Below, piece by piece: positions 1-64,000 of a stretch of 64,000 bases of DNA. The notes below the pieces were generated by a model. It saw only the letters and a program-made list of their open reading frames with translations, made no database searches and had not been told where the DNA came from. Source of the DNA: Mucilaginibacter conchicola (GTDB lineage: Bacteria > Bacteroidota > Bacteroidia > Sphingobacteriales > Sphingobacteriaceae); contig NZ_QWDC01000005.1 in assembly GCF_003432115.1 (NCBI RefSeq), forward strand, positions 124,001 through 188,000. The letters are read 5' to 3'. A program made the translations under genes and the position numbers. Numbering within the stretch: the first letter of the stretch is position 1; each line of letters begins with the position of its first letter.

Positions 1-87
1 AAGCCTTATTGCGCGGTTGTAATTCAGCCCAAATTGAATAAGTTTGCTAAGGAATTTACAGATAAAATAAAGCCCGAGCTGTTGTAA
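1..87 (+). CDS. 3' end of an unidentified gene (partial)
   Basis: Frame 1 is open from the first base to a TAA at 85-87 and gives the last 28 residues of a protein whose start lies before the window. The tail is basic and ends KIKPELL. It has no signal, repeat or motif that I can assign to a family. It lies 19 bp upstream of the acid phosphatase gene on the same strand, so the two may be cotranscribed. Real coding is likely because the frame stays open and the next gene follows closely, but the product is unknown. Confidence 0.5.
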   Translation, partial: KPYCAVVIQPKLNKFAKEFTDKIKPELL

Positions 88-106
88 GGGCACATCAGGT
101 TTCCTT

Positions 107-913
107 ATGAAAAAACTTACCGGTATCTTATTAGCAGGCACTGCATTATTAGCCGCCTGCTCGGCTCCTAAACAAGCTCAGCAAAGCACATCAATAACCA
201 ATAACGGTAAAGTGTGGGCATCGCTTTGGCAGCAACGCGCTGCAGAATATAAAGCACTATGCTTTCAGGCATACAGCACGGCCAAATATCGTTTAGATGA
301 AGCTATTAAACAACCTGCCGGTAAACCATTAGCCGTGGTGACCGACATTGACGAGACTTTATTGGATAACAGCCCTTATGATGCCATGCGTGCTATTAAC
401 AACCAGGAATATAGTCAGGCAACCTGGAAGGCCTGGACAGATAAAGCCGCGGCCGATACTGTGCCCGGTGCACCTGCATTTTTTAAATACGCAGCATCAA
501 AGGGCGTTGAAGTTTTCTACATCACCAACCGCGATGAGGCCGAACGCGAAGGTACTACTAAAAACCTGCAGAAATACGGCCTGCCGTTTACTGATGCAGC
601 GCACATCCTGTTAAGACAAGGCTCTTCAAGCAAAGAGGCTCGCCGCCAGCAGGTGTTGGCCAAATTCAATATTGCTATACTTTGCGGCGATAACCTGCCC
701 GATTTTGACAAAGCATACGATAACAAGCCCGCCGAAGCCGACCGCATGGCTGCTACTGAACAATTAAAAAAAGAGTTCGGTAACCGCTACATTGTGATCC
801 CTAACGTTGCCTACGGCGATTTTGAGAACGCTTTGTTCAAATACAACAACAAGCTCAGCGGTGCGCAGAAAGATTCTGTTATAAAGGCGAATATTAAGGT
901 GGATAAGCAGTAG
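107..913 (+). CDS. 5'-nucleotidase, lipoprotein e(P4) family (HAD acid phosphatase)
   Basis: Predicted outer-membrane or periplasmic lipoprotein that hydrolyses phosphomonoesters, typically nucleoside 5'-monophosphates, for salvage. A signal peptide ends in a lipobox with Cys18 (LLAAC). HAD motifs are in order: motif I DIDET with nucleophile Asp80 and Asp82, motif II around Thr140 (YITNRD), the lysine region near Lys176, and motif IV GDNLPDF with Asp195 and Asp199. The 268-residue length is normal for the e(P4)/HppA family. The ATG at 107 is chosen because it opens the signal peptide. A 12-bp gap separates its stop from a palindromic repeat. The family call is firm. The preferred substrate cannot be read from the sequence. 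Confidence 0.9.
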   Translation: MKKLTGILLAGTALLAACSAPKQAQQSTSITNNGKVWASLWQQRAAEYKALCFQAYSTAKYRLDEAIKQPAGKPLAVVTDIDETLLDNSPYDAMRAINNQEYSQATWKAWTDKAAADTVPGAPAFFKYAASKGVEVFYITNRDEAEREGTTKNLQKYGLPFTDAAHILLRQGSSSKEARRQQVLAKFNIAILCGDNLPDFDKAYDNKPAEADRMAATEQLKKEFGNRYIVIPNVAYGDFENALFKYNNKLSGAQKDSVIKANIKVDKQ

Positions 914-925
914 GTATTATAATAT

Positions 926-1017
926 GTCATTGCGATCCGCCGGCTTGCGGAGAAGCAATCTCCTCGCGTTTATTCAGGCGAGGAGATTGCCGCGTCGCTA
1001 TCGCTCCTCGCAATGAC
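926..1017. repeat. Palindromic repeat, family 1 (GTCATTGCGA ends)
   Basis: Long imperfect inverted repeat that begins GTCATTGCGA and ends TCGCAATGAC, with inner arms GAAGCAATCTC and GAGATTGCCGCG. It lies between two same-strand genes. Further copies, full or half, occur at 18024, 23537, 26696, 26844, 40776, 49093, 60670, 52477 and 53085. As RNA it would fold into one long hairpin of about 90 nt. It resembles REP/MITE-type elements, but no mobilising gene is present in the window. Confidence 0.85.
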
Positions 1018-1095
1018 ATATTTTTTCTACTGGTATCATACACCCAAACCAGAAGCCCCCTCATTTGTTGATACTTTTTAAAACGCTCACATACT

Positions 1096-1962
1096 ATGAC
1101 CATTCTTGAAAACGACCACCTTCGCGTGGCTATCGATGCTAAGGGCGCGCAGTTAAGTTCGCTCATCAATAAACAAACCGGGGTTGAACAAATGTGGCAG
1201 GCCGATGCCAGTGTGTGGGGCTACCATGCACCTAACCTGTTCCCTATTGTGGGTGGTTTGCTTAACAACGAACTGCATGTTGATGGCAAAACCTATAAGA
1301 TGAACCGCCACGGGTTTGCCCGCCAGTCGGAGTTTTTGATATTAGATGGTGATGAGGAGCATGCCGGTTTTTCGCTGCCCTACTCAGAGCACACGCTTGA
1401 GGTTTATCCGTATAAATTCGATTTCCAGGTATTATACACGCTTATAGATAATGCCCTTCGCATTACCTATAAATTGATTAACCGCGATACCCAACCTGTT
1501 TATTTCTCGGTAGGCGGCCACCCTGCCTTTAACGTGCCTTTCAACCAGGGCGAAACTTATGAGGATTATTACCTTGAGTTTGAAACCCAGGAAAACCTGC
1601 AGGCGCACCTGTTAAACAGCGACGGGCAATTCACCGGAGAAACCTCACCAATCGCACTTACAGATAAAAAATTACAGCTAAACCGCGATCTGTTCGCCAA
1701 CGATGCCTTGGTATTTAAAAACCTGCAGTCGCGCATGGTGACTATCAAAAGCACCAAGCACGATCAAAGCCTGTCGTTAGAGTTTCCGCACTTTAACTAC
1801 CTGGGTGTATGGTCAAAACCCGGCGCCGATTTTGTATGCATTGAGCCCTGGCTGGGCTGTGCAGATTCTGCCGATGGGCCTAAAGACATTAAGCAGAAAG
1901 AAGCTATCCAAAAAGTGGCTGTGGGGCATGTTTTTGAGGCTTCTTATTACATCAGCATATAA
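1096..1962 (+). CDS. Aldose 1-epimerase family protein (galactose mutarotase-like)
   Basis: Cytoplasmic beta-sandwich enzyme expected to interconvert alpha and beta anomers of a hexose or hexose phosphate. There is no signal peptide. Signatures are the MNRHGFAR segment with Arg71/His72, GGHPAFNVPF with His142, and CIEPW near the C-terminus supplying the conserved acidic residue. The 288-residue length suits the compact bacterial LacX/YeaD-like branch, which is shorter than GalM. The ATG at 1096 is the first in frame and places the conserved N-terminal strand correctly. The nearby GH35 beta-galactosidase makes a sugar-catabolic role plausible, but the two genes converge and do not form an operon. 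The substrate is not determined by the sequence. Confidence 0.85.
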   Translation: MTILENDHLRVAIDAKGAQLSSLINKQTGVEQMWQADASVWGYHAPNLFPIVGGLLNNELHVDGKTYKMNRHGFARQSEFLILDGDEEHAGFSLPYSEHTLEVYPYKFDFQVLYTLIDNALRITYKLINRDTQPVYFSVGGHPAFNVPFNQGETYEDYYLEFETQENLQAHLLNSDGQFTGETSPIALTDKKLQLNRDLFANDALVFKNLQSRMVTIKSTKHDQSLSLEFPHFNYLGVWSKPGADFVCIEPWLGCADSADGPKDIKQKEAIQKVAVGHVFEASYYISI

Positions 1963-2047
1963 TTGATAATTTTTTAAACGGTGTTAAAACATTTTTTTGC
2001 ATTTAACACTTATCAGAGTAAAATCACTCATTACAACATTTACAGCT

Positions 2048-2386
2048 ATGAAAACTAAATTCTATCTATTCACCATCGCTATGTTGCTAACCGCTTTCAC
2101 TTTTAGTGCAAATGCTGCAACCACTATCAATACCGAGAAAATGTACAAGGAGGCTGCTGCTAACATGACCAAAGAGCAGCGCATTGCACGTTGTGAGGAA
2201 ATTAAAGAGCGCGTTGAAGAAATTAAAGCGATGGACATTTCGCAACTAACTAAAGCTGACAGAAAAGAACTAAAAGCTGAGGTTAAAGAACTTAAAAAAG
2301 AAGCACAAGCCATGGGTGGCGGCGGTATCTACCTTTCAGTAGGTGCTATCATCATCATCATTTTGGTTTTAATCCTGATCTTATAA
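2048..2386 (+). CDS. Small secreted or membrane protein with a C-terminal hydrophobic tail
   Basis: A 112-residue protein of unknown function. An N-terminal signal peptide (MKTKFYLFTIAM, ending near SANAA) is followed by a highly charged helix, about residues 25-90, rich in Lys and Glu with heptad-like spacing. After a four-glycine hinge comes a pure Ile/Leu/Val stretch to the C-terminus, which would span or insert into a membrane. An ATG at 1997 in the same frame would add 17 residues before the signal peptide; 2048 is preferred because it gives a normal signal sequence. It is followed by a strong terminator. The architecture of exported charged helix plus C-terminal anchor is clear. No family name can be given. 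Confidence 0.75.
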   Translation: MKTKFYLFTIAMLLTAFTFSANAATTINTEKMYKEAAANMTKEQRIARCEEIKERVEEIKAMDISQLTKADRKELKAEVKELKKEAQAMGGGGIYLSVGAIIIIILVLILIL

Positions 2387-2408
2387 TCTCTCAGGATACC
2401 ACACAAAC

Positions 2409-2439
2409 AAAAAAGGCCCCGATTATCGGGGCCTTTTTT
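2409..2439. terminator. Bidirectional intrinsic terminator
   Basis: Stem AAGGCCCCGATTATCGGGGCCTT flanked by A6 and T6 runs. It sits between the convergent small-protein gene and the beta-galactosidase gene and can terminate transcription from both sides. Confidence 0.9.
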
Positions 2440-2449
2440 GTTTAATAGC

Positions 2450-4285
2450 TTATTTCGCTACTTCGTTCAGTACCGGATGATCTATGGTTGAGATCTCTTT
2501 ATGGCCGCTGTTCAACTCATCAAAAACTACCACTTCGTTAGTACCTTTCTTTAACCATGCTGCGGGTACAAATAAGGTTTGCTGCGGGCCAATGTTCCAG
2601 TATTTGCCCAGGTTATGGCCATTTACGAAAGCTACGCCTTTACCAAAGCCATGCATATCCAGATAGGTATCTATCACTCCCCTTAGTGTAAAAGTACCGC
2701 GGTATAAAGCAGGTTGCTGTTCACCCTCATTTTGGGCGGGTAGGTATTTGAAACCGGCAGGCGTTGTTAAGGGGAACTTGTACATCTTCCAGCCCAATAA
2801 CTCCTGGCCGGCAAGGGTAACTTTCTCGGTAATGCCTTTGCGGTTATCAGTTAAATATGGCCCGTAGTTGATGCGCCCATTGTTCTCTACCAATACATCC
2901 AGTACGCTGTTGGCACTAACTCCACTCAACTGAACTGAATCCTGCCCTAAGCGGCGATCTAATACTGCAACACGTTTACCATTCAGGTATATGGTAGCAT
3001 AATCGCGCAGTTCTTTTATTTTGAGCAGGCCGTTTATAGCGTTAGCCAAAGTGGTACGATAGAGCACCAGGCCATATCCCTGGTCGAGGTCTTCAAAACT
3101 CAGCGGGCGCTCGCTTTCGGTTTGCAAGCCCAAATTATTGAACAGGTTAGCTACGCCGCTTACTTTGGTAACCTCAAGGGCGTAAGTACGGCGGCGCTTT
3201 TGCGGTATCTCGGGCAGGGTTTGCCCGGCCGGCAAGTGTTTGGCAATTACCTCGCGTAGCTTGTAAAATTTTGGTGTAGGGTCACCGGCCTCGTTTAGCG
3301 GGGCATCATAATCATAGCTTGATGTTTGGGGCGAATATGGCTCCTTGCGGCTCATGTTAGCACCATTCATAAAATCGCGCGTGGTACCGCCGTGGAACAT
3401 ATACATGTTGATAGAGATACCTGCCGATAAGATCTCATCCAGCTTTTTGGCATCATCATCGGCATTGGTGGTACTGTGAGTTTTACCCCAGCTATCAAAC
3501 CAACCAGGGTACCACTCGGCTATGTAATAAGGGCCTTTACCGTTATGGTATTTATTGATGAGTTCTTTAGCTTTCTTCGGATCATCCTCGCCATTTACAG
3601 CAGGCAAAAATCCGGGCAGGTAGCCCGCAGGCATCTGGCCGGGACCATCACAAGTAAATAATAAGCCATCAAAGCCCGCATCTCTAAAAATCTTTTCGTT
3701 TTGGGCCAGGTACTCTTTATCATTACTGAACGAGCCGTACTCGTTCTCTATCTGCACCATCAGTATATTGCCGCCGTGGTTTACCTGCAGCGGGGCCAAT
3801 TGTTTGCCCACTTCCATCATGTAAGCACGGTATGCGTTGATAAATGCAGGCTCTTTGCTACGCACCTTCATGTTGCGGTCTTTTAACAACCACCATGGGT
3901 AACCACCAAATTCCCACTCGGCACAAACGTAAGGGCTTGGGCGCAGTATTACGTATAGGCCTTCTTCTTTTGCCGCGCGTACAAATTCGGCGATATCATT
4001 ATTCCCTTCAAAATCATATTTGCCCTGCACAGGCTCGTGCGCGTTCCAAAACACGTAAGTACCAATGGTGTTAAGGCCCATAGCTTTAGCCATTTTCATA
4101 CGCTCGTGCCAATATTCTTTGGGGATGCGGGTGTAGTGCATCTCGCCTGATATCATCTGGAAAGGTTTACCATCCAGCAAAAAATCGGTATCGCCAAGTG
4201 CGAAAGTGTGGGTGGTATTTTGTGCTATAGCAATAGTATTGCCTGCTAATGCAAGCAGGCAATACATGAGTATACGTTTCAACAT
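2450..4285 (-). CDS. Beta-galactosidase, glycoside hydrolase family 35
   Basis: Exported retaining beta-galactosidase of 611 residues. A signal peptide (about residues 1-22, ending AIAQN) implies a periplasmic or surface location. The TIM-barrel domain spans about residues 25-345, with acid/base Glu182 in QIENEYGS and nucleophile Glu257 in YIAEWYPGWFDSWG. C-terminal beta-sandwich domains follow, including a second jelly roll near residues 540-600 (LGKYWNIGPQQTLFVP). This layout matches the short bacterial and animal-type GH35 enzymes. The gene starts 15 bp downstream of the parC stop on the same strand, so it may be read through from parC, although the functions are unrelated. No SusC/SusD pair or other glycosidase is nearby, so it is not in a classical polysaccharide utilisation locus. 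Confidence 0.93.
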   Translation of the reverse strand: MLKRILMYCLLALAGNTIAIAQNTTHTFALGDTDFLLDGKPFQMISGEMHYTRIPKEYWHERMKMAKAMGLNTIGTYVFWNAHEPVQGKYDFEGNNDIAEFVRAAKEEGLYVILRPSPYVCAEWEFGGYPWWLLKDRNMKVRSKEPAFINAYRAYMMEVGKQLAPLQVNHGGNILMVQIENEYGSFSNDKEYLAQNEKIFRDAGFDGLLFTCDGPGQMPAGYLPGFLPAVNGEDDPKKAKELINKYHNGKGPYYIAEWYPGWFDSWGKTHSTTNADDDAKKLDEILSAGISINMYMFHGGTTRDFMNGANMSRKEPYSPQTSSYDYDAPLNEAGDPTPKFYKLREVIAKHLPAGQTLPEIPQKRRRTYALEVTKVSGVANLFNNLGLQTESERPLSFEDLDQGYGLVLYRTTLANAINGLLKIKELRDYATIYLNGKRVAVLDRRLGQDSVQLSGVSANSVLDVLVENNGRINYGPYLTDNRKGITEKVTLAGQELLGWKMYKFPLTTPAGFKYLPAQNEGEQQPALYRGTFTLRGVIDTYLDMHGFGKGVAFVNGHNLGKYWNIGPQQTLFVPAAWLKKGTNEVVVFDELNSGHKEISTIDHPVLNEVAK

Positions 4286-4300
4286 AAAGATTCTTTCGGT

Positions 4301-7084
4301 TTAAAACAGACCTAACTGACCGCCGTCATTGTCCTTCAGATCAATATCATCCGGATTGGTTATTTCCAGATCGATCTTTTTCTTCGGCTGCTCATCAGGG
4401 GCAGCGGCAGGCTGTGCAGGTTCCTGTTCTATAACGGGTTTTGCAGGTTCAGATTGTGGTGCTGAAGGTGCTGCATCTGTTACTGTCTTATCCTCAGGGG
4501 GAATAACTATTTCGGTATCCTCAATAGAATCTGGTGCCGGATCTGGTACATCCTCTGCATCGTCGTGCTCGGCTATCAGTTCAACGGTTTTCACCTGGTG
4601 TACGGATAGGCGGTTGCCCATAGCCTTCATCCCTTTCACATCTATCAGGTCGGTCAAATTCAACTCCACCGTTTCTTCAATGGCGGTTTTACCTTTCAAC
4701 TGATCTACCTTAACAACCGCTTGCGATGCACCCGAGATGAGTACCAGTTTAGAGCCGCTTTCATCGCTGATGATGCTGGTTTGTTTACCGATGGCGGTAT
4801 TCTCAAACACAAAGCGTTTCACCATGTAGTTTTTAGATTTACCATCGTAATGCACTACTGAGAATACTTTGGCCGGATCATACTTTTCGATAAGGATCAT
4901 CTTATCATCAAAGTGATTATTGAGGTCGAAACTGGTGAGTTCGTAAACGCCGTTTGGCAATACGGTAAGGATACGGTCGTCGCCATCAAACTCGCCAAGG
5001 TATTTACCGCGACTATCGGCATTCAAACGTTTCAGGATCTCATCATACCAGATCTTGCGGCCTGCCAGGGTTGATACACCTTTGCTCTTCAGCATTACTT
5101 TCTTAATAGGATACTTGGTAACAATGTTACCCATAGATCCGCGACCTTTGATGGCGATATTGGCAAAATCCTCATCAAACTGCAGTTTCTTAAGTTTCGA
5201 GTGTGGCTTCAGCTGGATGTTCACTACCTCGGCCTCGCCGTTAGGGTTGGCAGTAAAGTATAGCGCTTTTGAGCCTTTAGTACCTTTGGTAAGATCGTAC
5301 TCTTTATCGCGGGTGATGCCCGTAACCGAGAAACGTTTGATATAGGCAATACCGCTTTCACCATCTTTGTAGATCATGTTGTAAACGGTACGCTCATCGT
5401 TTTTCTTGAATACGGCCACGTGCACAATATCCTTGCCCACAAATACCTTATCCTGCATACGGGTCACAATAAAGCGGCCATCATTGCGGAACACGATGAT
5501 ATCATCGATATCAGAACATTCGCCAACCAGCTCCACGTTCTCATCGCGTTTCAAACCAGAGCCGATGAAGCCATCAACCCTGTTCACGTATAGTTTTACG
5601 TTGGCCAAAGCTACCTGGGCAGCCTCAACGCGGTCAAAGGTGCGCAGTTCGGTTTTACGCTCGCGGCCTTTACCGTATTTCTCTTTCAGTTTCTCAAACC
5701 AGGCAATGGTATAATCAATCAGGTGTTTAAGATGGTTCTTCACCACTTTAATCTCAGCCTCAAGGTTTTTGATCTGCTCGTCGGTTTTCTTAACGTCGAA
5801 ACGGGTAATGCTGCTCATCGGTTTATCGATCAGCTTCTTGTAATCCTCATCGGTGATAACGCGGTAGAACTGCGGGAAGAAAGGCTCAAACAGTCGGTTC
5901 AACACACCTACTACGGTCTCAAAGTCTGATGAACTTTCGTAATCAGGATGCTTGTACATACCTTCCTGGATAAAGATCTTCAACAACGAGCTGAAGAATA
6001 TTTTTTCCATCAACTCTTTCAGCCTGATCTCCAGTTCCTGTTTCAGCAGGTCTTTGGTGAAATGCGTACTCTCGGTAAGCATATCATTCACGCTCATGAA
6101 GCGTGGCTTATCGTCCTGTATCACACAGGTATTTGGCGATATGGATACCTCGCAGTCGGTAAAGGCGTACAATGCATCGATGGTAACATCGGGCGATATG
6201 CCCGGTGCCAGGTGCACTACTATCTCTACATCCTTAGCGGTGTTATCTTCGATCTTTTTAATCTTGATCTTACCCTTATCATTGGCCGAGATAACGCTGT
6301 CAATCAAACCGCCGGTAGTGGTGCTGAACGGGATCTCGGTGATAGCCAAAGTCTTTTTATCGCGCTCAACAATTTTAGCACGTACGCGCACCTTGCCGCC
6401 TCGTTGCCCCTCGTTATACGCCGAAGCGTCAGCCATACCCCCGGTAGGGAAATCGGGCAATAAATTTGGTCGCTCACCGCGAAGTACTGCTACCGAAGCA
6501 TCCAATAACTCAATAAAATTATGCGGCAAAATTTTGGTAGCCAAACCTACAGCAATACCTTCGGCACCCTGGGCCAACAGTAAAGGAAACTTTACCGGCA
6601 GCGTAATAGGCTCGCGGTTACGGCCATCGTAACTGGCCTGCCAAACGGTGGTATCAGGATTAAATACCACATCTAAAGCAAACTTGGATAGTCTGGCCTC
6701 GATATAACGCGGTGCCGCTGCCGAGTCGCCGGTTATTGGATCGCCCCAGTTGCCCTGGCAGTCAATCAGCAGGTTTTTCTGGCCTATCTGCACCATGGCA
6801 TCGCCAATAGAAGCATCACCATGCGGGTGATATTTCATGGTGTTACCAATAACGTTGGCAGCTTTGTTGTAGCGACCATCGTCCATCTCTTTCAGCGAGT
6901 GCAAAATGCGGCGCTGTACGGGTTTTAAGCCGTCGTTTATATGCGGAACGGCACGGTCAAGAATTACGTACGAGGCGTAATCCAGAAACCAGTTCTCATA
7001 TAATCCGTTAAGTGACGTTACGTTATGAAGTACGTTTTCTTGGTTGTTTTCGGGAGTATCAGGATTGCTAATATCTTCGCTCAT
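4301..7084 (-). CDS. parC: DNA topoisomerase IV subunit A
   Basis: Breakage-reunion subunit of the type IIA topoisomerase that decatenates daughter chromosomes, working with ParE (10550-12445). The winged-helix/tower region is at the N-terminus with catalytic Tyr127 in AAPRYIEARL. The GDASIGDAMV segment around residues 89-98 is the quinolone-interacting region. A coiled-coil tower lies near residues 350-480 and the beta-pinwheel C-terminal domain at about 500-820. I see no GyrA-box, which favours topoisomerase IV over gyrase. The final ~90 residues form an acidic, Pro/Ala/Glu-rich tail with no predicted fold. Length 927 is normal for Bacteroidota ParC. Confidence 0.92.
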   Translation of the reverse strand: MSEDISNPDTPENNQENVLHNVTSLNGLYENWFLDYASYVILDRAVPHINDGLKPVQRRILHSLKEMDDGRYNKAANVIGNTMKYHPHGDASIGDAMVQIGQKNLLIDCQGNWGDPITGDSAAAPRYIEARLSKFALDVVFNPDTTVWQASYDGRNREPITLPVKFPLLLAQGAEGIAVGLATKILPHNFIELLDASVAVLRGERPNLLPDFPTGGMADASAYNEGQRGGKVRVRAKIVERDKKTLAITEIPFSTTTGGLIDSVISANDKGKIKIKKIEDNTAKDVEIVVHLAPGISPDVTIDALYAFTDCEVSISPNTCVIQDDKPRFMSVNDMLTESTHFTKDLLKQELEIRLKELMEKIFFSSLLKIFIQEGMYKHPDYESSSDFETVVGVLNRLFEPFFPQFYRVITDEDYKKLIDKPMSSITRFDVKKTDEQIKNLEAEIKVVKNHLKHLIDYTIAWFEKLKEKYGKGRERKTELRTFDRVEAAQVALANVKLYVNRVDGFIGSGLKRDENVELVGECSDIDDIIVFRNDGRFIVTRMQDKVFVGKDIVHVAVFKKNDERTVYNMIYKDGESGIAYIKRFSVTGITRDKEYDLTKGTKGSKALYFTANPNGEAEVVNIQLKPHSKLKKLQFDEDFANIAIKGRGSMGNIVTKYPIKKVMLKSKGVSTLAGRKIWYDEILKRLNADSRGKYLGEFDGDDRILTVLPNGVYELTSFDLNNHFDDKMILIEKYDPAKVFSVVHYDGKSKNYMVKRFVFENTAIGKQTSIISDESGSKLVLISGASQAVVKVDQLKGKTAIEETVELNLTDLIDVKGMKAMGNRLSVHQVKTVELIAEHDDAEDVPDPAPDSIEDTEIVIPPEDKTVTDAAPSAPQSEPAKPVIEQEPAQPAAAPDEQPKKKIDLEITNPDDIDLKDNDGGQLGLF

Positions 7085-7276
7085 TTATACAGCTAAAAAA
7101 TTTAATGCGGATTGGTAAAGATAAATAAATGTGCAGATGTGGGGATGTTTAGGAGAGTAGATTTTATGCACATTTCAACACTTGGTGACAACCTAAATGA
7201 TAAGTCAATTTAATAGCATGACTGACGACCAAAATTACAACCAGAAAGATCTTCGGATTTTGAAACAGAAAAATTA

Positions 7277-7401
7277 ATTGCCGTTGTCTTCAGGCAACGG
7301 TATTAAGGAAATAACATATCGGGCTTTAGCCCAATCAAGCTTCATTTTGGCTAAAGCCAGCCATACTTATTTATTATCCGTTGACTGAAGTCAACGGCAA
7401 T
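7277..7401. repeat. Nested palindromic repeat (ATTGCCGTTG ends)
   Basis: The 7085-7407 gap upstream of parC has no gene. It holds an inverted repeat with outer arms ATTGCCGTTG (7277-7286) and CAACGGCAAT (7392-7401). Inside are GGGCTTTAGCCC (7321-7332) and a TTGGCTAAAGCC arm near 7348. The element stops a few bases before the stop codon of the YdeI-like gene. I see only this one copy of the family in the window. The AT-rich stretch 7085-7140 presumably holds the parC promoter, but no exact TAnnTTTG box is visible there. Confidence 0.75.
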
Positions 7402-7407
7402 GATATT

Positions 7408-7926
7408 TTACCCTTCCCTCAGCTTTTTCAATTCTCTCAACATCGCCCCGTAATCCATCCTTCTGTTTGCAGCGCTGATGGTTGCCGCTATACGGTTGGC
7501 ACGGGTTTGCTCGGTTTTGGCATCGTTTATCCATTTAAAGAAATAGCCTTGGTGCGATTTTGATAAACTATCGAAATATACAAAAGCTTCGGGCGGTTCA
7601 AAATCGAAGCACTCCTGTAATTCTTCAGGCATTTCCAGCTTAAAATCCTTATCGTGCTCCAACCGCAAACGCAACATGGCACCGCGTTCCTTGCGGATAG
7701 CTTTGCGAATTTCAGCTTTAACAGCTAATAAAAAATTGCCTTCTCCTACGGGCATCAGTGACATGCCTGCTACCGGGTGTTCATCCAGAAAACCACGCAC
7801 CCGTACCGATCTTTTATTACCCGGCAATATCTGCTGCACCACATCAAACGGAACAATCACAAAGGTCCACCCGGTTTTTTCGCCGGCCTCTCCGTGCTGT
7901 TGCATTATGGTGGTGTAATCAATCAT
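7408..7926 (-). CDS. YdeI/OmpD-associated (OmdA) family protein with DUF1905
   Basis: Cytoplasmic protein of 172 residues. The N-terminal ~90 residues (GWTFVIVPFDVV, RVRGFLDEHPVAG, SLMPVGEGNFLLAV) match DUF1905. The C-terminal ~65 residues (FVYFDSLSKSHQGYFFKWI, then a basic helix with RMDYGAML) match the bacteriocin-protection YdeI/OmdA domain. The biochemical role of the family is not established; the name comes from resistance phenotypes in enterobacteria. The stop codon lies immediately after a palindromic repeat. The gene has no evident operon partner. Confidence 0.8.
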   Translation of the reverse strand: MIDYTTIMQQHGEAGEKTGWTFVIVPFDVVQQILPGNKRSVRVRGFLDEHPVAGMSLMPVGEGNFLLAVKAEIRKAIRKERGAMLRLRLEHDKDFKLEMPEELQECFDFEPPEAFVYFDSLSKSHQGYFFKWINDAKTEQTRANRIAATISAANRRMDYGAMLRELKKLREG

Positions 7927-8068
7927 CTCCCCAAATATATCTTTTAAGCGGGCGAATGTTAAATGTTTGTTAAATAAGCCAATTTAACATTTCGGGGTGT
8001 AACGGAACGCTATCTCGTCGCATCTTATATACAAACAAGCAATAATAAAAACCAAAAACTTCAATACC

Positions 8069-8494
8069 ATGAAAACCTTAAGAAACTTAACCGCAGCCGT
8101 AGCCTTAGTGCTAACCTGCAGCTTTGCAAAAGCTAATGATGTACCTGCTGTGAACCTTACCCGCGTACACGCCATTAATACTTACCTTGATGCCATGACC
8201 CGCGGCAAAATTGCCGACCTGAACCAGGTTGTTGATGCATCGGCTAAGTTTAGCATACTGCGCGGTAAATCTATCATCAGCTTTGATAAGAAGCAAATGA
8301 CCGATTACTTAAAAGAACAAAAAAACGTTGAACAAACCTGTACTACCGCTACCGAAGTGGTTGAAAGCAACAGCCATATTGCTGTAGTAAAGGTGGATAT
8401 GAAATATGCCGGTTTTACCCGTAGCAACTACGTAACCATTGCCAACACCGGCGACGGCTGGAAAATAACCAATGTTTACAGCGTATTTAGTTGA
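8069..8494 (+). CDS. Exported NTF2-like / putative lumazine-binding family protein
   Basis: A 141-residue protein with a signal peptide (MKTLRNLTAAVALV, cleaved near SFAKA) followed by a small alpha/beta cone fold. Recognisable features are an N-terminal helix INTYLDAMTRGKIADLNQVV, a central strand SAKFSILRGKSIISF, and a C-terminal run ending GDGWKITNVYSVF. This order is typical of NTF2-like proteins annotated as putative lumazine-binding. No catalytic residues can be assigned. It is a single-gene unit closed by its own terminator. Function unknown; the ligand named in the family title should not be taken literally. Confidence 0.65.
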   Translation: MKTLRNLTAAVALVLTCSFAKANDVPAVNLTRVHAINTYLDAMTRGKIADLNQVVDASAKFSILRGKSIISFDKKQMTDYLKEQKNVEQTCTTATEVVESNSHIAVVKVDMKYAGFTRSNYVTIANTGDGWKITNVYSVFS

Positions 8495-8522
8495 TTTTAA
8501 TTTTAGTGTTTGAGTGTGAGAT

Positions 8523-8544
8523 GAGCCCCTTTACAGGGGCTTTT
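8523..8544 (+). terminator. Intrinsic terminator after the NTF2-like gene
   Basis: Stem AGCCCCTTTACAGGGGCT followed by TTT and a T-rich stretch, 28 bp after the stop codon. Confidence 0.8.
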
Positions 8545-8559
8545 CTGTTTTGTATAGAA

Positions 8560-8658
8560 TAATATCGAACATTGAATTTTGAATGATAAACTTCGAAGTT
8601 AAGAACGCTTAATGGTTTACTTCATCATTCGAAATTCAACATTCATCATTCGATATTA
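8560..8658. repeat. Imperfect inverted repeat (TAATATCGAA ends)
   Basis: Outer arms TAATATCGAA (8560-8569) and TTCGATATTA (8649-8658) enclose inner arms TTGAATTTTGAATGA and TCATTCGAAATTCAA. The right end coincides with the stop codon of the minus-strand GDSL hydrolase gene (8656-8658). No second copy is visible in the window. Confidence 0.7.
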
Positions 8659-9312
8659 TCTAACAAGCGGCAAAAGCACCGCTTGCCATTTATCATAGCC
8701 CTTAGTGTTCAAATGCAACATATCGCTTTCAAAAAGGCTGGTATCGGGCTGTTGAGTTTTGGCATCGAGAATAACCGAAGCTACATCCACATAATGGCTT
8801 TTGCGTTTGCCTTTAAGAAAGCTTTTAACCAGTGTGTTGGCACGGCGTACTTCGGGAAAGTACTTGGCTCGGCTCGGACTTGGCTTTATCGACATGAAAT
8901 AGATCTCGGCGTTGGGTAGGTTCTGTTTGATCATGGCCCAAAGCTGGTAGAACTGGCGGGCGGTAAACTCACCACTCTTGCCTTCGGCTATATCGTTCTC
9001 ACCGGCGTAGATAAAAATCTTGCGCGGCTGGTATGGATACATAATATACGGCGTGTAGTAATTTACCAATTGCTCAATAGTGCAACCGCCCACTCCCCTG
9101 CGGATGATGGGTTTATTGGCAAAACGCTGCTCCAGATCTGTCCACTTACGGATAGATGAGCTACCGATAAACAGGATGCCATGCTTTGGCGGAAATTTAA
9201 GGCTGTCCTGATGCTTAAAATCGCGGATCTCATTATCAAACGGAAAACCTTTTTGTGCGTGGGCACCTAAGCCCGCAAAGGCTAAAACAAGCAGAATGAT
9301 TATTTTTTTCAT
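8656..9312 (-). CDS. Exported SGNH/GDSL-type hydrolase
   Basis: A 218-residue secreted esterase/lipase-like protein. A signal peptide (MKKIIILLVLAFAG, ending AHAQ) precedes an SGNH fold. Block I is FIGSSSI, with the nucleophile probably Ser52. Block II glycine is in RRGVGG, block III is GEND (104-107) with the oxyanion Asn106, and block V is the DMLHLNTKGY segment with the Asp/His pair. Members act on acyl or acetyl esters of carbohydrates and lipids. The start overlaps the end of the cytidine deaminase gene by 4 nt (an ATGA-type overlap), which indicates cotranscription. A functional link to nucleoside metabolism is not obvious. Confidence 0.85.
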   Translation of the reverse strand: MKKIIILLVLAFAGLGAHAQKGFPFDNEIRDFKHQDSLKFPPKHGILFIGSSSIRKWTDLEQRFANKPIIRRGVGGCTIEQLVNYYTPYIMYPYQPRKIFIYAGENDIAEGKSGEFTARQFYQLWAMIKQNLPNAEIYFMSIKPSPSRAKYFPEVRRANTLVKSFLKGKRKSHYVDVASVILDAKTQQPDTSLFESDMLHLNTKGYDKWQAVLLPLVR

Positions 9313-9809
9313 AGCGATGATTGTTGTATTAAACGGTCTTCAAAAAACATGAAAGGCAAAAAGCTTTGTACGCCGTTCACTTCCCACACGGGGCCGTCAA
9401 TGCAATATAACAATGTTCTGAAAGGTTGGTGTTGCCTTTTCTCACATTCGGCCATTACCTGCAGGCAGGCACCGCATGAGGTAATGGGTTTGGTGAGTTT
9501 AAAATCGTTGGTATGAGCGGTAACTGCCATGGCAATAATCGGGTCATTAGCATGCATAGTTCCCCAGTGGAACAACGCCACACGCTCGGCACAAAGACCC
9601 GATGGATAAGCCACGTTCTCCTGGTTACTGGCGTGTAATATTGTTCCGCTCTGTAGCAGTACCGCCGCCCCTACCTTAAATTTTGAATATGGCGAGTGCG
9701 ACGAATCCAAAGATTTAACGGCTTCTTCGCAAAGTAATTTATCAGGGGTGCTTAGATCGTCAACCGTGTTGTATTCGTTGAAAGCTATTTTTATTTCGTG
9801 GTTTGTCAT
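9309..9809 (-). CDS. cdd: Cytidine deaminase
   Basis: Zinc-dependent deaminase that converts cytidine and deoxycytidine to uridine and deoxyuridine in pyrimidine salvage. From the ATG at 9809 the protein has 166 residues. SPYSKFKVGAAV near residue 39 is the substrate-binding stretch, CAE at 73-75 supplies a zinc ligand and the proton-shuttle Glu75, and SCGAC supplies Cys112 and Cys115. Reading from an upstream ATG at 9833 would add nine residues encoded by a C-rich repeat (CCTCTCCCCACCCTCTCC), so 9809 is the better start. It is the first gene of a two-gene unit with the GDSL hydrolase. Confidence 0.9.
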   Translation of the reverse strand: MTNHEIKIAFNEYNTVDDLSTPDKLLCEEAVKSLDSSHSPYSKFKVGAAVLLQSGTILHASNQENVAYPSGLCAERVALFHWGTMHANDPIIAMAVTAHTNDFKLTKPITSCGACLQVMAECEKRQHQPFRTLLYCIDGPVWEVNGVQSFLPFMFFEDRLIQQSSL

Positions 9810-9974
9810 TATGCCTCTCCCCACCCTCTCCAAAAGAGAGGGCTTTCTTTTTTATTAATAAACATTTTTTTGTCCGCTGGTAAAACGGGGGGATACAAGA
9901 TAAGAGTTATTTGTTAGAAAACAATTTTCCTGTAGAAACCCAATACTTTGCGCCACTTGTAAACCTTATTAAAC

Positions 9975-10018
9975 AAAAAGAGACGCGAAGTATCGCGTCT
10001 CTACAAATATGTTTTGGG
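9975..10018 (-). terminator. Intrinsic terminator, copy 1 of an identical 44-nt unit
   Basis: On the minus strand GAGACGCGATACTTCGCGTCTC folds into a perfect stem followed by TTTTT. It lies just after the toxin stop codon. The 44 nt recur without change at 10501-10544. Confidence 0.85.
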
Positions 10019-10021
10019 TTA

Positions 10022-10306
10022 CTATTTTAATAAACGAGCGGAATGATGTATGCGAATGATCTCCACTTTTTCTTCATTGACTATCCTGTAAATAATACGA
10101 TAGCTGCCCTCAATCAATTCTTTCAAGGATGGATTATCAAACTCCGGCACTATTCTTCCTGACTCAGGATGTGTCTCAAGTATCTCTACCCTTGCTATTA
10201 ACTTATCTACAAATCTTCCCGCGTAGGTAATTGAATCTTCCGCAATGTAATCGTAAACACCTTGCAAATCACTTATTGCAATAGATGTCCAATTTATTTC
10301 GACCAC
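10022..10306 (-). CDS. RelE/ParE family toxin
   Basis: A 94-residue toxin of the RelE/ParE superfamily, which either cleaves ribosome-bound mRNA (RelE type) or inhibits gyrase (ParE type). Family features are the N-terminal WTSIAISDLQGVYDYIAEDS helices, the LETHPESGR turn, the ELIEGSYRIIYRI strands and the IIRIHHSAR C-terminal strand. The start codon is GTG (10304-10306) and overlaps the 3' end of the antitoxin gene by 13 bp, which points to translational coupling. The pair lies between the parE gene and cdd, bounded by two identical terminators. The sequence alone does not decide between the RelE and ParE modes; the plasmid-stabilisation ParE-like type looks slightly more likely. Confidence 0.85.
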   Translation of the reverse strand: MVEINWTSIAISDLQGVYDYIAEDSITYAGRFVDKLIARVEILETHPESGRIVPEFDNPSLKELIEGSYRIIYRIVNEEKVEIIRIHHSARLLK

Positions 10307-10473
10307 GTTTTAACCAATTGTTTTACATCGCCATGGGGTATAACATCCCCTTGATCTGCTTGCTGTAACCCTTTTTCTACTTTTTCAATGAATATTAACT
10401 TTTCCACAAGCGTATCCAAATCAAAATCGGTTGGCATGTCATTCACCGTCGCAATTACTTTGTCTCTATTCAT
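10294..10473 (-). CDS. Small antitoxin partner of the RelE/ParE toxin
   Basis: A 59-residue ORF beginning MNRDKVIATVNDMP and ending LVKTWSK. It directly precedes the toxin and overlaps its start by 13 bp. The segment DFDLDTLVEKLIFIEKVEKG is a predicted amphipathic helix of the kind that wraps the toxin. The C-terminal region is short and polar. It has the size, order and overlap expected of a type II antitoxin, but no named DNA-binding domain (RHH, PhD or HTH) is evident. It may therefore neutralise the toxin without binding DNA strongly. The assignment rests on position and size. Confidence 0.75.
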   Translation of the reverse strand: MNRDKVIATVNDMPTDFDLDTLVEKLIFIEKVEKGLQQADQGDVIPHGDVKQLVKTWSK

Positions 10474-10500
10474 ATTCTAATTTACAAATAATTCATTACA

Positions 10501-10544
10501 AAAAAGAGACGCGAAGTATCGCGTCTCTACAAATATGTTTTGGG
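10501..10544 (-). terminator. Intrinsic terminator, copy 2 of the 44-nt unit, after parE
   Basis: Identical to 9975-10018: a minus-strand hairpin GAGACGCGATACTTCGCGTCTC followed by T5. It lies 5 bp after the parE stop codon and isolates parE from the toxin-antitoxin genes. Confidence 0.85.
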
Positions 10545-10549
10545 CTATT

Positions 10550-12445
10550 TTACACCGCTACAGCTAATTCTACATCGTCGGCTTTTTCGGCAACCAGCGG
10601 GTTAACGCTTTCGTCGTCTTTCTCCACACGCAGGTTGTTTACAATGTGCTGCTGGCGGGTCGGAGTGTTTTTGCCCATAAAGTATTCAAGCAATGCTTTG
10701 ATGTCGGCGTTTTTAAGAATTACCGGGTCAAGGCGCATATCTTTACCTATGAACAGGCCAAACTCCTCTGGCGAGATCTCACCCAAACCTTTAAATCGGG
10801 TTATCTCGGGCTTGTTGCCCAGTTTGGCAATGGCGTTGCGGCGCTCTTCGTCGCTGTAGCAATAGATGGTTTCCTTTTTGTTGCGCACACGGAACAGCGG
10901 CGTTTGCAGGATAGACACGTGGCCTGCCTTAACCAGATCAGGGAAGAACTGCAGGAAAAAGGTCATCAGCAACAAACGGATGTGCATACCATCCACATCG
11001 GCATCGGTAGCAATCACAATGTTGTTATAACGCAGCGCATCAATACCATCTTCAATATTTAAGGCGTGCTGCAGCAGGTTAAACTCTTCGTTCTCGTAAA
11101 CTACTTTTTTGGTCAAGCCGAAACAGTTCAACGGCTTACCTTTTAAGCTGAATACCGCCTGGGTCATTACATCGCGCGATTTGGTGATAGATCCACTGGC
11201 AGAGTCACCCTCGGTAATGAACAGGGTTGTGTCCTGCTTACGCTCGTGGTTATCATCAAAATGCAGCTTACAATCGCGCAGTTTACGGTTATGTAACGAT
11301 GCTTTTTTAGCACGATCGTTCGCCAGTTTTTTGATGCCGGCAATATCCTTACGCTCCCGTTCTGATTGCAGGATGCGTTTTAGCAAGGCATCAGCAACAG
11401 CAGGATTTTTATGCAAGAAATCGTCCAGTTCTTTTTTAAGGAAATCATTAATGAAACCACGCACCGATGGCCCATCCGGACCAACATTTTGCGAACCCAG
11501 TTTGGTTTTGGTTTGCGACTCAAAAACCGGCTCTTGTACCTTAATAGCAATGGCCGCTACTATAGAGGCGCGGATATCCGAAGCGTCAAACTCTTTCTTA
11601 TAGAACTCGCGGATAGTTTTTACCACCGCTTCGCGGAAGGCTGCCTGGTGGGTACCGCCCTGGGTAGTATGCTGGCCGTTCACAAACGAGTAGTACTCCT
11701 CGCCATAAGATTGCCCATGCGCCATGGCTATCTCAATATCCTCGCCCTTTAAGTGGATGATTGGGTAGCGCAGGTTCTCGGTATCGGCATTACGGGTTAG
11801 CAGGTCATAAAGGCCACGTTCCGAGAAATATTTTTGATTATTGAAATTTACAGTAAGGCCCGAGTTAAGGAAAACATAGTTCCATATCATATTCTCCACA
11901 AACTCCGGTATAAAGCGGTAGTTGCGAAAAATACTGTTATCGGGTATAAAATTGATGGCAGTACCGTTGCGCTGGGTAGTCTCCTTTTCAGGCTCATCGC
12001 GCACCAGTTCGCCTTTTTCAAACTCGGCAATTTTGGTACGGCCATCGCGGTAGCTTTGTACAGTAAATGCGGTGGACAAAGCGTTAACAGCCTTGGTACC
12101 CACACCATTTAAACCAACAGATTTTTGGAAGGCTTTGCTATCGTATTTACCGCCGGTATTTATTTTAGATACACAATCAATAACTTTTCCCAGCGGGATA
12201 CCACGACCATAGTCACGTACCGAAACCTTATGATCGCTCATATTGATCTCGATGGTTTTGCCAGATCCCATCACAAACTCATCTATCGAGTTATCTACTA
12301 TCTCTTTTAACAATACATAAACGCCGTCGTCATAAGCAGAGCCATCGCCAAGCTTACCAATGTACATACCCGGCCTTAAACGGATGTGTTCTTTCCAATC
12401 GAGCGAGCGGATACTATCGTCGTTATAATTTACATTCTCTGCCAT
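10550..12445 (-). CDS. parE: DNA topoisomerase IV subunit B
   Basis: ATPase subunit of topoisomerase IV, partner of ParC (4301-7084). The GHKL ATPase domain shows VDNSIDEFV (catalytic Glu and Mg-binding Asn), GRGIPLG and [14 protein letters not shown]. The transducer domain follows to about residue 390. The TOPRIM domain has [12 protein letters not shown] and the [10 protein letters not shown] acidic cluster near residue 485. The C-terminal tail carries [15 protein letters not shown]. About 631 residues, slightly short for the family and lacking the extra GyrB insert, consistent with ParE. ATG codons at 12451 and 12445 are both possible; the second ([10 protein letters not shown]) is preferred. 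A TAnnTTTG promoter box lies just upstream. Confidence 0.92.
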
Positions 12446-12479
12446 AGTCAAAAATAGAAGGCGCGTACTACGCCATTTG

Positions 12480-12487
12480 CAAAAATA
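12480..12487 (-). promoter_or_regulatory. Candidate -7 promoter box for parE
   Basis: Minus-strand TATTTTTG matches the Bacteroidota -7 consensus TAnnTTTG exactly. It lies about 35 bp before the parE start. No convincing -33 TTTG is seen at the expected distance. Confidence 0.4.
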
Positions 12488-12542
12488 AGATACAGATACT
12501 TAAATCATATTTAAATATCCTAACATATCAACATTAAAAACC

Positions 12543-13223
12543 TTAAGGTTTAAACTTCATGCAGTTGCTGGCCTTATCGATGTTCTTGAAAAACTCGGGG
12601 CCTTTCTGGTTTGAGAAACAAACCGCCATAATGGTGCCGGTGCGATCTTTCTGCAGGGTTATCAGCAGTGCATAACGGTAACGCTTGGTGAGTTTGGCAT
12701 CGGGCAGGTTCATCATGTAAGATTTTCCGGCATCCGCGTTATATCGCGCAGCAATATTTGGCGGTATAAAGCGCATCAGTGGCGGGTTATCACCGGCAAA
12801 GGCAGTGGCCTGCGCTTTGCCCATACCATTATACAACGAATCGGGGTTAGCTTGCTCTGTAGATTTATCGTTCAGCGTTTTCTCATACGCCGCCCAATTC
12901 TCTTTTAACGATCGTACCTGGAACCATATCTCAAAATCCTTGCCTGGCATTTCCATGGCATAATCAAAAGATACATCCTCATTATTAGGCGCTTTTATCT
13001 CTCTGAAACCTTGTGGAAAAGTGAAAGTAGCATTGGCATCAGTAACCAATTGCTGAAAAGCTTTTAGCTGAGCGCTCATCTGTTGGCGCTGTGGCGGAAG
13101 TGCATATTTACCTTTTGGTACCTTTACAGAAGCAACATACGTTTTACGTACCTGCGAAAAAACCGCAGAAACAAACGCAAACATCAATATCCCCGTAAGT
13201 AATATTTGTTTAAATTGCTTCAC
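12543..13223 (-). CDS. Exported protein of unknown function
   Basis: A 226-residue protein with a clear signal peptide (KQILLTGILMFAFVSAVFSQ). The mature part has an N-terminal helical region with MSAQLKAFQQLVTDANATF, a middle region with the aromatic run FEIWFQVRSLKENWAAYEK, and a C-terminal strand-rich part (RYRYALLITLQKDRTGTIM) that ends in a KFKP tail. Cysteines are few: one in the CFSN segment and one in SNCMKF. I do not recognise a family. It is a single gene with its own upstream AT-rich region and no operon partner. The start ATG at 13223 is the only one that precedes the signal peptide. Confidence 0.7.
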   Translation of the reverse strand: MKQFKQILLTGILMFAFVSAVFSQVRKTYVASVKVPKGKYALPPQRQQMSAQLKAFQQLVTDANATFTFPQGFREIKAPNNEDVSFDYAMEMPGKDFEIWFQVRSLKENWAAYEKTLNDKSTEQANPDSLYNGMGKAQATAFAGDNPPLMRFIPPNIAARYNADAGKSYMMNLPDAKLTKRYRYALLITLQKDRTGTIMAVCFSNQKGPEFFKNIDKASNCMKFKP

Positions 13224-13329
13224 AATAGTTTAATAAGGCACGGTAAAATTAGCAAACTAAATAAGTGCTTTTCAACGGCAATTACAAAAATTATAAAATA
13301 TAAATTAAAAAATAAACACATAAGTAATA

Positions 13330-14670
13330 ATGAGTATACAGCCCCGCCTTAACCGCTTTGACCTCAGCATGATCGTTATTAGCCTGGTAATAGGCATGGG
13401 CATATTTGGCAGCCCCAGCGATGTAGCCGTAAAAGCGGGCAATACCTGGATCTTTTTTGGTGCCTGGATCTTTGGCGGGCTGGTAACTTTATGCGGCGCC
13501 CTCACTTTTGCCGAGATAGGCGCCCGCTACCCATCTACAGGCGGTTTTTATAAGGTATTCTCCTATTGCTACCACCCGGCCTTCGCCTTCATGATCAACT
13601 GGGTATTGGTTATCAGCAACGCATCATCAGTAGCGGCAGTGGCTTTATTGGGTGCCGAATATATTAATCCCATCCTGCTACCGGCCAGCCTGCAAAACCA
13701 GCTGGGTACTAAAATTACCACTATCCTAACGGTGTTGATATTGTATGTGATCAACTTCCTTGGCATAAAACTTAGCGCCCGCGCGCAAAATGTGCTTACC
13801 CTATTTAAGGTAGTAGCCATACTGGTTTTATGTACTGCTATATTTAAAAGCGATGCTTCTGTGCCGCACCCGGCCATTACCCCGGCGCAGGATGGCAACA
13901 TGATCACCGCATTTGGACTGAGCTTGGTAGCTGTATTTTTTACGTATGGCGGTTATCAGCAAACTATCAATTTTGGTGGCGATATCATCAATGCCAAAAC
14001 CAATATCCTCAAGGCAATTGTGTTTGGAATAAGTACAGTGATTGTGCTTTATCTGGCAATAAACTACGCCTACTATTCTGTTTTGGGTATTGGCGGCTTG
14101 CAGCAAACACATACGCTGGCTGCTAAACTGGCTGGTGTTATCTTTGGGCCAACGGGTTATAAAGTTACATCGGTATTAATGTTTGTATCAGTACTGGGTT
14201 ATGTAAACGTGAATATACTGGCTAACCCGCGCGTGTATTACGCCATGGCCGAGGACGGCATACTTCCTCAGATATTTAAACGCGTTAACCCCAAAACGCA
14301 GGTGCAGGAATTTGGGATGACGGTGTTTGTGGCCGCAGCCCTCATCATCCTTTTCTTTGTAGATTCTTTTAGCCAGATGTTGAAGTATGTGATGTTTTTT
14401 GATACTATCGGCCTGTCGCTTTGTGCATTAACCATATTTATCCTGCGCAAGCGCACCAAGGATCTGGATACCAGCGGCATCTACGTTATAAAATGGTTCC
14501 CCCTTATCCCGGTGATATTTATACTGGCCTATTGGTTTGTTACCATCAATATCTTTATCACTTTTAAAGAAGACCCGTTTGCCGCCGTTTGGTGCCTGGC
14601 AGCTTATGTACTGGGACTGGCTATTTACTACCTCGGCACACGCAAACCAAAACCACTACAACCCCAGTAA
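13330..14670 (+). CDS. APC superfamily amino-acid permease
   Basis: Inner-membrane transporter of 446 residues with about 12 hydrophobic segments. The first, MIVISLVIGMGIFGSPSDVA, contains the glycine-rich GxGIF substrate-binding break typical of TM1 in APC transporters. LTFAEIGARYPSTGGFY matches the conserved TM2/loop region with acidic Glu and the PxxGG motif. Family knowledge indicates uptake or exchange of amino acids using the LeuT fold. Only 3 bp separate its stop from the next ATG, so it is cotranscribed with the PLP enzyme. That suggests a sulfur or hydroxy amino acid as substrate, which is inference. Confidence 0.88.
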   Translation: MSIQPRLNRFDLSMIVISLVIGMGIFGSPSDVAVKAGNTWIFFGAWIFGGLVTLCGALTFAEIGARYPSTGGFYKVFSYCYHPAFAFMINWVLVISNASSVAAVALLGAEYINPILLPASLQNQLGTKITTILTVLILYVINFLGIKLSARAQNVLTLFKVVAILVLCTAIFKSDASVPHPAITPAQDGNMITAFGLSLVAVFFTYGGYQQTINFGGDIINAKTNILKAIVFGISTVIVLYLAINYAYYSVLGIGGLQQTHTLAAKLAGVIFGPTGYKVTSVLMFVSVLGYVNVNILANPRVYYAMAEDGILPQIFKRVNPKTQVQEFGMTVFVAAALIILFFVDSFSQMLKYVMFFDTIGLSLCALTIFILRKRTKDLDTSGIYVIKWFPLIPVIFILAYWFVTINIFITFKEDPFAAVWCLAAYVLGLAIYYLGTRKPKPLQPQ

Positions 14671-14673
14671 ACA

Positions 14674-15837
14674 ATGGACATCTCCTATATACTGAACGAA
14701 TTGGGCGAAGACCGCGAACAATATTTCAACGCCGTATCGCCGCCCATAATGCAGAGCAGCAACTTTACTTTTAAAACCGTTGCTGACTTCCGCGAGGCCT
14801 TATCCGATGAGTTTGAAGCCACCCTTTACTCCCGCGGGCAAAACCCTACGCTAAATATCCTTCGCCAAAAATTGGCGGCTTTAGATGGAGCCGAAGATGC
14901 CCTCGTGTTCAGCAGTGGCATTGCGGCTATTACCGTACCCATACTGGCCCTGCTCAAACAAGGCGATCATATTATTTCAGTAGAAAACCCCTATAGCTGG
15001 ACCATCAAGCTGTTCAACAACTTGCTGCCTAAATACGGCATCACAACTACTTTTGTTGATGGCAGCGATACAAAGAATATTCAGCAAGCTATCCAGCCCA
15101 ATACCAAACTCATCTACCTGGAAAGCCCTAATACTTTCAGCTATGATCTGCAGGACTTAGCGGCCATCGCTACCATCGCGAAGCAAAACAATATCATCAC
15201 CATGATAGATAACAGCTATTGTACGCCGCTTTACCAACAGCCCATAAAACTGGGAGTAGACCTGGTGGCGCAATCGGCAACAAAATATATTGGCGGGCAC
15301 TCTGATGTAGTGGCAGGTGTTTTAACGGGCAGCAAAACCATCATTAAACAGATCTTCGATCATGAGTTTCTGAACGTTGGCGCAGCCCTTTCGCCGCATT
15401 CGGCATGGTTGCTCATTCGCGGCCTGCGTACTTTGCCTTTACGGTTACAGCGTAGTTTTGAGACCACCAAAAGAGTCATCGCCTGGTTAAAGCAGCAACC
15501 ACAGGTAGATAAAATTCTCTGGCCTTTTGATGAGAATTTTAAACAACGCGAACTCGCCCTTAAACAAATGCTTGGCTGCGGCGGGTTGTTCAGTTTTACA
15601 CTGAAGGATTCTTCCTTAGAAAAGATCGAATCGTTTTGCAACAAACTGCAACATATTCTGATGGCCGTTTCATGGGGTGGGCATGAGAGTCTGATCATCC
15701 CCGCAATTGCAGGCGTGAAGCAAATTGAGTATGATCCGGCCAATCATCGCCATCAATTAATACGCATGTATGTGGGATTGGAAGAAGCAGATTATTTGAT
15801 CAATGACCTTAAACAAGCTTTAAATCAATCTTTTTAA
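14674..15837 (+). CDS. Trans-sulfuration family PLP enzyme (cystathionine/methionine gamma-lyase-like)
   Basis: A 387-residue fold-type I PLP enzyme of the Cys/Met metabolism family. The Schiff-base lysine is Lys204 in QSATKYIGGHSDVVAG. The PLP-stacking and phosphate region is SRGQNPT near residue 50 and SSGIAA near residue 80; DNSYCTPLYQQP carries the PLP-N1 aspartate. Members include cystathionine gamma-synthase, cystathionine beta- and gamma-lyases and methionine gamma-lyase, which are hard to tell apart by eye. The lack of a met-biosynthesis neighbour and the adjacent permease favour a catabolic lyase acting on an imported amino acid. The ATG at 14674 directly follows the permease stop. 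Confidence 0.85.
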   Translation: MDISYILNELGEDREQYFNAVSPPIMQSSNFTFKTVADFREALSDEFEATLYSRGQNPTLNILRQKLAALDGAEDALVFSSGIAAITVPILALLKQGDHIISVENPYSWTIKLFNNLLPKYGITTTFVDGSDTKNIQQAIQPNTKLIYLESPNTFSYDLQDLAAIATIAKQNNIITMIDNSYCTPLYQQPIKLGVDLVAQSATKYIGGHSDVVAGVLTGSKTIIKQIFDHEFLNVGAALSPHSAWLLIRGLRTLPLRLQRSFETTKRVIAWLKQQPQVDKILWPFDENFKQRELALKQMLGCGGLFSFTLKDSSLEKIESFCNKLQHILMAVSWGGHESLIIPAIAGVKQIEYDPANHRHQLIRMYVGLEEADYLINDLKQALNQSF

Positions 15838-15853
15838 ATTATTTTAAAAAGTA

Positions 15854-15886
15854 TTTTGTTTTGTGTTATTACATTTATTAAGTTTG
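15854..15886 (+). promoter_or_regulatory. Promoter with exact -33 and -7 boxes upstream of the nagB leader
   Basis: TTTTG (15854-15858), a 20-bp spacer, then TAAGTTTG (15879-15886), an exact match to TAnnTTTG. The predicted transcription start is about 15891-15893, which is at or just before the ATG of a 25-codon ORF. Confidence 0.65.
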
Positions 15887-15891
15887 TACCG

Positions 15892-15969
15892 ATGAACGTA
15901 GAAGCATCATATAAAAGAGCGTACTTATCCTTACAAGAGGATTTTAATTTTTTAGTTTATTGGTTGTAA
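15892..15969 (+). CDS. Possible 25-codon leader ORF, or part of a small RNA
   Basis: ATG at 15892 to TAA at 15967-15969 encodes 25 residues starting MNVEASYKRAYLSL. The stop codon overlaps the 5' arm of the terminator hairpin. Because the predicted transcription start nearly coincides with the ATG, the ORF would be leaderless if translated. It is equally possible that the region is a non-coding RNA of about 105 nt. It contains no run of one codon of the kind seen in amino-acid attenuators. Confidence 0.3.
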   Translation: MNVEASYKRAYLSLQEDFNFLVYWL

Positions 15970-15997
15970 ATCCTCACTTTTAGTGGGGATTTTTTTT
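15937..15997 (+). promoter_or_regulatory. Attenuator-like alternative hairpins ending in a terminator
   Basis: The segment AAATCCTC (15968-15975) can pair perfectly with upstream GAGGATTT (15937-15944). Alternatively AATCCTCAC (15969-15977) can pair with GTGGGGATT (15983-15991), a stem followed by T8. The two pairings exclude each other, as in an antiterminator/terminator switch. The terminator ends 42 bp before the nagB ATG. Confidence 0.5.
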
Positions 15998-16039
15998 GAC
16001 CTGATTTTTTTAAGATATTGAACTACAAATAAACCTATT

Positions 16040-17959
16040 ATGGCAAGATTAAATTTATTAGAAGAAACCCGGTACGAGAAGCTGCCGGTTACGGTCTATT
16101 CAGACCAGAAAGCAGCATCGGTAGCTGTTGCGCAACGCATAGCTGCCCTTATCCGTAACAAACAGGAAGCTGGCCAGCACGCGGTGTTGGGTTTAGCTAC
16201 GGGTGTTACCCCTATTAGGGTTTACGCCGAGCTGGTAAGGCTACACAAAGAAGAGGGATTATCTTTTAAAAATGTGATCACTTTTAACCTTGATGAATAT
16301 TACCCCATGAAGCCCGACGCAGACCAGAGCTACGTTACCTTCATGAACGAGAATCTATTTGACCATATTGATATTGAGAAGGCCAACGTACACATCCCCG
16401 ATGGTACGCTTGCTGCCGATGATGTTGCCGCTTTTTGTTTAGAGTATGAGCGCCAGATCGAAGAATTGGGTGGCTTAGACCTGCAGATCCTGGGTATCGG
16501 TCGTACCGGTCACATCGGTTTTAACGAACCGGGTTCGGCACCAAACTCGGGTACACGTTTGGTTACCCTTGACGACCTTACCCGCCGTGATGCTGCCCGC
16601 GATTTTGGTGGTAAGCAAAACGTACCTACCAAAGCTATCACCATGGGTGTGGGTACCATATTTAAAGCCCGCGAAATTATCCTGATGGCATGGAGCGCTA
16701 AAAAAGCCCCTATCATCCGCCAGGCTGTTGAAGGCGAAATCTCGAGCGAGGTTCCTGCTACTTTCCTTCAATTATCAGAAAATGTAGAGTTTGTACTGGA
16801 TGTTGATGCAGCATCGCAACTTACCCGTTTTGATACTCCATGGCTGGTTAAAGATTGTGTTTGGGACGAAAGACTGATCAAAAAAGCGGTTATCTGGCTA
16901 TCTGATGCAGTTAACAAACCTATCCTTAAACTGGAAGAAGAAGATTATAATAACAACGGTATGGCACAGTTGGCCGTTGATAAAGGCCCTGTTTACCAGA
17001 TCAATATTGATATATTTAACCAGATACAGCACACCATTACCGGTTGGCCGGGTGGCAAACCTGGTGCTGATGACAGCCAGCGCCCTGAACGTGCCGAGCC
17101 TGCACGCAAACGCTCTATCGTGTTCTCTCCGCACCCTGATGATGATGTGATCTCTATGGGTGGTACTTTCATCCGTTTGGTTGATCAGGGGCATGATGTA
17201 CACGTAGCATACCAAACATCGGGCAATACGGCCGTTTGGGACGATGATGTACTGCGCTTTGTTGAGTTTGCTATCGACTTTAAAGAAAGCGTTGGTGAGG
17301 ATGTTTCTCAGATGCAGAAAACCTATAACGACATGCGCCAGTTTATGATTGCTAAACTCCCTAACCAGATAGATACGCCTGAAATACGCGATGTAAAAGG
17401 TTTTATCCGTAAAACCGAAGCTATTGCAGGTGCCCGCTATGCCGGTGTGCCGGATAGCAATATCCACTTCCAGGCGTTACCTTTCTACGAAACAGGTAAA
17501 ACGCAAAAAAACTCGGTTGGTGAAGACGATATTAAACTCACCATGGAGCTGTTGCAAAAGGTAAAACCACAGCAAGTGTTTACCGCAGGCGACTTTGCCG
17601 ATCCGCACGGTACGCACGTGGTTTGTTTCAACATCATTATAGAATCGTTACGCCGCCTGCGCGAGACCGAGGATTGGGTGAAAGATTGCTGGGTATGGAT
17701 GTACCGCGGTGCATGGCAGGAGTTCCCTACCTACGAAATTGAAATGGCCGTACCACTTTCGCCTGCCGAGGTGATCCGCAAACGTAACGCTATCTTCAAA
17801 CACCAGTCGCAGAAAGACCGCCCTGTTTTCCCGGGTGATGATGCACGCGAGTTTTGGGTACGCGCCGAAGACCGCAATCGCGAAACCGCCCAGGCATATG
17901 ACCACTTAGGCATGGCCGAGTACGCCGCCATGGAAGCGTTTGTGAGATATCATTACTAA
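16040..17959 (+). CDS. nagB: Glucosamine-6-phosphate deaminase fused to a PIG-L/LmbE deacetylase domain
   Basis: A two-domain cytoplasmic enzyme of 639 residues. The N-terminal domain (about 15-270) is NagB-like: FNLDEYYPM carries the catalytic Asp and GIGRTGHIGFNEPGS the catalytic His158, for conversion of glucosamine-6-phosphate to fructose-6-phosphate and ammonia. After a linker with a basic patch (RKRSIV), the C-terminal domain (about 355-639) is PIG-L/LmbE-like, with the metal-binding HPDD at His365-Asp368 in SPHPDDDV. PIG-L enzymes remove N-acetyl groups from sugars, so the fusion could couple deacetylation to deamination, but the deacetylase substrate is unproven. The same fusion is known in Bacteroidota. 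It follows the attenuator-like leader and is closed by a strong terminator. Confidence 0.9.
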   Translation: MARLNLLEETRYEKLPVTVYSDQKAASVAVAQRIAALIRNKQEAGQHAVLGLATGVTPIRVYAELVRLHKEEGLSFKNVITFNLDEYYPMKPDADQSYVTFMNENLFDHIDIEKANVHIPDGTLAADDVAAFCLEYERQIEELGGLDLQILGIGRTGHIGFNEPGSAPNSGTRLVTLDDLTRRDAARDFGGKQNVPTKAITMGVGTIFKAREIILMAWSAKKAPIIRQAVEGEISSEVPATFLQLSENVEFVLDVDAASQLTRFDTPWLVKDCVWDERLIKKAVIWLSDAVNKPILKLEEEDYNNNGMAQLAVDKGPVYQINIDIFNQIQHTITGWPGGKPGADDSQRPERAEPARKRSIVFSPHPDDDVISMGGTFIRLVDQGHDVHVAYQTSGNTAVWDDDVLRFVEFAIDFKESVGEDVSQMQKTYNDMRQFMIAKLPNQIDTPEIRDVKGFIRKTEAIAGARYAGVPDSNIHFQALPFYETGKTQKNSVGEDDIKLTMELLQKVKPQQVFTAGDFADPHGTHVVCFNIIIESLRRLRETEDWVKDCWVWMYRGAWQEFPTYEIEMAVPLSPAEVIRKRNAIFKHQSQKDRPVFPGDDAREFWVRAEDRNRETAQAYDHLGMAEYAAMEAFVRYHY

Positions 17960-17973
17960 GAATTACGCATAAA

Positions 17974-18010
17974 AGAAAAGAGCCGTGCAGTAATGCACGG
18001 CTCTTTTCTT
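17974..18010 (+). terminator. Strong intrinsic terminator after nagB
   Basis: A long stem, AGAGCCGTGCAGTAATGCACGGCTCT in the centre, extended by AGAAA/TTTCT arms and followed by a T-rich tract. Confidence 0.9.
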
Positions 18011-18023
18011 TTTATAACAACAT

Positions 18024-18108
18024 GTCATTGCGAGGAGCGACAGCGACGTGGCAATCTCATCGCGTTGATCTGTGAGCGACGAGATTGCCACGCTACGCTC
18101 GCAATGAC
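18024..18108. repeat. Palindromic repeat, family 1
   Basis: GTCATTGCGAGG...CTCGCAATGAC with both arms of the GTGGCAATCTC / GAGATTGCCACG type. It lies between the nagB terminator and the convergent metallopeptidase gene. Confidence 0.85.
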
Positions 18109-18121
18109 ATAATTATATAAA

Positions 18122-18182
18122 TGTCATGGTGAGCCTGTCGAACCACTAACCGTGGAAAGATGCTTCGTTCCTCAGCATGACA
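18122..18182. repeat. Palindromic repeat, TGTCATGGTGAGC type
   Basis: TGTCATGGTGAGCCTGTCGAA at the left and CTCAGCATGACA at the right form a shorter inverted repeat of a third type. A related half-site, CGTCATGCCGAATTTATTTC, begins near 52546. Bases 18205-18237 hold a further motif (TTGATTCCCGATCCTAACAG) whose reverse complement recurs in slightly altered form at 26653-26680. Confidence 0.6.
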
Positions 18183-18238
18183 AAGTTAGGCGTGGATGAA
18201 GCTCTTTCTTGATTCCCGATCCTAACAGTCCTGACTCT

Positions 18239-18904
18239 CTATAAAGCCGGATTCGCCCCATACTCCTTCCACAACTCTTCAACCGTTTTGCCGGTTAGTT
18301 GCTTAAATGTATCAGCAGTGTAGGTATGCTTACGCATAATATCGTCCAGCTTTTTAACGGTACCTTTTTTAACGTGCTTCTCTATCCAGGTAAAAAAGCG
18401 CGCGGTTACGCGGTAGCTGTTATCAAAGTTTTGGGTTAATTTATAGTCGGGCAGTTTCCAGCCGGCGGCAGCGTTGGCTACACCATGCTCGTTACGTACG
18501 TAATCTGCAATACCTTCGGTAACCCACCACGGGCCGTTGGTTTGGCCATAGTCCTGCACAATATGCATCACCTCGTGGGTAACCACATCAATATCGCCGG
18601 GGTGTTTGGTCATGTATTCGGTACTGAAAACCACACGGCCGTTATCGGTAGCAGCAACGCCATGGTAAGCCGTATCAATAAAGAAATTCACCACCTTAAG
18701 GCTCTTTTTGTTATACTCTTTTACAATGCCGGGGTACACTTCAAAAAATGTATTGATAAGTTTTTCGCGCAACCCTTTATCAAAATTAGCATCGTTACCG
18801 CTTACTATAAGCGTGTAGCCATTCTTTTTCAATGTATCAATGCCATCGGCAAAACTGGTGCCTGCAAGCAAACCAAGTATCAGTAGTAAAGCATATTTTT
18901 TCAT
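18239..18904 (-). CDS. Secreted basic secretory protein (BSP) family metallopeptidase
   Basis: A 221-residue exported protein with a signal peptide (MKKYALLLILGLLAGTSFA). The core contains HEVMHIVQDYG, a HExxH zinc-binding motif, followed by WWVTEGIADYVRNEHG, the third-ligand region of the plant basic secretory protein family. RVTARFFTWIEKH and the C-terminal LTGKTVEELWKEYG are also characteristic. The family is named from plant defence proteins, but bacterial members are common and are probably secreted gluzincin-like peptidases. It is a monocistronic gene between repeat-rich spacers. The substrate is unknown. Confidence 0.8.
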   Translation of the reverse strand: MKKYALLLILGLLAGTSFADGIDTLKKNGYTLIVSGNDANFDKGLREKLINTFFEVYPGIVKEYNKKSLKVVNFFIDTAYHGVAATDNGRVVFSTEYMTKHPGDIDVVTHEVMHIVQDYGQTNGPWWVTEGIADYVRNEHGVANAAAGWKLPDYKLTQNFDNSYRVTARFFTWIEKHVKKGTVKKLDDIMRKHTYTADTFKQLTGKTVEELWKEYGANPAL

Positions 18905-18963
18905 GTAGCAAATGTAACTTAAACATTTAAAAATGTGCTTTTACGGTGTAAAAAGGGTGATAC

Positions 18964-18985
18964 AAAAAGCCCCCCAGCGGGGGTT
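18964..18985 (-). terminator. Candidate terminator for the SRPBCC gene (minus strand)
   Basis: On the minus strand AACCCCCGCTGGGGGGCT forms a G/C stem followed by TTTTTG. It is about 200 bp after the SRPBCC stop, beyond a palindromic repeat. Confidence 0.5.
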
Positions 18986-18996
18986 CGTAAAAATTT

Positions 18997-19120
18997 GTCA
19001 TTTCGAGCGAGCAGTAGGGGCCTTGTGAAATGACGCGACGAGAAATCTTCTGCAAGCGATTTGAAACGTAATTATCAAGCGTAGAAGATTTCTCCTCGCT
19101 CCCGCTCGTTCGAAATGACA
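18997..19120. repeat. Palindromic repeat, family 2 (GTCATTTCGA ends)
   Basis: GTCATTTCGAGCGAG at the left and CTCGTTCGAAATGAC at the right, with inner arms GACGAGAAATCTTC and GAAGATTTCTCCTCG. It is the longest of five full copies (others at 47801, 51209, 57509 and 60550). Confidence 0.85.
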
Positions 19121-19180
19121 ACTTATATTTCAACTCCCTCTCCTTTGCAGAGGGCTGGGGAGAGGCTTCCTACTCTCCCT

Positions 19181-19636
19181 TCAGGGGGCTGGGGGGCATT
19201 CCGCAATCCTCTTCAACTCATCAAGCGCCTTTGGCCAGGTAGTATCCATGAAATCTCTAAACTCGGGCGGTACTTCATCAGCTTTCAGCTCAATCAGCAG
19301 GTGCGTACCGTTACCTTTTGGCGTAAGCGTATAATTCTCGTACCAGTCGCCGCAGGTTGATGGGCTGCCACCGGTCTTTTCTTCGCCTTTTGACATTTCG
19401 CCAAGTGTTTTTATCGACATAAATTTTTCAGGATCATTCTTCTCTATCATAGCACGCATGCCGTTCTTATCCTTATCCAAAAACAGCACTTCGCTGCCTT
19501 CCTGCCAGTCGGTAATGGCATGCGAACCTTCGCAGAAAGCGGCTGTCCATTTTGGGTAGTTCTCGTCGCTCCACAACGAATCCCAAACCTTTGCAGGCGT
19601 AGCATTAATGTCGATCTCAAATTTTGTAGTTTCCAT
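19181..19636 (-). CDS. SRPBCC (START/AHSA1-like) family protein
   Basis: A 151-residue single-domain protein with the helix-grip fold of polyketide cyclase/AHSA1 proteins. Visible features are an N-terminal strand METTKFEIDINATPAKVWD, the first helix with LWSDENYPKW, and a long C-terminal helix DFMDTTWPKALDELKRI. Such proteins bind hydrophobic ligands in a central cavity; no ligand can be named. A longer ORF exists upstream, but ATG 19636 starts the domain exactly. The last residues (CPPAP) and the stop codon are encoded by a C-rich repeat motif, CCCCCCAGCCCCCTGA, that also ends ftcD. The gene is divergent from the marR-hut operon. Confidence 0.8.
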   Translation of the reverse strand: METTKFEIDINATPAKVWDSLWSDENYPKWTAAFCEGSHAITDWQEGSEVLFLDKDKNGMRAMIEKNDPEKFMSIKTLGEMSKGEEKTGGSPSTCGDWYENYTLTPKGNGTHLLIELKADEVPPEFRDFMDTTWPKALDELKRIAECPPAP

Positions 19637-19727
19637 AGCTTTAAGTTTATAGCACAAAGATGGGCGCAAAACACATACCACGGCAGGGCCAATTGCGACG
19701 ACCTTGCAGGCGTATCCCGACAAAGCA

Positions 19728-19760
19728 TTTTGATTAACAAGCTTTTAATAAATAAACTTG
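19728..19760 (+). promoter_or_regulatory. Promoter of the marR-hut operon
   Basis: TTTTG (19728-19732), a 20-bp spacer, then TAAACTTG (19753-19760), one mismatch from TAnnTTTG. The predicted start site is near 19767, inside the palindrome described next. Confidence 0.6.
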
Positions 19761-19761
19761 C

Positions 19762-19785
19762 ATTTATATAAGCACTTATATAAAT
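19762..19785. promoter_or_regulatory. Perfect palindromic operator, probably for the MarR-family regulator
   Basis: ATTTATATAAG-CA-CTTATATAAAT is an 11-bp perfect inverted repeat with a 2-bp spacer. It covers the predicted transcription start and ends 7 bp before the marR ATG. This is the usual place for a MarR dimer to repress its own operon. Confidence 0.7.
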
Positions 19786-19792
19786 TGCATTT

Positions 19793-20296
19793 ATGAATTT
19801 GTATCAGAATTTAGGTTACCTGGTTTTGGGCAGCCGCCTGAGACGTTTAAGCGAAGCTTTTCTGGGCGAGATAAACCGCATTTATCAGAACGAAGGCATC
19901 GAGTTTGATGCCAGCTGGTTCCCGGTTTTTTATTTGCTGTCGCAGAACGATTCGCTGTCGATAAAAGAACTGAGCGATAAAACCGAGGTATCGCACCCGG
20001 CGGCAAGTCAGCTCATCACCAACCTCAAAAACCGCAACCTGGTAGAGACCACTGCCGACCCTGATGATGCCCGCCGCCAGATGGTACAATTCACCGAAAA
20101 AGGTAAAGCCTTGCTGCAGCAGATCCTTCCCATCTGGGATGCCATCAGCGCCAGCATGACTGAACTTGCCGCAAGCGATGCGCAGATAGAGCACCTGTTG
20201 CCTGCTATCACAGCCATGGAAGATACCTTCCGCAGCTATGACCTATCCGGCCAGGTTGGTAAAAAACTTAATGCCATTACCGATGAAAAACTTTAA
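19793..20296 (+). CDS. MarR family transcriptional regulator
   Basis: A 167-residue winged-helix regulator. The HTH lies at about residues 50-80, with DSLSIKELSDKTEVSHPAAS containing helix 3 and the start of the recognition helix. The wing is at about 87-103 (ADPDDARRQMVQFTEKG), with the conserved DxR turn. The flanking helices form the dimer interface. It is the first gene of the hut operon and overlaps hutH by 14 nt. The palindrome directly upstream suggests autorepression and control of histidine catabolism. The usual hut regulators are HutC (GntR family) and HutP, so a MarR-family protein in this place is notable. The effector could be urocanate or histidine, but that is inference. Confidence 0.87.
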   Translation: MNLYQNLGYLVLGSRLRRLSEAFLGEINRIYQNEGIEFDASWFPVFYLLSQNDSLSIKELSDKTEVSHPAASQLITNLKNRNLVETTADPDDARRQMVQFTEKGKALLQQILPIWDAISASMTELAASDAQIEHLLPAITAMEDTFRSYDLSGQVGKKLNAITDEKL

Positions 20297-21842
20297 TTAC
20301 GGCATAGACCACCTCAGCGTTGGCCTTTGCTTAGACATAGCAACCGGCAAAGTAAGCGGCGTTATTAATGCCGATGCCAAACAGCGCATTGAAACATCAT
20401 GGCGCGAAGTGGAGAAAATAGCACACGGCCATGATGCCGTTTATGGGATCAATACCGGCTTTGGCCCGCTGTGCGATACGCGCATTTCTGAGCAGGACAC
20501 CAGCCTGCTGCAAAGCAATATTCTAAAAAGCCATAGCGTGGGCGTGGGCAACCCCATCCCCCGGGAAATTGCCAAACTGATGCTCATCACTAAAGTACAT
20601 GCTTTGGCTCAGGGTTTCTCGGGCATTGCCCTTGCTACCTTAGAGCGTATCATCTGGCATATCGAAAATAATGTAATCCCTGTGGTACCCGAGAAAGGTT
20701 CGGTAGGTGCATCAGGAGACCTGGCTCCCCTATCGCACCTTTTCCTGCCACTGATAGGTCTGGGCGAAGTATTTGTGGATGGCAAACGCCTGCCCGCAGA
20801 TGTGGTGCTGAAAGACAATAACCTGCAGCCTTTAACCCTCGGCCCAAAAGAAGGCCTGGCCCTGATAAATGGCACGCAGTTCATCTTAGCCTTTGCTGTA
20901 AAAGGCGTTGAGCGTTTAAAAAATGCTTTGGATCTGGCTGATGTCATCGGCGCGGTTTCTCTTGAAGCTTTGATGGGTTCTGCCCGTCCTTTTGATGAGC
21001 GCCTGCATGCCATCCGCCCCTATAAAGGCACAAAGCATGTAGCCAAACGTTTGGCAAGTATGCTGCAGGGTTCAGAGATAGGCAACTCACATCAGGACTG
21101 CGACCGTGTGCAGGATCCTTATTCGTTACGTTGCATGCCGCAGGTGCATGGCGCATCACGCAATGCATGGCTGCACCTTAAAGAAATGACTGAGATCGAG
21201 CTCAACTCGGTTACCGATAATCCTGTAGTTTTTAATGCTGAGGATACCATTAGCGGTGGTAACTTCCACGGGCAGCCCATGGCTATTCCGCTGGACTATG
21301 CAGCCATAGCGGCAGCTGAGTTAGGCAACATTGCCGACCGCCGCTGCTACCTCATGAGCGAAGGCCGTTATGGTTTACCAAAGTTGTTAACGAGCGATGC
21401 CGGACTAAACTCGGGCCTCATGATCCCGCAATACACCACCGCGGCCTTGGTTACCGAGAATAAAACGCTTTGTTTCCCTGCCAGCGCGGATAGTGTGCCT
21501 ACCTCGCTGGGCCAGGAAGATCACGTTTCCATGGGTTCTATCAGCGGGCGCAAATTGCACCAGATCATCGATAATATCGAATATATACAAGCGATAGAAT
21601 TGCTTTACGCCACACAGGCGCTGGAGTTTCGCAGGCCATTACAATCAACCGATCTGATAGAAGCTTGCTACCATTTGGTGAGGCAACACGTGCCTGCCAT
21701 AAAAGACGACAGGATATTTGCTACGGATATCAACGCCCTGCACCGCTTAGTTATCAGCGGGCAATTACTGGCCCTTGCCAACCAAACCGCCCAAAACCAT
21801 TACATCAATTTAAATGACGATGACGAATTCGGAATTTATTAA
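20283..21842 (+). CDS. hutH: Histidine ammonia-lyase
   Basis: First enzyme of histidine degradation: removes ammonia from L-histidine to give urocanate. The 519-residue protein has the Ala143-Ser144-Gly145 triad in [15 protein letters not shown] that cyclises into the MIO electrophile. [10 protein letters not shown] near residue 54 carries the active-site Tyr loop, and QDPYSLRC and the NFHGQP segment are also conserved. The ATG at 20283, inside the end of marR, gives the expected N-terminus; an ATG at 20238 would add 15 residues with no family counterpart. The 3' end overlaps hutU by 29 nt, so marR, hutH and hutU are coupled in translation. Confidence 0.95.
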
Positions 21843-23493
21843 GACATATGCCAACCACCCGCATTATAAGGCGCCGGTTGGCAACCAGTTACACGCTAAA
21901 AGCTGGCAAACCGAAGCACCTTTAAGGATGCTTTTGAATAACCTGGATAAGCAGGTTGCCGAAAACCCCGACGAGTTGGTGGTATACGGCGGCATAGGCC
22001 AGGCGGCACGCAATCAGGAATCTTTGCGGAAGATCATTGAGATCTTACTCGAGTTGGATGAAAACCATTCGTTGCTGGTGCAATCGGGTAAGCCGGTGGG
22101 CATTGTACGTACGCATCCACAGGCACCTCGCGTGCTCATTGCCAACAGTAACCTGGTACCGGCATGGTCAACCTGGGAGCATTTCAATAAACTTCGCGCC
22201 GAAGGCCTGATGATGTACGGGCAGATGACCGCAGGCAGCTGGATCTACATAGGTACCCAAGGCATTTTGCAGGGCACTTATGAAACCTTTGTAGAAGCCG
22301 GTCGCCAGCATTTCAATGGCGATTTAACAGGGAAACTGATCGTCAGTGCCGGTATAGGCGGCATGGGTGGCGCTCAGCCCCTGGCTGCTACTATGGCAGG
22401 CGCTGTTTTTCTGGGTGCCGATGTGGATGAAAGCCGCATTCAAAAACGTATCGAGAGTAAATACATTGACCGTGTTACCCATTCTTACGACGAGGCCATT
22501 GCCTGGGTAAAAGAAGCCATGGCAAAAGGTGAAACGTTATCAGTCGGCTTGGTAAGCGATGCCGGCGATATGCTGGAGCGCCTGATAGCTGATGGCATTG
22601 TACCCAATATGCTTACCGACCAGACCTCGGCACATGATCCTATAAACGGTTACGTGCCGCACAACCTGCGTTTAGACGAAGCGGTAGACCTGCGCAAAGC
22701 AGATCCCGCCCAATACAAGCTTTTAGCACTCACCAGTATGGCCCGCCATGTTGGTTTCATGCTGGAGCTGCAAAAACGCGGTGCCATCACTTTTGATTAT
22801 GGCAATAACCTGCGCGAGTTTGCCCGCCAGGGCGGTGAGCCGGATGCGTTCAACTTCCCGGGCTTCACACCGGCCTTTATCCGCCCGCTGTTTTGCGAGG
22901 GTAAGGGGCCGTTTCGCTGGGTGGCACTGTCCGGCGATCCTGAAGATATTTATACTACTGATAAAGCTTTGATGGAAGCTTTCCCCGAAAATACTGCGCT
23001 GATCAATTGGTTGGAAAAAGCGCAAAAACAAGTGTCGTTCCAGGGCCTGCCGGCACGTATATGCTGGCTGGGCATGGGCGACCGCGAAAAAGCAGGACTT
23101 ATATTTAATGACCTCGTGGCAAGCGGCAAAGTGAAAGCACCGATAGTGATAGGTCGCGACCATCTGGATTGCGGCTCAGTGGCATCACCCAACCGCGAGA
23201 CCGAAGCCATGAAAGACGGCTCGGACGCCGTATCAGACTGGCCGCTGCTGAACCTGATGGCCAACACCTCGGGCGGGGCAACATGGGTATCATTCCACCA
23301 CGGCGGTGGCGTGGGTATGGGCTACTCGCAGCACGCCGGCATGGTAGTGGTTGCTGATGGTACCGAACGCGCCGCAGAATGCCTTAAACGCGTACTACAC
23401 AATGACCCTGCCATGGGTATCTTCCGCCATACCGATGCAGGCTATGATAAAGCCGCAGAATGGGGCGAAAGGTTTGGGTTGAAGGTGTGGTGA
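21814..23493 (+). CDS. hutU: Urocanate hydratase
   Basis: Second step of histidine degradation: hydrates urocanate to 4-imidazolone-5-propionate using tightly bound NAD+ as an electrophile. The 559-residue protein shows the NAD-binding Rossmann core [20 protein letters not shown], the [11 protein letters not shown] segment and the C-terminal [19 protein letters not shown] signature. The start may be ATG 21814 or ATG 21820; both lie inside the end of hutH. A family 1 palindromic repeat separates it from hutI. Confidence 0.95.
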
Positions 23494-23536
23494 TTTTGAG
23501 TCATTGGGGCATTAATAAAAGACGATAAAATAAATC

Positions 23537-23630
23537 CGTCATTGCGAGGAAGGCGAAGCCGACGTGGCAATCCCCTACTTACAGAGCGGCTCTGTAGGCA
23601 GGGGATTGCCACGCTACGCTCGCAATGACG
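23537..23630. repeat. Palindromic repeat, family 1, inside the hut operon
   Basis: CGTCATTGCGAGG...CTCGCAATGACG with inner arms GTGGCAATCCCC and GGGGATTGCCAC and a CAGAGCGGCTCTG hairpin at the tip. It fills most of the 151-bp gap between hutU and hutI. Confidence 0.85.
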
Positions 23631-23644
23631 TAAGATAGATAGAG

Positions 23645-24871
23645 ATGAAACTAACCGGTCCGTTTACACAGATATTGCCGCTTGATGGCCTGCCGCTGAA
23701 AGGTGCACTTAGGGATGATCAATTGCGCATTATCCACAACGGTGGCGTATTGACTGATGATGGCCTCATAATAGCCATTGGCGACTTTGATGTATTGCAA
23801 AAAGCCCATCCAACAGCCCAAATAGATGAAATTACTACGCCGCAGGTTTTGCTCCCGGGCTTTGTGGATTGCCATACACATATTTGTTTCGGCGGTAACC
23901 GGGCTAAGGATTACAGTATGCGCATTGCAGGCAAAACTTACCTGGAGATTGCCAAAGCGGGCGGCGGTATATGGGATACGGTCACACAAACGCGTAACGC
24001 CAGCGAACAGGAACTGACCGAAACCCTCATCCAACGCGCTAATCGCCATTTATCTGAAGGTGTAACAACCATCGAAGTTAAAAGCGGTTACGGCTTATCT
24101 ATACAGGAAGAGTTAAAACAGCTACGTGCTATAAAAGCAGCATCTGCTCAAACCAAAGCTAAACTGATCTCTACCTGCCTCGCGGCGCACATGGTGCCGA
24201 AGGATTTTGGGGGTTCGCAGGAAGAGTATTTGAATATGGTGTTGAATGAATTACTGCCGATGATCAAACAGGAAGAGTTAAGTTCACGGGTTGATATTTT
24301 TGTTGAACAAAGCGCCATCAATCCTGAAAATGCTTTAACCTACCTGACCAAAGCCAAAGCTTTAGGTTTTGATATCACCGTACATGCCGACCAGTTTACC
24401 ACGGGCGGCAGCAAGGTTGCAGTAGAGGTTGGCGCTGTATCTGCCGACCATCTCGAGACGTCCGGCGAAGCCGAGATAAAATTATTGGCTAATTCTGATA
24501 CGGTTGCAGTGGCATTGCCCGGCGCCTCGTTAGGCTTGGGGATGAATTACCCGCCTGCGCGTAGACTGCTTGACGCCGGTGCCTGCCTCGCCATTGCCAG
24601 CGACTGGAACCCCGGCTCGGCCCCGATGGGTGATCTACTGATGCAGGCGGCTATAATGAGTGCATCAGAAAAGTTATCCGCAGCAGAAGTATTCGCCGGT
24701 TTAACTTATCGCGCAACAGCGGCACTAAAGATCAGCAACCGTGGTATATTAGCGCCGGGCATGGTAGCCGATATGCAGGCCTACCCTTGCAGTGATTATC
24801 GCGAGATTTTGTATTACCAGGGGAAGATGAAACCTGTGAATGTGTGGACCGCAGATTCTACTGATTTTTAA
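23645..24871 (+). CDS. hutI: Imidazolonepropionase
   Basis: Third step of histidine degradation: metal-dependent amidohydrolase that opens imidazolonepropionate to N-formimino-L-glutamate. The 408-residue TIM-barrel protein has metal-binding His77 and His79 in VDCHTHICFGG, a third ligand in ITVHADQF, the SADHLE histidine and the metal Asp in ASDWNPGS near the C-terminus. Length and motif order are standard. It follows hutU on the same strand with only a palindromic repeat between, so it is either read through or restarted after that hairpin. Confidence 0.94.
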   Translation: MKLTGPFTQILPLDGLPLKGALRDDQLRIIHNGGVLTDDGLIIAIGDFDVLQKAHPTAQIDEITTPQVLLPGFVDCHTHICFGGNRAKDYSMRIAGKTYLEIAKAGGGIWDTVTQTRNASEQELTETLIQRANRHLSEGVTTIEVKSGYGLSIQEELKQLRAIKAASAQTKAKLISTCLAAHMVPKDFGGSQEEYLNMVLNELLPMIKQEELSSRVDIFVEQSAINPENALTYLTKAKALGFDITVHADQFTTGGSKVAVEVGAVSADHLETSGEAEIKLLANSDTVAVALPGASLGLGMNYPPARRLLDAGACLAIASDWNPGSAPMGDLLMQAAIMSASEKLSAAEVFAGLTYRATAALKISNRGILAPGMVADMQAYPCSDYREILYYQGKMKPVNVWTADSTDF

Positions 24872-24937
24872 GATTACGTTGATTTATTGAAATAACCACA
24901 ATGACTCAATGACCTAATGACTCAATGACATCGAAAT

Positions 24938-26635
24938 ATGAAAAAGTTGATTGAATGCGTACCTAATTTTAGTGAAGGTGTAAACATGGGCATCATTAAG
25001 CAGCTAACCGATGAGGTGGAAGCTGTGGATGGTGTACGCCTGCTGAATGTTGACCCGGGCAAGGCTACCAACCGCACGGTGGTAACTTTTGTGGGCGAGC
25101 CTGAGCAGGTGATAGAAGCCGCCTACCGTGCTATTAAAAAGGCTGGTGAGCTGATTGATATGAGCAAGCAAAAAGGCGAACACCCGCGCATGGGTGCAAC
25201 GGATGTTTGTCCGCTGATACCGATTGCTAACATTAGTATGGAAGAGACGGCAGAGTATGCTGTAAAACTGGCCAAACGTGTTGGCGAAGAATTGCAGATA
25301 CCGGCTTACCTATATGAATATGCACAGCCAAATAAAAACCGCAGCAACCTTTCCATCATCCGTGCGGGAGAATACGAAGGTTTCTTCAAGAAAATAAAAC
25401 AGCCGGAGTGGACGCCTGATTTTGGTCCTGCGGAGAACGATGTAAGGCGAGGTGCTACCGTGATAGGTGCGCGCGAGTTTTTGATCGCGTACAACGTAAA
25501 TTTGAATACCACCTCAACCCGCCGTGCAAATGCCATTGCCTTTGATGTTCGCGAGGCTGGCCGTGCCTTGCGCGAGGGCGACCCGGTGACGGGCAAAATA
25601 GTAACCGATGAGAACGGCAAACCAAAGAACATTCCCGGCTCACTAAAAAGTGTGAAAGCTATTGGATGGTACATTGAGGAATATGGTATCGCCCAGATCT
25701 CGATGAACCTCACCAACATTGAGGTTACGCCTGTGCACATTGCTTTTGATGAGGTGTGCAAAAAGGCTAATGAGCGCGGCATTCGCGTTACAGGCAGCGA
25801 ACTCGTGGGTTTGATCCCTCTGAAAGCCATGCTGGATGCCGGTAAATATTTCCTGCGTAAGCAGAAACGTTCTGTTGGTGTAAGCGAGAGCGAACTGATC
25901 AAGATCACCATAAAATCAATGGGACTGGATGAGTTAGGGCCATTTAAACCCGAAGAGCGTATTATCGAGTACTTGCTAAAAGACAAAGCCGACAGCAAAC
26001 TCATCAGCATGAGCCTGACTGAATTTGCTGATGAAACGGCAAGTGAAAGCCCAGCGCCGGGTGGTGGTTCTATATCAGCCTACCTGGGTGTTTTGGGCGC
26101 TTCGTTAGCAACCATGGTGGCCAATCTGTCATCTCATAAGAAAGGTTGGGACAGCCGCTGGGAAGAGTTTAGCAATTGGGCTGAGCAAGGCCAGCGTTAT
26201 AAGGATGAGCTGCTGGGTTTGGTGGATAAGGATACGACAGCGTTTAACCGAATCATGGAAGCATTTTCATTGCCTAAATCAACCGATCAGGAAAAGGCTG
26301 CGAGAACAGAGGCTATACAATCAGCTACTAAATATGCTATTGAAGTTCCGTTCAGAGTGATGCAGATAGCAGTAGAAAGCTTCGGACTCATCAAGGCTAT
26401 GGTTGAGGTGGGTAACCCAAATTCGGTGACGGATGCCGGCGTTGCTGCCTTGTGTGCCCGCTCTGCAGTATTGGGTGCTTTTATGAATGTGAAGATCAAT
26501 GCCCAGGGGTGTAATGATAAAGCTTTTGTAGATGAGGTATTGAGTAAAGGCACTGAATTGGAGAATAAGGCTATTGAAGCGGAGAAAGAGATCGTTGGGC
26601 TGGTGAATGATAAAATTAGCCCCCCAGCCCACTGA
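24938..26635 (+). CDS. ftcD: Bifunctional glutamate formimidoyltransferase / formimidoyltetrahydrofolate cyclodeaminase
   Basis: Last step of histidine degradation: transfers the formimino group of formiminoglutamate to tetrahydrofolate, releasing glutamate, then deaminates the product to 5,10-methenyl-THF. The 565-residue protein contains the transferase N- and middle subdomains (1-~325), with His82 in KGEHPRMGATD at the position of the mammalian catalytic His82. The cyclodeaminase domain (about 357-560) starts at MSLTEFADETASESPAPGGG. The fusion resembles the animal enzyme and occurs in Bacteroidota. The last residues (SPPAH) and the stop are encoded by a C-rich repeat motif also found at the end of the SRPBCC gene. 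The 66-bp gap before it contains short repeats of AATGACTCAATG. Confidence 0.93.
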   Translation: MKKLIECVPNFSEGVNMGIIKQLTDEVEAVDGVRLLNVDPGKATNRTVVTFVGEPEQVIEAAYRAIKKAGELIDMSKQKGEHPRMGATDVCPLIPIANISMEETAEYAVKLAKRVGEELQIPAYLYEYAQPNKNRSNLSIIRAGEYEGFFKKIKQPEWTPDFGPAENDVRRGATVIGAREFLIAYNVNLNTTSTRRANAIAFDVREAGRALREGDPVTGKIVTDENGKPKNIPGSLKSVKAIGWYIEEYGIAQISMNLTNIEVTPVHIAFDEVCKKANERGIRVTGSELVGLIPLKAMLDAGKYFLRKQKRSVGVSESELIKITIKSMGLDELGPFKPEERIIEYLLKDKADSKLISMSLTEFADETASESPAPGGGSISAYLGVLGASLATMVANLSSHKKGWDSRWEEFSNWAEQGQRYKDELLGLVDKDTTAFNRIMEAFSLPKSTDQEKAARTEAIQSATKYAIEVPFRVMQIAVESFGLIKAMVEVGNPNSVTDAGVAALCARSAVLGAFMNVKINAQGCNDKAFVDEVLSKGTELENKAIEAEKEIVGLVNDKISPPAH

Positions 26636-26652
26636 AGGGGGTGTAGAATAGA

Positions 26653-26683
26653 ATCAGGACTGTTAGAGTCAGGAATCAAGAAA
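26653..26683. repeat. Short dispersed motif related to 18205-18237
   Basis: AATCAGGACTGTTAGAGTCAG and the following GGAATCAAGA match the reverse complement of 18205-18237 with a few changes. The function is not evident. Confidence 0.45.
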
Positions 26684-26695
26684 ACGCTCACCTAC

Positions 26696-26785
26696 GCGTC
26701 ATTGCGAGGAACGAAGCAATCTCTTTAGGACAAGCGACTCTGCATATCGGGGATTGCCACGTCGCTGTTGCTCCTCGCAATGACG
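26696..26785. repeat. Palindromic repeat, family 1, tandem copy A
   Basis: Chimeric element: left arm GAGGAACGAAGCAATCTC, right arm GGATTGCCACGTCGCTG. It differs at two positions from copy B at 26844. The 58 bp between the copies include the fragment GATTCTTCGCTGTCGCTCAG, which recurs near 53126. Confidence 0.85.
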
Positions 26786-26843
26786 TAGGTAGCAACAACG
26801 CGGTTAGATTCTTCGCTGTCGCTCAGAATGACAACAAATAAAC

Positions 26844-26933
26844 GCGTCATTGCGAGGAACGAAGCAATCTCTTTAGGACAAGCGACTCTGCATATCGGGG
26901 ATTGCTACGTCGCTGTTGCTCCTCGCAATTACG
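26844..26933. repeat. Palindromic repeat, family 1, tandem copy B
   Basis: Nearly identical to copy A, with a 148-bp period. Two substitutions are visible: GATTGCTACG for GATTGCCACG and CGCAATTACG for CGCAATGACG; the second weakens the terminal inverted repeat. Confidence 0.85.
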
Positions 26934-26948
26934 TGGCGTTTAGAAACA

Positions 26949-26976
26949 ACAAAGGCTTCCCAAATTGGGAAGCCTT
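26949..26976. terminator. Hairpin terminator between convergent ftcD and atpG
   Basis: AAAGGCTTCCCAAATTGGGAAGCCTTT is an almost perfect stem with A/T-rich flanks on both sides. It can serve both ftcD and atpG, although the T-tracts are short. Confidence 0.75.
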
Positions 26977-27002
26977 TGTGATATCATACGGATAGCTGCA
27001 GA

Positions 27003-27923
27003 TTATGCGCCGCTTAGTGCTGCTGCACCGCTTACTATCTCGGTAAGTTCTGTGGTGATGGCTGCCTGGCGCGCCTGGTTGTATGAAAGTTTAAGGGCTT
27101 TCAATAATTCACCGGCATTCTCGGTTGCTTTATCCATCGCGGTCATACGGGCCCCGTGCTCAGATGCGTTTGAATCTAACACTGCGCGGTATAACTGGAT
27201 CTTGATGTTCTTAGGGATCAGTTGCTCTACTATCTCTTCTTTTGAAGGCTCAAGTATGTAATCAACCTGGCTTTCTAAAGTAGCTTCCTTCTTAGTAGCG
27301 AAAGCCTCTTTAGCTGGTTTCTCTTCCTTCTCAGCTTTTGGTACAGGTAACAATTGCTCGGTTATCAGGAACTGTACAGCTGCGTTACGGAAGTGGTTGT
27401 ACACCAGTTCAACACGGTCATACTGGCCATTAACAAAGCCCTGCATGATCTCTTCAGTAACTTTTGATGCGTTAGCGAAGTTAAGATCAAGGTACAGATC
27501 ATTATGGTTACCCACCACATTAAACTTGCGGCGAGTGTAAAAATCATGACCTTTTTTACCAATAGCTACGATTGATACATTGCCGGCTTTCATTTGGGCA
27601 CTGTACTTCTCGTTGATCAGGTTGTTGGCAGCTTTTATAGCGTTGGTGTTAAATGCACCAGCCAAGCCACGGTTTGAGGTTACCACAACCACCAATACGC
27701 GTACCGGCTCACGCTCCTGCAGGTAAGGTGATGCACCATCCTCTAGGCTTGCAGAAAGGTTAGCCAACAGATCTTTTAATTTGCTGGCGTAAGGGCGCAA
27801 TTGTACAATAGCATCAGTAGCCCTGCGCAACTTAGCCGCCGAAACCATTTTCATGGCCTTGGTGATCTGCTGCGTTGAGTTTACAGACGCTATCCTGTTT
27901 CTTACTTCTTTTAAATTAGCCAT
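27003..27923 (-). CDS. atpG: ATP synthase F1 gamma subunit
   Basis: Central rotor shaft of the F1Fo ATP synthase. The 306-residue protein has the conserved N-terminal helix ANLKEVRNRIASVNSTQQIT and MKMVSAAKLRRA, and the C-terminal helix ARMTAMDKATENAGELLKAL. A charged insert near residues 198-225 (EEKPAKEAFATKKEAT) is an extra loop compared with the E. coli protein and is common in Bacteroidota. It is the last gene of the atp operon, 129 bp after atpA; that gap contains an inverted repeat. Confidence 0.95.
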   Translation of the reverse strand: MANLKEVRNRIASVNSTQQITKAMKMVSAAKLRRATDAIVQLRPYASKLKDLLANLSASLEDGASPYLQEREPVRVLVVVVTSNRGLAGAFNTNAIKAANNLINEKYSAQMKAGNVSIVAIGKKGHDFYTRRKFNVVGNHNDLYLDLNFANASKVTEEIMQGFVNGQYDRVELVYNHFRNAAVQFLITEQLLPVPKAEKEEKPAKEAFATKKEATLESQVDYILEPSKEEIVEQLIPKNIKIQLYRAVLDSNASEHGARMTAMDKATENAGELLKALKLSYNQARQAAITTELTEIVSGAAALSGA

Positions 27924-27932
27924 TCGTTATTA

Positions 27933-28049
27933 ATGTGCAAATTTCAAATGTGCAGATGTGCAGATGATTGCAACATTACACGGTTATAGTTTAAACTATC
28001 TGCGAGATACGCTGATCTGCACATTTGCACATCAGCATATCTGCACATC
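27933..28049. repeat. Imperfect inverted repeat between atpA and atpG
   Basis: Left arm AAATGTGCAGATGTGCAGATG and right arm with ATCTGCACATTTGCACATC can pair. Related GATGTGCAAAT / CAGATATGCAGATG words occur at 55884-55925 and a short one near 7124. It occupies nearly all of the spacer inside the operon. Confidence 0.6.
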
Positions 28050-28052
28050 TAA

Positions 28053-29627
28053 TTAGTAATTCGCTGATATTTCTTTAGCTACGGTCTCTAACACGCCGGT
28101 TAGCTGATCGTCAAACTTACCTGCTTTTAGGGCTGCAAGCACCTCAGGGTGGCGCACTTCTAACTGGCTGGTAAACTCTTCTTCAAACTTACGGATCTTG
28201 TTAACCGGTACGTTACGCATTAAGTTTTTGGTACCTATGTAGATGATAGCAACTTGCTTTTCTACTGATACCGGAGAGAACTGACCTTGTTTCAAGATCT
28301 CTACGTTACGTGCACCTTTATCAATTACTGATTTGGTTGAAGCATCAAGGTCTGAACCGAATTTAGAGAAGGCCTCTAACTCGCGGTATTGTGCCTGGTC
28401 AAGCTTTAAGGTACCTGCTACCTTTTTCATTGATTTGATCTGCGCGTTACCACCTACACGTGATACCGAGATACCTACGTTGATAGCCGGGCGGATACCT
28501 GCAAGGAACAAGTTAGACTCCAGGAATATCTGACCATCGGTAATTGAAATTACGTTGGTTGGGATATACGCTGATACGTCACCTGCTTGGGTTTCAATGA
28601 TAGGAAGAGCAGTTAATGAACCACCACCTTTAACGATACCTTTGATAGACTCTGGCAAATCGTTCATTTGCTGAGCGATGTTATCGTTTGAGTTGATCTT
28701 AGCGGCACGCTCTAATAAACGGCTGTGCAGGTAGAATACGTCACCTGGGTAAGCCTCGCGGCCTGGTGGGCGGCGTAGTAACAATGATACCTCGCGGTAA
28801 GCAACAGCCTGTTTTGAAAGATCATCATAGATGATCAAAGCTGGGCGGCCTGTATCGCGGAAGTACTCGCCGATAGCTGCACCCGCAAACGGAGCAAAGA
28901 ACTGCATGGTAGCAGAGTCTGAAGCGTTTGCAGCAACTACGATAGAGTAAGGCATTGCACCGTTCTCTTCTAATGTACGTACTATGTTAGCTACGGTAGA
29001 AGCTTTCTGGCCACAGGCAACATATATACAGATTACAGGCTTGCCTGCATCATAAAATTCTTTTTGGTTGATGATGGTATCGATACAAACCGCAGTTTTA
29101 CCTGTTTGGCGGTCACCAATAACCAACTCGCGCTGGCCACGGCCGATAGGGATCATCGCATCGATAGCTTTGATACCGGTTTGTAATGGCTCGGTAACCG
29201 GCTGGCGGTAGATAACGCCCGGTGCTTTACGCTCCAGAGGCATCTCGTAAGTTTGACCGGCAATAGGGCCTTTACCATCAATCGGGTTACCTAAAGTATC
29301 TACAACACGGCCAAGCATGCCTTCGCCTACGTTGATAGATGCAATACGGTTTGTACGCTTAACGGTGTCACCTTCTTTAATATCGTCTGATTTACCTAAC
29401 AATACCACACCCACGTTATCTTCTTCAAGGTTAAGTACGATACCTTGTAAACCGTTACCAAACTCAACCAGCTCACCTGATTGTACTTTGCTTAAACCGT
29501 AAACACGTGCAATACCGTCACCCACCTGGAGTACAGTACCCACTTCTTCTAATTCAGATTCTGACTTAAAGCCCGCTAATTGCTGACGCAGGATAGCTGA
29601 TACTTCGTCCGGTCTTACCTCTACCAT
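28053..29627 (-). CDS. atpA: ATP synthase F1 alpha subunit
   Basis: Non-catalytic nucleotide-binding subunit of F1, 524 residues. The P-loop is GDRQTGKTA with Lys177, and the [17 protein letters not shown] segment carries Walker B and the DELSEED-region approach. The [29 protein letters not shown] block is diagnostic for alpha. It is separated from atpH by 34 bp. The matching beta subunit gene is absent from this cluster. Confidence 0.96.
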
Positions 29628-29661
29628 TTTTAAAATTTATTTAGAGTTTATTTTTCTGTTA

Positions 29662-30207
29662 TTAAACTGCCTTAGCGGCAAAATCTTTTCTTAATTTATT
29701 CAGGGCGCTTTGTACGCTGGTATCCAGTTGTCTGTCGCCAACGGTTAGCACAAAACCACCTATTAAAGCTGCATCAACCTTAGCGTTAAGCTGTATGGTA
29801 CCGCCAATAGCTTTCTGCAACTCATCAGTAATAACCTGTTGGTTAGCAGCAGACAGCGGGGTAGCAGATACAACAGTAGCTTTAGTAATATGCTTAGCTA
29901 CGTTATACAGGTTAATGTACTCTTTAGCTGTTGCATAAAGTACTTCGCCACGCCCCTTGTTCACCATCAGTTTAAAAAAGCTGATGGTAATGTTGTTTAC
30001 TTTACCCCCAAATATGGCATCAAGTATCTGTACTTTTTTCAGTTGCGGAACAATTGGGTTGCTCAGCACGGCTTTAAGCTCAGATGATGCTTTAAGTGTT
30101 TGAAGAAAAGTATCCATATCGGCTTTGATCGCATCAACAACATTTTGTTCCTGTGCAAGCTCTATAAGCGATTTGGCGTACCTGATTCCTATGGTTACTT
30201 CTGACAT
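29662..30207 (-). CDS. atpH: ATP synthase F1 delta subunit (OSCP)
   Basis: Peripheral-stalk connector of 181 residues. The N-terminal helical domain begins IGIRYAKSLIELAQEQN, and VLSNPIVPQLKKVQILDAIF is the conserved middle. The C-terminal domain has the signature ALIGGFVLTVGDRQLDTSVQ. It links the top of alpha3beta3 to subunit b. Gene order b-delta-alpha is as in other bacteria. Confidence 0.93.
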   Translation of the reverse strand: MSEVTIGIRYAKSLIELAQEQNVVDAIKADMDTFLQTLKASSELKAVLSNPIVPQLKKVQILDAIFGGKVNNITISFFKLMVNKGRGEVLYATAKEYINLYNVAKHITKATVVSATPLSAANQQVITDELQKAIGGTIQLNAKVDAALIGGFVLTVGDRQLDTSVQSALNKLRKDFAAKAV

Positions 30208-30289
30208 GTCTTATTTTGATAGTGAGTGGTGAATGGTTGAATGGTGAGCGGTTTAACTACTCACTAATCTCTGATCACCAATCTCCAAA

Positions 30290-30781
30290 TTATAACTTCA
30301 CTTCTTTTAACAGCTGTGATACCAGTTCGTCCTGCTTTTGCTGGTCTTGTAACTGGTTTTGTAATATCTTTTCAGCAACCTGTATAGATAGCTCTGCAAC
30401 CTGGTTTTTAACATCAGCCATTGCAATAGCTTTCTGGTTGTTTATTTCAACACGTGCAAGTTCAATCTGGCGTGCACCTTCTTTGTGTGCAGCTTCTTTA
30501 GCGTCAGCAATGATCTGCTCTTTGATCTTTTTAGCTTCAGAAAGGATCAGGTCGCGCTCGGCACGGGCTTGTTTCAACAACACCTCGTTCTCGTTAGTAA
30601 GGCGGCTCATCTCTTCTTTAGCTGCTTCAGCCTTAAGCAAAGCATCTTCAATAGAGCGCTCACGATCATCAATAGCGCTCATGATAGGTTTCCATGCAAA
30701 TTTAGCAAGCAGGAAAAACAGCACTAAGAACGATACGGTGGTCCAAAAAACCAAACCAATTTCAGGAGTTACTAATTCCAT
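30290..30781 (-). CDS. atpF: ATP synthase Fo b subunit
   Basis: Peripheral-stalk subunit of 163 residues. One N-terminal transmembrane helix (IGLVFWTTVSFLVLFFLLAKF) is followed by a continuous charged coiled coil to residue ~155 (RERSIEDALLKAEAAKEEMS), which dimerises and reaches the delta subunit. The 82-bp gap to atpH holds words such as GAGTGGTGAATGGTTGAATG with partial dyad symmetry, another small repeat. Confidence 0.94.
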   Translation of the reverse strand: MELVTPEIGLVFWTTVSFLVLFFLLAKFAWKPIMSAIDDRERSIEDALLKAEAAKEEMSRLTNENEVLLKQARAERDLILSEAKKIKEQIIADAKEAAHKEGARQIELARVEINNQKAIAMADVKNQVAELSIQVAEKILQNQLQDQQKQDELVSQLLKEVKL

Positions 30782-30876
30782 GTTTTGTTTTATATATGAG
30801 TTTAAATGTCAATTTTAATAACCGTACCTGCCGCCAATCGCTGCAAGTACGGTTAAAATTTTTTCCGGGCGATGGA

Positions 30877-31113
<237 letters not shown>

Positions 31114-31134
31114 TTATATGGTTATTTACAATTA

Positions 31135-32232
31135 TTAATGGTGATGCTCTTCAATAGCAGTACCAATAAATAGTGCTGTTAACAGCGTGAAAATGAAGGC
31201 CTGCAATGCAGCAACCAGCAACTCTAACACATCCATAAACACCACAAAGGCAACTGATACCGGTGCAATAGCAACGCTCTTGAACACAAATATCAATGAT
31301 ATTAAGCTTAACACAATGATGTGCCCTGCTGTAATGTTAGCAAACAAACGGATCATCAATGCAAACGGCTTAGAGATGATACCTACCAGCTCTACCGGCC
31401 ACATAATTGGGTACAACCAAACCGGTACGTCTGGTGCAAAAATGTGTTTCCAGTAGTATTTGTTACCATTTACGTTAACGATGATCAACGTGATAAGCGA
31501 TAGCACAAAAGTTACCGCGATGTTACCTGTTAAGTTTGAACCACCCGGGAAGAAAGGAACTAAACCGATTAAGTTGTTGATCCAGATGAAGAAGAACACG
31601 GTTAATAAAAGCGGCATAAAGCGCTGGTATTTGTAACCGATGTTTGGGCGGGCAATATCATCACGTACAAACAGGATAATAGGCTCCATAAAAGATTGTA
31701 AACCTTTTGGCGCTTTGCCTGCACGCTTTTTGTAAGCTGCAGAAACGCTGAAGAATATAATTAACAGCAACACAAAAGAGATCCACATACTTACCACGTT
31801 TTTAGTGATAGAGAAGTCGATCAGTTTTTTGTGCATATTAAGCATGTTTGCACCGGCAACTAATTCTTCGCCGGGGCCAACAATGGCAATTTTATCTTTT
31901 ACTAAACGGTAGGTGTAGTATTGACCTTTATAATCAGCATGGCCATGCTCGAAATGAGCAGATGAGAACACCTCGAAACCCTGATCGGTATAAAGGATAA
32001 CAGGCAGGGCAACTGTAGTATGGCCCCACAAATGCCAGCTATGCGAATCGGCAATGTGTTCAAGTATTACCTCACTTGGGCTAAACTCCTTTTCGTTGTG
32101 CGATTCTGACGCTTCCACGGCGTGTTCCTCATGCTGTATAGCAAAAGTTTTACAAGTGACAAACGTTAAAAAAACGCCTAAAATGAGGCTTAAAGCTATT
32201 TTTTTTGAATTCAAAATACGGCTTAAATACAT
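31135..32232 (-). CDS. atpB: ATP synthase Fo a subunit
   Basis: Proton-channel stator subunit of 365 residues. The C-terminal two thirds contain the membrane helices and the essential Arg295 in ALMIRLFANITAGH. The N-terminal ~140 residues are an extension beyond the E. coli protein: a signal-like hydrophobic segment (IALSLILGVFLTFV) followed by a His/Glu-rich soluble region (HEEHAVEASESHNEKEF) on the periplasmic side. Such extensions are usual in Bacteroidota subunit a. Confidence 0.93.
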   Translation of the reverse strand: MYLSRILNSKKIALSLILGVFLTFVTCKTFAIQHEEHAVEASESHNEKEFSPSEVILEHIADSHSWHLWGHTTVALPVILYTDQGFEVFSSAHFEHGHADYKGQYYTYRLVKDKIAIVGPGEELVAGANMLNMHKKLIDFSITKNVVSMWISFVLLLIIFFSVSAAYKKRAGKAPKGLQSFMEPIILFVRDDIARPNIGYKYQRFMPLLLTVFFFIWINNLIGLVPFFPGGSNLTGNIAVTFVLSLITLIIVNVNGNKYYWKHIFAPDVPVWLYPIMWPVELVGIISKPFALMIRLFANITAGHIIVLSLISLIFVFKSVAIAPVSVAFVVFMDVLELLVAALQAFIFTLLTALFIGTAIEEHHH

Positions 32233-32252
32233 TGAATGAGTGTTTTTTACTT

Positions 32253-32621
32253 CTAATTTTGGTTGCGCAAGTTACACAACAAAACGTAAACTTCAAAGGC
32301 GGTATTTAAGAAATATAAATAAGCAAAATCGAGCAAAAAAACGGTCTTATCGATGTGTATTTTTGACACAAATATCAGGGCAAAAGCCATGCATCCTAAC
32401 ATCTTTACAATGGTAGTTGCCAGGAAGGTTTGGGCGTATAATTCGGGTTTAATACGCTGTACGGCCAATAATGAGGCAATTACTATAACCGTGAAAGCTG
32501 TAACAAAGAAGAAAAGTACCCAGAATTTAGGCACCAACCAGGCGCTGCCCAACAGTGCAGGAATGGCAGCAAGTATCGCCACAAATACCACAAATTGAAG
32601 TATAATTTTTTGTGTCTTCAA
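32253..32621 (-). CDS. Small four-helix membrane protein in the atp operon
   Basis: A 122-residue protein made almost entirely of four hydrophobic segments (IILQFVVFVAILAAIPALL, FWVLFFFVTAFTVIVIASLL, FLATTIVKMLGCMAFALIF, FLLDFAYLYFLNTAFEVYVL). It overlaps atpZ by 4 nt and precedes atpB by 20 bp, the place where atpI-type genes lie. A role in assembly of the c-ring or a cation channel, as proposed for AtpI, is plausible by position. Sequence similarity to AtpI is not obvious by eye. Confidence 0.75.
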   Translation of the reverse strand: MKTQKIILQFVVFVAILAAIPALLGSAWLVPKFWVLFFFVTAFTVIVIASLLAVQRIKPELYAQTFLATTIVKMLGCMAFALIFVSKIHIDKTVFLLDFAYLYFLNTAFEVYVLLCNLRNQN

Positions 32622-32848
32622 TCTCTTACTGCTCTAATTACCAGGTATAACGAAACAAAAACTCCCACCAAAGCCAGGGTAGCTGTAACCCACTTGGTCT
32701 CATGCGCGGCGGCCTCATCTATTTTATAGCCTGCGAAGGCAAAAATACCTATCACAACTATCATTTGCACAGCAAGGCCCGTGTATTTAGCATAAGCATT
32801 AACGGGGCTGCCCCCACTACTGTTATCCTTTGGTTCATTTTCTTCCAT
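32618..32848 (-). CDS. atpZ: AtpZ/AtpI family protein
   Basis: A 76-residue protein with a hydrophilic, Ser/Gly/Asn-rich N-terminus and two transmembrane helices. The first contains YAKYTGLAVQMIVVIGIFAF followed by GYKIDE, the signature of the ATPase gene1/AtpZ family. It is the first gene of the atp operon. AtpZ/AtpI pairs have been reported to aid Fo assembly and Mg/Ca transport in other bacteria. A TAAATTTG word on the minus strand (32853-32860) matches the -7 box but is so close to the ATG that it could only drive a nearly leaderless mRNA. Confidence 0.85.
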   Translation of the reverse strand: MEENEPKDNSSGGSPVNAYAKYTGLAVQMIVVIGIFAFAGYKIDEAAAHETKWVTATLALVGVFVSLYLVIRAVRD

Positions 32849-32938
32849 CGGGCAAATTTATTAAACCTATTGCATAATGTTTAGTATTTTAGCAAATGCG
32901 TTTGTTGCATATATTCTAATAACATTCAGGCTAAAACC

Positions 32939-33124
32939 ATGGAAAAGGTAGTAAATTTCGTAAAGCAGGAAGACGAGGAAATGGCTTATATTCAGTATTG
33001 GCTAAACCAGCCCGTTGCCGAGCGTTTAAAGGAAGTGACACGCCTTAGGTTTAACTATTATAAATGGTTAAATAAATCTTTCCCGTCTAAGATTGAGAAA
33101 GTGGTTAATCAACATCCATTATGA
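32939..33124 (+). CDS. Small protein paired with a nucleotidyltransferase
   Basis: A 61-residue acidic then basic protein (MEKVVNFVKQEDEEM, then YWLNQPVAERLKEVTRLRF and a WLNKSFPSKIEKV tail). The stop overlaps the start of the next gene (ATGA at 33121-33124). The pattern YW-x-n-ERL-x-n-LR-x-n-Y is one I associate with small proteins encoded just upstream of DUF6036/AbiEii-like nucleotidyltransferases. It may be the partner, perhaps the antitoxin or adaptor, of that enzyme. No DNA-binding motif is visible. The start at 32939 is the first ATG in the frame. Confidence 0.7.
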   Translation: MEKVVNFVKQEDEEMAYIQYWLNQPVAERLKEVTRLRFNYYKWLNKSFPSKIEKVVNQHPL

Positions 33125-33603
33125 TACTTGAAAAGGATTTTCAGGAATTTATCGCTTTGCTAAATCAGCATGATGTTGCTTATATGGTTGTAGGCGCTCA
33201 TGCATTGGCCTTTCACGGCAAACCCAGGCATACTGGTGACTTAGATATATGGATAAATCCTACAGAAGAAAATGCCGGTAAAATGCTATTAGTAATTAAT
33301 GACTTTGGATTCGGATCTGTAGGTTTAAAGAAAGACGATTTTTTAAGGGAACATTATGTAACTCAACTTGGCTATCCCCCGCTAAGGATAGATATTTTGA
33401 ATAGTATTTCGGGAGTTACTTTTGAAGAGGCCTTTAATAACAGGTTGTTCGTAGATGTGGATGATTTAACAATTAGTTATATTGGCCTGGACGATCTTAT
33501 AAAGAATAAAGCCGGTACGGCGAGAAAACAAGATTTAGCCGACCTTGAAAACCTTTATAAATTAGCCAACTCTTCAAAACAGAAGGGCGACCAAAAACCA
33601 TAA
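33121..33603 (+). CDS. Nucleotidyltransferase (DUF6036 / AbiEii-like)
   Basis: A 160-residue single-domain protein of the DNA polymerase beta-like nucleotidyltransferase superfamily. AYMVVGAHALAFHG is the glycine motif, TGDLDIW gives Asp40 and Asp42, and LRIDIL gives the third carboxylate Asp91. All three metal ligands are present, so it should be active. Small enzymes of this type act in toxin-antitoxin or phage-defence pairs by adding nucleotides to tRNA or to a partner protein. It overlaps the small upstream gene by 4 nt. The pair lies alone between the divergent atp operon and porW, which looks like an inserted cassette. Confidence 0.8.
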   Translation: MILEKDFQEFIALLNQHDVAYMVVGAHALAFHGKPRHTGDLDIWINPTEENAGKMLLVINDFGFGSVGLKKDDFLREHYVTQLGYPPLRIDILNSISGVTFEEAFNNRLFVDVDDLTISYIGLDDLIKNKAGTARKQDLADLENLYKLANSSKQKGDQKP

Positions 33604-33625
33604 CCTGTCACAAACATCTATTAAA

Positions 33626-36568
33626 TTGAGGTACAATCACATCCCTTTAAAGATAAAACCGGGCTTGCTTGCAATTTGCCTCTTTATTGCCGGTTGCTCG
33701 CTGGAGAAGCAGAGTGCCGTTAACCGCGGGCTGCAGAACCTTACGGCCAAATACAACATTCTTTTTAATGCCAACGAAATCCTACGGGCAAAGCAGGCCG
33801 CTTATGAGCAGGCTTATGTTGATGATTACAGCGAACTGCTAAGCGTTTACCGCGATACCACTGCCGGCATGGACCAGCCCGATGCCGACCTTGATGCTGT
33901 AAAGTCGCGCGCTAACAAGATCATCAGTGTAAAAGAGCAAAGTCATTATTTAGGTGATGCTTACCTGTTATTAAGCAAAGCCAATTTTTACGATGGTAAT
34001 TATTTTGATGCCATTGAGTATGCCAACTATGTGATCCGCTCATTTGGTGCAACCCAGCCCGAGCTGAGGCAGGAAGCATTGGTTTACAAATCGCGATCGC
34101 TGCTTTATATCAAACAACCAAATGATGCGAAGGTGTCGCTGGATACTGCCTTGCGAAACGTAAATCCTAAAAAGAAGATCACAGCCGATGTTTATGCCAG
34201 CAAGCTGCAGTATGATATCAATGTACAGGATTATACTGATGCCGAGGCAATGGCGAAACTGGCCATCGAATACTCAAACAACAGCGAACAGGAACTGCGC
34301 TGGACCTACATCCTTGGCCAGCTACAGGAACTGAACCATAAACCAACGGATGCCATTGCCAGCTACAGCCGCGTGGCACGCAGCAATGCTCTGTTTGATA
34401 TGGCTTTTAATGCCAACCTTAATCGCATACGCATTGAGGAAGGGCAAAGCGGCGTTAAGCTTACCCGCGCGGCCAGACTTCGCTCCTTATTAAAGAACCC
34501 TAACAACAAAGATTTCAACGACCAGATCTATTACCAGATAGGCGAACTGCAATATGCTGATGGCAATATTGATGAGGCGCTGAAAAGCTACGCTCAATCT
34601 GTAAAGGCCAGCATCAGGAACCAAACGCAGAAAGGCCTCTCCTACCTGCGCACTGCCGATGTGTACTTCACCAACAAAGCCGATTATGTAAAGGCTAAAA
34701 TGTATTACGATAGTACGCTGGCTAATCTTCCGCCAAATTACCCGCGTTATACCATCATCGCCAAAAAGGCCGATAACCTACAGATACTTGCCGACAGGTT
34801 GCAGATCATCTCGCGCGAGGATACGCTGCAAATGCTGGCCCGCCTTGATGAAGCTGCCCGCAATCAGCGGATAGATAAGATGGTAGAGGCCCAAACCATC
34901 AAACAAAAACAGGAAGCTAACATTGCCACCAGTGCACAGGCACGTAATACGGTTAATGTGAATGATCCGCCTGTGGAGAGCACCCCTACCGGCAGCGCTT
35001 TTTATTTTAATAACAGCAATGCGGTTAGTCAGGGTTTTAGCAATTTTAAACGCGTTTGGGGCAACCGCAAGCTGGAAGATAACTGGCGCAGGGCAAACCG
35101 CCAAAGCAGCAACATTACGCAAAATAACTCGGTAACACCTAATGCTGCCGACCCAACGCTGGCCTCAACCGACCCGACAAGTTTGGGCAACGCGGCCAAT
35201 GTAGAAGCAAATAACTATCGCCAGCAAATTGTACAGAATCTGCCGCTTACCCCGCCATTGATGGCCCGCTCAAACAAGCGCGTGCTGGATGCTTACATGG
35301 ATATTGCCACTTTCTATCGTGATATACTGGATGATAAAAAGGAAGCTATTATTGCTTTTGAAAAGATCCTGAGCCGTTTCCCTAATAATGATAATACGCC
35401 GGCTATTTATTATAACCTGTACAGGCTGTACAGCGAAACCAAAGACGAGCCATCATCAACAAAGTATAAAGACCTGCTGGTAAAAAACTATCCGCAAACA
35501 CCTTTTGCCCGTACCATTCTCGATCCTGATTATGCCCAGCACGTGGCCGATGCTGATAACGGTTTTGCTATCCTATATAATAAGGTGTATGATCTTTACT
35601 CGGCAAAGCAGTACGCACAGGTAGTTACCTCTGCCGATGCCTTGTTGGCCCAGTATCCAAATAACCGCTACGCCGCCCAGGTTTATTACCTGCGTGCATT
35701 TGCAGCGGCGCACCAGGAAACATTGACACCGTTCAGTAATGACCTTAACCAGATAGTAACCCGTTATCCTGATGATAAACTCATTACCCCGCTGGTGAAC
35801 CAGCACCTGGCTTATATTGCCGCCAACCAGGCCGAGCTATTGCAACGCAAAGTGGTATTGACTGATCGTGATGCTACCGACCCGCTGTTTACCCTGCCGA
35901 TTGTTTATCAGCAAAAAACAGAATACCGTGTACCGGCAGAGAAGGTTGACATTGTACCGGATGTGCGTAAACCGGAAGAGAAACCTGCACCGGTGCCTGA
36001 GCCTGTCATCAAAGAAAAAGCATCAGAAATAACTAAAACAGAAACGCCGCCGGTTACCAAACCAGCCGAGCCTGAAGTTAAAAAACCGGTTGAAGAACCC
36101 GTGGTATCCAAACCTGCCGAACAGGCAGCTGTTACTCCACCGGTACAAGCACCAACACCGGAGCCTGCAAAACCTGAGGTTAAAAAACCAAAATACAACA
36201 CCTCGATGTTCAGCAAGCGCGATAGCAGCAACTACTATTTTGTAGTAAATGTTGCATCGGGTACAACTAACGTGGCCTCTTCGCGTTTTGGCATTGGGCA
36301 GTTTAACAGGGTGAATTTTGAAGGTAACGCCATCAAACACCAGTTAAAAGCCGTTGGTGCCGATAACCAGCTGATATACGTTGGCCGCTTTACCAGCCTC
36401 AACGCTGTTAAGGATTACGCCCGCAATATTATCCCGCTGATGCCCGATATTATGAAGGTACCAAAGGACAAATACAGCTTTTTTATCATAACACAAGAAA
36501 ATCTGGATAAATTAGCAGACAAAATTGCAATAGATAGTTACTACGAGTACTATCAGGAGAATTACTAA
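33626..36568 (+). CDS. porW: Type IX secretion periplasmic TPR lipoprotein PorW/SprE
   Basis: A 980-residue lipoprotein required for type IX secretion and, in gliding species, motility. The lipobox cysteine is Cys24 (LFIAGC). The next segment, NRGLQNLTAKYNILFNANEI, is the typical SprE/PorW N-terminus. Repeated TPR-like helices fill about residues 60-750, followed by a Pro/Glu/Lys-rich linker (about 770-850) and a conserved C-terminal globular domain (NYYFVVNVASG...). No ATG precedes the signal sequence; TTG at 33626 is the likely start. The stop is directly followed by the PBP1A start. The gldKLMN core genes lie 4.4 kb downstream on the other strand. Confidence 0.85.
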   Translation: MRYNHIPLKIKPGLLAICLFIAGCSLEKQSAVNRGLQNLTAKYNILFNANEILRAKQAAYEQAYVDDYSELLSVYRDTTAGMDQPDADLDAVKSRANKIISVKEQSHYLGDAYLLLSKANFYDGNYFDAIEYANYVIRSFGATQPELRQEALVYKSRSLLYIKQPNDAKVSLDTALRNVNPKKKITADVYASKLQYDINVQDYTDAEAMAKLAIEYSNNSEQELRWTYILGQLQELNHKPTDAIASYSRVARSNALFDMAFNANLNRIRIEEGQSGVKLTRAARLRSLLKNPNNKDFNDQIYYQIGELQYADGNIDEALKSYAQSVKASIRNQTQKGLSYLRTADVYFTNKADYVKAKMYYDSTLANLPPNYPRYTIIAKKADNLQILADRLQIISREDTLQMLARLDEAARNQRIDKMVEAQTIKQKQEANIATSAQARNTVNVNDPPVESTPTGSAFYFNNSNAVSQGFSNFKRVWGNRKLEDNWRRANRQSSNITQNNSVTPNAADPTLASTDPTSLGNAANVEANNYRQQIVQNLPLTPPLMARSNKRVLDAYMDIATFYRDILDDKKEAIIAFEKILSRFPNNDNTPAIYYNLYRLYSETKDEPSSTKYKDLLVKNYPQTPFARTILDPDYAQHVADADNGFAILYNKVYDLYSAKQYAQVVTSADALLAQYPNNRYAAQVYYLRAFAAAHQETLTPFSNDLNQIVTRYPDDKLITPLVNQHLAYIAANQAELLQRKVVLTDRDATDPLFTLPIVYQQKTEYRVPAEKVDIVPDVRKPEEKPAPVPEPVIKEKASEITKTETPPVTKPAEPEVKKPVEEPVVSKPAEQAAVTPPVQAPTPEPAKPEVKKPKYNTSMFSKRDSSNYYFVVNVASGTTNVASSRFGIGQFNRVNFEGNAIKHQLKAVGADNQLIYVGRFTSLNAVKDYARNIIPLMPDIMKVPKDKYSFFIITQENLDKLADKIAIDSYYEYYQENY

Positions 36569-38818
36569 ATGAAACCCACAAAAAACAAACTTGCCCAGCA
36601 AGACATTAAACGATACAACTGGTACATCTGGCGCTTCTTTATCTTTTGCTTCAGCATATTGGTGGTAGCGCTGCTGCTTATCGCCTTCCAGGTGTTTGGC
36701 CCGCTGCCATCATTCCGCGAGCTGGAGAACCCCAAGAGCGACCAGGCATCAGAAGTCATCTCGTCTGATAAGCAGGTTATCGGTAAGTATTATATCAAGA
36801 ACCGCACAAGCGTTACCTACAAGCAAATCTCACCAAACGTGATCAACGCATTGGTGGCTACAGAGGATTCGCGCTTTTTTGAACACTCGGGTATCGATTT
36901 TCAGCGTACGTTCACTATCATCTTATATAACCTTGTGGGTAAAAAGCAGGGGGGCAGTACCATCACACAACAGTTAGCGCTTAACCTATTCTCAGAGCGT
37001 TCGCACAACCCGTTTAAACGTGTGGTACAAAAACTACAGGAATGGATAACCGCAGTTAAGCTGGAGCGCAATTATACCAAAGAAGAGATCCTGACGCTGT
37101 ATTTAAATACAGTCGATTTTGGTGCTTACAATACTTATGGTATCAGCTCAGCATCACGCACATATTTTGCTACCACACCCGATAAATTAACGGCAGACCA
37201 GGCTGCATTGCTGATCGGTATGATCAACGGGCCGGGTATTTACTCGCCTATCAACCATCCCGATAATGCGATAAACCGCCGCAATTTTGTGCTTCGCCGT
37301 ATGGCCGAAGAAGATAAGATAAGTCAGGGCCAAGCTGATGAGGCAAAGGCAAAACCGCTGGGATTGAAGTTCAATCCTATTAATCATAATGATGGTATTG
37401 CAACTTACTTCCGCGCAGTATTAAAGAAAGAAGTTCAGAAGATACTGGTTGATAAAGCCATTTTTAAACCCGACGGTGTTACCCCTTATGATCTGGATCG
37501 TGATGGTTTGAAGATCTACGTTACCCTAAATTCAACCATGCAGGAGTATGCCGAGGAAGCGCAAAAAGAATACATGCGTAACCTGCAGGCACAGTTTAAC
37601 CAGCACTGGAAAGGTATCAGCCTTTGGAAAACCATCCCTACTTTCAAGTCGCTATTGGATAAAGGCATGAAACGATCAGACCGTTACATTGCTGCCAAAC
37701 AACTAAATAAATCTGACGAGGAGATACGCGAAGAATTTAATACGCCTGCCAAAATGAACCTGTTCACCTGGCGCGGCGATATCGATACCACAATGAAGCC
37801 TATCGACTCTATTGTGTATTGTAAAATGATGCTACGCAATGCCATGATGAGTATGGACCCTACCACCGGCTACATTAAAGCCTGGGTGGGCGGCACCAAC
37901 TTTGAGCACTTTAAGTACGACCAGGTAAAGATGGGTACCCGCCAAGTGGGTTCAACCGCTAAACCATTTACTTATGCCGTGGCTATCGAAAACGGCATTT
38001 CGCCATGTATGCAAGTAGCTAACGAGCCTATTACTATTACGGGTTATGGTTCGCCATGGTCGCCGCGCTCATCACCGAGCGAGACCGTGCCGGGTGTGAT
38101 AACCTTGCGTACCGCCTTGGCCCGTTCACAAAACTGGGTTACCGCCTACGTAATGAACGAGGTAAAACCGCAGCCCGTTGCAGACCTGATCAAGAAAATG
38201 GGTGTTACCAGCAACGTGCCGCCATACCCCTCTATCTGTTTGGGTACGTTTGATGCTTCGGTATTTGATATGACCGGCGCTTATTCGGCATTCGCCAACC
38301 AAGGCGTTTGGACGGAACCTACTTACCTGCTGCGTATTGAGGATAAAAACGGAAACGTACTTTACAATAACTCGCCGCGTGTGGTACAGGCCATGAACGA
38401 GCAAACCGCTTACGTTATGACCTATATGCTTAAAGGCGTTATTGACGAGGGTACCGGCTGGCGCATGCGTGGCACGTACAAACTCAACAACCCTATAGGC
38501 GGTAAAACAGGTACTACTAATGATAACTCTGACGGTTGGTTCATCGGTATAACCCCGCAACTGGTAACCGGCGTGTGGACAGGCTGCGAGGACCGCGATA
38601 TCCACTTCCGCTCAACCCGTTTGGGTGAGGGTGCCAATACTGCCCTGCCTATATGGGCGTTATATATGAAACGCGTTTACGCCAACCCCGAGCTGGGCAT
38701 CAAAAAGAATATAGACTTTGTTCCGCCAAAATCGGGTTTATCCATCACACTGGATTGCAACGCCTACAGCCAGCAACAAACCGGGCAAACAGAGGTGGAG
38801 AAGAAACTGGATTTTTAG
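36569..38818 (+). CDS. Penicillin-binding protein 1A (bifunctional class A PBP)
   Basis: Inner-membrane peptidoglycan synthase of 749 residues. One N-terminal transmembrane helix (FFIFCFSILVVALLLIAF) is followed by the GT51 transglycosylase domain, with catalytic Glu99 in ATEDSRFFEHSGID and GGSTITQQLALNLF. The transpeptidase domain has Ser462-x-x-Lys465 in GSTAKPFTYA, the SQN motif in ARSQNW, and KTGTT in GGKTGTTNDNSDGWF. Class A enzymes polymerise and cross-link glycan strands. The start follows the porW stop with no gap, so the two are cotranscribed. Confidence 0.93.
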   Translation: MKPTKNKLAQQDIKRYNWYIWRFFIFCFSILVVALLLIAFQVFGPLPSFRELENPKSDQASEVISSDKQVIGKYYIKNRTSVTYKQISPNVINALVATEDSRFFEHSGIDFQRTFTIILYNLVGKKQGGSTITQQLALNLFSERSHNPFKRVVQKLQEWITAVKLERNYTKEEILTLYLNTVDFGAYNTYGISSASRTYFATTPDKLTADQAALLIGMINGPGIYSPINHPDNAINRRNFVLRRMAEEDKISQGQADEAKAKPLGLKFNPINHNDGIATYFRAVLKKEVQKILVDKAIFKPDGVTPYDLDRDGLKIYVTLNSTMQEYAEEAQKEYMRNLQAQFNQHWKGISLWKTIPTFKSLLDKGMKRSDRYIAAKQLNKSDEEIREEFNTPAKMNLFTWRGDIDTTMKPIDSIVYCKMMLRNAMMSMDPTTGYIKAWVGGTNFEHFKYDQVKMGTRQVGSTAKPFTYAVAIENGISPCMQVANEPITITGYGSPWSPRSSPSETVPGVITLRTALARSQNWVTAYVMNEVKPQPVADLIKKMGVTSNVPPYPSICLGTFDASVFDMTGAYSAFANQGVWTEPTYLLRIEDKNGNVLYNNSPRVVQAMNEQTAYVMTYMLKGVIDEGTGWRMRGTYKLNNPIGGKTGTTNDNSDGWFIGITPQLVTGVWTGCEDRDIHFRSTRLGEGANTALPIWALYMKRVYANPELGIKKNIDFVPPKSGLSITLDCNAYSQQQTGQTEVEKKLDF

Positions 38819-38821
38819 TTT

Positions 38822-38910
38822 GCAGTTAGTAGTTTGCAGTTTGCAAAACTACCTTTGCGATATGGCCGTTAAATATTGACTGCAAACTGCCAACCGGCAA
38901 CTGCAAACTG
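38822..38910. repeat. Palindromic spacer with TTTGCAGT arms
   Basis: AGTAGTTTGCAGTTTGCA near the left and GACTGCAAACTGCC and AACTGCAAACTG near the right form an imperfect inverted repeat in the gap between PBP1A and uvrC. Related arms occur at 49865-50099. Confidence 0.6.
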
Positions 38911-38916
38911 AGGGGC

Positions 38917-40749
38917 ATGGAAAAATTCGATCACAGGGAAGCTTTAAAAAACATACCGCACAAGCCGGGGGTGTATCAGTATTGGGATGCCGATAATGAA
39001 CTGATATACATTGGCAAGGCTAAAAACCTGCGCAACCGCGTGGGATCGTACTTTAATAAGGATACGCAGATAAACGCCAAAACGCGGGTACTGGTATCCA
39101 AGATCCGCAAGATCACTTTCACTATTGTTGATACCGAGGTAGATGCATGGCTGCTGGAGAATGCCATGATCAAAAAGCATCAGCCGCGCTACAACGTAAT
39201 GCTGAAGGATGATAAAACTTATCCCTGGATCATCATCAAGAACGAGAATTTCCCGCGTATATACTGGACCAGGCGCATCATTAAGGACGGTTCTAAATAC
39301 CTTGGCCCTTATGCTTCGGTAAGCATGATGCATACCATACTGGGGCTGATTAAGGAAACCTATCCACTGCGTACCTGCAGCCTGGCATTAACGCGTGAGA
39401 ATATTGATAAAGGCAAATTCAAAGTTTGCTTAGAGTATCAGTTGGGCAACTGCAAAGGTCCCTGCCAGAATTTCCAGTCGGAAGAGGATTACGACCGCGG
39501 CATTGCCGAGATAACAGATATGCTGAACGGCAAGATTGGCAACGTGGTTCGCGGCCTTAAGCGCGACCTTGATGAAGCCGTTGCCGACCTCAATTTTGAA
39601 CTTGCCCACCGCCTTAAACGCAAAGCCGACCTGTTGGAGAACTACCAGAGTAAATCTACCGTTGTAAACTCGTCTATTACGGATGTGGATGTGTTCAGCA
39701 TTGCATCCGAGGAGAAATACGCCTTTGTAAATTACTTAAAGGTAATGAACGGCACCATCATCCAAACGCAAACCATCGAGTTGAAGAAACGTCTGGATGA
39801 GAGTGATGAGGAATTACTGGAGATCGCCATTAGCGAGTTCCGGACAAGGTATAACAGTACATCAAAAGAGATCATTGTTCCGTTTGATATCGATCTGGAA
39901 GACAGCCGCATTAAATTCACCGTACCTAAACTGGGCGAGAAACGCAAACTGCTTGACTTATCGCAGAAGAACGTACAGTTCTTTAAAAAGGAAAAGATAG
40001 ACCAGTACGAGAAACTAAACCCCGAGGTACGTACCGAGCGCCTGCTTACGCAGATGATGAAGGATCTGCGCATGAACCAGTTGCCGCGACACATCGAGTG
40101 TTTTGATAACTCAAACTTTCAGGGTAAGTATCCGGTATCGGCCATTGTGGTTTTTAAGGACGGCAAGCCATCTAAAAAGGATTACCGTTTCTTTAACGTA
40201 AAAACGGTTGAGGGCCCTAATGACTTTGCCACCATGGAAGAGGCCGTTTTCCGCCGTTACCGCCGCACGTTGGATGAGGATACCGGCTTGCCGCAATTGA
40301 TCATTATTGATGGTGGTAAGGGGCAGTTGTCATCGGCTTTAAAAAGCTTGAAATTATTAGGTATCGAGAAGCAAGTAACTGTTATCGGCATTGCTAAACG
40401 TTTGGAAGAACTCTACTATCCCGGCGACCAATACCCGATGTATTTAGACAAAAAATCAGAGACGCTAAAGATCATCCAGCAACTGCGGGATGAGGCACAC
40501 CGTTTCGGCATCACGGCACACCGCAAAAAGCGCGACAAAGGCACTTTAGCCACCGAACTGGAACTGATAGACGGCATTGGCAAAACAACTGCCGAGAAGC
40601 TCTTAAAATACTTTAAATCGGTAAAGAAAATTAAAGAAGCTACGGAGACCGAACTGCAGGAAGTAGTGAACCTTAAACAAGCCAAAGCTATCACCGCCTA
40701 TTTTAACCCCGCTGTGAGCGAGCAAAAGGCCGGTGGTTTGTTGCCGTAA
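38917..40749 (+). CDS. uvrC: UvrABC system protein C (excinuclease subunit)
   Basis: Nucleotide-excision repair endonuclease, 610 residues, that makes the 3' and 5' incisions around a lesion held by UvrB. The GIY-YIG domain at the N-terminus has KPGVYQYWDADNELIYIGKA. A small Cys-rich stretch (CLEYQLGNCKGPCQ) is near residue 170. The UVR motif region lies near 205-240, the RNase H-like domain carries HIECFDNSNFQG and IIDGGKGQLSSA, and a helix-hairpin-helix sits at about 550-605 (LIDGIGKTTAEKLL). Length and domain order are normal. The ATG at 38917 opens the domain. Confidence 0.95.
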   Translation: MEKFDHREALKNIPHKPGVYQYWDADNELIYIGKAKNLRNRVGSYFNKDTQINAKTRVLVSKIRKITFTIVDTEVDAWLLENAMIKKHQPRYNVMLKDDKTYPWIIIKNENFPRIYWTRRIIKDGSKYLGPYASVSMMHTILGLIKETYPLRTCSLALTRENIDKGKFKVCLEYQLGNCKGPCQNFQSEEDYDRGIAEITDMLNGKIGNVVRGLKRDLDEAVADLNFELAHRLKRKADLLENYQSKSTVVNSSITDVDVFSIASEEKYAFVNYLKVMNGTIIQTQTIELKKRLDESDEELLEIAISEFRTRYNSTSKEIIVPFDIDLEDSRIKFTVPKLGEKRKLLDLSQKNVQFFKKEKIDQYEKLNPEVRTERLLTQMMKDLRMNQLPRHIECFDNSNFQGKYPVSAIVVFKDGKPSKKDYRFFNVKTVEGPNDFATMEEAVFRRYRRTLDEDTGLPQLIIIDGGKGQLSSALKSLKLLGIEKQVTVIGIAKRLEELYYPGDQYPMYLDKKSETLKIIQQLRDEAHRFGITAHRKKRDKGTLATELELIDGIGKTTAEKLLKYFKSVKKIKEATETELQEVVNLKQAKAITAYFNPAVSEQKAGGLLP

Positions 40750-40775
40750 GCTATTTTTAATACCATCAAAAATCC

Positions 40776-40865
40776 ATGTCATTGCGAGCGATAGCGTGGC
40801 AATCTCATCGCGTTCGACTAAACGCGATGAGATTGCCGCGTCGCTGGCGCTCCTCGCGATGACAT
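40776..40865. repeat. Palindromic repeat, family 1
   Basis: ATGTCATTGCGAGCG...CTCGCGATGACAT with inner arms GTGGCAATCTCATCGCG and CGCGATGAGATTGCCGC. It lies between convergent uvrC and gldN. Confidence 0.85.
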
Positions 40866-40882
40866 GATTTTCTACACAATAA

Positions 40883-40911
40883 AAGCCCCGCCTGTAAAAC
40901 AAGCGGGGCTT
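40883..40911. terminator. Hairpin terminator between uvrC and gldN
   Basis: AAGCCCCGCCTGTAAAACAAGCGGGGCTT with A/T-rich flanks. On the minus strand it is followed by TTTA, so it mainly serves the gldKLMN operon. Confidence 0.8.
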
Positions 40912-40969
40912 CATATTTAAAATAAAGAGGCTAACTAATCTCTAACCTCAAATCTCTGATCTCTAAAAC

Positions 40970-41929
40970 TTAATATTGCCACAGGTTAAGCTCCCAGTCC
41001 ATCAGGCTCTTTTTGATCCTGTCGCTTTCGTAGAGCTTATCAATACCTTGTGCGTAATCGCGGATACGTTCGTCTTTATCGTTAGATTGTTTGACAATGT
41101 AGCTGGTGAAAATACGTTTCACTAAACAGTCGTCAAAGCTTAGTCCGGTTGCATCGTTGTTGCGGCTAACGGCTTCTTTGGTTGCCAGTATAGGGCGTGC
41201 TTCAGGGAAGTAGATCCAGAAAGCCGGTTGGTATTCCAGGTCTAAACCCGCTGCTTTTGGCTTTACCAACGGGGCAATACCAACTATACGTGGCTCAAAA
41301 ATTGAACGTTGTTTGTCAAACACCCAGTCTTCCTTTAAGCGGAATTTAACAACACTATCCGGGTTAAATTCGCCGGCCATAACTTTAGAACCTATTTTCT
41401 CGCCGGTGTTTTTATCAAATTGATCTACTACTGCACTATCAGCCATTTTGCTGCGTGCCTGAGCGCCGCTTAGTGGCCTTGTAAAGCCATCACCATTCGG
41501 ATCGTCTTTTGACGGAGTTGGATCGTAAGCGGTTAATTCGCCTGCATCAATAGCAGCCATCAATACATCAATTAAGCGCATTTTTGGCGATGCCAGGTAC
41601 TGGTTCATTTTCTCGCGAACGTCAATCTCTCTCCAGATACGTTTAGCAAACATTACATCGGCTTCGCGCAGGTTAGCGTATGGAGTTACTTTTGCACTAA
41701 GGATGTTGTTCTTTTTGTAGTAACCATCCAAAGGGCGGTCAAAAGGTTTTTTCCTTGCAGTATCAGGCTGTAAAGAAGCGCTGGCACCAGTAGTTGCAGG
41801 TGCAACCGCTGTACGCGGGGCAGCCTGGCGCGTGGTTGTAGCCTTACGCTTGGTAGTGGTTTTTTTGCGTTGTGCAAAAGAAACACTGCAAACCATGCAA
41901 AGTAAAACGATCAAATATGTCTTTTTCAT
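40970..41929 (-). CDS. gldN: Type IX secretion protein GldN/PorN
   Basis: Periplasmic component of the type IX secretion ring, forming with GldK the large periplasmic ring attached to the outer membrane. A signal peptide (MKKTYLIVLLCMVCSVSFAQ) is followed by a low-complexity Lys/Thr/Ala-rich stretch and the conserved GldN domain (KRIWREIDVREKMNQYLASP, VGIAPLVKPKA, KEAVSRNNDATGLSFDDCLV). The ATG at 41929 starts the signal peptide; an ATG at 41938 would add three residues. It is the last gene of gldKLMN. Confidence 0.92.
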   Translation of the reverse strand: MKKTYLIVLLCMVCSVSFAQRKKTTTKRKATTTRQAAPRTAVAPATTGASASLQPDTARKKPFDRPLDGYYKKNNILSAKVTPYANLREADVMFAKRIWREIDVREKMNQYLASPKMRLIDVLMAAIDAGELTAYDPTPSKDDPNGDGFTRPLSGAQARSKMADSAVVDQFDKNTGEKIGSKVMAGEFNPDSVVKFRLKEDWVFDKQRSIFEPRIVGIAPLVKPKAAGLDLEYQPAFWIYFPEARPILATKEAVSRNNDATGLSFDDCLVKRIFTSYIVKQSNDKDERIRDYAQGIDKLYESDRIKKSLMDWELNLWQY

Positions 41930-41938
41930 AATCTCCAA

Positions 41939-43459
41939 TTAATTAGCCTGTATTACCATACCGTCTAATCCACGCTGAGTACCATCAGGGCCCACAGCTA
42001 CAACTTCTTTAAATACTAAGGTAGATCCCGGCGTGATACCCGCCAAAGCAGATTTCATAGCACCAGAAAGTTCGCCACCTGTGGTTGACAGGATGATGGC
42101 ATCCTGGCGAGGTTTGATCAAGATCATCGTAAAACGGGTTACGTTAAACTTAGCATCAAACTCAAAGTTATCTAACTTGGCAAAAAGCCTGTCTTGTGCA
42201 CGTAAGTTGGCAGCGCTTGTGTTACCACCGCTTTTGCCGGCAAACATCGCTCTTGGGTCAGGGATACGTTTTACACGGAACTCCGAAGTACCTAACACGG
42301 TACCTTTATCGCCGCTAACAGTTACTTTAGCTGTACCAATTGATGATACGTTAGCTGTGTAGTGACCGCCCGAACCACTGATAGAACCGCCGCTGATGCT
42401 TACTTTAATTTTATCTTTTGAAACACCCGGTGCCGATACTGATAATGGGTTTGGCACGCCGATATACAATACGTTCATCTTATCAGGAGATACCACTGCC
42501 GATGGGCGGGCTACCTGGTAAGTTTGCGGTGCTGTTGTGTAATCTTTAAAAGTACCGTCGTTCTGGCGCACATGGATTTTACCTACCCATGTGAAAGTAC
42601 CTTCAGAACCGGTGCTTACCGTATAAGTACCTTTACCATCTTTGGTTGCCAGTTTATTACCGTTAACAGAAATATCAGGGTTTGATTTTGAATCAGACGC
42701 TGTAAGGAAAACCTCTGCCGTGTATGGCTGGCCTGCTATTACATAGCTTGATGGCGCAACTGCAACCGCGTTGAATTTATCAAGGTTCACTACGGCCTGG
42801 TCAACCTCGCCTAAGATCTTTTTAACAACCTCGTTCTCGGCATTCTTGGTATCAGCCTGTAATTTGGCTAAAGTGGTTAAAGTAGCGCCCAAAGGGATAC
42901 CATCGCCAAAGTTAGCTTCCTGCCAGGTTTTTTTGATATCGCCACGTTTTGGTGGATCGATAGCATTTAACGAGAAATTTACACCTGCCCTGTCGCGTTC
43001 CGGTAATGTCTCTATCAATTGCTTGCGCGTTTCGTCTATCTTTTCGCGCAATACATCTGCATTTTTTCCGTCGATCATTAAGTGGGCCGATACATCAAGG
43101 TTATCGCGTTGCGCCACGTCATTTATCTCGGGATTAAAGCCGCCACCTGCTGCTGTTAATTTCTGCTTTAACGATTCGATATAGTTGTAAAGATCATTGG
43201 CTATTGCACTGGCCTTTTTCGCTTTATCGTAAATTGGCTGTGCCCTTTCCTTTTGTTCTTTCAACTTGGTTGCTTCAAACGCTTTGTAGGTATTATCAAT
43301 ACCTGTAGTAACGTTTTTGGATGAAGTCTCCAAACTCACCGTAATATTTCTGAAGGCATCGAGTAAACTATCCGGCACGTTTAAGGCTATAAGCCCTAAT
43401 AGTACCAGGTATAGTATACCTATCATCCGCTGCCTTGGGGTTTCTTTACCGCCCGCCAT
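41939..43459 (-). CDS. gldM: Type IX secretion motor protein GldM/PorM
   Basis: A 506-residue protein with a single N-terminal transmembrane helix (MIGILYLVLLGLIALNVPDS) and a long periplasmic rod of four domains. It is the trans-periplasmic element that transmits proton-driven movement from GldL to the outer-membrane ring. The first helical bundle is about residues 40-220; beta domains follow, including GVPNPLSVSAPGVSKDKIKV and the C-terminal domain with FNVTRFTMILIKPRQDA. The start and order after gldL are standard. Confidence 0.93.
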   Translation of the reverse strand: MAGGKETPRQRMIGILYLVLLGLIALNVPDSLLDAFRNITVSLETSSKNVTTGIDNTYKAFEATKLKEQKERAQPIYDKAKKASAIANDLYNYIESLKQKLTAAGGGFNPEINDVAQRDNLDVSAHLMIDGKNADVLREKIDETRKQLIETLPERDRAGVNFSLNAIDPPKRGDIKKTWQEANFGDGIPLGATLTTLAKLQADTKNAENEVVKKILGEVDQAVVNLDKFNAVAVAPSSYVIAGQPYTAEVFLTASDSKSNPDISVNGNKLATKDGKGTYTVSTGSEGTFTWVGKIHVRQNDGTFKDYTTAPQTYQVARPSAVVSPDKMNVLYIGVPNPLSVSAPGVSKDKIKVSISGGSISGSGGHYTANVSSIGTAKVTVSGDKGTVLGTSEFRVKRIPDPRAMFAGKSGGNTSAANLRAQDRLFAKLDNFEFDAKFNVTRFTMILIKPRQDAIILSTTGGELSGAMKSALAGITPGSTLVFKEVVAVGPDGTQRGLDGMVIQAN

Positions 43460-43501
43460 ACCTTGTATTTATCAGTTTATACTTCTGTCAAAAAAAATTA
43501 T

Positions 43502-44311
43502 TTAGCTAACTCGCGGTTGGTTCATGGCAGTAAGCATGTTACCGTAAATTGAGTTAAGCGACGCAAGGTTCTTAGCTAAGCGACCTACCTCTTCTTTAAA
43601 CTGTTTAGAATCTTCTAATGATTCGTTAAAGTTGTTCATGGTAAGCGCCAGGTTCTGATAAAACTTGTTCATTGATTTTAAGTGCGCGCTTGAGTCTTGT
43701 AGCTCCAGCTCATAAACCGCGTTTAATGACGACAGGTTTTTAGCCAGGTTGTTCACCTGATCGTGGTACGCTTTGGTATCAATGTTAGTATTAGCCATTT
43801 CAGCAAGGTTAGCAGATGCTTTATCAAAAGCATTGCTTAAGTTATCGTAGCTTGCTGTAGCCTGTTTTACTTTGTTGGTGTAGGCAATAGTTGCATCGCC
43901 GGCATCGGTAACGCGCGATATAGCGTTTACTTTATCACCAAAGGTTCTTAAACCTTCGCCAAGGCTGCCAATAAGCTCAGGGCCAATTTTGGCATCCTCA
44001 AGCATTTTATCCAACGCTGCTGTGTTTGAGAAATTAGCAGGAACTGCTGCAGCCGGGCGGGCCGATACTTTTGGCAGTTCTCCGTTGTAATCCTCATCCA
44101 ACTCAGGATAAGCACGTGTCCAATCAATCTCCTTGTCTTCCCTCTGGAAGCCTAACATCAAGAACAATAAAGCCTCAACTGTTAAACCACCGGCAATAAA
44201 ATAGGTTGAGCCCGGTAAGTGAAGGATCTTGAACATCAATCCCACAATTACAATAGAGGCACCCCATGATACGATGTTGCCAATTCCGTAAGGTTTTTTC
44301 TTCCCAGCCAT
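43502..44311 (-). CDS. gldL: Type IX secretion motor protein GldL/PorL
   Basis: Inner-membrane partner of GldM, 269 residues. Two N-terminal transmembrane helices (IVSWGASIVIVGLMFKIL and YFIAGGLTVEALLFLMLGF) contain the membrane-embedded Glu in TVEALLF thought to be used in proton flow, and KILHLPGS is the family signature between them. The C-terminal ~190 residues are cytoplasmic coiled coil. GldL and GldM form a 5:2 rotary motor in characterised species. Confidence 0.93.
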   Translation of the reverse strand: MAGKKKPYGIGNIVSWGASIVIVGLMFKILHLPGSTYFIAGGLTVEALLFLMLGFQREDKEIDWTRAYPELDEDYNGELPKVSARPAAAVPANFSNTAALDKMLEDAKIGPELIGSLGEGLRTFGDKVNAISRVTDAGDATIAYTNKVKQATASYDNLSNAFDKASANLAEMANTNIDTKAYHDQVNNLAKNLSSLNAVYELELQDSSAHLKSMNKFYQNLALTMNNFNESLEDSKQFKEEVGRLAKNLASLNSIYGNMLTAMNQPRVS

Positions 44312-44355
44312 AATCTTTTTGTGTAGTAGTAGTTTTGTTATTTGTGTGTTTTGTT

Positions 44356-45681
44356 TTAGCGTCTGTCTCTGATGTCGCGGCCCATGTAATCAGTTACGCA
44401 ACGGAAACCGATATATGATTTCGCAGTGTCCTGATACTCAAAGCTGCGGGTTGAGTTTTGTAAGAAGTAACCTATATCTTTCCACGAACCGCCGCGTACC
44501 ACCTTGCGTTTTAACACTTCAGGGTCGCTGGCTTTAGCTTCGTAATGGAAAGCCGGGTTAAGGTCATGCACAAAGGTTGATGCAGACTCATCATAAGCTG
44601 ATGATGTCCACTCGGCAACGTTGCCGGCCATGTTGTACAAACCAAAATCATTAGGGAAATATGAACGTACGTTTACCGTGTAAGCGCCGCCATCATCAGT
44701 GTAGTTACCACGGCCCGGTTTAAAGTTGGCCATTAAACAACCTTTTGCATTTTTGATGTAAGGGCCGCCCCAAGGGTAATCAGTACCTATACGGCCACCG
44801 CGCGCTGCGTACTCAAACTGTGCCTCATCAGGCAGTTGGTAAGGGTTGTTGTGCGGTAGTTTACGTTTATCTTTAGCGCCATCGCTTAAGCGGGTGCGCC
44901 ATACGCTGAAAGCGCGTGCCTGGCGCCAGGTAACACCAACAACAGGGTAGTTACGGAAAGCAGGGTGAGAGAAATAACCCTCAACCATAGGCTCGTTAGC
45001 TGCGTAAGAAAAATCGCTTAACCAAACAAGGGTATCAGGGTAAACACCCACGGTATCGCGGATGATGAAATCTGAACGGCGCTTGGTTTTATCATTACGG
45101 TAGTTTGATGCATCGCGTAACGACATTAATGAGTAGTTATACTTTAACAGGCGGATATCGATCTCGTTACGGTCAAATATACGGTCATCACCCTGGTAGT
45201 AAAGGCCTTGCAGTTTTTGTTGATTTGCTGAAGCATTTTTACCTTTTAAGCTGAATACAGGGTTTTTAGCCACATAATCCCAGTTAATGTACTTGCGGCC
45301 ATTAGGATCTGCAGGAGCACCTTTTTTTGGCTGGTAGTAATATTTCTGATCGTTTAGATAGCTGGTAATAGCGATAGAGTCGCGCACCCAAAAAACAAAC
45401 TGTTTGTATTTGGTGTTTGATATCTCAGTTTCATCCATAAAGAACGGCGATACCGTTACCTGTTTAGTTTGTGCGGTTTGGGCAAATGACACATCCTGGT
45501 CGGTTTGGCCCATTAAAAAGGTACCGCCTTTGATGTACACCATTCCGTAGGGCGTGGTAGCCCTAAAATTGCGCTGCCTAACACCGGTTACCTCACCGTT
45601 GTTACCGCCGCCACCACCAATACCACAACCGGTTAAAACAGTACCGGTTAAAACTGCAATCACAAAGTATAATTGTTTCAT
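44356..45681 (-). CDS. gldK: Type IX secretion lipoprotein GldK/PorK
   Basis: Outer-membrane lipoprotein with a fold like formylglycine-generating enzyme, 441 residues. The lipobox is VLTGC with Cys19. The domain begins MVYIKGGTFLMGQTDQD and contains PFFMDETEISNTKYKQFVFW, LPDEAQFEYAARGG and MAGNVAEWTSSAYD, all FGE-family blocks. In this operon it is structural rather than catalytic: GldK and GldN build the periplasmic ring. It is the first gene of gldKLMN. Confidence 0.92.
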   Translation of the reverse strand: MKQLYFVIAVLTGTVLTGCGIGGGGGNNGEVTGVRQRNFRATTPYGMVYIKGGTFLMGQTDQDVSFAQTAQTKQVTVSPFFMDETEISNTKYKQFVFWVRDSIAITSYLNDQKYYYQPKKGAPADPNGRKYINWDYVAKNPVFSLKGKNASANQQKLQGLYYQGDDRIFDRNEIDIRLLKYNYSLMSLRDASNYRNDKTKRRSDFIIRDTVGVYPDTLVWLSDFSYAANEPMVEGYFSHPAFRNYPVVGVTWRQARAFSVWRTRLSDGAKDKRKLPHNNPYQLPDEAQFEYAARGGRIGTDYPWGGPYIKNAKGCLMANFKPGRGNYTDDGGAYTVNVRSYFPNDFGLYNMAGNVAEWTSSAYDESASTFVHDLNPAFHYEAKASDPEVLKRKVVRGGSWKDIGYFLQNSTRSFEYQDTAKSYIGFRCVTDYMGRDIRDRR

Positions 45682-45840
45682 TTTGTATCCAAAATCAGTA
45701 TTATGCTTTAATCTCCTATAAAAAATACCGAAACGCCCCGAATATATTAAAATTTACCGTATGCAAGGCTAAAAATTCTTTTTTAACGAGAGGTATTGTT
45801 ACCACGGTTAAAAGCTTTACAACCTGCGTATTAAATAAAA

Positions 45841-45885
45841 AACGGTGAAAATATTTACTCCGTTTGAATAAACATTTTCACCGTT
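45841..45885 (-). terminator. Terminator after hemD
   Basis: AACGGTGAAAAT and ATTTTCACCGTT arms form a long stem. On the minus strand the hairpin is followed by TTTTTATTT. It separates hemD from gldK. The 45686-45840 part of the gap must hold the gldK promoter, but I see no exact consensus. Confidence 0.8.
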
Positions 45886-45930
45886 ATACGCTTGGCCACG
45901 CAGAAAGTTGCGTTCGGCTACAGTTAAATT

Positions 45931-46695
45931 TTATTTATTAGCTTGTTTAACGTATTGCTCAATAGCCATAGTCATTGACGGGGCGCCTGGTGTTGGTGCC
46001 GGGATATCTAAGATAAGGCCTGCATCAAGCACTGCTTTATGGGTAGTAGCACCAAAAGCTGCGATACGTGTATTGTTCTGTTTAAAATCGGGAAAGTTCT
46101 TGTAAAGCGATTGTATGCTTGATGGGCTAAAGAAAGCTATCACATCATAAAACACTTCGGCAAGGTCACTTAAATCGCTGCATACGGTGCGGAAAAGCAC
46201 AGCAGGAGTAAAGTTGTAACCATTATCTAACAAAAACTTCTGGGTTTCCTCTGCCGCAACATCAGAGCATGGGTAAAGGAACTTCTCGGCCGAGTGTTTC
46301 TTTAATACCTCTGCCAGATCGGCGGCGGTTTGTTTACCAAAGAAGATCTTACGCTTGCGGTATTGGATATACTTTTGCAAGTAAAGCGCAATGGTTTCTG
46401 AAAGGCAGAAATACTTCATTTCTACCGGTACCTCAAAACGCATTTCTTCGCATATACGGAAGAAGTGGTCGGCTGAGTTACGGCTGGTGAAAATTACCGC
46501 AGTAAAATCGGCCAGGTTAATTTTTTCCTTACGGAAGTCCTTGGCAGGTACGCCTTCTACGTGAATAAATGATCTGAAATCGATCTTTAAATTGAGCTTC
46601 TTAGCAAGTTCAGCGTAGGGGTTCTTGTCGTTCTCAGGTTTTGGTAATGTAACTAATATACTTTTAACCTTTTTCTTTCTGTCTTCCAATGCCAT
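45931..46695 (-). CDS. hemD: Uroporphyrinogen-III synthase (HemD family)
   Basis: Cyclises hydroxymethylbilane with ring-D inversion in haem synthesis. The 254-residue protein has the two-domain alpha/beta HemD fold with low sequence conservation. Recognisable blocks are VKSILVTLPKPENDKNPYAE, FTAVIFTSRNSADHFF in domain 2, KFLYPCSDVAAEE, DVIAFFSPSSIQSL and IAAFGATTHKAV. Catalytic residues are not strongly conserved in this family. It follows the DUF4271 gene by 5 bp; this pairing upstream of gldK is familiar from other Bacteroidota. Confidence 0.82.
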   Translation of the reverse strand: MALEDRKKKVKSILVTLPKPENDKNPYAELAKKLNLKIDFRSFIHVEGVPAKDFRKEKINLADFTAVIFTSRNSADHFFRICEEMRFEVPVEMKYFCLSETIALYLQKYIQYRKRKIFFGKQTAADLAEVLKKHSAEKFLYPCSDVAAEETQKFLLDNGYNFTPAVLFRTVCSDLSDLAEVFYDVIAFFSPSSIQSLYKNFPDFKQNNTRIAAFGATTHKAVLDAGLILDIPAPTPGAPSMTMAIEQYVKQANK

Positions 46696-46700
46696 TTTAT

Positions 46701-47708
46701 CTACCTAAATCCAATATTAAGCGCCTTTATCAGTATTAATATAGGGCAAATTTCGAGGGCACAAAGATACATAAATAAATAAAACTTATGAAATCGGAAA
46801 TTTGTAATAATGCTTACGCTGCTGCGCAGGTACTGCCATATAAATATAATTATTACCAATACCAGGGTAATAGCCAGCAAGAAAGGGATAAAGGCATCGG
46901 CAATTAGGCTAAAGCACACGGCTACAGGCAAAAACACAAAAGTGATATTAAAATACGTGAGCGATAAGGTAGCTATATAGTCATCAACCAGCTTACTGAT
47001 ATCAAACACAAAACCCAGAAATTTAAGTACTAAAAGTTTAACTGCAAATAACGCAATGATAACAATAGACAGGGTTATGAATAGCTGGAAGCCTGCAATT
47101 GTATAATATACCTTATAATAACCTGTAGTAAGCAAATACAGCAACATACCGCAGGTAAGCCCAAAAAGGATAAACAAGCCGATAAACGTCCATGCGTTAA
47201 TAGGGCTTTCTTCTTTCCCGGCGGGGCCGGCGGCCTTGCGATGGTAAAAAGACTGGAACACGTTAGCAACATCCTTGGTTGATGCGATATTTAAACCGGC
47301 AGCAAAAAGCAGCAAAATAAATATTACGCCTATCACCCAAATATCGCGTGAGGGGCGCGTGTGGCCGTACCCCTGATGGGACGCAACTTTAGTTGTTAAG
47401 CCCAGGAAAAGATCGTTCTTGTAAGCATTGGCCTTAAGGATGCTATCTACAAATGCGTTGGGCCGCTCAGGATCGGGCTTGGCTATGTACAACATAGAAA
47501 GCGAATCTGATATGAACTGCTCACGCATGGCCGATGCGTGGGCTACCGAATCTAAAAAAGGTAACGGACCAGTAAAACGCGGCTTCGGTTTTACCACAGG
47601 CGTATCAATAGCTACCTCGGTGGTATCATCGCTTACCTGTGCCTGCGCTGCAGAGCAGCCCAGGGTTATCAATAAAATAAATACTGTAAGCCAGCGTGTA
47701 GGTGCCAT
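46701..47708 (-). CDS. DUF4271 family membrane protein
   Basis: A 335-residue protein with an N-terminal signal-like helix (LTVFILLITLGCSAAQAQ), a proline-rich extracytoplasmic segment (about 25-115) and about seven transmembrane helices in the C-terminal two thirds (for example VIFILLLFAAGLNIAS and FIGLFILFGLTCGMLLYLL). This layout matches DUF4271. The function is not known. It is cotranscribed with hemD and located upstream of the type IX secretion operon. Confidence 0.8.
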   Translation of the reverse strand: MAPTRWLTVFILLITLGCSAAQAQVSDDTTEVAIDTPVVKPKPRFTGPLPFLDSVAHASAMREQFISDSLSMLYIAKPDPERPNAFVDSILKANAYKNDLFLGLTTKVASHQGYGHTRPSRDIWVIGVIFILLLFAAGLNIASTKDVANVFQSFYHRKAAGPAGKEESPINAWTFIGLFILFGLTCGMLLYLLTTGYYKVYYTIAGFQLFITLSIVIIALFAVKLLVLKFLGFVFDISKLVDDYIATLSLTYFNITFVFLPVAVCFSLIADAFIPFLLAITLVLVIIIFIWQYLRSSVSIITNFRFHKFYLFMYLCALEICPILILIKALNIGFR

Positions 47709-47800
47709 CAGCCCGCAAAGTTATTGTATTTATTGGATGATGCGTAATACAAATAAACCAGACCGGTGTGCCGCTAAAAGTCAATTAATATCCAAAAACT

Positions 47801-47911
47801 GTCATTTCGAACGAGCAGCAGGGAAGGAAAGCGGGCCGGCGTGAGGAGAAATCTTCTACGCCATAAGTAGCAGCTGCAGAAGCTTTCTCCTCGTACCTCG
47901 TTCGAAATGAC
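47801..47911. repeat. Palindromic repeat, family 2
   Basis: GTCATTTCGAACGAGCAG...ACCTCGTTCGAAATGAC with inner arms GAGGAGAAATCTTCTAC and GCAGAAGCTTTCTCCTC. It lies in the 250-bp gap between the divergent DUF4271 and hemW genes, so any promoters must flank it. Confidence 0.85.
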
Positions 47912-47958
47912 AAATTTTTCTTACACGCCAATTAAAATAATATCCCGATTTTTGCGCT

Positions 47959-49080
47959 ATGGCAGGTATTTATCTTCATGTTCCGTTTTGCAAGCAGGCC
48001 TGCCATTATTGCGATTTCCATTTCAGCACTTCCTTAAAATATAAGGACCAAATGCTGGATGCCATGCTCCGCGAACTGGAACTGCAAAAGGATTACCTAA
48101 AGGGCGAAACCATAGAGACCATTTACTTTGGCGGCGGCACCCCCTCGGTATTATCTGCCGATGAGGTGAACAGCCTCATCAACCGCATAACGCAATTACA
48201 CAGTGTTAGCAGCAATGCCGAGATCACACTCGAGGCCAACCCTGATGACCTTGGCAGGGAGAAAATAAACGCGCTGCGCCAAACGCCTGTTAACCGCTTC
48301 AGTATAGGCATCCAATCCTTCTTTGATGAAGACCTGGCCTGGATGAACCGCGTGCACCGCGCGCAGGAAGCCGAAGCATCGGTAAAGCGCGCCCAGGATG
48401 CTGGCTTTGAGAACATCACCGTAGATCTTATTTACGGCTACCCCTTGCTTACCGATAGTAAATGGAAACATAACCTCGAAACAGTTTTCTCTTTAGGCAT
48501 CCCCCATGTATCAGCCTACAGCATGACGGTTGAACCGCAAACCGCCCTGGCAGCGTTCATCAGCAAAAAGAAACAACCGCCCATGAACGAACAGCAAAGC
48601 GCCGAGCAATTTGCCTACATGCTTGATGCCATGCAAAGAAATGGTTTTGAGCATTACGAGATCTCTAACTTTTGCAAGCCTGGTCATTATAGCCGCCATA
48701 ATTCTAATTATTGGAAGGGCGTAAAATACTTGGGCATTGGGCCATCTGCACATTCGTTTAATGGCGATACCCGCCAGTGGAACATCGCCAACAATGCCAA
48801 GTACTTGCAGGGTTTAAGCGATAACACCATCCCCGCCGAAACCGAAATCCTTACCGAAGCCGACCGCCTCAACGAATACATCATGACCTCGCTCCGTACC
48901 GTCTGGGGGCTGGATCTGAATAAATTGGATAGCATCGCCTCAGGTGCGTCATCAACCTTAATGAAAATAGCCGAGGAATATATCTCTCAGGGAAAACTAC
49001 TAAAGAATGCCAATGTGCTAACGCTTACTACCGAAGGTAAGCTATATGCGGATGCCATTGCTGCGGAAATGTTTTTTTAG
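47959..49080 (+). CDS. hemW: Radical SAM protein HemW (haem chaperone)
   Basis: A 373-residue radical SAM protein related to the oxygen-independent coproporphyrinogen oxidase HemN. The iron-sulfur cluster motif is Cys11-x3-Cys15-x2-Cys18 in HVPFCKQACHYCDF. GGGTPSVLS is the SAM-binding glycine motif, and NRFSIGIQSF and ISNFCKPGHYSRHN are HemN/HemW blocks. The short length and N-terminus fit HemW, which binds and delivers haem, better than HemN. There is no operon partner. Confidence 0.88.
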   Translation: MAGIYLHVPFCKQACHYCDFHFSTSLKYKDQMLDAMLRELELQKDYLKGETIETIYFGGGTPSVLSADEVNSLINRITQLHSVSSNAEITLEANPDDLGREKINALRQTPVNRFSIGIQSFFDEDLAWMNRVHRAQEAEASVKRAQDAGFENITVDLIYGYPLLTDSKWKHNLETVFSLGIPHVSAYSMTVEPQTALAAFISKKKQPPMNEQQSAEQFAYMLDAMQRNGFEHYEISNFCKPGHYSRHNSNYWKGVKYLGIGPSAHSFNGDTRQWNIANNAKYLQGLSDNTIPAETEILTEADRLNEYIMTSLRTVWGLDLNKLDSIASGASSTLMKIAEEYISQGKLLKNANVLTLTTEGKLYADAIAAEMFF

Positions 49081-49092
49081 GGTACCCAATCT

Positions 49093-49187
49093 CGTCATTG
49101 CGAGGAACGAAGCAATCTCTTTAAGCAAATCCGGCATGCAAGGCGTTAACTTGTCCTAAAGAGATTGCTTCGTTCCTCGCAATGACG
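49093..49187. repeat. Palindromic repeat, family 1 (symmetric arms)
   Basis: CGTCATTGCGAGGAACGAAG...CTTCGTTCCTCGCAATGACG. Both arms are the CGAAGCAATCTCTTTA type, so the stem is almost perfect over about 27 bp. Confidence 0.9.
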
Positions 49188-49308
49188 CATGAAGAAAATC
49201 ACCCCCACTCCATTTAGCTATCCATCACACCGTTTCAGAGTTCGAAATAAAAATCCGCAAGGTGGGTTATCGGCGTATCTCTAAACAAATACGATAACCT
49301 CAAAAACA

Positions 49309-49857
49309 ATGAAAAAATTAATCATCGCGGCGTTTGCCTTAGTAGCTATTGCAATCAGCCCAAAAACTTTTGCTCAAACTAAAATGGTTGGCGGTGCACC
49401 TATGTACCCAACCAAAGATATTGTTGACAATGCTGTAAACTCTAAAGACCACACTACCCTTGTAGCGGCTGTTAAAGCTGCGGGTTTGGTAGAAACTTTA
49501 AAATCTGCCGGTCCGTTCACTGTATTTGCTCCAACTAACGAGGCTTTCGATAAACTGCCAAAAGGCACTGTTGAGACCTTGTTAAAACCAGAGAACAAAG
49601 ACATGCTGACCAAAATATTGACCTACCACGTAGTAGCAGGTAAATGGAGCGCAGCCGAACTAATGGCAAAAATTAAAGCAGGCAACGGTACAGCCGAATT
49701 GAAAACGGTAAGCGGTGGCACTTTAAAAGCCATGGCACAAGGTAAAAAAATATACCTGGTTGATGAAAAAGGCGGCAAAAGCTGGGTAACCATTGCTGAT
49801 GTTAACCAAAGCAACGGCGTTATACACGTAGTAAACACTGTTTTAATGCCAAACTAA
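49309..49857 (+). CDS. Secreted fasciclin (FAS1) domain protein
   Basis: A 182-residue exported protein: signal peptide (MKKLIIAAFALVAIA, cleaved near TFAQ) and a single FAS1 domain from about residue 38. Diagnostic pieces are FTVFAPTNEAFDKLP (motif H1) and the C-terminal NGVIHVVNTVLMP (motif H2), with TYHVVAGKWSAAEL between. FAS1 domains mediate adhesion to cell surfaces or matrix, but bacterial single-domain members are mostly uncharacterised. It stands alone, upstream of a long inverted-repeat region. Confidence 0.92.
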   Translation: MKKLIIAAFALVAIAISPKTFAQTKMVGGAPMYPTKDIVDNAVNSKDHTTLVAAVKAAGLVETLKSAGPFTVFAPTNEAFDKLPKGTVETLLKPENKDMLTKILTYHVVAGKWSAAELMAKIKAGNGTAELKTVSGGTLKAMAQGKKIYLVDEKGGKSWVTIADVNQSNGVIHVVNTVLMPN

Positions 49858-49864
49858 TAATTAG

Positions 49865-50099
49865 TAGGCAGTTCTTAGTTAGCAGTTTGCAGTGAGAGGA
49901 GATTGATTCTGATAGGCAACTGTAAAAACAAATATGTACTCAGTTGGCGGCAGCGGTTGGTTTTAAAAATTAAGGAGTTTAAGGTTAATTGTAAAACCGC
50001 CAACTGAGTACAGAATTTGCAGCTTTGAACAGTTGACAGTTTTTGGTTCCCGGTTTGCAGTCAGAAAAAAAAGCTGCAAACTGTCCACTGTAAACTGCC
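49865..50099. repeat. Nested inverted repeat of about 235 bp
   Basis: Fills most of the 370-bp gap after the fasciclin gene. A perfect 16-bp inverted repeat, TGTACTCAGTTGGCGG (49935-49950) and CCGCCAACTGAGTACA (49997-50012), is nested within outer arms GGCAGTT...AGCAGTTTGCAGT and CTGCAAACTG...AAACTGCC. No ORF is supported. The arms resemble 38822-38910. Confidence 0.75.
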
Positions 50100-50109
50100 A
50101 ACAAAATAA

Positions 50110-50143
50110 AAAGCCCGGATGGTTTGACCATCTGGGCTTTTTT
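50110..50143 (+). terminator. Intrinsic terminator
   Basis: AAAGCCCGGATGG-TTTG-CCATCTGGGCTTT-type stem followed by T-rich sequence, about 250 bp after the fasciclin gene, beyond the nested repeat. Confidence 0.85.
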
Positions 50144-50227
50144 GTCAGCCGAATTTCAAAATGAGTTAAGCCCGTGTTTGCTCATTATTAAATAATTAAT
50201 TTTACAGCAATCACTATTTATAGAAAA

Positions 50228-51109
50228 ATGAGCTTGTCCCTAACTCAGATAGACAGGGTTGACACTATCACTAAAGAAGATTTTGTTAACAATTACTTAA
50301 AGCCACGCAAGCCGCTGGTGATAAGCAAGGCTACCGAAACATGGCCGGCTTTACAAAAATGGACTTTTGAGTACCTTAAAGAAGTTGTGGGCGACCAAAC
50401 TGTTCCCCTGTACGATAGTTCAAAGGCCGATCCTTCAAAGCCCATAAACGCATCTGCCGCCGAAATGAAGTTTGGCGACTATATTGATCTGATACAAAAA
50501 GAACCAACCGACCTGCGTATATTCCTTTTTGATCCGATAAAACATGCGCCGGGTTTACTGGAAGATTACCGTTCACCATCAGATCTGATGGGTGGTTTCC
50601 TTGATAAATACCCTAATATGTTCTTCGGCGGGCAGGGTTCGGTAACGTTCCTGCATTATGATATAGATCTGGCGCATATTTTCCATACGCATTTCAACGG
50701 CCGTAAGCACGTTATTTTGTTTGATAACAAATGGAGCGAGCGCCTGTACTGTATCCCCTTCGCTACTTACGCTTTAGAAGACTACGATATTGCCAACCCC
50801 GATTTTGAGAAATTCCCGGCACTTAACGGCATTGAAGGCCAGGAGACGATATTGGAACACGGCGAAACCTTGTTTATGCCTACCGGTTTCTGGCACTGGA
50901 TGAAATATCTGGATGGATCATTCTCCATCTCGTTACGTGCCTGGGACAGTTCATGGGCCATTAAAGCAAAGAGCCTGTACAATTTAACCCTGCAGCGCAA
51001 ATTTGATGACATCATGAAAAAGAATTTCAAAAGCCGCTACATGGACTGGAAAGAGCACTTGGCCATTAAGCGTGCCAACAAAGCCCTGGCCGACGGGAAA
51101 CCGTTGTAG
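50228..51109 (+). CDS. Cupin-like (cupin_8 / JmjC-type) oxygenase, paralog 1
   Basis: A 293-residue cytoplasmic protein of the JmjC-related Fe(II)/2-oxoglutarate oxygenase group (cupin_8, like FIH). Iron ligands are visible as His143-x-Asp145 in FLHYDIDLAHIF and His223 in MPTGFWHWM. LKPRKPLVISKATETWPA is the family's N-terminal helix-strand. The likely reaction is hydroxylation of a protein or small molecule; the target is unknown. The gene is followed 360 bp later by a same-length paralog, alignable without gaps and about two-thirds identical by eye. A terminator separates them, so each is its own unit. Confidence 0.83.
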   Translation: MSLSLTQIDRVDTITKEDFVNNYLKPRKPLVISKATETWPALQKWTFEYLKEVVGDQTVPLYDSSKADPSKPINASAAEMKFGDYIDLIQKEPTDLRIFLFDPIKHAPGLLEDYRSPSDLMGGFLDKYPNMFFGGQGSVTFLHYDIDLAHIFHTHFNGRKHVILFDNKWSERLYCIPFATYALEDYDIANPDFEKFPALNGIEGQETILEHGETLFMPTGFWHWMKYLDGSFSISLRAWDSSWAIKAKSLYNLTLQRKFDDIMKKNFKSRYMDWKEHLAIKRANKALADGKPL

Positions 51110-51150
51110 TTAGATTTGAGATATTAGATGTGAGATTTGAGACTCACCTA

Positions 51151-51184
51151 AGCCCTTCGATGCAAAGCATCGAGGGGCTTTTTG
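51151..51184 (+). terminator. Terminator after cupin paralog 1
   Basis: AGCCCTTCGATGC-AAA-GCATCGAGGGGCT followed by TTTTTG. Between the gene and this hairpin is the stretch TTAGATTTGAGATATTAGAT and its continuation, which recur after paralog 2. Confidence 0.85.
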
Positions 51185-51208
51185 TTTAACTAAATATCAA
51201 AACACAAA

Positions 51209-51312
51209 TGTCATTTCGAACGAGGTACGAGGAGAAATCTTGCTACTCTGTAAGTTGATGGATTTTACGGAATAACACGATTTCTCCTCGCTCCCGCTCG
51301 TTCGAAACGACA
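51209..51312. repeat. Palindromic repeat, family 2
   Basis: TGTCATTTCGAACGAGG...GCTCGTTCGAAACGACA with inner arms GAGGAGAAATCTTG and CGATTTCTCCTCGC. The two arms are of different subtypes (GGTACGAGGAG and CTCCTCGCTCCCGC). It is followed by AATGACTCAATGCCCCAATG at about 51338, a small motif also seen near 24900 and 23500. Confidence 0.85.
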
Positions 51313-51469
51313 TATTCTTGTATCTGTAATCTTGCCAATGACTCAATGCCCCAATGACTCACTCAAAAAACTTAACACCTGCTTAACGCCAATCCAACAA
51401 TTAACTCCGTTATTTGGCAAATTGGGATAAGTTGTGCAACATTGCATAACATTCCTTTAATGTAACCTT

Positions 51470-52351
51470 ATGAGTTTTAAACTATCCCCTATTGATACTG
51501 TTGATACCATCAGCGCCGAAGATTTTCGTAAAAACTATCTGAAACCTCGTCGCCCGCTCATCATTAAAGGCCTTACCAACACCTGGGCAGCCCGCGAAAA
51601 ATGGACGCCCGAGTATTTGAAAAGTGTGGTAGGCAACAAGGTGGTACCATTATACGATAACTCAAAGGCCGATCCTGCAAAACCCATCAACTCATCGGCA
51701 GCAGAAATGCCTTTTGATGAATATATTGATCTGATCCGCTCTCAACCTACCGAGCTGCGCATATTTTTCTTCAACATATTTAAGCATGCGCCACAGCTGT
51801 TGAATGATATTGCCATACCAAAAGACCTTATGGGCGGCTTTATAGAAAGCATGCCGGCTATGTTCTTTGGCGGTTCAAACTCCGAGACCTTTTTGCATTA
51901 CGACATTGATCTTCCGCATATTTTTCATACCCACTTTGGTGGCCGCAAGCATGTAATATTGTTCGAGAATAAATGGAAAGAGCGCCTCTACTGCCTGCCA
52001 AACGCAACCTATGCGCTGGAAGATTATGACGTACTGAATCCCGATATAGAAAAATACCCGGCTCTTAACGGCATCCCCGGCATTGAGGCATACCTTGAGC
52101 ATGGCGATACCCTGTTTATGCCAACCGGCTACTGGCACTGGATGAAATACCTGGATGGTTCTTATTCCTTAAGTCTACGCGCGTGGGATAAATCATGGGC
52201 TATAAAAGCGCAAAGCCTGTATAACCTCACCATCCAGCGTAAGTTTGATGATGTGATGAAAAAAAGCTTCAAAAGCCGTTATATGGATTGGAAAGAAGGC
52301 GTGGCTATTAAACGTGCTAATAAAGCATTGGCTGAGGGAAGGCCGGTGTAA
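51470..52351 (+). CDS. Cupin-like (cupin_8 / JmjC-type) oxygenase, paralog 2
   Basis: A 293-residue tandem paralog of the gene at 50228. All three iron ligands are kept (HYDIDLPHIF and MPTGYWHWM), as are the C-terminal helices SLYNLTIQRKFDDVMKK and SFKSRYMDWKE. Differences concentrate in residues 30-55, 100-140 and 185-210, which include the surface expected to contact the substrate. The two copies may therefore have different targets. The 3' flank repeats that of paralog 1, showing that the duplication covered the untranslated region too. Confidence 0.83.
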   Translation: MSFKLSPIDTVDTISAEDFRKNYLKPRRPLIIKGLTNTWAAREKWTPEYLKSVVGNKVVPLYDNSKADPAKPINSSAAEMPFDEYIDLIRSQPTELRIFFFNIFKHAPQLLNDIAIPKDLMGGFIESMPAMFFGGSNSETFLHYDIDLPHIFHTHFGGRKHVILFENKWKERLYCLPNATYALEDYDVLNPDIEKYPALNGIPGIEAYLEHGDTLFMPTGYWHWMKYLDGSYSLSLRAWDKSWAIKAQSLYNLTIQRKFDDVMKKSFKSRYMDWKEGVAIKRANKALAEGRPV

Positions 52352-52390
52352 TTTAGATTTGAGATATTAGATGTGAGATTTGAGACTCGC

Positions 52391-52425
52391 TAATAAAAGC
52401 CTCTGCGTTGCAGAGGCTTTTATTA
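52391..52425 (+). terminator. Terminator after cupin paralog 2
   Basis: TAATAAAAGCCTCTGC-GTT-GCAGAGGCTTTTATTA, a perfect 16-bp stem whose 3' arm is T-rich. Confidence 0.9.
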
Positions 52426-52476
52426 TATACAGGCACTACGTTAAGCTGTCCGGCTGCTGACGCATCACTCCGCCTT

Positions 52477-52510
52477 GCGTCATTGCGAGGCACGAAGCAA
52501 TCTCTTTAAG
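52477..52510. repeat. Half copy of palindromic family 1
   Basis: GTCATTGCGAGGCACGAAGC and AATCTCTTTAAG form the left arm only. A further fragment, CGTCATGCCGAATTTATTTC, begins near 52546. The right partner may be the AGATTGCCACGCGACTCTTC fragment near 53085, which would place the 52629-53023 element inside a broken copy. Confidence 0.6.
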
Positions 52511-52628
52511 ATAAGAAGTATAGTGGTATACTCATTAGAAGAACGTCATGCCGAATTTATTTCGGCATCTCACATGCTAAGTTTGTGCTATAAATTTACG
52601 TTAGTCTGCTCAATTGCCGCAGAGGGCT

Positions 52629-53023
52629 GTTACTTTGTCTTGATACAAAGTAACCAAAGATCAAGCCAGCAAAGAGGCTTCTTTGCCGCACGAGGCCATT
52701 GCCCGGCAAAGCGTTCAGAACCATGGGCTGCAAAATCTTGCCGCTACTTCGTTCGCGCATTGCCCTCGCTTCGGCAAGTATTGCTATGCCCTTGCAACCG
52801 CACCACCTAACATTGTTCTGCCCGCTTTCGCCCGAAGCTTTTTTGCTGACAGGAGTAGAAAAAAGGATTAAAAAAGAAAAAGCCTGACCTAACGCTACCC
52901 AAAAAAATGCGACATAGCGTAACGTGCGGTAACCACAGGCTTTGCTAATGCACTAACGTTGTAGCGCGTTACCAAGTCGCGACTTTTCTTTGGTTACTTT
53001 CTTTTGAGAGAAAAGAAAGTAAC
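52629..53023. mobile_element. 395-bp non-coding element bounded by GTTACTTT hairpins
   Basis: The 843-bp gap 52352-53194 has no supported gene. Its core starts with the hairpin GTTACTTTGT-CTTGAT-ACAAAGTAAC and ends with GTTACTTTCTTTT-GAGAG-AAAAGAAAGTAAC. The outermost 8 bp (GTTACTTT and AAAGTAAC) are therefore terminal inverted repeats. The interior is GC-richer than its flanks and has short overlapping ORFs in several frames but no recognisable protein. Similar sequences may occur elsewhere in this bacterial group. The mobile nature is inferred from the structure. Confidence 0.5.
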
Positions 53024-53084
53024 ATCCACTGACGTTTCATACCGTTCACTGCCATTCCTAACGAAGAACTGATCTTAAAGGGAG

Positions 53085-53158
53085 ATTGCCACGCGACTCT
53101 TCGCAAAGACGTTGTATTAAGAACGCGGTTAGATTCTTCGCTACGCTCAGAATGACAA
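53085..53158. repeat. Repeat fragments left of the NTF2-like gene
   Basis: GAGATTGCCACGCGACTCTT is the right arm of family 1, and AACGCGGTTAGATTCTTCGC with CTCAGAATGACAA matches the fragment between the tandem copies at 26800-26835. Both are incomplete. Confidence 0.6.
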
Positions 53159-53194
53159 ATGGTTTATTCTGAAAATCCTTAATTCTGATTCAGA

Positions 53195-53614
53195 CTAACT
53201 CGTATGGTCACAAACAATAACCCATTTGCCGTTTATCTTTTTAAACCAAAGGGTAAAATATCCGCCGGGGGTATCTTTTTCGCGGGCAAGGCTCCAGGCA
53301 CCCATCACAAAGGCATCGGCCTTGGTTAGCAATTCTATTTTATCCAGCCTAAAGGTGAGTTTACCCATGGCGGCTTTATCGGGGTAACCTTTCTTGTAAT
53401 TATCCAGTGCCTGCTGCCAGCCGTAGGTAGGGCCGCGCTTGCCTATAAAAACCAGCGAGTCTGATTTCCAGTAGCTTTGCATAAAGCCCTCAAGGTCGCC
53501 GTTGCTCCAGTCTATCTGTTGCTGATGCATCACTTTGGCTATGGCCTGCTTCTCCTGCGCAAAGCAGCAATACGATAAAACCATCAAAAAGCAGGAAAAT
53601 ATCAGTTTCTTCAT
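53195..53614 (-). CDS. Exported NTF2-like protein (DUF4440/SnoaL type)
   Basis: A 139-residue protein with a signal peptide (MKKLIFSCFLMVLSYCCFAQ). The mature part has the order of an NTF2-like cone: helix IAKVMHQQQIDWSNGDLEGF, strand SLVFIGKRGPTYGWQQAL, then paired strands including MGAWSLAREKDTPGGYFTLW and FKKINGKWVIVCDHTS at the C-terminus. Such proteins bind small ligands or act as steroid-isomerase-like enzymes; no catalytic residues can be named here. It faces the repeat mosaic and is monocistronic. Confidence 0.75.
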   Translation of the reverse strand: MKKLIFSCFLMVLSYCCFAQEKQAIAKVMHQQQIDWSNGDLEGFMQSYWKSDSLVFIGKRGPTYGWQQALDNYKKGYPDKAAMGKLTFRLDKIELLTKADAFVMGAWSLAREKDTPGGYFTLWFKKINGKWVIVCDHTS

Positions 53615-53801
53615 ACCCTAAAAGTAGCAGATTTCATCCTCAAATAATAATAACTGTACACGTGCAAATGCATTTATTGTGCAGGGTGCTCTACTGTTGT
53701 TTAAACAAATGTTAAGAAATGATTAACGCACTTATTCTAAATTTAACACTGCATACTGCAAATCCTTGTTAGCTTTACACCGATTTCTGATCAACACAAA
53801 T

Positions 53802-54680
53802 ATGAAAGATAAGGTACTATGTTTTGGCGAGGTTTTATGGGATGCTTTTGGCGATGAGAAAAAAGCCGGTGGCGCCCCAATGAATGTAGCCAGGCACCTG
53901 GTTCAGCAACACATTAACGTTTGTTTTGCCAGCCGCGTGGGTAAAGATGAGTCGGGTAAGGAATTAACCACATTCCTTCGCGATAGCAAGCTATACTCCA
54001 ACCTCATTCAAAAAGACAACAACCTGCCTACCTGCGAGGTTACTGTTGAGCTTGATGAAAAAAACCATGCTACCTATATTATCCCCGAGCCTGTTTCATG
54101 GGATAATATCCAGTTAGATAAAAACCTGATAGAAGAAGCAAAAAGCGCTTCTATAATTGTGTTTGGCAGTTTAGCCAGCCGTGGTAAAGCAACCCGCGAT
54201 ACTTTGCTGAATATGCTGGAAGATACCCAGGCCCTTAAAGTGTTTGACGTAAACCTGCGCCACCCGCACTACACTGTTGAGGATATTGAAACGCTTGCCG
54301 CCCGCGCCAATGTGATAAAAATGAACGAGGAAGAAGCAGAATTGCTTATCCACGGCAGCAACGGACAGCTTAAAGAAAAGATAGTAGAGTTCCAGAAAAA
54401 GTATCATACCTCAACCATCTGTGTAACCCGTGGCGAGAATGGAGCCATTATCTGGCACGATCATGAGTTTTATGAGCATCCGGGCTTTAAGGTAAATGTT
54501 GCCGATACCGTTGGTGCCGGCGATGCTTTCCTGGCAACTTTTGTGGCAGGCATTATCGAAAAAAGGCCAATGCAAAAGATCCTGAAAGAAGCTTGCGCTA
54601 TTGGTTCGTTCGTGGCAAGTAAGCGTGGTGCAAACCCAATTTACGTGCGCGATGAGATAACGGCTATAAAAGAAAGCTAA
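53802..54680 (+). CDS. PfkB family carbohydrate kinase (fructokinase-like)
   Basis: A 292-residue ribokinase-fold sugar kinase. FGEVLWDAFGDEKKAGGAPM is the substrate-binding N-terminus with the GG of PfkB signature 1. The C-terminal DTVGAGDAFLATFVAGI is signature 2 with catalytic Asp in GAGD and the anion hole. ICVTRGENGAI is the nucleotide-binding strand. The short length and GEVLWD start resemble fructokinases. The ATG at 53802 is preferred to one at 53766, which would add 12 unrelated residues. A TAGCTTTA word at 53769-53776 is a possible but imperfect -7 box. Confidence 0.88.
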   Translation: MKDKVLCFGEVLWDAFGDEKKAGGAPMNVARHLVQQHINVCFASRVGKDESGKELTTFLRDSKLYSNLIQKDNNLPTCEVTVELDEKNHATYIIPEPVSWDNIQLDKNLIEEAKSASIIVFGSLASRGKATRDTLLNMLEDTQALKVFDVNLRHPHYTVEDIETLAARANVIKMNEEEAELLIHGSNGQLKEKIVEFQKKYHTSTICVTRGENGAIIWHDHEFYEHPGFKVNVADTVGAGDAFLATFVAGIIEKRPMQKILKEACAIGSFVASKRGANPIYVRDEITAIKES

Positions 54681-54782
54681 GCTGTGCAAATGTCATAGTA
54701 GGTTAACAATTCTGTTATAGGGGGCCATTTCTTAAACTTTTAAGATTATAAATCCGTTACTTTATATCAGAAAGGGTAAACT

Positions 54783-55883
54783 ATGCGTGGTTTTGGGTTT
54801 TCTAAATTTATACCAAAACAGATCCCCAAAGGCGGATTTGACGAATTACTAAAGTTATTCCTGGAATTGCTGAACTACACCGCGGGCGACGCCGGTGAGG
54901 CTTTGGCATGGCTTAACGAGCTTGATAAGCAATACAACATCACCAATGACGAATATGGCATGGGCGATTTTATTGACGAGCTGAAGCAAAAGGGATACTT
55001 AGACGAAAATAAACAGGACGGCAGTTTCAGCATCACTGCAAAAGCCGAGCAAAGCATAAGGCAATCGGCGTTGGAAGAGATCTTTGGCAAGCTGAAGAAA
55101 TCGGGCAAGGGTAACCACCGCTCGCCGCAAAGCGGGCAGGGCGATGAGCGAAATGCCGAGCGCCGCGAGTTTGAGTTTGGCGACAGCCTGGACCAGATAG
55201 ACATGACACAGTCTATCCACAATGCCCAGGTAAATCACGGTATCACCGGCGATTTCATGATGACCGAGCGCGACCTTGAGGTAGAGGAAATGGACTACAA
55301 AACCCTAACCTCGACCGTGCTGATGATAGATATTTCGCACTCCATGATACTTTACGGCGAGGACAGGATTACACCTGCCAAAAAGGTAGCCATGGCGCTG
55401 GCAGAGCTTATCCGCACAAAATATCCTAAGGATACTTTAGATATTGTGGTATTTGGTAACGATGCCTGGCCTATCTCCTTACAGGACCTTCCGTACTTAC
55501 AGGTTGGCCCTTACCATACCAATACCTATGCGGGTTTAGAGCTGGCTACAGATATGCTTCGCCGGCGTAAAACACACAACAAACAGATCTTCATGATAAC
55601 CGATGGTAAGCCTACCTGCTTAAAGGAAGGTAACCGTTATTACAAGAACAGTATTGGGCTGGATAGAAAAGTGGTGAACAAAACGCTGAATATGGCGGCG
55701 CAATGCAAGCGCTTAAAAATACCTATCACAACGTTTATGATAGCCAAAGACCCCTACCTGCAGCAGTTTGTACGCAAGTTTACCGAAACCAACGGTGGCC
55801 GCGCATTTTACAGCTCGCTGAACGGCTTAGGCGAATACATTTTTGAGGATTATATTAAGAACAGAAGAAGAACGGTACGTTGA
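54783..55883 (+). CDS. VWA-domain protein paired with an AAA+ ATPase
   Basis: A 366-residue cytoplasmic protein with no signal peptide. The N-terminal ~100 residues are helical (FDELLKLFLELLNYTAGDAG), followed by a charged linker (about 105-130) and a VWA domain from about residue 175. The MIDAS metal site is Asp183-x-Ser185-x-Ser187 in MIDISHSM, with the conserved Thr region in YHTNTYAGLELA and the Asp in MITDGKPT. It lies 75 bp upstream of the AAA+ gene. MoxR/VWA pairs act as chaperone-like complexes that mature or remodel protein complexes or insert metals. The client here is not known. Confidence 0.82.
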   Translation: MRGFGFSKFIPKQIPKGGFDELLKLFLELLNYTAGDAGEALAWLNELDKQYNITNDEYGMGDFIDELKQKGYLDENKQDGSFSITAKAEQSIRQSALEEIFGKLKKSGKGNHRSPQSGQGDERNAERREFEFGDSLDQIDMTQSIHNAQVNHGITGDFMMTERDLEVEEMDYKTLTSTVLMIDISHSMILYGEDRITPAKKVAMALAELIRTKYPKDTLDIVVFGNDAWPISLQDLPYLQVGPYHTNTYAGLELATDMLRRRKTHNKQIFMITDGKPTCLKEGNRYYKNSIGLDRKVVNKTLNMAAQCKRLKIPITTFMIAKDPYLQQFVRKFTETNGGRAFYSSLNGLGEYIFEDYIKNRRRTVR

Positions 55884-55958
55884 TGTGCGGATGTGCAAAT
55901 TGCAGATATGCAGATGATGTGCTTGCAGATACCAATGAACAATTGAACCATTGAACAA

Positions 55959-57461
55959 ATGAATTACACAGAAATAAAAACCCTTGGTCAGCTTAAAGAA
56001 ACGGGCTATGTGAGCCGTTCGGTAAAGGATGAGCTGAGGGCCAACCTGATCAAACAATTACAAAAGAAAGAAGGCGGCTTTGAGGGCATTGTGGGTTTTG
56101 AGGATACCGTTATCCCCGATCTGCAGACGGCCATCCTATCGCGCCATAACATATTACTGCTTGGCTTACGTGGGCAGGCTAAAACGCGTATTGCCCGCCT
56201 GCTGGTAAACCTGCTTGATGAGTATATACCCTACATTGAAGGATCTGAACTGTTTGATGACCCTTTGGCGCCTATCTCATGGTACGGCCATGAGACCGTG
56301 GAGAAGCATAAAGATGCCACCCCAATAGCCTGGTTGCACCGCAGCGAGCGCTATACCGAAAAACTGGCTACCCCGGATGTTACCGTTGCCGATCTGATCG
56401 GTGATGTTGACCCTATAAAGGCCGCCACCATGAAGTTGACCTACTCTGATGAGCGTGTTATCCACTTCGGGTTAATTCCACGTGCGCACCGTGGTATCTT
56501 CGTTATTAACGAGCTGCCCGATCTGCAGGCACGTATCCAGGTATCGTTGTTCAACATTTTGCAGGAGCGCGATATCCAGATCCGTGGCTTTAAACTGCGC
56601 TTGCCTTTGGATATCGAGTTTGTATTCACCGCCAACCCTGAGGATTATACCAACCGTGGATCTATCGTTACGCCGTTGAAAGACCGTATCGAGAGCCAGA
56701 TATTAACGCACTACCCGCGCACTATCGAGATCTCTCGCAAGATAACCCAGCAGGAAGCTTTGCTTACCGCTGAGCAACGCGCAACCGTTGAAGCTGATGG
56801 TTTGGTGAAAGACCTGGTTGAGCAGATTGCTTTTGAAGCCCGCGCATCAGAATACATCGATAAAAAATCGGGCGTATCGGCACGTTTAACTATCGCATCA
56901 TACGAGAATCTTATCAGCAATGCCGAGCGTAGGATGATTATAAATGGCGAGAAATCAACCTTTGTACGCATCTCTGATTTCCTGGGCGTTATCCCTGCCA
57001 TCACCGGTAAAATTGAACTGGTTTACGAGGGCGAGTTGGAAGGTCCCGGCAAAGTGGCGAACATCCTGATAGGCAAGGCGGTTAAAAGCCTGATGCTGCA
57101 GTTTTTCCCCGATCCCGAGAAGGCTAAAAAATCAAAAGCACCAAACCCTTACGCCGAAATAGTAAACTGGTTTGGCGATGGCAACACCGTATCATTAATT
57201 GACGACCTGCCTTTAGCCGAATACAAAAAACTGCTCAACGCCGTACCGGGATTAAAGAATTTGGTTAAAACCTTCCACCCGCGTTTAAGCGAAAACCAGC
57301 AACTTTTGTTGATGGAGTTTGTGCTGCACGGCCTGGCCGAGTTCTCGCAACTCAACAAAGGTTTCCTTGATAACGGCTTTGCATTCTCAGATATGTTCAA
57401 CAGCCTGTTTAACCTGGAGCCGGATGACGATGACGATCTGGATCTGGATGATAGGTATTAA
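55959..57461 (+). CDS. MoxR/magnesium-chelatase-type AAA+ ATPase
   Basis: A 500-residue AAA+ ATPase. Walker A is GLRGQAKT with Lys75. The Walker B position reads IFVINELPD, with Asn184-Glu185 in place of the more usual Asp-Glu. Sensor 1 is in FVFTANPEDYTNRG. The pre-sensor-1 insertion and helix-2 insert expected of the chelatase clade fit the long segment 100-170. The C-terminal ~120 residues are extra and end in an acidic tail (DDDDDLDLDD). It is expected to work with the VWA protein encoded upstream. The short spacer contains small repeats (CAGATATGCAGATG). Confidence 0.85.
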   Translation: MNYTEIKTLGQLKETGYVSRSVKDELRANLIKQLQKKEGGFEGIVGFEDTVIPDLQTAILSRHNILLLGLRGQAKTRIARLLVNLLDEYIPYIEGSELFDDPLAPISWYGHETVEKHKDATPIAWLHRSERYTEKLATPDVTVADLIGDVDPIKAATMKLTYSDERVIHFGLIPRAHRGIFVINELPDLQARIQVSLFNILQERDIQIRGFKLRLPLDIEFVFTANPEDYTNRGSIVTPLKDRIESQILTHYPRTIEISRKITQQEALLTAEQRATVEADGLVKDLVEQIAFEARASEYIDKKSGVSARLTIASYENLISNAERRMIINGEKSTFVRISDFLGVIPAITGKIELVYEGELEGPGKVANILIGKAVKSLMLQFFPDPEKAKKSKAPNPYAEIVNWFGDGNTVSLIDDLPLAEYKKLLNAVPGLKNLVKTFHPRLSENQQLLLMEFVLHGLAEFSQLNKGFLDNGFAFSDMFNSLFNLEPDDDDDLDLDDRY

Positions 57462-57508
57462 CCCCCACCCAAACCCTCCCCTGAAAGGGAGGGCTTAAAA
57501 CCATAATT

Positions 57509-57612
57509 GTCATTTCGAACGAGCGACAGCGAGGAGAAATCTTGTTATTCCTACAAAGTTCATCAACTTACAGAATAACAGGATTTCTCCTCGTACCTCG
57601 TTCGAAATGACA
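57509..57612. repeat. Palindromic repeat, family 2
   Basis: TGTCATTTCGAACGAGCG...ACCTCGTTCGAAATGACA with inner arms GAGGAGAAATCTTGTTATTC and GAATAACAGGATTTCTCCTC. The 57462-57500 stretch before it has a CCCTCCCCTGAAAGGGAGGG hairpin, and 57680-57717 a second C/G-rich motif with CTCCCCTATCGGGGGAG. Confidence 0.85.
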
Positions 57613-57645
57613 TTTTTTTTGAGGGGTCTTACAGCCATTAATTAA

Positions 57646-57653
57646 TACCTTTG
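57646..57653 (+). promoter_or_regulatory. Candidate -7 promoter box for the metallophosphoesterase gene
   Basis: TACCTTTG matches TAnnTTTG exactly and lies 73 bp before the ATG. A TTTTTTTG word is upstream, but the spacer is 24 bp, longer than usual. Confidence 0.45.
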
Positions 57654-57726
57654 TGTTAAGCCTCTGCCCAAAGAATTAAAGTCTCCCCTATCGGGGGAGA
57701 TTTAGAGGGGGCTTAAATACTTACCT

Positions 57727-58992
57727 ATGCACAAAGCGTTTTACATCGTTGCCATCCCATTAATACTTTTAGCGGTAGACTATTACATTCTGCTGGGTTT
57801 GCACACAGCTTTCCGCAAGCGGCCTTTTACGCGTAAAACATGGTTCCTGGTACTGTATTGGTTCTCGTCGGTATTCCTTATCACCATTATGATGATGAGC
57901 GTTTACCTCAACCTAAGCGTAGGTGTACGCGGTGCATTCCTTTTCCTGTTCTTCATTACGCTCATATTTAAGATCTTCTATGTGCTGTTCATCGGCGTTG
58001 ATGATATTCGTAGGTTGATCGTCCTCATCATCAGAAAAAATAAAGCACCCGGGGACGCGCCCGCCGCTACGCTGGATTCCATCCCCCGCTCTGAGTTCCT
58101 GATGAAAGCGGGCATACTGGCAGGTGCGTTGCCGCTGTATCTCATCAAACATAACATGTCAAAAGGCATTTATGATTATCAGCTTAAGAATGTAACGCTT
58201 TATCTGCCCAACCTGCCGAAGGCTTTTGACGGCCTGCGCATAGGGCAGATCTCAGATATCCACTCGGGCAGTTTTCACAGCATACACAACATGAAGGGCG
58301 GCGTGGATATGCTGATGCAGCAAAAAGCTGATGTAATTTTCTTTACCGGCGATCTGGTGAATGGCCGTACCGAAGAGGTGAACCGCGTTGTCCCTGTTTT
58401 CCAGAAAGTGCGTGCGCCGCTGGGTGTTTACTCTATTTTGGGTAACCATGATTATGGCGACTACGGTCACTGGCCTAACCCGGGCGATAAAGAGCGCAAC
58501 ATGCAGGAGATGTATCAGGCCCACAAAACCATAGGCTGGGACCTGCTGATAGATGAGCACCGCCGTATAAAAGTTGACGGGCAGGAATTGGGTATTCTTG
58601 GCATTGGCAACTGGGGCGAGCTGAGCCGTTTCCCAAAATACGGCAAGATGGAAAAGGCTGTGGTAGGTACCGATGACCTGCCGGTAAAACTCCTGCTCTC
58701 GCATGATCCATCGCACTGGCGGGCCGAGGTGATCCCAAAATATCCGCAGATAGATGTGATGTTCTCGGGCCATACCCACGGCATGCAGTTTGGCGTACGT
58801 ACGGATGATTTTCAATGGAGCCCGGTGGAATATGTGTATCAGGAATGGGCGGGCTTATACCGCGAAAAGCACCAGCAGATCTACGTAAATGTGGGCTACG
58901 GCTTTTTAGGCTACCCCGGCCGAATTGGAATATTGCCGGAGATTACGATATTTGAATTAAAGGCCGCTGCAGATCCAAATTACCAGGCATAA
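57727..58992 (+). CDS. Membrane-anchored metallophosphoesterase (calcineurin-like)
   Basis: A 421-residue protein with about three N-terminal transmembrane helices (residues 5-100) and one further hydrophobic segment near 127-142. The metallophosphoesterase domain follows, with metal ligands Asp177-x-His179 in QISDIHSGS, FTGDLVNGR, GNHDYGD, LSHDP and SGHTHGMQFG. All five blocks of the dinuclear site are present, so the enzyme should be active. This layout occurs in the YkuE/YaeI-like group, some of which act on lipid-linked phosphates. It is followed 19 bp later by the UbiA-like gene. Confidence 0.88.
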   Translation: MHKAFYIVAIPLILLAVDYYILLGLHTAFRKRPFTRKTWFLVLYWFSSVFLITIMMMSVYLNLSVGVRGAFLFLFFITLIFKIFYVLFIGVDDIRRLIVLIIRKNKAPGDAPAATLDSIPRSEFLMKAGILAGALPLYLIKHNMSKGIYDYQLKNVTLYLPNLPKAFDGLRIGQISDIHSGSFHSIHNMKGGVDMLMQQKADVIFFTGDLVNGRTEEVNRVVPVFQKVRAPLGVYSILGNHDYGDYGHWPNPGDKERNMQEMYQAHKTIGWDLLIDEHRRIKVDGQELGILGIGNWGELSRFPKYGKMEKAVVGTDDLPVKLLLSHDPSHWRAEVIPKYPQIDVMFSGHTHGMQFGVRTDDFQWSPVEYVYQEWAGLYREKHQQIYVNVGYGFLGYPGRIGILPEITIFELKAAADPNYQA

Positions 58993-59011
58993 TAAGCGCC
59001 GGCCCGCTACC

Positions 59012-59899
59012 ATGAAGAAACTCGTTTCAAGCGCTTTTGATTTTCTGCTTTTCAGTAATATTTTCATGGCGCTTTGTGCAGTAGCGCAGGCAATGGTAAC
59101 CTTCCATTTAATTGATGCCAAACCGGTGCATACCGTTACTGGGTTGCTGTTCACTTCAACGCTGGGCATTTACAACTTCAGCATTTTGCTGAGCAAACCA
59201 AAACACCCCGAGCAATCGCCATACAGGCGCGTGCGCTGGTTTTTTGCGCATTACCGGCTCATGGTAACCTTCACCATGATATCGCTACTTACACTGGTGC
59301 CGCTGTTCTTTTTATTGTCGATGGAGTCGCGCATCTTGCTGGTGTTCCTGGCGGTGTTGTCATTCTGTTACAGCCTGCCCCTGTTCACCGTTGGTGAGCA
59401 GAAATTCGGGCTGCGCAACATTCCGGGATTAAAGCCTTTCCTCATCACTTTAGTGTGGACGTTAAGCTGCGTACTGCTGCCCATACTGGAAGCACAGGAC
59501 GCCCACCTTGCAGATGTATCTACCCGCGATACCACCATCCTTATTGCCAAACGTTTCCTGCTGATAGGTGCCCTAACCGTTCCTTTTGATATCCGCGATC
59601 TTTTCCAGGACAGGCAGTTTGGCCTCAAAACCATTGCCGTTGCATGGGGCGAAAAGAATGCCTACCTGTTTTGCCAGGTGCTACTGGCAGGCTACATTGT
59701 TCTGCTCTTCATGTTCAGGAATAACGGTTTCAATGTCGATTTCTTTGCACTGGCGCTCACTGCCGTACTGATGGGCTGGCTCATCTTCCGCTCTAAGTGG
59801 GAAAAGAACGAGTACTACTACTTCTTTTATCTTGACGGCGTTTTAGTGCTGCAATACGTTATCCTTGCGGTATTCGGCCTTGTTTTTGGTAACCGATAG
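59012..59899 (+). CDS. UbiA-like membrane protein (putative prenyltransferase)
   Basis: A 295-residue integral membrane protein with about eight hydrophobic segments. The block DIRDLFQDRQFGLKTIAVAW resembles the second Asp-rich motif of UbiA prenyltransferases (DxxDxxxD, then GxKT). The first motif (NDxxD) is not recognisable at the expected place; the region there reads TLGIYNFSILLSK. Transfer of a prenyl chain is therefore uncertain, and this may be a diverged UbiA-fold protein. It sits between a metallophosphoesterase and a methyltransferase in what looks like a three-gene unit, which suggests lipid or quinone chemistry. Confidence 0.65.
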   Translation: MKKLVSSAFDFLLFSNIFMALCAVAQAMVTFHLIDAKPVHTVTGLLFTSTLGIYNFSILLSKPKHPEQSPYRRVRWFFAHYRLMVTFTMISLLTLVPLFFLLSMESRILLVFLAVLSFCYSLPLFTVGEQKFGLRNIPGLKPFLITLVWTLSCVLLPILEAQDAHLADVSTRDTTILIAKRFLLIGALTVPFDIRDLFQDRQFGLKTIAVAWGEKNAYLFCQVLLAGYIVLLFMFRNNGFNVDFFALALTAVLMGWLIFRSKWEKNEYYYFFYLDGVLVLQYVILAVFGLVFGNR

Positions 59900-59901
59900 C
59901 C

Positions 59902-60525
59902 ATGGCAAAAGGCAACTACGATAACGCCGCATCTTTCTACGATAAACTCTCGCGCCTTGTATTTGGCAATAATCTTGTCAAAGCACAGGTGTATCTCCTT
60001 AAACACATCCCCGCAAATGCCAAAGTATTGATAGTTGGCGGCGGAACCGGTTGGATATTGGATGAGATTTCCCGCATACATCTCTCAGGATTGGATATTA
60101 CTTATGTTGAGGTCTCGGCCAACATGATGGCACTATCGCAAAAGCGCAATATTGGCGGTAACGTGGTTCATTTTACTAATCTGCCTATACAGGAAGTTGA
60201 TTTGGCCGATGATTTTGATATTGTGATCACTCCATTCCTGCTCGATAATTTCACCGATGAAAATTTACCATTGGTGTTTAACCCCATTCACAATGCGCTA
60301 AGATCAGGCGGTTTGTGGCTGTACACCGATTTTCAGCTCACCGGCAAACTGTGGCAGGGCATCATGCTGAAGAGTATGCTGTTGTTCTTTAAACTTCTTT
60401 GCGGTGTGGAATCATGGAGATTACCAGATGCAAAAGGCATGTTTGCCCGGCATGGCTATTCTGCTGAGGATGAGAAAAGCTTTTTTGGGGAGTTTGTGGT
60501 GAGCGGAGTGTATCTCAAAAAATAA
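59902..60525 (+). CDS. Class I SAM-dependent methyltransferase
   Basis: A 207-residue Rossmann-fold methyltransferase. Motif I is KVLIVGGGTGWILDEI near residue 40, followed by ITYVEVSANMMALSQ, whose acidic end of beta-2 is Glu, and the motif IV region DIVITPFLLDNF. The small C-terminal part (EEKSFFGEFVVSGVYLKK) completes the sheet. The methyl acceptor is unknown. The gene follows the UbiA-like gene by 2 bp, so they are cotranscribed. A UbiE-like or lipid acceptor is suggested only by this context. Confidence 0.8.
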   Translation: MAKGNYDNAASFYDKLSRLVFGNNLVKAQVYLLKHIPANAKVLIVGGGTGWILDEISRIHLSGLDITYVEVSANMMALSQKRNIGGNVVHFTNLPIQEVDLADDFDIVITPFLLDNFTDENLPLVFNPIHNALRSGGLWLYTDFQLTGKLWQGIMLKSMLLFFKLLCGVESWRLPDAKGMFARHGYSAEDEKSFFGEFVVSGVYLKK

Positions 60526-60549
60526 CATTGTCATCACATTAATCAACCT

Positions 60550-60650
60550 GTCATTTCGGGCGGGGCTGTGCGTCGGGGCGACGAGAAATCTTATACGTCG
60601 GGAATATCGATTGTAGAAGATTTCTCCTCGCGATGCTCGTTCGAAATGAC
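60550..60650. repeat. Palindromic repeat, family 2
   Basis: GTCATTTCGGGCGGGG...GCTCGTTCGAAATGAC with inner arms GACGAGAAATCTTATAC and GTAGAAGATTTCTCCTCG. The left end is more diverged than in the other copies. Confidence 0.8.
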
Positions 60651-60669
60651 ACTGGTTGTTAAACTAAAA

Positions 60670-60763
60670 CGTCATTGCGAGGTACGAAGCAATCTCTTTA
60701 AGCAAGTCCCTTATGCAGGGTGTACAATTGTCCTAAAGAGATTGCTTCGTACCTCGCAATGAA
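60670..60763. repeat. Palindromic repeat, family 1 (symmetric arms)
   Basis: CGTCATTGCGAGGTACGAAG...CTTCGTACCTCGCAATGAAG. Both arms are of the CGAAGCAATCTCTTTA type, as in the 49093 copy, and GAGGTACG pairs with CGTACCTC, so the change AAC to TAC is compensated. It lies 20 bp from the family 2 copy. Confidence 0.85.
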
Positions 60764-60787
60764 GCGTGGAGAAGTATTTTGTGTTGT

Positions 60788-61477
60788 CTAATACACAAAC
60801 TTATACCCAATACCCCTTACCGTTTGCAGGTATGTAGGCGAATCGGGGTTGTTCTCAATTTTTTTGCGCAGGCGCACGATGTGCATATCCAGTGTACGGG
60901 TGTTTACATCGGCGTTGTAGCCCCAAACTTCCATCATCAGTTCCTCGCGGTTGATAACCTTGTTCTTGTTTTTGAGGAAGTATAGCAATATGCGGTTCTC
61001 CAGGATGGTGAGTTCAATCTTACGCCCGTCTTTTATCAGCAAGTGGGTGTTTGGCTGGTGCTCCATGTTACCAAACTTGTGCGATTCTGTTTTTTCGCTG
61101 CTGCTCAACGAGAACTTGATCTTGCTCTCTATCATCGCCACCAGCACATCCATGTTAAACGGCTTGGTGATGTAATCGCTTACACCGAAGTTATAGGCGC
61201 CTATTTTGTCAACGTCCTGCGCTTTGGCAGTGGTCATGATAACCAGTTTATCAAAACCTTTTGCACGCAGGCTGGCACACACTTCAGAGCCTTGTTTGCC
61301 GGGCAGCATCCAGTCCAGCAGTACAATATCCGGCTGCTCATCCAATATCATTTTCTCGGCTTCTTCGCCATTGTTGCTTTCTAAAACTTTATAACCTTCG
61401 CTTTGCAGGCGCTCCCCCACCAAAAACCTAAGGTTCTCATCATCCTCAACCAGCGCTATTTTAATCTCTTTGTTCAT
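60788..61477 (-). CDS. OmpR-family response regulator
   Basis: A 229-residue two-component regulator. The receiver domain has acidic pocket Glu11-Asp12-Asp13 in VEDDEN, phosphoacceptor Asp55 in VLLDWMLPG and the Lys in ITKPFNM. The OmpR-type winged helix spans about 130-229, with LTILENRILLYFLKNKNKVI, NTRTLDMHIVRLRKKIE and the terminal VRGIGYKFVY. The gene starts 12 bp after the histidine kinase stop on the same strand, so the two form a cognate pair. Target genes cannot be told from the window. Confidence 0.95.
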   Translation of the reverse strand: MNKEIKIALVEDDENLRFLVGERLQSEGYKVLESNNGEEAEKMILDEQPDIVLLDWMLPGKQGSEVCASLRAKGFDKLVIMTTAKAQDVDKIGAYNFGVSDYITKPFNMDVLVAMIESKIKFSLSSSEKTESHKFGNMEHQPNTHLLIKDGRKIELTILENRILLYFLKNKNKVINREELMMEVWGYNADVNTRTLDMHIVRLRKKIENNPDSPTYLQTVRGIGYKFVY

Positions 61478-61489
61478 GTTCTAATGATG

Positions 61490-63133
61490 CTAATTGTCTA
61501 AAGGCAACGTCACAATAAACGTAGATCCTTCATTTACTTTACTCGTAACGGTAATTTCGCCGTCCATAAAGTTAACCAGTTCTTTGCAAAATGCAAGCCC
61601 CAGCCCTACGCTCCCATTTTGGTTATATTGGTTCTCTATCCGGTAGAATTTTTTGAACACATCGCCCTGTTCGGCTTTGGCCATTCCTATCCCTTTATCG
61701 GCAAATCTTAATACAACATTACGGCGTTCTTGTTTTATATCAATGTCCAGCTCCTTGTTGCCCGGGTGCGAATACTTGTAGGCATTCTCCATCAAATTCT
61801 GAAAAATACTGCCCAACAACACCGGGTCGGTGTTAAAAGCGTCAACACCCTCAACATGGCTGGTCACCTTAAAATCAGGATATTTTATCTTAAAGGTTTC
61901 TATATAACCTTTCACAAAAGCTTTTAATGATACTTCCTGGCGGTGTATGGTGATAGAGCGGTTCTCCAGTTGGGTGAAAGATAGCAGCTTGTTCATCAGG
62001 TCGTTCAGCTTATCGGCTTCCTCGTCAAGTATCTTACCGTAATGGCGGCGCTGGCGTTCGCTCAGTTCAGCATCACCGCGCAGGTTCGATCCGGCAATTT
62101 TTATCACACTCACGGGTGTCTTAAACTCGTGCGTAAAATTGTTAATGAAATCGTACTGCAGTTTAAATATCTTTAAGTTGATGCTGAGGTTACGATAAAT
62201 AAGCCAGGTGATGAGCACCATAAAAACGTAGATGAGCAGCACAATGGAGCCTATCGGTAAAAAACGGCGGTCTATCTCTTTATCAAGATGCTCTCTGGTA
62301 GATGAAAAATACAGTTTAAAGTTAGAAAAAGCGCCAGTTAAAGCTGCCTCAGTAACTTTGCGGCCATTATCAATATCCAGCGGATCATAAACCACCGGCT
62401 CAATGGTTACCTGCTGGTAAAGCTCTGGATGGTTATTTCTCACCTTCAGCTTGTTGGCATCCAGCAAAAAGGTCATCATGTTTTGCTTGTAGAATGCCTT
62501 GCCCTCGCGCCTGTCTAACAACGACTGGTAGATCTTTACATCTTCCCTGCGGGGAATATTGAGGTAGCTTATTTTATCGGGGCTAACATCATAAAACGTA
62601 CGGAAGATCTCGTCTTGCGTAGGCAACCTGGTAGTATCTGCTGTACTAATAAAATGGCTTAATTTGAGTGCCATGTGCTTAAAATCGTCCTCATTGGCAA
62701 AGGCCATATCTTTAAGGCCACGCACCGCACCACGTTTGCTTTTGTATTGATAGATAGCTTTTACCGAGATACCCCTGTTATTGGTGAAGGTAACATTGGT
62801 AGGTTTGCTGCCTATCTGCAGATCATAAAACAATATCCTGCTTACAAAAGGATAAGCCTTGAAAACGGTTCCGGAATAATTGGCTGCTGATGCCGAATCC
62901 AGAAAGCCCTGGTAAGAAGTTATCTCCGGAATTTTAAGCTGAAAGAAATCGTTATAGGGTTTGGATGTCTGATCCAGCACCTCTACCTTTTTTGATGAAA
63001 ATTCGTTCTCTACGTATTTGGCCGTAAGGTTGTAGGCGATGATAAGCCCTATCACAAAACTCACAGTAATAAGCACCAATGATGCCGTTATCAGCGTAAA
63101 GTTTTTGCGGTATATATTCTTAGGCGCTTTCAT
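61490..63133 (-). CDS. Membrane sensor histidine kinase
   Basis: A 547-residue kinase. Transmembrane helix 1 is near residues 13-35 and helix 2 near 292-313; they enclose a periplasmic sensor domain of about 255 residues of no recognised family. The HisKA domain has phosphoacceptor His335 in NNFTHEFKTPVSV. The HATPase_c domain has the N-box NLMENAYKYS, the G1 box FADKGIGMA and the G2 region GSVGLGLAFCKEL. It is encoded 6 bp after the S9-family hydrolase gene and 12 bp before the response regulator, so all three are one operon. Confidence 0.93.
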   Translation of the reverse strand: MKAPKNIYRKNFTLITASLVLITVSFVIGLIIAYNLTAKYVENEFSSKKVEVLDQTSKPYNDFFQLKIPEITSYQGFLDSASAANYSGTVFKAYPFVSRILFYDLQIGSKPTNVTFTNNRGISVKAIYQYKSKRGAVRGLKDMAFANEDDFKHMALKLSHFISTADTTRLPTQDEIFRTFYDVSPDKISYLNIPRREDVKIYQSLLDRREGKAFYKQNMMTFLLDANKLKVRNNHPELYQQVTIEPVVYDPLDIDNGRKVTEAALTGAFSNFKLYFSSTREHLDKEIDRRFLPIGSIVLLIYVFMVLITWLIYRNLSINLKIFKLQYDFINNFTHEFKTPVSVIKIAGSNLRGDAELSERQRRHYGKILDEEADKLNDLMNKLLSFTQLENRSITIHRQEVSLKAFVKGYIETFKIKYPDFKVTSHVEGVDAFNTDPVLLGSIFQNLMENAYKYSHPGNKELDIDIKQERRNVVLRFADKGIGMAKAEQGDVFKKFYRIENQYNQNGSVGLGLAFCKELVNFMDGEITVTSKVNEGSTFIVTLPLDN

Positions 63134-63139
63134 GCAAGG

Positions 63140-64000
63140 TTAACGTTTAACCTGCAAATTGTTGCTCAGGAAAGTTTCAATTTCGGTGTACATCTCCATC
63201 CGGTTGTGCTCGCTTTTAAAATAAGCACGCTCATTTTCTTTAAGGCGATAAGTTACCGGCACGTTGCGTTTCTTTAGCTCGCGTACAAACTGGTTCAGCT
63301 CGCTGATGTTGGCGCGCGGATCTTTTGCACCCTGGAATATCAGTAACGGACTTTTGATCTTATCAGTATGAAAAACCGGCGAAATGGCACGCAATTCTTC
63401 GGCATCCGTTTCGGGGTTACCCACCATCTCGTAGGTCATTTTCAGGAACGGCTTAAAGAACGGCGGCGCATCTTTCAGATAAGTAAAGAAGTTGATCAAC
63501 CCATATTTTACCACCGCACAATTGTACATCCCCTGGTGGAACGATACGCCATACAGCGCCGAGAAACCACCAAACCCACCACCAAAAATGGCTATTTTTT
63601 TAGGGTTAGCAATTTTATTGGCTATCAACCATTGCACACCATCAGTAATATCCTGCTGTATTTTACCGCCTACCTGTTTAAAGCCAGCTTTCCTGAAGGC
63701 CTTACCATATCCTGCCGAACCACGGTAATTAACCTGGAAAACAGCATAACCACGGTTGGCTAAAAACTGCACCTCGGCATCATAACCCCATGAGTTGCGG
63801 CCCCAGATGTTATCGTGCGGCATTACCACTACGGGCAGGTTTTTCATTTCTTTGCCTTTTGGTATGGTAAGATAGCCATTAAGTACCAAGCCGTCGCTGG
63901 CCTTAAAAGATATTGGTTTCTGGTCGCAAAGTTCTGCCGGGCTTATGTCAGGATTAGTGTCACCTAACTTGGTAAGCTGACCGGTACTTTTTTCGTATAG
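63140..64000 (-). CDS. S9-family alpha/beta hydrolase lacking the catalytic serine (partial, C-terminal part)
   Basis: The minus-strand frame is open to the end of the window, so this is the last 286 residues of a longer protein; an internal ATG at 63889 is not the true start. It is the C-terminal peptidase domain of a prolyl-oligopeptidase-like protein: PVVVMPHDNIWGRNSWGYDA, YAVFQVNYRGSAGYGKAF and ILIFQGAKDPRANISEL are typical blocks. The nucleophile elbow, normally GxSxGG, reads FGGGFGGFS, with the Ser replaced by Gly (codon at 63576-63578). The usual EGHGF histidine block reads NERAYF. The acid in GAKDP remains. It may be an inactive homologue. It heads an operon with the kinase and regulator. 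Confidence 0.85.
   Translation of the reverse strand, partial: LYEKSTGQLTKLGDTNPDISPAELCDQKPISFKASDGLVLNGYLTIPKGKEMKNLPVVVMPHDNIWGRNSWGYDAEVQFLANRGYAVFQVNYRGSAGYGKAFRKAGFKQVGGKIQQDITDGVQWLIANKIANPKKIAIFGGGFGGFSALYGVSFHQGMYNCAVVKYGLINFFTYLKDAPPFFKPFLKMTYEMVGNPETDAEELRAISPVFHTDKIKSPLLIFQGAKDPRANISELNQFVRELKKRNVPVTYRLKENERAYFKSEHNRMEMYTEIETFLSNNLQVKR

Follow-up and report, generated by a model that had tools for sequence, protein, structure and literature searches.

Three genes read from the reverse strand lie at one end of the window, as we call the whole 64,000-nucleotide stretch of Mucilaginibacter conchicola DNA analysed here: a gene of the S9 (prolyl oligopeptidase) family that runs past the edge, a sensor histidine kinase and a response regulator (Table 1). 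The window covers residues 344-629 of the S9 protein only. With the reading frame extended along the genome contig, as the first-pass annotation had suggested, the gene is found to start at G000:C11:189029, ~1 kb past the window edge, and to encode a protein of 629 residues whose N-terminus is a lipoprotein-type signal, MQGRLRSVFLLVFVLFFCAC. Six base pairs separate its stop codon from the ATG of the kinase, and the next large frame sits on the opposite strand, so that the operon, as far as the sequence alone can tell, consists of three genes.

Table 1. Features of the operon within the window (positions counted from the first nucleotide of the window)
Feature	Position	Strand	Basis or remark
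S9 (prolyl oligopeptidase family) pseudopeptidase, lipoprotein-type signal	63140..64000	(-)	C-terminal 286 of 629 residues in window
Oxyanion motif, HGGP replaced by HDNI	63806..63817	(-)	DNA and alignment; change absent from the first-pass annotation
Nucleophile codon GGG, Gly485, Ser replaced (GxSxGG reads IFGGGFGGFS)	63575..63577	(-)	DNA and alignment with relatives
Catalytic Asp570, GAT, retained (GAKDP)	63320..63322	(-)	DNA and alignment with relatives
Catalytic His position, GCT, Ala602 (NERAYF for EGHGF)	63224..63226	(-)	DNA and alignment with relatives
Sensor histidine kinase, 547 aa	61490..63133	(-)	TM helix, sensor domain at about residues 48-280, TM helix, HisKA and HATPase_c
OmpR/PhoB-type response regulator, 229 aa	60788..61477	(-)	REC and Trans_reg_C

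Residues 414-626 of the S9 protein match the Peptidase_S9 domain (PF00326) with 134 bits against a cut-off of 22.6 (E 6e-39), and the Pfam match to DPPIV_N falls under its cut-off. A structure model of an ortholog from Mucilaginibacter segetis (L119, 74% identical; pLDDT 92.5, pTM 0.90) has a beta-rich N-terminal part and an alpha/beta C-terminal part. S9 structures match this model, built for the ortholog and not for the protein in the window, from residue 25 to residue 629, and the model aligns with the acylaminoacyl peptidase PDB 5l8s over 581 residues (TM-score 0.81, Z 35.7, 22% identity). In sequence and predicted fold the protein is by descent a member of the S9/prolyl oligopeptidase family, with a beta-propeller and an alpha/beta-hydrolase fold.

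Of the residues expected in an active S9 peptidase, Ser and His are absent and Asp is present, so that the protein, to judge by its sequence, lacks two residues that define the enzyme; its MEROPS category would presumably be that of a non-peptidase homologue. Because the domain match is so strong and the model matches S9 structures nearly end to end, the absence of Ser and His is no slip of the alignment. Nor is it the peculiarity of one odd strain, since the losses are shared across the 62 closest operon proteins (at least 51% identity), of which all 62 lack the His and 55 the Ser. Elsewhere in the same genome, the Ser of GxSxGG is present at each of the best 7 other loci of 21 Pfam matches.

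The domain content of the kinase and regulator is that of a two-component system of the OmpR/PhoB type, and kinase motifs persist across the operons compared below: the H-box is present in 147/147 kinases long enough for the test and an N-box pattern of our own in 141 of 146. With a model of the whole kinase chain, Foldseek and VIA-align gave matches to the kinase core throughout, so that the fold of the sensor domain received none. A candidate peptidase-kinase fusion, suggested by a 1200-aa open frame in the search output for G187, was rejected, the DNA of its locus (L085) holding two frames with a stop between them. What the first-pass annotation had read at this locus, namely Gly (GGG) at the nucleophile, NERAYF in place of EGHGF, a retained Asp in GAKDP, a histidine kinase 6 bp downstream with a large periplasmic domain and then its regulator, is borne out by the DNA, with the sensor domain placed between the two TM helices.

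Spread of the operon and state of the triad

With a threshold of E <= 1e-30, matches to the S9 protein were obtained from 142 of the 149 genus genomes searched and from 191 of the 201 genomes in a family sample, the latter representing 22 of 25 genera. Restricted to good genomes (completeness of 90% or more, contamination of 5% or less), the counts are 117/117 and 181/186, respectively; the operon context was verified for part of these genome-level matches. We retrieved 148 family loci (L010-L117 and L228-L267), selected by their position or through a protein match and including 13 retrieved a second time. In 146 of them the S9 gene is directly followed by the kinase (106/108 in the first series and 40/40 in the second), and at the two exceptions, L028 and L032, the sequence stops at a contig edge. 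The kinase starts -4 to 34 bp from the S9 gene across 152 kinase-bearing rows, which were retained if the frame opened within 100 bp. Named loci with the operon belong to Mucilaginibacter, Pedobacter, Sphingobacterium, Arcticibacter and Pelobium, and the operon also occurs in records titled Bacteroidetes MAG and 'Flavobacteriaceae bacterium PS02338'. Searched for alone, the kinase sensor domain matches 13 of 345 genomes in a class sample and 150 of 151 in an order sample, all of them Sphingobacteriaceae. The lipobox Cys is aligned in 141 of 150 operon proteins, the remaining nine being stretches that start at the edge of the match, and the S9 protein is presumably lipidated. The operon is a fixture of the Sphingobacteriaceae and its S9 gene is core.

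The 150 operon proteins compared here are the 148 with the kinase seen adjoining plus those of L028 and L032, after removal of four genomes duplicated across collections. The triad is intact in 33 of them; 99 lack Ser and His, 8 lack Ser only, 7 lack His only and 3 lack all three residues. Ser and/or His is thereby missing in 117/150 operon proteins, versus 1/80 among the listed matches that are relatives outside the operon, where the triad is intact in 79 and the exception (L135) has Leu for His. These 80 relatives come from the best 80 of 584 loci and a further listing of 30 loci and were found with DNA patterns that contain none of the catalytic motifs; the absence of an adjoining kinase was judged from the flanking DNA retrieved, and some of these flanks are short. 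Two have signalling-like genes in their surroundings: L148, with an intact triad, has regulator-like and kinase-like genes (29-30% identity) ~0.7 and 1.4 kb downstream, and L209 has a regulator-like gene nearby.

Whether Gly is fixed among orthologs, a question raised by the first-pass annotation, is answered in the negative: the nucleophile column of the 150 operon proteins holds 96 Gly, 40 Ser, 12 Arg, 1 Ala and 1 Asn. The Ser codon of all 33 intact operon proteins is AGT or AGC, one transition away from the Gly codons GGT and GGC; among the listed non-operon relatives it is AGY in 56/80 and TCN in 24/80. The window gene itself has the Gly codon GGG.

To count changes of triad state we used a tree from which the catalytic columns had been left out, with 154 operon rows, in which four genomes stand twice, and 11 outgroup rows. 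The tree was built quickly, some of its forks are weak, and in the outgroup one long-branch join drew a warning. On this tree the triad state changes at least 12 times, Ser 15 times and His 9 times, and branches with at least 95% SH-aLRT support force 10, 12 and 8 changes, respectively. Counts of change alone do not separate loss from gain; the outgroup is intact, and by reading of the outgroup-rooted tree there are ~12 separate losses of Ser. The 8 operon proteins that keep His without Ser are spread over several places of the tree. The 7 that keep Ser without His all fall in the part that holds Mucilaginibacter and a sister genus, and because they are nested among Gly rows they look like cases of Ser regained after death.

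The triad state has changed repeatedly inside a fixed operon, and we therefore argue that catalysis is dispensable there; the 33 intact triads may indicate that it matters in some lineages. A normal GxSxGG in the same operon had been named by the first-pass annotation as evidence against its proposal. Such orthologs do occur, Ser being present in 40/150 and the whole triad in 33/150, and since the changes of state repeat in a fixed operon they weigh for dispensable catalysis and not against the idea. That the protein still catalyses, through a different nucleophile or by a different chemistry, could be argued from the Asp, kept in 147/150, and from the good conservation of the hydrolase domain. 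We regard this as very improbable: Gly, Arg, Ala or Asn replaces the nucleophile in 110/150, the His position is filled by 15 other residues or a gap, and the Ser of seven proteins that lack His and branch among Gly-bearing ones is what would be expected of a free position.

Selective constraint and rate covariation with the kinase

We estimated dN/dS with our own script by Nei-Gojobori counting, using pairs more than 75% identical and with dS of 0-2.5. The median is 0.062 for broken operon proteins (0.024-0.149; 124/300 pairs) and 0.046 for intact ones (0.017-0.068; 13/46 pairs). Nearly all of the 142 matching genus genomes have an S9 match of close to full length, the few exceptions being fragments in two (G079 and G087) and one in-frame TAG in a third (G138). 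By these measures the broken copies are under strong purifying selection and are not decaying. Loss of catalytic residues, taken alone, is also what a pseudogene or an assembly artefact would display, and in the face of near full-length matches in nearly all of the 142 genomes and of a dN/dS of ~0.06 we give that explanation practically no weight.

Two features conserved in relatives outside the operon are often replaced in operon proteins. HGGP is present in 79/80 of the listed non-operon relatives, in 20/35 intact operon proteins and in 26/104 doubly broken ones (counts with repeats still in). Propeller residues 105-106 are EN in 75/80 of the listed non-operon relatives and in 9/33 intact operon proteins, and in broken operon proteins EN falls outside the six commonest pairs. 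Sites conserved outside the operon are lost in broken proteins at 13/28 positions of the catalytic loops vs 28/118 others (p 0.02), a modest effect, and a smaller one than with ranges partly chosen after seeing residue conservation; here the loop ranges were set by the four catalytic motifs only, with the two catalytic residues excluded. The same test, restricted to sites also kept in intact operon proteins, gave no significant difference (2/17 vs 4/86).

The first-pass annotation had pictured a dead peptidase that could bind peptides and present these to the kinase. With the former active site as the place of binding, this is one particular form of the co-receptor reading developed below. The predicted retention of the whole two-domain fold would suit it, as would the pseudoproteases CspC and CspA, proposed signal receptors in Clostridium difficile (PMC6464247). 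Set against it are the frequent replacement of HGGP and of the EN pair in operon proteins and the greater loss of conserved catalytic-loop residues in broken ones, modest as that is and null on the stricter set of sites. Since the HGGP loop and the EN pair are so often replaced, use of the old peptide site is not favoured, and we consider peptide presentation unlikely. We prefer a protein-protein role for the S9 protein, and ligand binding would be possible.

For each of five parts (propeller, hydrolase, sensor, kinase and regulator) we fitted branch lengths on a single fixed tree with 109 loci; the statistic used is the partial rank correlation of log branch lengths given the other three parts (183 branches; the p-values assume independent branches). 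The propeller-sensor and hydrolase-sensor correlations are 0.37 and 0.29, beside 0.24 for sensor-kinase and -0.07 for sensor-regulator. A kinase and its regulator are partners by the general two-component mechanism and therefore serve as yardstick: this positive control gave 0.39, and propeller-hydrolase, within one chain, gave 0.38. The remaining values are 0.22 for propeller-regulator, 0.19 for propeller-kinase, 0.11 for hydrolase-kinase and 0.10 for hydrolase-regulator. A control set of 57 loci that also hold a divergent neighbouring TPR gene (93 branches) gave 0.34 for propeller-sensor and 0.29 for hydrolase-sensor, compared with -0.04 for TPR-sensor, and 0.25 each for propeller-TPR and hydrolase-regulator. 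Of 500 resampling draws from this set, 98% put propeller-sensor above TPR-sensor, and 96.6% did so under a stricter branch cut-off. Branches of dead lineages only (n=128) gave 0.31 for propeller-sensor and 0.30 for hydrolase-sensor; intact-only branches (n=39) gave 0.33 and 0.12, with 0.44 for hydrolase-regulator.

The rates of the S9 protein thus track the kinase sensor domain about as closely as the kinase tracks its regulator, and those of the neighbouring TPR protein do not. They are not tied to the sensor alone, as the regulator, kinase and TPR correlations demonstrate. Adjacency on the DNA is an incomplete explanation, because the propeller-coding part lies farther from the sensor-coding part than the hydrolase-coding part does. 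Covariation is not contact, and it can stem from shared selection, a shared compartment or the local mutation rate.

A genus with small genomes (g11; 1.3-2.0 Mb) has the S9 protein in 0/6 genomes and the kinase in 5/6. Gene-by-gene reading of two of its loci places the kinase directly beside a TPR gene, with the regulator after the kinase, and a TPR homolog is present in all five stretches fetched. This genus retains the kinase and regulator without the S9 protein, and the kinase therefore has a use without it. Both are absent from a complete genome of 2.3 Mb (G211). In a tree without outgroup, the kinase from g11 groups as sister to the L090 kinase, whose S9 partner has an intact triad; this favours loss of the S9 gene in g11 over a branching before its capture. 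In g11, 3/14 highly conserved sensor sites are changed vs 4/63 kinase sites, and twelve other groups have at most 2/14 sensor sites changed, in a comparison whose reference kinase row ends at residue 497; with so few sites, a relaxed constraint on the sensor is suggestive only.

The S9 protein could instead be an output of the system: a scaffold or a binding protein of the envelope, with no sensing role and present at a level that the kinase and regulator set. Its operon position fits this equally well, the genus with a kinase and no S9 protein agrees with it, and so does some regulator covariation (0.22 for propeller-regulator; 0.25 for hydrolase-regulator in the 57 loci). In the main set, however, covariation with the sensor is the stronger (0.37 and 0.29 for the two S9 parts vs 0.10 for hydrolase-regulator), and sensor and regulator themselves do not covary (-0.07). 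On balance we find an output role improbable.

Role of the S9 protein and known counterparts

The gene order, the lost catalytic residues, the repeated change of the triad, the purifying selection and the rate covariation, all of them read from sequence, suggest an S9 protein that is most probably a conserved, non-catalytic partner of its kinase. The tie between a catalytically dead S9 protein and the kinase, the core of the first-pass proposal, is supported by the conserved operon, the purifying selection and the sensor rate covariation. The reading that we hold to be probable is a three-component sensing system in which the lipoprotein, a former S9 peptidase, is the dedicated non-catalytic co-receptor of the adjacent kinase. 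The envelope lipoprotein would contact the periplasmic sensor domain of the kinase and would set kinase activity according to a ligand or to the state of the envelope, and the kinase would pass phosphate to the OmpR/PhoB-type regulator. It is the mechanism that we infer here: the physical contact, the sign of the effect and the reading of a signal by the lipoprotein.

As to its origin, we see an even chance that a single capture, at an early point in Sphingobacteriaceae evolution, brought a peptidase into the kinase operon, where it took on a co-receptor role; catalysis would then have died some ten or more times independently, often by a single step from AGY to GGY with His lost later, while binding to the sensor stayed under selection. 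If a single capture is true, the operon would be a replicated natural experiment in the passage from enzyme to receptor, in which one and the same kinase still has live, half-dead and dead partners. The occurrence of live, Ser-less, His-less and dead forms of the operon within one family makes the enzyme-to-partner question directly testable. It opens the question of what a signalling partner needs from its ancestral enzyme and in what order catalysis is lost, and it gives a first point of entry to a two-component system that is conserved in Mucilaginibacter, Pedobacter and Sphingobacterium.

Kinase accessory lipoproteins and pseudoprotease receptors are already known. Among the matches listed from the open-licence literature, outside which most subscription journals lie, there was no S9 protein described as a kinase accessory lipoprotein and no study of this Mucilaginibacter/Pedobacter/Sphingobacterium two-component system, and in the same literature nothing relevant was found on DPP6 or DPP10. 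Inactive dipeptidyl peptidases such as DPP10 serve as ion channel subunits, DPP10 being eukaryotic, of a different subfamily and with a different partner, and YycH, the partner of the kinase WalK, is not known to be related to peptidases. Human DPP10 (PDB 4wjl) resembles the window protein in being an S9 protein, labelled inactive in the PDB. The WalK-YycH pair (PDB 9a5d) likewise joins a kinase to an extracytoplasmic partner; Foldseek placed it first for the kinase model, the overall superposition being poor (rmsd 43.6). The acylaminoacyl peptidase PDB 5l8s has the two-domain fold in common with the S9 protein and is its best sequence match in the PDB, but it is an enzyme that retains the GGSYGG and EGH motifs.

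In evolutionary terms the closest parallel is with CspC and CspA of C. difficile, proteases with mutated catalytic residues that are proposed to be germinant receptors (PMC6464247). Unlike the window protein, these are subtilisin-like, are found in spores and are proposed to act on the protease CspB, and no kinase figures in the passages of that paper considered here. In working mode the parallel is with the QseE/QseG/QseF system of Escherichia coli, where the lipoprotein QseG is an activator of QseE, to whose periplasmic portion it binds (PMC6075780, PMC12691602), and where, as here, the gene for the lipoprotein shares an operon with a kinase and a regulator. The two systems differ in that QseF acts at sigma-54 promoters and in that the partner here is a 629-residue former peptidase whose contact with the kinase is presumed; the abstracts of those papers do not call QseG an S9 protein, and the likeness proposed here is one of working mode.

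S9-less genomes and the neighbourhood of the operon

A homolog of the TPR-like protein that adjoins the operon was found at 65 of the 84 loci tested. In g11, a genus of Sphingobacteriaceae with small genomes (L304-L307 and L335-L339), the divergent TPR gene is followed by the kinase and then the regulator, with the S9 gene absent between them, and this arrangement is a natural S9-less form of the kinase-regulator operon. In one complete genome of the family (G211, 2.3 Mb) neither the S9 protein nor the sensor domain of the kinase is present, and it is the sole kinase-less genome in the order sample (n=151).

Features near the operon and elsewhere in the window
Feature	Position	Placement	Basis of label
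TPR-like protein, signal-peptide-like start	L009:7167-8972 (just past the window)	Divergent to the operon, adjoining	TPR-like by reading
VWA-like protein, then MoxR-like AAA ATPase	window 54783-57461		Putative labels; presumably an ordinary pair

Serine at the nucleophile position

Seven operon proteins that lack the His of the triad have Ser at the nucleophile position (L018-L020, L041 and L110-L112) and are placed within the rows carrying Gly; this Ser has apparently arisen by reversal at a dead nucleophile.

Relatives outside the operon

The sole broken triad among the 80 non-operon relatives is that of Parachitinimonas caeni (L135), which has EGLGF for EGHGF, and no matching kinase was seen alongside its S9 gene within the fetched flank. 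Two S9 relatives from outside the family, L148 and L209, have an intact triad and a regulator-like gene ~0.7 kb downstream, and at L148 a kinase-like gene is also present 1.4 kb downstream (29-30% identity for the two L148 neighbours). These neighbours are perhaps due to chance, or perhaps reflect a second S9-kinase link. Among the matches listed, relatives with 33-43% identity and mostly intact triads (L130-L197) come from records whose titles include Burkholderiales, Paenibacillus and Synergistales. From this the ancestral enzyme looks to have spread widely by horizontal transfer, mis-binned MAG contigs being another possible source of such titles.
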